A stretch of DNA of 7,633 nt, from the NCBI GenBank assembly GCA_018830405.1, contig JAHJSF010000089.1:1-7633 (forward strand), given 5' to 3'. The DNA is from Nitrospinota bacterium (GTDB lineage: Bacteria > Nitrospinota > Nitrospinia > UBA9942 > JAHJSF01). The translations under genes and the position numbers were made by a program. Positions 1-7,633 of the stretch are shown one piece after another; the first letter of the stretch is position 1, and every line of letters starts with the position of its first letter. The notes below the pieces were generated by a model. That model worked only from the letters and a program-made list of their open reading frames with translations. It was not told the origin of the DNA and ran no database searches.

Positions 1-439
1 GAGGATGGAGGTTATAAATATTGGCGGGGTAGAGATAATAAACGATGCCTACAATGCCAATCCGGCCTCGATGGATATGGCCATAGCTACCCTAAATGGT
101 ATAAATTCCAGGGGGAGAAAGGTCTTGGTTGCGGGGGATATGCTCGAACTGGGAAGTGAGTCAATTAATGCCCACATGGATTTGGGGCGGAAAGTGGCCT
201 CATCCATGGGGATAGACCGCTTTTGTACCTATGGAAAGCTGGCGGCCATAGCGGCTGAATCGGCCATAGACAGCGGAATGGAGGCCGATTTGGTTATTTC
301 TTCCAATAGTCATAAAGATATAGTAGCCTTTCTCGATGGTTACCTTAGAGAGGGGGATATTCTCTTGGTCAAGGGTTCGAGGGGGAATAGGTTAGAGGAA
401 GTTATACGGGGTCTATCGGATATAAGAGGAGATAAATAA
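1..439 (+). CDS. murF: MurF, UDP-MurNAc-tripeptide--D-Ala-D-Ala ligase (C-terminal part, 5' truncated)
   Basis: Cytoplasmic ATP-dependent ligase that joins D-Ala-D-Ala to UDP-MurNAc-tripeptide, the last soluble step in making the pentapeptide precursor. Only about the last 145 residues are present, roughly a third of a typical MurF of about 450. They correspond to the C-terminal Mur ligase domain. The reading frame is open from base 2 (an AGG Arg codon), so the ATG at 5 is internal, not the start. Family signatures are NDAYNANPASM close to the left edge, VAGDMLELG about 40 residues in, and LVKGSRGNRLEEV near the end, matching the DDSYNAN, VVGDMAELG and LVKGSR blocks of E. coli MurF. The ATP-binding GKT loop and N-terminal domain lie upstream of the window. 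The stop TAA shares its last A with the mraY start, so translation is probably coupled. No internal damage is seen. Confidence 0.95.
   Translation, partial: RMEVINIGGVEIINDAYNANPASMDMAIATLNGINSRGRKVLVAGDMLELGSESINAHMDLGRKVASSMGIDRFCTYGKLAAIAAESAIDSGMEADLVISSNSHKDIVAFLDGYLREGDILLVKGSRGNRLEEVIRGLSDIRGDK
427..431 (+). promoter_or_regulatory. Shine-Dalgarno site for mraY
   Basis: AGGAG lies 7 bases before the mraY ATG at 439, inside the last codons of murF. It supports ATG 439 as the mraY start and re-initiation by ribosomes finishing murF. Confidence 0.75.
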
Positions 440-1521
440 TGCTCTATAAGGTACTCTATTCATTCAAGGATCAATTCTCCTTCCTCAATGTATTTCAATA
501 TATATCGTTTCGGACAACCTATGCTATTATTACCGCCCTCCTGCTGAGCCTTATCGCCTCCCCCTACATTATCAGGCGGCTCAAAAAATATCAGATTGGG
601 GAGGAGATAAGCCAATACGGACCGGAATCACATCATGTCAAAAAGGGGACCCCCACCATGGGGGGGGTATTGATAATATTTTCCCTTATCATTCCCACAA
701 TATTGTGGGCCGATATAACCTCGCCAGCCGTTATCGGCATGATCCTCTCCACACTCCTTTTCGGGGCAATAGGTCTGGTGGATGACTACCTGAAACTGAA
801 GAAGAGGGGGGAGGGTATGTTGGCCGGGGAGAAATTTCTCCTACAGGTGGGGGCGGCCATGGTCGTTATCCTCTATCTTTATATTTATACCGGCTACAGC
901 AGCTTTATTACCACCCTCGGGGTTCCTTTCTTCAAGAAGATTAAGATCGATTTAGGGGGGTGGTATTTTGTGGTGGCCATATTCATCATAGTCGGAACCT
1001 CAAATGCGGTCAATCTGACAGATGGTCTTGATGGGCTGGTTATCGGCCCGGTAATCATAGCCCTGGCCGCCTACATGTTTATCTCCTATGTATCGGGGCA
1101 TTACGGTTTTGCCAATTATCTCAATATTCAGTATGTCAAAGGGGCGGGGGAACTGGCCATATTCTGCGGGGCGGCCATTGGGGCCAGTTTCGGCTTCCTC
1201 TGGTATAACACCTATCCGGCTGAACTCTTTATGGGGAATGTCGGTTCGACTGCCCTGGGAGGGATGCTGGGGACTATTGCCATTATTACCAAACATGAGC
1301 TTCTCCTTATTATTATAGGGGGGATATTTGTTATAGAGGCCCTATCGGTAATCATCCAGGTGGCCTCATTTAAGCTGCGAGGAAAACGGGTCTTCAGGAT
1401 GGCTCCCCTTCATCACCATTTTGAGAAGTTGGGGTGGCCGGAGCCCAAGGTTATTGTCCGTTTTTGGATTGCGGCCATACTCCTTGCCCTTTTGAGCCTA
1501 AGTACCCTGAAACTCAGATAG
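439..1521 (+). CDS. mraY: MraY, phospho-N-acetylmuramoyl-pentapeptide transferase, with Asn at the third catalytic Asp position
   Basis: Integral membrane enzyme that transfers phospho-MurNAc-pentapeptide from UDP to undecaprenyl phosphate, giving lipid I. The 360 residues equal the length of E. coli MraY. About ten hydrophobic segments are visible (near residues 25-45, 75-93, 96-114, 133-152, 174-190, 197-220, 240-260, 270-285, 288-311 and 337-357). Family blocks are GTPTMGG (about 70-76), LVDDYLKLKKR with the Asp pair D115/D116, NAVNLTDGLDGL (189-200), FLWYNTYPAELFMGNVGS (253-270), and MAPLHHHFEKLGWPEP with H325-H327. The oddity is AAT (Asn) at residue 267, where E. coli D267 and Aquifex D265 sit; those Asp residues are reported as essential or nearly so. 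Leu after GS is also Thr here. The rest looks fully functional, so this is either a real lineage variant or a base error. The start has a good AGGAG site. Confidence 0.97.
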   Translation: MLYKVLYSFKDQFSFLNVFQYISFRTTYAIITALLLSLIASPYIIRRLKKYQIGEEISQYGPESHHVKKGTPTMGGVLIIFSLIIPTILWADITSPAVIGMILSTLLFGAIGLVDDYLKLKKRGEGMLAGEKFLLQVGAAMVVILYLYIYTGYSSFITTLGVPFFKKIKIDLGGWYFVVAIFIIVGTSNAVNLTDGLDGLVIGPVIIALAAYMFISYVSGHYGFANYLNIQYVKGAGELAIFCGAAIGASFGFLWYNTYPAELFMGNVGSTALGGMLGTIAIITKHELLLIIIGGIFVIEALSVIIQVASFKLRGKRVFRMAPLHHHFEKLGWPEPKVIVRFWIAAILLALLSLSTLKLR

Positions 1522-1569
1522 TTTTTGTTTGTTTAGTTTAAACCTCATTCAGGCGAATAGAGAAATCAA

Positions 1570-2949
1570 ATGTTATTGGACAATCTTAAAGATAAAAGGG
1601 TTATCGTTGTCGGGTTCGGCCGGAGCGGTGTCTCGGCGGCCAATCTTCTCTACAGCCGCGGGGCAGTTGTTTCTGTTACCGATAGCCGTGGGGAGGGAGA
1701 CCTCGGCTCAGGTCTCTCTTTGCTTAAGGGGAACCCCAAACTATTCCTTGGGGGACATGATGGGATAGATATATCTCTATTTAATCTGGCCGTGGTCAGC
1801 CCGGGGGTTCCTTGGGATTCTGAGTTCTTGGTTTCCCTTAGAGATGCCGGGATTAAGGTTATAAGTGAGCTTGAACTTGCCTCATACTACACAGATAAAC
1901 CGATCATTGCCATTACGGGGACAAACGGGAAGACAACCACCTCAACCTTGGTCAGGGATATGTTGGTTGCCGGCGGGAAGCGGGTCTTTCTCGGCGGGAA
2001 TATAGGTGTCCCCCTCAGCGAATATATTATAGGGGGAGAAGAAGTGGATTATCTAGTCTGCGAGGTTAGTACCTTTCAGATGGAGGGGGCAGATCTATTC
2101 CACCCCTATATATCGACCATACTTAATATCACCGAAGACCATCTCGACCGTCATGCCGATATGGATGAATATATTACCCTTAAAAAGAGGGTATATCTGA
2201 ATCAGGGGGAGGGGGATTTTTTTCTCCTCAATCTCGATGACCCGATTGTGTCTTCGTTAGACACGCCCCCCTTTGTGACCAAACATTCATTCAGCCGAAC
2301 AACTACTACTATAGCCAACGGGGCTTTTCAGTCTGGGGATGAGCTCTTCCTGAGTGACGGCGGTGTCCCCCATACATTATGCAATATAGAAAAACTTAAG
2401 ATTAAGGGGGTTCATAATGTAGAGAATGTTCTAGCGGCCGCAGCTATAGCCTATATCTGCGGTGTTTCCGTAGAAGATATAAGAAGGGCTGCCGTCTCCT
2501 TTAAGGGGATAAAGAACAGGATGGAGTTTGTTGATGCTATCGACGGCATTACCTTTATAAACGATTCCAAGGGGACCAATGTCGGGGCGGCCGTCCGCTC
2601 CATCGAGAGTATAGATACACCTCTAATATTGATTGCCGGCGGTAAGGATAAGGGGGGGGACTATACCCCTCTCAAGGAGGCGATAGAGAGGAAGGTTAAG
2701 GAGGTAGTCCTTATCGGAGAGGCTAGTGACCGTATCTCCTCATTCCTGCCGAAAACAGTTTCCCAGACAATGGCATCTTCTCTGCAGGAGGCTGTAGAGA
2801 TAGGCTACAAGAGGGGAAAAGAGGGGGACACCGTTCTTCTCTCACCGGCCTGTTCCAGTTTTGATATGTTTAAAAGTTATGAGGATAGGGGAAACCACTT
2901 TAGAGAGGCCGTTAAGGCCATTAGAGAGGGGAGGGGGAATAATGAGTAG
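1570..2949 (+). CDS. murD: MurD, UDP-MurNAc-L-Ala--D-glutamate ligase
   Basis: Cytoplasmic ATP-dependent Mur ligase that adds D-Glu to UDP-MurNAc-L-Ala. It has 459 residues, against 438 in E. coli. The N-terminal UDP-binding Rossmann-type domain shows VIVVGFGRSGVSAANLL near residues 11-27 and VVSPGVP further on. The central ATPase domain has GTNGKTTT at 117-124 (P-loop Lys K121) and NITEDHLDRH. K205 in YITLKKRVY aligns with the Lys that is carbamylated in E. coli MurD (K198); this alignment was made by eye. The C-terminal domain has NDSKGTN at 331-337, GGKDKGGDY, and SPACSSFDMFKSYEDRGNHF. An in-frame TAG at 1558-1560 leaves ATG 1570 as the first possible start; its ribosome site is weak (AGAGA at 1559-1563). 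It follows mraY after 48 bases and overlaps ftsW by 8. It appears intact. Confidence 0.97.
   Translation: MLLDNLKDKRVIVVGFGRSGVSAANLLYSRGAVVSVTDSRGEGDLGSGLSLLKGNPKLFLGGHDGIDISLFNLAVVSPGVPWDSEFLVSLRDAGIKVISELELASYYTDKPIIAITGTNGKTTTSTLVRDMLVAGGKRVFLGGNIGVPLSEYIIGGEEVDYLVCEVSTFQMEGADLFHPYISTILNITEDHLDRHADMDEYITLKKRVYLNQGEGDFFLLNLDDPIVSSLDTPPFVTKHSFSRTTTTIANGAFQSGDELFLSDGGVPHTLCNIEKLKIKGVHNVENVLAAAAIAYICGVSVEDIRRAAVSFKGIKNRMEFVDAIDGITFINDSKGTNVGAAVRSIESIDTPLILIAGGKDKGGDYTPLKEAIERKVKEVVLIGEASDRISSFLPKTVSQTMASSLQEAVEIGYKRGKEGDTVLLSPACSSFDMFKSYEDRGNHFREAVKAIREGRGNNE
2928..2937 (+). promoter_or_regulatory. Shine-Dalgarno site deciding the ftsW start
   Basis: A GGGGAGGGGG-like purine run inside the murD 3' end contains GGAGG at 2930-2934, 7 bases before ATG 2942. 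It favours 2942 over the in-frame ATG at 2861, which would extend FtsW by 27 non-conserved, polar residues deep inside murD. Confidence 0.75.
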
Positions 2950-4033
2950 AAGGGGGTGTGATCATTATCTTCTCGGCGCCGCAGTCACGCTTGTGTCGAT
3001 AGGGGTAGTCATGATCTACAGCACCACCTCGGCCATCTCCCTCAAAACATATGGAGACTCCTACTACATATTTAAGAAACATCTTTTATGGGTGGGGGTA
3101 GGGGGTATAGTCATGTTCCTGGCGAGGTATATAGATTACCATAGGATAAGAGTTTTTACCTACCCGCTACTCTTTATCTCATTTTTCCTTCTTCTCATAG
3201 TTATCATTCCCTCTGTAGGGACGAAGGTTGGGGGAGCCAGAAGGTGGCTTCGATTCGGCGGCTTCTCCTTCCAACCGGGGGAGTTGGCCAAGGTTTCCAT
3301 TATAATATTTCTAGCCCATTCCCTGACCAAGAGGAGGGATGAACTGAAAGAGTTTGTTCAAGGTTTTCTTCCAAATATATTTGTGGTTGGTCTCTGTTGT
3401 CTACTTATATTGGTGGAACCAGATCTCGGAACGGCCTTCCTTATCTTCGTTGTATCTATGTTCGTAATGTATATGGGAGGGGTGAGCATTCTTCATCTGA
3501 TAGGTCTGGTCGGGGTAATCTCTCCTATGGCCTATTTTGCCGTCTTTAATGTAGAATACCGCCGCCGTAGGATAATGGCCTTTGTTGACCCGTGGAAGGA
3601 CCCTCTTGGAAGCGGTTTTCAGATTATTCAATCACTTATTTCTTTTGGTCGAGGGCATATTGCCGGGGTGGGGATAGGAGAGGGGAAACAGAAACTATTC
3701 TTCCTGCCTGAGGCCCATACCGATTTTATATTCTCGGTTATCGGCGAGGAGTTGGGGTTGATAGGGTCGGTTCTTACCCTATCCATCTTCTTTTTGCTTG
3801 TTGCCAGGGGGATAAGGATATCTCTTAAGGCCCCTGACCTCTATGGCAAGTATCTTGCCTTTGGCATAACGGTTATGCTGGCCTTGCAGATTGTACTTAA
3901 TATTTGCGTGACTATTGGTCTATTCCCTCCCAAGGGGATACCACTCCCCCTTATAAGTGTCGGGGGGAGCTCTCTGGTTGTAGCTATGGGGATGATAGGT
4001 ATACTTCTTAATATATCGGAGCAGGTAAGATGA
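2942..4033 (+). CDS. ftsW: FtsW, SEDS-family septal peptidoglycan glycosyltransferase
   Basis: Polytopic membrane protein that polymerises lipid II into glycan strands at the division septum, working with the class B penicillin-binding protein FtsI. It has 363 residues, somewhat shorter than E. coli FtsW (414). Hydrophobic segments fill most of the length, starting with HYLLGAAVTLVSIGVVMIY at about residues 8-26. SEDS signatures include GGARRWLRFG and FQPGELAK in the first half, EPDLGTA, YRRRRIMAFVDPW, LPEAHTDFIFSVIGEELG with the putative catalytic Asp D261, and GIPLPLISVGGSSLV near the C terminus. LPEAHTDFIF plus the position between murD and murG favours FtsW over RodA. Small departures from the common form are FQPGE (often FQPSE) and ISVGGSS (often ISYGGSS). 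The start at 2942 is chosen from the GGAGG site and the 8-base overlap with murD. The stop overlaps the murG start. Confidence 0.95.
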   Translation: MSRRGCDHYLLGAAVTLVSIGVVMIYSTTSAISLKTYGDSYYIFKKHLLWVGVGGIVMFLARYIDYHRIRVFTYPLLFISFFLLLIVIIPSVGTKVGGARRWLRFGGFSFQPGELAKVSIIIFLAHSLTKRRDELKEFVQGFLPNIFVVGLCCLLILVEPDLGTAFLIFVVSMFVMYMGGVSILHLIGLVGVISPMAYFAVFNVEYRRRRIMAFVDPWKDPLGSGFQIIQSLISFGRGHIAGVGIGEGKQKLFFLPEAHTDFIFSVIGEELGLIGSVLTLSIFFLLVARGIRISLKAPDLYGKYLAFGITVMLALQIVLNICVTIGLFPPKGIPLPLISVGGSSLVVAMGMIGILLNISEQVR

Positions 4034-5106
4034 GGGTTGTTATTGCGGGAGGGGGGACAGGGGGGCACCTCTTCCCGGGTATTGCCATGGCCCATCAGTT
4101 TAAGGACGATGACCCTTCAAGTCAGGTCCTATTTATAGGAACCAAGAAGGGGATTGAGAGTAGGGCTGTTCCCAAGGAAGGTTTTCCCATAGCCTACATC
4201 GATATTTCGGGTATCAAGGGGAAGTCTCCGGTGAAGGTTATGGTTGCGCTCATCAAGTTGCCCTTGTCGGTTGTTCAATCTATACAGCATCTTATTCGTT
4301 TTCGTCCCGATATAGTGATAGGGGTCGGGGGATATTCTTCCGGGCCGGTTTGTCTATCTGCCTTTCTTCTCGGGATTCCGGTTGTTATACATGAACAGAA
4401 TATGTCTCCCGGCCTGACCACATCGATACTTGGTAAGATTGCCAAGGTGATTCTGGTCTCCTTTTCAGGGACGGCCAAATCTTTTCCCGGGCGGGATGTC
4501 CGCTATGTCGGGAACCCGATAAGGAGAGATATCAGGTTAAAAGAGGGGGTAAATGGCCGAGAGAAGAATGGTTCTTTTACCATATTTATTTTTGGGGGGA
4601 GCCAGGGGGCCCACACCCTTAATAGGGGGGTAGTGGATGGTTTTCCCTACCTTGAAGAGATAAAGGATAGATTACACTTTATACACCAGACGGGAGAGAA
4701 AGACTTTGTATACATTAAGTCTGCCTACGAGAAGAATGGTTTTTCGGGGGAGGTATCTCCCTTTATAGACGATATGGCCGATGCCTATAGCAGGGCCGAC
4801 CTGGTTATAAGCCGATCGGGAGGGAGTGCCTTGGCCGAGATTATGGCTATGGGGAAACCATCCATACTGATTCCCTTCCCCTATGCTACAGAAAACCACC
4901 AATATTATAATGCCTTAGAGGTGGCCAATGGTGGGGGGGCAAAAATAATATTAGATGCTGATGTGTCGGGGGAGTTTATGGCCTATACGATCAAGGAATT
5001 TATGGCCGACAGAAAGGGTCTTTTGGAGATGGGCTTGGCCAGTAAGCGCCTCGGTAAACCGCTGGCGGCCGAGAAGATAGTCAATATATGTAAAGGTTTA
5101 GTATAA
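4030..5106 (+). CDS. murG: MurG, lipid I N-acetylglucosaminyltransferase (forms lipid II)
   Basis: Peripheral membrane GT-B fold (family GT28) enzyme on the inner face of the cytoplasmic membrane. It transfers GlcNAc from UDP-GlcNAc to lipid I, giving lipid II. Its 358 residues are close to the 355 of E. coli. The N-terminal acceptor domain has AGGGTGGHLFPG (residues 6-17, with H13), GVGGYSSGP and HEQN at 121-124. The C-terminal donor domain has FGGSQGAHTLN from F188, HQTGEKD, SRSGGSALAE at 261-270 (E270 in the nucleotide-sugar loop), and PFPYATENHQYYNA. All expected loops are present. The start shares the ATGA overlap with the ftsW stop, and GGAG at 4018-4021 lies 8 bases upstream. It is followed by the longest non-coding gap of the window, so it may close a transcriptional sub-unit. 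Confidence 0.97.
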   Translation: MRVVIAGGGTGGHLFPGIAMAHQFKDDDPSSQVLFIGTKKGIESRAVPKEGFPIAYIDISGIKGKSPVKVMVALIKLPLSVVQSIQHLIRFRPDIVIGVGGYSSGPVCLSAFLLGIPVVIHEQNMSPGLTTSILGKIAKVILVSFSGTAKSFPGRDVRYVGNPIRRDIRLKEGVNGREKNGSFTIFIFGGSQGAHTLNRGVVDGFPYLEEIKDRLHFIHQTGEKDFVYIKSAYEKNGFSGEVSPFIDDMADAYSRADLVISRSGGSALAEIMAMGKPSILIPFPYATENHQYYNALEVANGGGAKIILDADVSGEFMAYTIKEFMADRKGLLEMGLASKRLGKPLAAEKIVNICKGLV

Positions 5107-5223
5107 AAAAGGTACCAGCCTTCAAGAGCCTTTGTTTTTTGGTCCCTTGTTGATATTATCTGACTGTTGTATAGCCCATGAAGGTATTTGATAACGATTT
5201 TGGAACGATAGGAAGAGCTTAAA
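5107..5223 (+). promoter_or_regulatory. murG-murC intergenic gap with an imperfect inverted repeat
   Basis: This 117-base gap is unusual in a cluster whose other junctions overlap or are short. Just after the murG stop, AAGGTACCA (5109-5117) can pair with TGGTCCCTT (5140-5148), 8 pairs with one mismatch. Alternatively AAAGG (5108-5112) can pair with CCTTT (5129-5133), followed after one G by six T (5135-5140), which resembles a weak intrinsic terminator. The two pairings share GG at 5111-5112 and exclude each other. AGGAAG at 5210-5215 is a good ribosome site for murC. No convincing promoter is seen. Termination or attenuation is inferred only from these short repeats. Confidence 0.3.
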
Positions 5224-6585
5224 ATGCACGACAAAAAGAGATCCATTCATTTTATAGGGATAGGCGGTTCAGGTATGAGCGGGATTGCTGAACTCCTTAT
5301 AAAACTTGAACATAATGTCAGTGGTTCGGATATGGCCAGAACCAAGGTGACCGAAAGATTAGCCAATCTGGGGGCTAAAATATATATAGGTCATGCGGCC
5401 GAAAATGTTTCCGGGGCAGATGTGGTGGTTGTCTCCTCGGCCGTCAGCAGGGACAACCCTGAAGTTATATCGGCCAAAAGGCAGGCAATTCCGGTTATAA
5501 TGCGGGCCGAGATGCTGGCTGAACTGATGCGTCTAAAGTATGGCATTGCAGTTGGGGGGAGTCATGGCAAGACGACTACGACCTCTCTGATTGGTTCAGT
5601 ATTGCTGGCCGGAAAGCTTGACCCGACAGTGGTGATAGGGGGGAGACTTAACAATAGCGGGACGGGGGCCAGGCTCGGGGAGGGGGAATATCTGGTGGCC
5701 GAGGCGGATGAGAGTGACGGGTCTTTCCTAAAGCTTATGCCGACCATAGCGGTGGTAACCAATATAGATTATGAACATATCGACCATTATGGGAGCCGAG
5801 AGGTTCTGGTAAGCACGTTTTTAGATTTTATAAATAAGATTCCCTTCTACGGGACGGCCATCGTCTGTATAGACAATGATGACCTCCGCAATCTAATGGT
5901 CAACTATGAAAAGCGTTATCTCTCCTACGGTTTTTCTGAGGATGCTGATATAAGGGCCGAAGACATTACTATCAAAGGGGAATCAAAGTCTTTTGATATC
6001 CTATTCAAAGGGGAGAATTTGGGGAGAGTCGAGCTTCACCTGCCCGGAAGGCATAATGTATTAAATGCCTTGGCAGCCGTCGGGGTTGGCCTTGAGCTTG
6101 GTGTTCCGTTTGAGGCGATTCAGCGGGGACTTGAGTCTTTTGCCGGGGTTGAGCGGCGGTTCCAGTTCAAGGGGGAGCGTGACGGGGTAACCATTATTGA
6201 TGATTATGGGCATCACCCTACGGAGATTGCCGCTACGCTTAGCGCGGCTAAAGAGGTTTGGCCCGAGAGGAGGATTATAGCTGTCTTTCAGCCACACCGC
6301 TATAGCCGCACCAGAGACCTTAAGGGGATGTTCACGGATACATTTCTTAATTCAGATATCCTTTTTATTACCCCCATATATTCGGCCGGCGAAAAACCGA
6401 TAGAGGGGATAGATGCCTCTACAATTGTCAAAGAGGCCCAAGAGGGGGGAGTGGATAATGTAACTTTAGTGAAAGACCTTGATGATGTTGTGACCCGACT
6501 AAGGGAGATAACCAAACCGGGGGATGTAGTCATTACCATGGGGGCGGGAGACGTTGTGAAGGTTGCAGGGAAATATCTTGAGTAA
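5224..6585 (+). CDS. murC: MurC, UDP-MurNAc--L-alanine ligase
   Basis: Cytoplasmic ATP-dependent Mur ligase that adds L-Ala to UDP-MurNAc, the first peptide step. It has 453 residues, within the family range (E. coli 491). The N-terminal domain opens with HFIGIGGSGMSGIAELL and SGSDMA, the UDP-binding region. The ATPase core has GSHGKTTTT at 112-120 (K116), EADESDGSF from E160, and NIDYEHIDHYGS from N180. The C-terminal part has LPGRHNVLNALAA, GVERRFQFKG, DDYGHHPTEI (D326/D327, H330/H331), FQPHRYSRT and YSAGEKPIEGI. The HGKTTTT loop and the DDYGHHPTE block separate it from MurD, MurE and MurF. An in-frame TAG at 5209-5211 makes ATG 5224 the first possible start, backed by AGGAAG 8 bases upstream. 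Its 3' end overlaps murB. Confidence 0.97.
   Translation: MHDKKRSIHFIGIGGSGMSGIAELLIKLEHNVSGSDMARTKVTERLANLGAKIYIGHAAENVSGADVVVVSSAVSRDNPEVISAKRQAIPVIMRAEMLAELMRLKYGIAVGGSHGKTTTTSLIGSVLLAGKLDPTVVIGGRLNNSGTGARLGEGEYLVAEADESDGSFLKLMPTIAVVTNIDYEHIDHYGSREVLVSTFLDFINKIPFYGTAIVCIDNDDLRNLMVNYEKRYLSYGFSEDADIRAEDITIKGESKSFDILFKGENLGRVELHLPGRHNVLNALAAVGVGLELGVPFEAIQRGLESFAGVERRFQFKGERDGVTIIDDYGHHPTEIAATLSAAKEVWPERRIIAVFQPHRYSRTRDLKGMFTDTFLNSDILFITPIYSAGEKPIEGIDASTIVKEAQEGGVDNVTLVKDLDDVVTRLREITKPGDVVITMGAGDVVKVAGKYLE
6567..6571 (+). promoter_or_regulatory. Shine-Dalgarno site deciding the murB start
   Basis: AGGGA within the murC 3' end lies 6 bases before TTG 6578. It favours that TTG over the in-frame TTG at 6563, whose only purine run (GAAGG) touches the start codon. 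Confidence 0.55.
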
Positions 6586-7480
6586 AGATTTGGAAGGTAT
6601 CTTTAGGGATATTAAAGGGAAGAAACGGGTTGATTATCCCTTGAGCAAACTCTCCTCTTTCCGTGTGGGGGGGAAGGGGGATATGGTGGTTTTTCCCAAC
6701 GACGTGGATGACCTTCTTCTCCTACGTAAGATAGCCACTGAGAATGCTATTACGCTGACACTCATAGGGTTTGGCAGTAATCTCCTTATCCGTGACGGTG
6801 GGATTAGAGGTCTGACGGTTATACTCAGAAAGGGCTTCAAAAATATAGATGTTGTCGGGGAAAAGATTGCGGCCGGTGCAGGGATAGGACTTCAGGAATT
6901 GGCCAAAGAGGCGGCCAAACATTCTTTGAGCGGCCTGGAATTTGCCGCCGGAATACCAGGGACACTTGGCGGGGCAATTGCCATGAATGCCGGAACCGAT
7001 AAGGGGGAGATTAAGGATATTTTGAGCCGCCTTACCCTCTTGGATGAGAGGGGTGAACTTTTAGAGATTAAGGGTTCTGATATCAGTTTTGGCTATCGAA
7101 GGGCCAATCTGCCTAAAGATGGGATAGTCGTTGAGGCGGAGTTGGAACTGACCAAGGGGAACATAGAAGAGATTGAAAGGTCTATAGGGTCGGAGATAGA
7201 GAGGCGGCGTAACAAAGGGGAATATAAGGGTTTTAATGCCGGGTCGATATTTAAGAATCCAGCCGGGGATTTTGCCGGACGGCTTATAGAAGAAGCGGGA
7301 CTTAAAGGATATAGGGTCGGCGGGGCAGTTGTCTCCGGTGACCATGCCAATTTTATTCTTAATGAAGGGGAGGCTACCGCCAAGGATATATTGGAGCTTA
7401 TTTCGCTCATTAAAGACAGGGTATATAAGAATAGCGGTCTTCTCCTTGAGGAGGAGATACGGATAATAGGGGAGGAGTAA
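6578..7480 (+). CDS. murB: MurB, UDP-N-acetylenolpyruvoylglucosamine reductase
   Basis: Cytoplasmic FAD enzyme that uses NADPH to reduce UDP-GlcNAc-enolpyruvate to UDP-MurNAc, the substrate of MurC. With TTG 6578 it has 300 residues, typical of the shorter type II MurB. FAD-binding blocks are LSSFRVGGKGD near the N terminus, IGFGSNLLIRDGG, and GLEFAAGIPGTLGGAIAMNAG. The substrate region has FGYRRANLP with Y173/R174. NAGSIFKNP carries S223, the likely proton donor by analogy with E. coli S229. LIEEAGLKGY, VSGDHANFILNEG and LLLEEEIRIIG close the protein, with a Glu before IRIIG expected in the active site. Conserved QP-x-x-x-P residues that often precede the AGS block are replaced by GEYKGF. 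No ATG lies near the N terminus; TTG 6563 (15 bases upstream) and TTG 6590 are the alternatives. It overlaps murC by 8 bases. Confidence 0.95.
   Translation: MSKDLEGIFRDIKGKKRVDYPLSKLSSFRVGGKGDMVVFPNDVDDLLLLRKIATENAITLTLIGFGSNLLIRDGGIRGLTVILRKGFKNIDVVGEKIAAGAGIGLQELAKEAAKHSLSGLEFAAGIPGTLGGAIAMNAGTDKGEIKDILSRLTLLDERGELLEIKGSDISFGYRRANLPKDGIVVEAELELTKGNIEEIERSIGSEIERRRNKGEYKGFNAGSIFKNPAGDFAGRLIEEAGLKGYRVGGAVVSGDHANFILNEGEATAKDILELISLIKDRVYKNSGLLLEEEIRIIGEE
7471..7475 (+). promoter_or_regulatory. Shine-Dalgarno site deciding the ddl start
   Basis: GGAGG at the murB 3' end sits 7 bases before TTG 7483, an ideal distance. The in-frame ATG at 7504 has only AAGG two bases upstream, which is too close. 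Confidence 0.65.
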
Positions 7481-7482
7481 GA

Positions 7483-7633
7483 TTGGATAAAAACATTAAG
7501 GATATGAAGATAGGGGTCCTTATGGGGGGGATGTCGTCGGAGCGGGACATATCTCTCATAACCGGCGGGGCTGTTTTCTCGGTCCTTAAAGAAAATGGAT
7601 ACAATGCAGCCTCGATAGATGTGGGGCGAGACC
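7483..7633 (+). CDS. ddl: Ddl, D-alanine--D-alanine ligase (N-terminal part, 3' truncated)
   Basis: Ddl is a cytoplasmic ATP-grasp ligase that makes the D-Ala-D-Ala dipeptide used by MurF. Only the first 50 codons are in the window, against about 300 in the family. After a short lead (DKNIKD) comes MKIGVLMGGMSSERDISL, then TGGAVFSVLKENGYNAASIDVGRD. This is the usual Ddl opening, where the GG.SSEREISL loop contributes a Glu that binds the first D-Ala. The ATP-grasp domain lies beyond the right edge. TTG 7483 is preferred because of the strong GGAGG site; ATG 7504 is the alternative and would remove seven residues. It starts two bases after the murB stop, so it belongs to the same operon. The reading frame stays open to the window end. 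Confidence 0.9.
   Translation, partial: MDKNIKDMKIGVLMGGMSSERDISLITGGAVFSVLKENGYNAASIDVGRD

Follow-up and report, generated by a model that had tools for sequence, protein, structure and literature searches.

MraY is an essential enzyme of the cell wall. In Aquifex aeolicus MraY, D265 coordinates Mg2+ (PMC4790310; PMC6606608), and this residue, which corresponds to D267 of the E. coli enzyme, has been described as conserved and essential (PMC6606608). Mutation of E. coli D267 caused a complete loss of activity, leading to the proposal that D267 is a covalent nucleophile, whereas the small residual activity of the B. subtilis D231N mutant was taken as an argument against such a nucleophile (PMC4902027). 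In P. aeruginosa, the effects of a hyperactive MraY were lost or much weaker with D267A, which was largely non-functional (PMC10914600). In human DPAGT1 (GPT), Asn185 and Asp252 hold the Mg2+, and the D252N mutation raised activity 5-fold, which the authors explained by a more electropositive metal (PMC6218659). Two inhibitors, tunicamycin and mureidomycin, contact the equivalent Asp in ordinary MraY. Our search of open papers found no report of a natural Asn at MraY position 267, nothing on an Asn variant in connection with MraY and Nitrospina, and none naming a D267N mutant. The inactive E. coli D267 mutant described by Lloyd in 2004 is said to have been D267N.

The window analyzed here, a stretch of 7,633 nucleotides that makes up a whole 7.6-kb contig (G000:C64), carries murF, mraY, murD, ftsW, murG, murC, murB and ddl in intact order, all on the + strand and each with a match to an NCBIfam model (Table 1). 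mraY lies in its expected position in the dcw/mur cluster, with murF on one side and murD on the other, and the core of the murF-to-ddl gene order is kept in Nitrospinota. A gap of 117 bases (5107–5223) separates murG from murC in an otherwise tight cluster, and no promoter-like or terminator-like site was found within it. The MraY of the window passed the TIGR00445 equivalog test, scoring 398.7 bits against a cut-off of 192.05 bits over positions 1–321 of the 321 in the model. An identity as a WecA/TagO-type PNPT was rejected, because the protein reached only 33.9 bits against the TIGR02380 cut-off of 326 bits and has HHH rather than HRRH.

The protein has MraY signature 1 and the cytoplasmic motifs D115-D116, N192/D195/D198 and HHH, and the alignments agreed with the initial annotation that D115, D116, N189, D195, D198 and HHH are all present. 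At the place of the third catalytic Asp, D267 of FMGD in the E. coli enzyme, the protein has Asn (AELFMGNVGSTALGG). N267 was aligned opposite D267 of the solved MraY 8g01 (phmmer alignment, E 1e-108) and opposite the Asp of FMGDVGS in A. aeolicus MraY 4j72. Together with the open reading frame, these alignments confirmed the AAT codon reported at residue 267 of an intact, canonical mraY. The span originally given for the motif, 1231–1254, corresponds to M265–A272, whereas FMGNVGS itself (F264–S270) occupies the slightly different positions listed in Table 1.

Table 1. Features of the window and of a second PNPT gene in the same genome
Feature	Position	Strand	Remarks
murF, 3′ part	2–439	+	TIGR01143, 111 bits over 136 aa
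mraY	439–1521	+	360 aa; TIGR00445, 398.7 bits; Pfam PF00953; MraY_sig1; matches to 8g01/4j72
D115 D116	781–786	+	intact; same in 34/34 Asn-MraYs
N189-A-V-N192-L-T-D195-G-L-D198	1003–1032	+	intact
FMGNVGS motif, F264–S270	1228–1248	+	FMGD[VT]GS in ordinary MraY
Codon 267, AAT (Asn)	1237–1239	+	aligned to E. coli D267, A. aeolicus D265, B. subtilis D231
Thr271	1249–1251	+	nearly always Leu beside Asp267
HHH motif, residues 325–327	1411–1419	+	intact
murD	1570–2949	+	TIGR01087, 411 bits
ftsW	2942–4033	+	TIGR02614, 398 bits
murG	4030–5106	+	TIGR01133, 306 bits
murC	5224–6585	+	TIGR01082, 553 bits
murB	6563–7480	+	TTG start (scanned from 6584); NF010480, 344 bits
ddl, 5′ part	7483–7633	+	TTG start; cut by contig end; NF002378, 47 bits over 45 aa
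WecA-like second PNPT of the same genome	L002 1168–1959 (G000:C105)		cut by contig end

We searched 100 relatives and aligned their mraY loci. The six other genomes of the window's order (family f2; 7/7 with the window's own genome) all have Asn267, as do all three genomes of f5, a family of the same class, so that the residue proved to be common among close relatives, a check that the initial annotation had proposed. The MraYs of the order and of f5 are about 61–67% identical to that of the window, and Asn shared at this distance indicates that it was inherited and did not arise as a single-base assembly error. By contrast, families f3, f4 and f6–f9 of the class have Asp267 wherever it could be read.

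The distribution of Asn267 over a wider range of bacteria was analyzed with a context pattern, W[FY]NxxPAxx(x)FMG[DN], in 387 genomes; an earlier FMGN DNA pattern was too loose, as most of its matches outside MraY were unrelated short frames and two were a real PNPT paralogue. The context pattern matched in 291 genomes, 16 of which had Asn. Within the window's phylum, 72 of the 77 genomes matched and 10 had Asn, whereas outside it Asn was found in 6 of 219 matches (G107, G123, G140, G289, G138 and G279). All 21 pattern-matching genomes among the 24 of Nitrospinota have Asn, G138 among them; the phylum of G279 was also taken to be Nitrospinota. Two public records that were counted outside the window's phylum, JACQBU010000080.1 (Nitrospinota) and JAJDBK010000046.1 (Nitrospinaceae), have Asn too. 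The other four of the six genomes are isolated Asn lineages: G107 and G123 are the sole sampled genomes of their phyla, and one phylum-mate of G289 carries Asp. In G140 (L183), a 1.0-Mb genome that is 94% complete, Asn267 stands where the other readable members of its phylum (seven other pattern-matching genomes) all have Asp, and its Asn looks like a separate gain. Wide occurrence of FMGN, which the initial annotation had said would make the residue ordinary, held only in part: the motif runs through the whole of one phylum and turns up here and there in others, but few bacteria as a whole have it. Because Asn267 also occurs in 33 other MraYs, the third Asp is not a defining residue of the family in nature. 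There is a natural clade of bacteria with Asn-MraYs, and every readable genome of Nitrospinota, the phylum to which the marine nitrite oxidiser Nitrospina belongs, is part of it.

In a maximum-likelihood tree of 78 rows, from which column 267 was left out, the Asn rows other than G140 fell within one clade, inside which Asp rows were nested. Family f5 (Asn) joined the Asp families f3, f4 and f6–f9 at 98/91, and G162 (Asp) also lay inside the Asn clade. The tree requires four state changes, which would fit one old gain of Asn followed by reversals to Asp, with G140 having gained Asn separately. When three more rows were included, the placement of f5 became less firm and four changes were still needed. 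A tree in which the 33 Asn rows were forced into one clade was not formally rejected (AU p 0.056), so that reversal is favoured, not proven. By taxonomy, Asn and Asp co-occur in the window's class and in the phyla to which G289 and G140 belong, so that the residue has probably been exchanged more than once. The Asp families inside the Asn clade suggest exchange in both directions, and Asn267 is an old state that appears to be exchangeable with Asp.

Each of the 18 Asn genomes analyzed, including G138 (scored 100% complete), has one protein above the TIGR00445 cut-off, and their other PNPT paralogues score far below it; in G003, mraY is split over two contigs. Searches with PF00953 and TIGR00445 found no second mraY above the cut-off, and the one other PF00953 protein of the window's own genome, which is 87% complete, is WecA-like, with FMGD and HRRH. 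The suggestion that a second MraY-like gene supplies the activity was therefore left without support. D115, D116, N189, N192, D195 and D198 are invariant in the 34 Asn-MraYs, in which Asn is encoded by 17 AAT and 16 AAC codons. In seven close pairs, dN was 0.010–0.075 whereas dS was 0.09–1.54 (dN/dS about 0.04–0.16). A single copy, invariant catalytic residues and a low dN relative to dS are what a working enzyme under constraint would show.

Two genomes of the order encode a WecA/TagO-like PNPT paralogue, L216 (G005:C138) and L219 (G006:C31), with Asn in its metal motif (KIFMGNTGSLFLG). Like the window MraY, it carries this Asn at the same place in the motif (KIFMGNTGS); unlike MraY, it belongs to a different subfamily, with 32% identity to MraY and a score far below the mraY cut-off. 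The Asp/Asn exchange is thus found in a second subfamily as well.

Combined, these results support the initial proposal of a variant metal site used by the lineage, as the Asn is inherited, fixed in several lineages, present in a single-copy gene and under purifying selection, and the rest of the active site is intact. The mraY product is very probably the organism's only MraY, and a functional one, with Asn267 in place of the Mg2+-ligand Asp. An error of sequencing or assembly that turned GAT into AAT would need just a single-base difference, yet the same Asn in nine relatives of the class, from the order and f5, and in all 21 readable Nitrospinota genomes refutes it and makes its probability negligible. 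It could instead be argued that the MraY of the window is dead or regulatory and that lipid I is made by another enzyme, considering that E. coli and P. aeruginosa MraYs mutated at D267 have little or no activity and that a second gene could be missing from an incomplete genome assembly. This is very unlikely given the single MraY in 18 of 18 Asn genomes, the low scores of the other paralogues, the purifying selection and the intact dcw cluster. Spontaneous deamidation of Asn occurs in proteins, and conversion of Asn267 to Asp after translation would restore an ordinary site. However, deamidation is fast mainly at Asn-Gly pairs, whereas Val, Thr or Ile follows the Asn in 34 of 34 sequences, and it would be strange for Asn to be conserved for so long with Asp just one base change away, which renders deamidation highly improbable. 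Judged from these sequences, Asn267 is neither an error nor a sign of decay.

A further explanation, which refines the preferred reading of a functional Asn-MraY, is that compensating changes elsewhere, such as Thr or Val at residue 271 or other second-shell substitutions, rebuild the metal site and alone permit Asn. In E. coli and B. subtilis, substitutions at the equivalent Asp remove all or most of the activity (PMC4902027), and the dead E. coli D267 mutant suggests that Asn might need a special background. Moreover, 177 of 182 Asp-MraYs have Leu at residue 271, against only nine of the 34 Asn-MraYs, where Thr (12) and Val (9) are also found. On the other hand, those nine Asn-MraYs retain the ordinary Leu, and Val271 occurs beside Asp267 in family f3, so that Thr271, which had been put forward as a possible compensator, is not supported as a rule. 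By phylogeny there are three independent Asn/Asp pairs, in which residue 271 changes together with 267 in 0.6 of 3, and with only three contrasts no correlation between residues 271 and 267 can be claimed. A scan of the whole alignment for covarying columns, which has no power with three independent contrasts, found none but 267 that separates the Asn and Asp sets, the next-best columns lying mostly in the variable 149–157 loop. We consider obligatory compensation unlikely, and on the aligned set residue 271 is relaxed, not required, in Asn-MraYs.

How a functional Asn-MraY would handle its metal can be outlined. The side-chain carbonyl oxygen of Asn267 would bind Mg2+ alongside N192 and the substrate pyrophosphate, and the chemistry would proceed in one step, without an Asp267 nucleophile. 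N192 is presumably the counterpart of DPAGT1 Asn185, as judged by motif matching, and the metal site of the window MraY would then have two Asn ligands and no carboxylate. Because Asn is unable to form the proposed acyl-phosphate, the two-step Asp267 mechanism would be inapplicable to Asn-MraYs if these enzymes work, as is implied by their conservation. We infer that the enzyme is active, how it binds the metal and that its chemistry is one-step from sequence comparison, according to which Asp267 appears replaceable in nature and is probably a metal ligand rather than a chemical attacker. The inactive or largely non-functional mutants of E. coli and P. aeruginosa indicate that not every background allows Asp267 to be replaced freely and that some context may be needed. 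More tentatively, Asn-MraYs could form an ancient, phylum-wide class with a carboxylate-free metal site (N192 and N267) that is fully active without a covalent intermediate at Asp267 and has a different affinity for Mg2+, a different rate and different binding of Mg-site nucleoside inhibitors (tunicamycin, mureidomycin), a possibility to which we give somewhat less than even weight. Asn-MraYs are a natural experiment on one-step versus two-step mechanisms and on the role of the metal ligand, and they bear on whether Mg-site inhibitors depend on Asp267. They also caution that a residue check alone is a poor ground for calling such mraY genes dead.

The window encodes a real, inherited and lineage-wide variant of a known enzyme, which is most likely active. 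Like the MraYs of E. coli, A. aeolicus and B. subtilis, it has the whole length, the operon place, D115/D116, NAVNLTDGLDG and HHH; unlike them, it has Asn for D267, the one of the three Asp residues that coordinates Mg2+. It resembles human DPAGT1 in belonging to the PNPT superfamily, in which DPAGT1 D252 is the equivalent Mg2+ ligand and the D252N mutant is active, but DPAGT1 is a eukaryotic enzyme with another sugar substrate, and its Asn252 was engineered, whereas Asn267 of the window MraY is natural and fixed.
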